A stretch of 5,144 nt of DNA from Planctomycetota bacterium (GTDB lineage Bacteria > Planctomycetota > Phycisphaerae > WQYP01): NCBI GenBank assembly GCA_021798635.1, contig JAJZGH010000301.1, positions 1 through 5,144 on the forward strand, written 5' to 3'. Shown one piece after another: positions 1-5,144 of the stretch (within the stretch, counting starts at the first letter, position 1; the number at the start of each line of letters is the position of its first letter). The translations under genes were made by a program, and so were the position numbers. Under the pieces are notes generated by a model. The model saw nothing but the letters and a program-made list of their open reading frames with translations. It had not been told where the DNA came from and searched no databases.

Positions 1-16
1 TGTCTTCATAGGACAT
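1..16 (-). CDS. 5' end of an unidentified minus-strand gene (partial)
   Basis: Reading leftward from base 16, the minus strand gives ATG TCC TAT GAA GAC (Met-Ser-Tyr-Glu-Asp) and then leaves the window. The start is supported by an AGGGAG Shine-Dalgarno sequence at 24-29, seven bases before the ATG, and by a promoter-like pair of boxes at 132-159. A second ATG in another frame (7-9, Met-Lys-Thr) is possible but sits about 14 bases from the same ribosome binding site, which is less favourable. Five codons are too few to suggest a product. The gene is divergent from the EIIA gene at 498. Confidence 0.5.
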
Positions 17-23
17 ACGAGTG

Positions 24-29
24 CTCCCT
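24..29 (-). promoter_or_regulatory. Ribosome binding site of the gene starting at 16
   Basis: The minus strand reads AGGGAG, a near-perfect Shine-Dalgarno sequence with a 7-base spacer to the ATG at 16-14. It decides the start in favour of this ATG over the one at 9-7. Immediately upstream, CTGG-TATAC-CCAG (40 to 28) could form a small 4-bp hairpin that runs into the AG of the site. Whether that affects translation is unknown. Confidence 0.55.
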
Positions 30-66
30 GGGTATACCAGAAATGAGAGAATTGAGAGAAACGCGA

Positions 67-119
67 TGGGCGGTGCGGGAATGGCTTCGGCCAACCTCGA
101 ACTCGGGCGCTACTGCCCA
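67..119. other. Strongly self-complementary segment, possible structured RNA or leader element
   Basis: Bases 67-74 (TGGGCGGT) pair with 112-119 (ACTGCCCA) over 8 positions, one of them a G-T wobble when read on the plus strand. After a single bulged T at 111 the stem continues with GCG (75-77) against CGC (108-110). Inside lies a perfect 4-bp hairpin, TGGC-TTCG-GCCA (82-93), whose plus-strand form has the very stable cUUCGg loop. The wobble and the UUCG loop favour a plus-strand RNA. The position just downstream of a minus-strand promoter would instead make it the start of the leader of the gene at 16. It matches no riboswitch or small RNA family that I recognise, and orientation is unresolved. 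Confidence 0.35.
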
Positions 120-131
120 CAGGCATAGAGA

Positions 132-159
132 ATAATAGCAACTCGCGTCAGGATTGCAA
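132..159 (-). promoter_or_regulatory. Candidate sigma70-type promoter of the gene starting at 16
   Basis: On the minus strand a -35-like TTGCAA (154-159, four of six matches to TTGACA) is followed after 16 bases by TATTAT (132-137, five of six matches to TATAAT). The -10 box is preceded by TGC, forming an extended -10. Transcription would start near 125, leaving a leader of about 110 bases that contains the folded segment at 67-119. The motif is good but read by eye only. Confidence 0.45.
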
Positions 160-202
160 GTTAATTCTATTTATTTTTTTTAATCCCGCTTTTACCGGTC
201 CG

Positions 203-208
203 TATAAT
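203..208 (+). promoter_or_regulatory. TATAAT box, possible -10 of the EIIA gene
   Basis: A perfect TATAAT lies in the AT-rich stretch upstream of the EIIA gene. No convincing -35 is found 16 to 18 bases before it. If used, it would give a leader of nearly 290 bases. A perfect TATAAT can arise by chance in AT-rich DNA. Confidence 0.25.
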
Positions 209-254
209 GGCCAAAACCGTTAATCGCGTAAGATGCTTTATTCGTATTAATAAA

Positions 255-260
255 TATAAT
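255..260 (+). promoter_or_regulatory. Second TATAAT box, possible -10 of the EIIA gene
   Basis: A second perfect TATAAT in the same AT-rich stretch, again without a clear -35. It is followed at 262-269 by the palindrome TTGATCAA, overlapped by CAATTG, which could be an operator next to a start site. Use of this box would leave a leader of about 230 bases before the gene. Confidence 0.25.
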
Positions 261-497
261 TTTGATCAATTGTACTATGACCTGCAGGCAATTTTACTTC
301 AACATCCTCTTCTTCATGTAGACCACGCCGCAAGGTAAGTGCCCCATACGCCCAATTATGCCATCACTTTTGCCCCAATCGCGCACGATTCTCCGGGTGC
401 CTCACGCTCGACATCTTGAACATCATCCCTAATCGCCGTAGAGTACCACTTACAGATTGGTTTTTTGGCGATCTGATTTTTGGATACGGAAAGCTGC

Positions 498-971
498 ATG
501 CAACTAAAAGATATACTTCGACGCGAAAACATCAAAGCTCCCCTGGCTGCTACTGATAAAAAAGATGCCATTAAAGAGCTTGTTGAATTGCTGGCTCGCA
601 ACAAGGACGTTAAAAATCCCGATCTTGTTCTGGCCAGCGTCCTGGAACGTGAATCCATCCGCACCACCGGCGTAGGCTACGGATTGGCGATTCCCCATAG
701 CAAGTGCGGCGGCGTTAACCAGCTTACCATCGCCATCGGCAAGCCGGAGCATCCGTTGGATTTTCAATCTCTTGATGGTCAAAGCGTTTATCTTATCGTG
801 CTGCTGGTCAGTCCGCCGGAACAAACCGGCGCCCATATCCAAAGCCTCGCGAGCATCAGTCGGCTTATGACCATTGATTCATTTCGATCAAAACTGAAAG
901 CCGCCAAAACCGCCGATGAAATTTATGATGCCATCGTGGCCCAGGAAAAAACCATGGTTCCAGAAGCATGA
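498..971 (+). CDS. ptsN: PTS EIIA domain protein, PtsN (EIIA-Ntr)/fructose type
   Basis: A 157-residue stand-alone phosphotransferase-system EIIA domain of the PtsN/mannitol-fructose class. In this family a conserved histidine accepts phosphate from an HPr-type carrier. The lone PtsN forms usually regulate nitrogen, potassium or carbon metabolism rather than carry sugar. The active-site motif is GVGYGLAIPHSK with His67. A second conserved His (H113) lies in GAHIQSLASISRL, and the DFQSLDGQSVYLIVLLVSP strand is also typical. The ATG at 498 is preferred because the protein then begins MQLKDIL, as PtsN proteins usually do, with a GGAAAG ribosome binding site close upstream. A TTG at 480 would only add six non-conserved residues. 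No rpoN, hpf, HPr or sugar-transport genes are nearby, so the partners and target are unknown. The gene is convergent with rph. Confidence 0.88.
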   Translation: MQLKDILRRENIKAPLAATDKKDAIKELVELLARNKDVKNPDLVLASVLERESIRTTGVGYGLAIPHSKCGGVNQLTIAIGKPEHPLDFQSLDGQSVYLIVLLVSPPEQTGAHIQSLASISRLMTIDSFRSKLKAAKTADEIYDAIVAQEKTMVPEA

Positions 972-1020
972 ACATCTCGGCAACGGTATTACAGGTTACA
1001 GGGAAAAACGGGAACGCAGG

Positions 1021-1034
1021 AGTTAGGAGTTAGA
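1021..1034. repeat. Tandem 7-base repeat
   Basis: AGTTAGG followed directly by AGTTAGA, just before the hairpin at 1051-1071 in the gap between the convergent EIIA and rph genes. It is too short to assign to any element. Confidence 0.35.
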
Positions 1035-1050
1035 AGAATATGTCGGCGAG

Positions 1051-1071
1051 CCGGTGGGTTTATCCCACCGG
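1051..1071. other. Perfect 8-bp hairpin between convergent genes
   Basis: CCGGTGGG (1051-1058) and CCCACCGG (1064-1071) form a perfect GC-rich stem around the 5-base loop TTTAT. It begins 80 bases after the EIIA stop codon. No T-run follows on either strand, so it is not a standard intrinsic terminator. It could act as a weak bidirectional terminator or an RNA-stabilising stem, or be one copy of a dispersed repeat. A degraded similar unit (AGG-TTTAG-CCT) follows at about 1086-1096. Confidence 0.5.
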
Positions 1072-1125
1072 GAATGTTAGTCAATAGGTTTAGCCTGCTG
1101 GGGAGATAGCAGCGCTCTCGCTTCC

Positions 1126-1166
1126 AAAAAATGCTCGCTGCCAGATGCCAGATGCGAAATGCAGCG
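1126..1166 (-). terminator. Candidate intrinsic terminator of rph
   Basis: On the minus strand, starting 15 bases after the rph stop codon, CGCTGC (1166-1161) can pair with GCAGCG (1141-1136) around a 19-base loop. Four bases later comes a run of six T (1131-1126). The stem is short and the loop long, so this is a weak candidate, but it has the right position and order. Confidence 0.35.
1139..1159. repeat. Three degenerate 7-base tandem units
   Basis: TGCCAGA, TGCCAGA and TGCGAAA follow one another directly: two identical units and one with two changes. They lie within the loop of the terminator candidate downstream of rph. Their origin is unknown. Confidence 0.4.
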
Positions 1167-1181
1167 CTTCAGCCCCCGCCA

Positions 1182-1892
1182 TTACTCGGACAAACTCCTG
1201 GTCTGCAACTGATGCAACTTCCCAATACCTTTTACCGCGACCTTCAACATGGAATTAAATTGCCTGGGAGTAAATGTGGCATGTTCGCCGGTGGCTTGAA
1301 GTTCCACAAACGTGCCATCTTTAAGCATGGCGACATTCATATCCACTTGGGCGGTGGAATCTTCACTGTAATCCAAATCCAGAACCGCCGTATTGCGGAC
1401 AATCCCCACGCTGATCGCTGCGACTTGGCCAGTCACCGGATTGGCGGAAAGAACAGAATCGTTTCTGGCGCGGTGCACGGCATCGCACAGTGCAATATAG
1501 GCACCGGTGATGGCTGCCGTGCGTGTGCCGCCGTCCGCCTGTATCACGTCACAATCCAGCCACAGTGTGTTTTCGCCGAGCTTCTTCAGGTCAATGACAC
1601 TGCGCAGCACGCGGCCGATCAGGCGTTGAATTTCCACGCTGCGCCCGTCCGGCTTGCCGCTGTCGCGTTTTTTCCGTGTGTTGGTAGATGAGGGAAGCAT
1701 GCCATATTCCGCGGTCAGCCAGCCCTGCCCTTTGCCCGCCAGCCACGGCGGCACGCCTTTCTCAATGATGGCCGTGCATAACACACGCGTATGGCCAAAA
1801 CTGATCAACACCGATCCGCCGGCATTGCGTGTAAAATTCCGCTGGATCGTGACCTTCCGTAACTGGTCCGCTTTTCGTGAGTCCTGTCGCAT
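1182..1892 (-). CDS. rph: Ribonuclease PH
   Basis: RNase PH, a phosphate-dependent 3'-to-5' exoribonuclease that trims the 3' ends of tRNA precursors and other RNAs in the cytoplasm, normally as a hexameric ring. The 236 residues match the family length of about 240. Visible family blocks are GSVLISFGHTRVLCTA (26-41), GWLTAEYGMLP (57-67), VEIQRLIGRVLR (86-97), DCDVIQADGGTRTAAITGAY (113-132, with the phosphate-binding GGTRT at 121-125), the metal-ligand aspartates D178 and D184 in YSEDSTAQVDMN, and FVELQATGEHATF. The ATG at 1892 is chosen because AAAGGAA stands four bases before it and the protein then begins MRQDSRKADQLR, as in homologues. An in-frame ATG at 1943 adds 17 non-conserved residues. 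The gene lies 96 bases downstream of the proteasome-like gene on the same strand and may be read from the same promoter. Confidence 0.96.
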   Translation of the reverse strand: MRQDSRKADQLRKVTIQRNFTRNAGGSVLISFGHTRVLCTAIIEKGVPPWLAGKGQGWLTAEYGMLPSSTNTRKKRDSGKPDGRSVEIQRLIGRVLRSVIDLKKLGENTLWLDCDVIQADGGTRTAAITGAYIALCDAVHRARNDSVLSANPVTGQVAAISVGIVRNTAVLDLDYSEDSTAQVDMNVAMLKDGTFVELQATGEHATFTPRQFNSMLKVAVKGIGKLHQLQTRSLSE

Positions 1893-1896
1893 GAGC

Positions 1897-1903
1897 TTCC
1901 TTT
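1897..1903 (-). promoter_or_regulatory. Ribosome binding site of rph
   Basis: The minus strand reads AAAGGAA four bases before the ATG at 1892-1890. It decides the start against the in-frame upstream ATG at 1943, which has no comparable site. Confidence 0.65.
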
Positions 1904-1988
1904 CGTTGGTGTTCAAGAAATGTGATTTCGACTCTGCCTGCAATCATCCTGGTCGCCAATCTCTCCATATTTGGCAGGCTGGGGTGAT

Positions 1989-2714
1989 TCAGGGAGGATT
2001 TCCGGTTGTTTCCGTGACCACCCCGGAACTACTGATTGTTATTACTACCGGGCCACCGCCGATAGTGCGAGCTAGTCCCGCGCAGTGATGTAAATCAGAG
2101 ACAAACCTGATGCATGCGACCAGGAAATCGGCCCGGGAAAAAAGTGAGTTTGCCGGTGCCGGAAAGGTGTCGGGGGTGGCTTCCATGCGTTGCCGAAAAT
2201 CGTCGGTGGCAACCCGTTGGTAAAATGTTATATCGCCATCCGCGGCTGACCACGGCGTATTGTCCAAATTCGAAAAGCGTTTTTGGCTGAAAACTTCAAA
2301 CTCTGACAAAACGCCGCCGCGTGCATCATAGTTGCAGATTCTGTAAGAAACCGGTACCAATCCGGCTTTCTCTGGGTTAAATCCGCTTAGCCGAAATCCC
2401 AGTTCCGGCGATCCGGCCGCGCCGTGAATTTTCTGGACGGTGCTGCGGAGAGTATGGGCAAGCTTGTCCAAGGACGATACGTGCCCGTGCCGGGAGACAA
2501 AATCCTCGAGCCAAAGGTCGGTCGGTGTAAGCCCTATTTTCCCGAAGCCCCAAGTTCCCACCATGCCACTAAGACCTGGCAATCGCTGGAGTTTTTTCAT
2601 GCCGAAAGAAACCCGCATTTTGCGTCCGCTTTCGGTGTCGGCCTCAATGGATTCAGCAGTATCCGCGGCCATGGCCACGCCGTGCCTGGAAATATCTGTC
2701 AGAATCAGCGTCAT
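1989..2714 (-). CDS. Divergent proteasome-family Ntn hydrolase (threonine peptidase-like)
   Basis: A 241-residue protein resembling proteasome beta subunits and HslV, the Ntn hydrolases that use an N-terminal threonine as nucleophile. From the ATG at 2714 it begins Met-Thr-Leu-Ile. Removal of Met would expose Thr1, followed by GVAMAAD with Asp at mature position 17, exactly the proteasome Asp17. MKKLQRL (Lys39/Lys40) then matches the Lys33 strand, displaced by a loop about seven residues longer than usual, and GMVGTWG matches the glycine-rich segment after it. Near the C-terminus IGGGPVVITISSSGV resembles the late strand of the fold. The canonical Asp166 is not evident, and the middle third (about 60-200) is unfamiliar. 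An in-frame ATG at 2744 would bury the threonine. The 2714 start is preferred because it overlaps the preceding gene's stop in ATGA. No ATPase partner (HslU, Mpa) is present. It is not clearly HslV or Anbu, and the substrate is unknown. Confidence 0.72.
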   Translation of the reverse strand: MTLILTDISRHGVAMAADTAESIEADTESGRKMRVSFGMKKLQRLPGLSGMVGTWGFGKIGLTPTDLWLEDFVSRHGHVSSLDKLAHTLRSTVQKIHGAAGSPELGFRLSGFNPEKAGLVPVSYRICNYDARGGVLSEFEVFSQKRFSNLDNTPWSAADGDITFYQRVATDDFRQRMEATPDTFPAPANSLFSRADFLVACIRFVSDLHHCAGLARTIGGGPVVITISSSGVVTETTGNPP

Positions 2715-2965
2715 GCCTGTACCGGACTCCGGAAGGTTTTCCATCCGCTGGCAATTTCGCGTACTTGCTTCGCGGCAGCCTGTTCCACTTTCCGGACGTA
2801 GCTGGAGCCAAAGCAGGTTTGCATGTCAAAGCGGGCGTCCAACGGAACTTCCACCCTGACGGCTGCCAGCACTCGCCCCGAAGGGTTAATTGCATGGGCT
2901 GTATATGTGTGCCCAGAGTTGCCCTTGAGCCACCTGCCCTCGACCCGTATGTTTTTGCTCACCAT
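2711..2965 (-). CDS. Small 84-residue protein of unknown function, coupled to the Ntn hydrolase
   Basis: I do not recognise this protein. It is supported as a gene by an AGAGGA ribosome binding site nine bases before its ATG, an extended -10 promoter just upstream, and a four-base ATGA overlap of its stop with the start of the proteasome-like gene, which suggests translational coupling. The first half (about 5-42) looks like two or three beta strands: IRVEGRWL, HTYTAHAINPSG and RVLAAVRVEVPL. The second half (about 53-73) looks like an amphipathic helix, SYVRKVEQAAAKQVREIAS. It is basic, with one Cys (C51), and has no signal peptide or membrane segment. By position it may be a binding partner, regulator or substrate of the hydrolase, but that is inference only. 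Confidence 0.68.
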   Translation of the reverse strand: MVSKNIRVEGRWLKGNSGHTYTAHAINPSGRVLAAVRVEVPLDARFDMQTCFGSSYVRKVEQAAAKQVREIASGWKTFRSPVQA

Positions 2966-2974
2966 AAAAGCGAT

Positions 2975-2980
2975 TCCTCT
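2975..2980 (-). promoter_or_regulatory. Ribosome binding site of the 84-residue protein
   Basis: The minus strand reads AGAGGA, nine bases before the ATG at 2965-2963. It supports both the gene and this start. Confidence 0.55.
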
Positions 2981-2993
2981 GTTTGACGTCCTT

Positions 2994-3002
2994 ATTATAG
3001 CA
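2994..3002 (-). promoter_or_regulatory. Extended -10 promoter of the small protein/Ntn hydrolase operon
   Basis: The minus strand reads TGC-TATAAT, a perfect -10 hexamer (2999 to 2994) with the TG of an extended -10 element. No good -35 hexamer is seen 16 to 18 bases upstream, which fits extended -10 promoters. The start site would be near 2987, giving a short leader of about 20 bases that contains the AGAGGA ribosome binding site. An imperfect inverted repeat lies farther upstream at 3042-3057. Confidence 0.6.
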
Positions 3003-3041
3003 GAATGCGCCGCAAAATATCGTCCCAGGGTTAACGCCAGA

Positions 3042-3057
3042 TCTAACGATTATTAGA
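3042..3057. promoter_or_regulatory. Short inverted repeat upstream of the extended -10 promoter
   Basis: TCTAA (3042-3046) and TTAGA (3053-3057) are inverted around six bases, centred roughly 60 bases upstream of the predicted start site of the Ntn hydrolase operon. It could be a regulator-binding site or chance. It lies between the stop of the short-chain dehydrogenase gene and that promoter. Confidence 0.2.
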
Positions 3058-3101
3058 CATCGAATTCGGGCATACCCTCCGGGCAGGGCGAAAACATCGC
3101 T

Positions 3102-3881
3102 CTATAACGTGCGCAAATGAAAGCCGCCGTCGACGTCGATAACCTGACCGGTGGAAAATGGCAGCAGGCCGTCGGCAACTGCCAGCACCGCCTTGGCCAC
3201 ATCTTCAGGCTTTCCCCAGCGGCGAATTGGGGTCAGCCCGTTGGCGATCAGGGTGTCATATTTTTCCTTTACTCCGGAGGTCATATCCGTGGCGATAATC
3301 CCAGGGCGTATTTCAAAAACTCCGATATTCAATTCCGCCAGACGAGACGCGAAAAGTTTGGTCATCATCGCTAATCCGGCCTTGGCGACGCAATAATCCC
3401 CGCGATTGACACTGGCGGTATACGCACTGATGCTGGAAATGGTGATAATGTTCCCTACGCGACCGTCAAGGCCCAAAGGGTTGGATTTCATGGCATTGGC
3501 GGCCAGTTGAGAAAGAAAATAGGGGCCTTTAAGATTCACATTGATAAGTTGGTCAAAGCTGGCTTCCGTGGCCTCCAGAATATCCATCCGCTGATCCGGG
3601 GCAATACCCGCGTTGTTTACCAGCATGTCCAGGCGGCCGAAATGCGCCAGAGTTTCCGTAACCAAGCGTTGCCGATCCGCGCTATTGCCAATATCCCCCC
3701 GCACGGCATACCCGTGCCCGCCGCGCTGCTTAATGTGTTCTACGGTTTCGTCTGCCGCCGCCACGCTTGACGCATAATTTACCACCACATTCCATCCGGC
3801 GGTGCCTAAAGCTGTAGCAATGGCTTTGCCGATGCCGCGTGATCCACCTGTAACCAAGGCTGTGCGGTTATTTCTGGCCAT
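3102..3881 (-). CDS. Short-chain dehydrogenase/reductase, FabG-like (3-oxoacyl-ACP reductase family)
   Basis: A 259-residue classical SDR oxidoreductase, expected to be a soluble NAD(P)H-dependent enzyme. Visible motifs are the cofactor-binding TGGSRGIG (11-18), GDI (62-64), the structural NNAG (89-92), and the catalytic tetrad N116 (INVNLKGP), S150, Y163 and K167 (YCVAK). PG at 193-194 and the closing [12 protein letters not shown] complete the pattern. The Arg in TGGSRGIG favours NADPH. It is somewhat longer than standard FabG (about 245), with extra residues around [11 protein letters not shown] (134-144) and a HLRTL tail, so substrate identity is open; similar proteins act on acyl-ACP, sugars or other alcohols. 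It starts 22 bases after lpxD on the same strand, with only a distant GGAG as ribosome binding site. If it does reduce 3-oxoacyl-ACP, its product class is the acyl donor for LpxD. Confidence 0.9.
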
Positions 3882-3903
3882 AAGGTGTTGTCACTCCGCT
3901 GTA

Positions 3904-4998
3904 TTAAAGCTGGTGCTTATTCTTCAATTCTGCCAAGGCGGCTTCAACTTCGCGCAGCCGCTTAACAATATCCGGAAGCTGCATAAAATTCAGATACACC
4001 CGGCGCGCATGTTTGAGATCCATTGAAGGCGTGCCGCCGATATCTTTGTTGGGCGCGATATCCTGTGCAATACCCGATTGCGCCGCGGCCCTTACCATGT
4101 CCCCGATGTGCAAATGGCCCGCCACCCCGACCTGTCCCGCCAGTACCACATGATGGCCGGTGCTGGCCGAGCCGGCAATGCCAACTTGGCTTACCAGCAG
4201 GTTGTGCTCCCCGATGCGGCAGTTATGCCCGATCACGACACTGTTGCCCAGTTTCGTGCCGGCACGAATCAGTGTGCTTTCCATTGCGGCACGCTCAATA
4301 ACCGTGTTGCTGCCCACCTCCACATCATCCCCCAGCACAACATTACCAATCTGTGGAATTTTGTTGTGAATGCCCTGGTGTGTGGCAAAACCGTAACCAT
4401 CACATCCCACAACCGCACCGGCCTGCAGAATCACCCGATCTCCCAGTACGCACTGGTCGTAAACGACGGATGAGGGATACATAATGCACTCACGACCGAT
4501 GCGTGCACCGGACATAATGGCAACATGTGAATATATATTGGTGTTCTCTCCGATTTCCGCATTTTCCCCGATTACCGCGAAAGGATGGATATTAACCCCT
4601 TGTCCAATCCGGGCGGATTTGGCCACCACCGCCAGAGGCGATATGCCGATCTGCGGATGCACACGGAAGCCGTGCAGCAAAACCAGAATTTGCCGAAAGC
4701 TGTAGTAAGGATCCTCGGTCTGAATTAACGCGGGTTCCCGGTTGTCAGTACGCTGCATAGTTAGGGTATCTTTTCCCACCACCACACACCCCGCCTGCGT
4801 TGTGTTGAGATGGGCCGCATATTTATGATTGGATAGAAAACTGATGTCCTGAGGACCGGCCGAGGATAAGCCATTGCAGCGTGTAATCTGCCGGTCTTTA
4901 TCACCGATGACCGTGCCCCCAACATGGGCGGCCAATTCTGCAACCGTGCGGGGGGTGGGGGGTAGTTCCGTTATCACACAATCCTGCCTTTCAAGCAT
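3904..4998 (-). CDS. lpxD: UDP-3-O-acylglucosamine N-acyltransferase LpxD
   Basis: LpxD transfers a 3-hydroxyacyl chain from acyl-ACP to the 2-amino group of UDP-3-O-acylglucosamine, the third step of lipid A synthesis in the cytoplasm, acting as a trimer. The 364 residues fall into an N-terminal uridine-binding domain (about 16-110, RTVAELAAHVGG, ISFLSNHKYA), a left-handed beta helix of hexapeptide repeats (about 115-310) and a C-terminal helical tail (about 326-364). GCDGYGF (198-204), IPQIGNVVLGDDVEVGSNT and VVIGHNCRIGEHN with the presumed catalytic His258 are family signatures. The usual DRGA after the NT motif is ERAA here. It is slightly longer than E. coli LpxD (341). The ATG at 4998 has only a weak AGG upstream. 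A GTG at 4977 follows AAAGGCAGG and would remove seven residues, so the start is uncertain. The FabG-like gene follows within 22 bases. Confidence 0.95.
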   Translation of the reverse strand: MLERQDCVITELPPTPRTVAELAAHVGGTVIGDKDRQITRCNGLSSAGPQDISFLSNHKYAAHLNTTQAGCVVVGKDTLTMQRTDNREPALIQTEDPYYSFRQILVLLHGFRVHPQIGISPLAVVAKSARIGQGVNIHPFAVIGENAEIGENTNIYSHVAIMSGARIGRECIMYPSSVVYDQCVLGDRVILQAGAVVGCDGYGFATHQGIHNKIPQIGNVVLGDDVEVGSNTVIERAAMESTLIRAGTKLGNSVVIGHNCRIGEHNLLVSQVGIAGSASTGHHVVLAGQVGVAGHLHIGDMVRAAAQSGIAQDIAPNKDIGGTPSMDLKHARRVYLNFMQLPDIVKRLREVEAALAELKNKHQL

Positions 4999-5007
4999 TG
5001 CAGAAGC

Positions 5008-5144
5008 CTACGGCCAAAGCAACAGTGTTGTCAAACCGGCCCCACCGCAGGCACGCATGCGCCCCACGGCATAAATTTGCTTGGCACCCTGTGGCTGAAG
5101 CGGTAGAATTTCGCTGCGAAAGCAACGCGAATTTTTTCCAGGCG
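5008..5144 (-). CDS. Possible 3' end of an unidentified gene upstream of lpxD (partial)
   Basis: One minus-strand frame stays open from the window edge to a TAG at 5010-5008, giving 44 residues that include SEILPLQPQGAKQIYAVGRM and end GLTTLLLWP. It stops nine bases before the lpxD start, a spacing usual in operons. However, the other two minus-strand frames are also open for most of this short stretch, so the choice rests mainly on that spacing. No family is recognisable. If real, it would be the gene before lpxD in the same transcript. Confidence 0.3.
   Translation of the reverse strand, partial: PGKNSRCFRSEILPLQPQGAKQIYAVGRMRACGGAGLTTLLLWP

Follow-up and report, generated by a model that had tools for sequence, protein, structure and literature searches.

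Two questions are raised by this locus: whether a gene with the residues of a proteasome-type active site encodes a member of that superfamily, and what such a protein would do if no ATPase accompanies it. An earlier note, made from the letters of the analysed stretch of planctomycete DNA alone (5,144 nucleotides, here called the window), had claimed a divergent proteasome-like Ntn hydrolase on the minus strand. We followed up this claim with profile searches, profile-profile alignments, structure prediction and comparisons of gene neighbourhoods.

Reading frame, active site and predicted fold of the Ntn protein

The claimed open reading frame proved to be real. It lies on the minus strand (1989..2714) and encodes a protein of 241 aa, identified as a proteasome-like Ntn hydrolase from its frame, the alignment of its relatives, the predicted fold and residue conservation. 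At its longest the frame spans 1989-2744(-), but the ATG at 2714 is preferred as the start, since it forms an ATGA overlap with the stop of an upstream 84-aa ORF and gives the MTLxxT beginning shared by most relatives with a complete start (a few are annotated longer or shorter). Met1-Thr2, Asp18 (mature position 17) and the pair Lys40-Lys41 (mature 39-40) were all found in the sequence where the earlier note had placed them. Conservation was evaluated in an alignment of 33 rows, including one sister-family member. Thr2, the predicted nucleophile that would become Thr1 once Met is removed (codon 2709..2711, minus strand), was present in 28 of the 28 rows covering the position, with 5 rows beginning too late. 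Asp18 (codon 2661..2663, minus strand), Lys41 (2592..2594, minus strand) and Gly56 (2547..2549, minus strand) were each found in 33/33 rows, and Ile218 in all 30 covering rows. Both lysines of the pair are therefore present as described, but only the second is the conserved one, since the position of Lys40 is occupied by Lys in just 9 of the 33 rows. The note had named homologues lacking the conserved Thr2, Asp and Lys as evidence against its reading, and the opposite was seen.

The correspondence to HslV was derived from a short and weak hhalign alignment (30 columns, Prob 5), in which Asp18 and Lys41 lie opposite Asp17 and Lys33; the same weak alignment places 7 additional residues in the loop before the lysine, as the note had estimated. 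Gly56 is equivalent to Gly47 by spacing and represents a putative oxyanion-hole glycine. An equivalent of Asp166 was not seen on inspection by eye. Judged from the sequence, a conserved Thr nucleophile combined with these candidate equivalents of Asp17, Lys33 and Gly47 is what is expected of a proteasome-like Ntn hydrolase.

Single-sequence searches were uninformative, and direct homology by this route was dropped: no Pfam profile matched the window protein at E values up to 10, the sole NCBIfam row was at chance level (E 0.12, 11.9 of 354 bits), PDB sequence searches gave chance-level rows or none, and PADLOC models matched 0 of 38 family members at E 1. The structure prediction proposed as a check of the Ntn fold yielded a proteasome-type fold. 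The model contains helices at residues 65-76, 82-97, 163-168 with 171-179, and 191-211, with H3 and H4 joined by some 11 residues (180-190; the mean pLDDT over residues 181-190 is 59), and its chain ends in a strand (233-237) without the C-terminal helix H5. A link at the sequence level was provided by a sister family, which aligned to the Ntn family by hhalign with an E value of 4.9e-42 and matched PF00227 in 12 of its 24 rows at E <= 1 (best 2.4e-5, a row above the Pfam cut-off). Membership in the proteasome superfamily is thus backed by the predicted fold, the conserved catalytic residues and this sequence bridge via the sister family to PF00227.

A small-molecule amidase or acylase of the Ntn class that retained the proteasome fold is conceivable. 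Small-molecule substrates are known for other Ntn hydrolases, named by Fuchs, Alva and Lupas 2021 (PMC8665760), and the family-specific central third of the protein could form a pocket. However, in a second look at Foldseek's own ranking, the 50 structural matches listed were all of the proteasome type, and we consider such an activity quite improbable.

Placement within the proteasome superfamily

The searches and the predicted model speak against HslV, Anbu and connectase. The profile search that had been proposed against PF00227 and HslV gave no match to either model, and a position outside HslV and Anbu, as had been anticipated, is supported by the lack of any Pfam hit up to an E value of 10 and by the single NCBIfam row at chance level. 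Alignment of the Ntn family by hhalign to a set of 34 HslV sequences gave a Prob of 5, and the same value was obtained with Anbu-like proteins, for which two references were used. HslV and the window protein have an N-terminal Thr in common, along with the weakly aligned Asp17/Lys33 pair; the window protein has the longer chain and the longer pre-Lys loop. In view of the missing PF00227 match, the low alignment probabilities and a model without the H5 helix, which also sets it apart from Anbu, an ordinary HslV or Anbu that has diverged fast is extremely improbable.

Absence of an ATPase partner, a further claim of the earlier note, held up in the genus. HslU was above the cut-off in 0 of 8 genus genomes, in difference to an HslVU system, and lower-scoring AAA+ matches were present in 7 of the 8. 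The same 8 genomes contained no PF00227 protein; they are drafts of 67-95% completeness, and the window's own assembly is not among them. No HslU, alpha subunit or ARC/Mpa ATPase was detected among the window ORFs scanned.

Sister family aside, the best-aligned reference of those tried was a 446-aa planctomycete protein (L014; Prob 96, E 5e-9, 94 columns at the N-terminus), and six proteins of this 446-aa type gave a Prob of 96.5. Other references aligned less well, with Prob values of 79 for two PF00227 proteins (L060 and L062), 21 for L061 and 2 for L059. The 446-aa type had matches in 13 phage and 10 plasmid records, Streptococcus satellite phages included; in one such satellite phage that was opened, the gene lies near the element's end. 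Fuchs, Alva and Lupas described 22 new proteasome homologues in addition to HslV, Anbu, BPH and connectase (PMC8665760). In the portion of that paper available to us, the new groups are given a proteasome-like fold with no propeptide, and neither a function-suggestive genomic context nor an AAA+ partner is reported for them; PMI-2 to PMI-6 carry an insertion between H3 and H4, and PMI-4, the largest new group in the table, is found in phages. We infer that the 446-aa type is PMI-4, an assignment made from length and phage occurrence with no reference sequence compared. Since the nearest profile besides the sister family is this type, the window protein is, by profile alignment, of a kind already known (PMI-like); the short subfamily is not tied to a published name. 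The Thr/Asp/Lys active site is common to both, and the window protein differs in its length (241 aa versus about 400-450 aa) and seems to lack the long insertion. The earlier description as a poorly characterised bacterial branch is supported as to a branch of the superfamily but not as to bacteria only, given relatives in Bathyarchaeota, and the broad class has been published.

An accessory gene pair with an 84-aa partner

The Ntn gene is the second gene of a pair. Profile matches identified its surroundings as lpxD (3904..4998), an SDR gene of the 3-ketoacyl-ACP reductase type (3102..3881) and rph, encoding RNase PH (1182..1943), which form a minus-strand set in the order lpxD, SDR, 84-aa ORF, Ntn gene and rph, with a PTS IIA gene beyond on the plus strand. 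The upstream 84-aa ORF (2711..2965, minus strand), recognized from its frame, structural model, dN/dS and co-occurrence, overlaps the Ntn start by its stop (ATGA), and gene order and overlap were the same in two congeners (L004 and L005). The two genes are probably translationally coupled. When the window was compared with L005 and L004, dN/dS was 0.15 in the Ntn gene and 0.15-0.18 in the 84-aa gene; among the flanking genes, rph had a value of 0.04, SDR of 0.09 and lpxD of 0.12. Because of these low values, both ORFs look like coding genes that are maintained under purifying selection. Order and overlap of the two genes would also fit a toxin-antitoxin pair.

The pair is accessory. The Ntn gene was found in 3 of 41 relatives, all three within one genus of 8 sampled genomes, and unambiguous matches to the 84-aa gene came from those three and no others (E 2.9e-46 or better); the remaining 84-aa rows had E values of 0.03 or worse, most of them from 14 further genomes. 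In a congener without the pair (G006), lpxD, SDR and rph adjoin, with about 130 bases from SDR to rph, so that the pair is absent from the same site. In another (G003, L073:1095-3143), both the pair and SDR are missing between lpxD and rph, which makes the site seem prone to change. The third carrier (G001, L006:2870-3178) retains an intact 84-aa gene, whereas its Ntn gene is disrupted by an internal deletion and a frameshift, reflected in two blast segments that overlap by 12 bases; the low contig coverage (2.95) makes an assembly fault possible. The family is rare. Matching genomes numbered 3 of 392 in the window's phylum (the broken congener, a sister-family member and the 446-aa type), and 1 of 398, 1 of 384 and 1 of 7 in the phyla of the distant relatives L008, L007 and L009, each of these being the centre genome itself.

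This distribution bears on a housekeeping role, in which the enzyme would be an ATPase-independent clean-up peptidase for unstructured proteins, as proposed for BPH and the uncapped 20S proteasome, and the small protein an assembly or gating factor. The model does carry the helices of ring-forming subunits, the genus is without HslU above the cut-off and the window pair sits among housekeeping genes; the locus is not a defence island, with lpxD, SDR, rph and the PTS IIA gene around the pair. Moreover, incomplete assemblies may account for some of the absences in the genus: even rph was recovered from 6 of the 8 genomes, and absence of the pair from the other two says little, as no rph was found there either. 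A housekeeping role would, however, predict a steadier distribution than a gene in 3 of 8 genus genomes, with one copy broken, that in two other phyla (398 and 384 genomes) occurs in the centre genome only. We therefore regard it as rather unlikely.

AlphaFold2 predicted three strands and a helix for the 84-aa protein (E7-14, E19-26, E32-40, H48-52 and H54-72), with a pLDDT of 78.0, a pTM of 0.66 and values below 50 for residues 76-84; the input consisted of 4 near-identical sequences, and the five models ranged from pLDDT 78.0 to 57.2. A TruB_C identity was dropped (E 0.017, below the Pfam cut-off). In L009, a DUF3892 gene (PF13031, E 2.9e-7) lies 62 bp upstream of the Ntn gene, and in L013, a sister-family locus, a 69-aa ORF precedes it, the pair being flanked by thiolase and hydroxyacyl-CoA dehydrogenase genes (both named by eye). 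Directly upstream of the Ntn gene, L007 and L008 lack a convincing candidate for such a partner. The DUF3892 fold consists of three strands and a helix according to PMC12419801, the topology predicted for the 84-aa partner. The system of DUF3892 and Min-Wnt effectors outlined there resembles L009 in that a DUF3892 gene stands by the Ntn gene, and differs in that here the genes are separate, with no fusions, and the effector would be an Ntn hydrolase rather than Min-Wnt. Pfam DUF3892 (PF13031) matched neither the 84-aa protein nor the 69-aa protein of L013, and the shared topology, itself taken from a model, is not homology.

A tightly coupled small gene is also a natural candidate substrate, so that the Ntn protein might act on the 84-aa partner or on another protein's tail, either as a protein ligase of the connectase kind or as a dedicated processing enzyme. 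Connectase, a specific ligase of the same superfamily (PMC8665760), is likewise a proteasome-fold enzyme with no ATPase, and the S3-S4 hairpin before Lys41 is lengthened in the window model where connectase has its insertion. However, connectase lacks H1 and H2 and carries a two-helix insertion between S3 and S4, whereas the window model has both helices (65-76 and 82-97) and a hairpin free of helices. On balance, a ligase or processing activity is unlikely.

Distant relatives, defence genes and a possible role

A profile scan of genome contigs yielded six loci: three are planctomycete and of the window type, and the other three are distant. All three readable distant loci (L007, L008 and L009) lie near defence genes. 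The run in L009 ('bacterium' RS_10_39) comprises a restriction-type ATPase, a DNA methylase, Vsr, DUF3892, Ntn, a Cas4-like nuclease, AbiD and GmrSD. Cas1 is located 2.7 kb from the Ntn gene in L008 (Bathyarchaeota), with a DNA methylase (by eye), a ResIII helicase, an SMC-like ATPase and Schlafen AlbA_2 at a distance of 8-15 kb. In L007 (Omnitrophota), the Ntn gene is preceded by a SIR2 gene and followed by a HEPN-like gene whose score falls just short of the Pfam cut-off (23.6 of 24.4 bits). Ten neighbours, a subset hand-picked as defence-like, were searched with PADLOC: seven matched at 1e-5, and the HEPN-like, HD-CE and DUF3892 proteins did not. As a control, 98 ORFs were taken from contigs elsewhere in these three genomes, and 97 were scanned (one of 1762 aa was left out). 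These ORFs also matched PADLOC, in 46 families of at most 2 members each, counted per family over the 97 ORFs. E1-E2, pVip, mad3, mad8, AriA, ATPase-Toprim and AbiLi were among the 25 of 46 control families listed, which we judge to be relatives of housekeeping enzymes; Cas1, AbiD, Vsr, SIR2 and methylases were not among these 25. With three loci, hand-picked neighbours and a weak control, a defence-gene neighbourhood of the distant relatives is suggestive.

Since the pair comes and goes and phage-defence genes are found around its distant relatives, a role in defence, and not in everyday protein disposal, is possible. Our main reading, to which we assign a probability of roughly 0.45, is that the window encodes a divergent, compact proteasome-like hydrolase, distinct from HslV, Anbu and the 20S subunits, independent of an ATPase and controlled by its partner, as the second gene of an accessory cassette that probably forms a conflict or phage-defence module. 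It builds on the predicted fold, the conserved active site, the pairing, presence or absence at one site and purifying selection. By the mechanism of Ntn enzymes, removal of Met1 would expose Thr2 as the nucleophile, which would attack an amide while Lys41 and Asp18 tune or assist it and Gly56 contributes to the oxyanion hole. The gene context suggests that the enzyme may work without a dedicated ATPase on a restricted set of targets and that the small partner may hold or trigger it; the neighbourhoods of the distant relatives point to a conflict or phage-defence module that the pair might serve.

A broader proposal, which we find doubtful, is that proteasome-fold Ntn hydrolases act as effectors in prokaryotic conflict or phage-defence modules. 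An upstream beta-beta-beta-alpha protein would sense infection and release or direct a Thr-dependent, ATPase-independent protease or ligase; the 84-aa/Ntn pair, DUF3892/Ntn of L009 and 69-aa/Ntn of L013 would represent three forms of a single module, and L007 and L008 would use another sensor. No proteasome-like protein in phage defence was found among the open-licence papers listed by the literature searches (titles and abstract openings). If the proposal is true, the proteasome fold would join the immune effectors; the defence-gene neighbourhoods seen span distant bacteria and an archaeon. The overlapping pair with its 84-aa partner, the accessory distribution and the defence-gene neighbours of the distant loci are new here, and a specific context is now seen for a subfamily related to homologues without a telling context in the available text of Fuchs et al. 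(PMC8665760). As a two-gene unit, the pair is small enough for direct testing.

Viral links were searched separately. IMG/VR scans with the Ntn family and the sister family, searches of phage and plasmid records with P0018, and searches of plasmid records with P0057 (sister family) and P0009 all returned no relative, and a phage origin of the short type was dropped. The existence of viral relatives is nevertheless possible, as PHROGs family 5990, of function not known, matched 14 of 33 A3-family members at E <= 1 (best 4.9e-6). The 400-450-aa type (L064:3871-5211; L101, L102, L104) is carried by phages, Streptococcus satellite phages and plasmids, and in the three phage records that were opened a short ORF of 55-58 aa comes directly after it; these short ORFs are unlike each other. 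Homology of the small ORFs beside the long type was dropped, as four of them showed no alignment beyond a 10-residue stretch when compared. L060 (557-1795) and L062 (minus strand) encode PF00227-type proteins of about 250-260 aa, each with an upstream gene whose product is homologous to that of the other (34% identity, E 1e-26). These products may belong to the SocA/Panacea antitoxin type, by their look; Pfam gave no SocA/Panacea match for either, and for one an EarA-like match just above the cut-off. Finally, at the nucleophile position of the sister family A4 (L013 and related proteins), 21 of 24 rows have Ser and the other 3 have Thr, a natural Ser/Thr swap in a proteasome-like enzyme.
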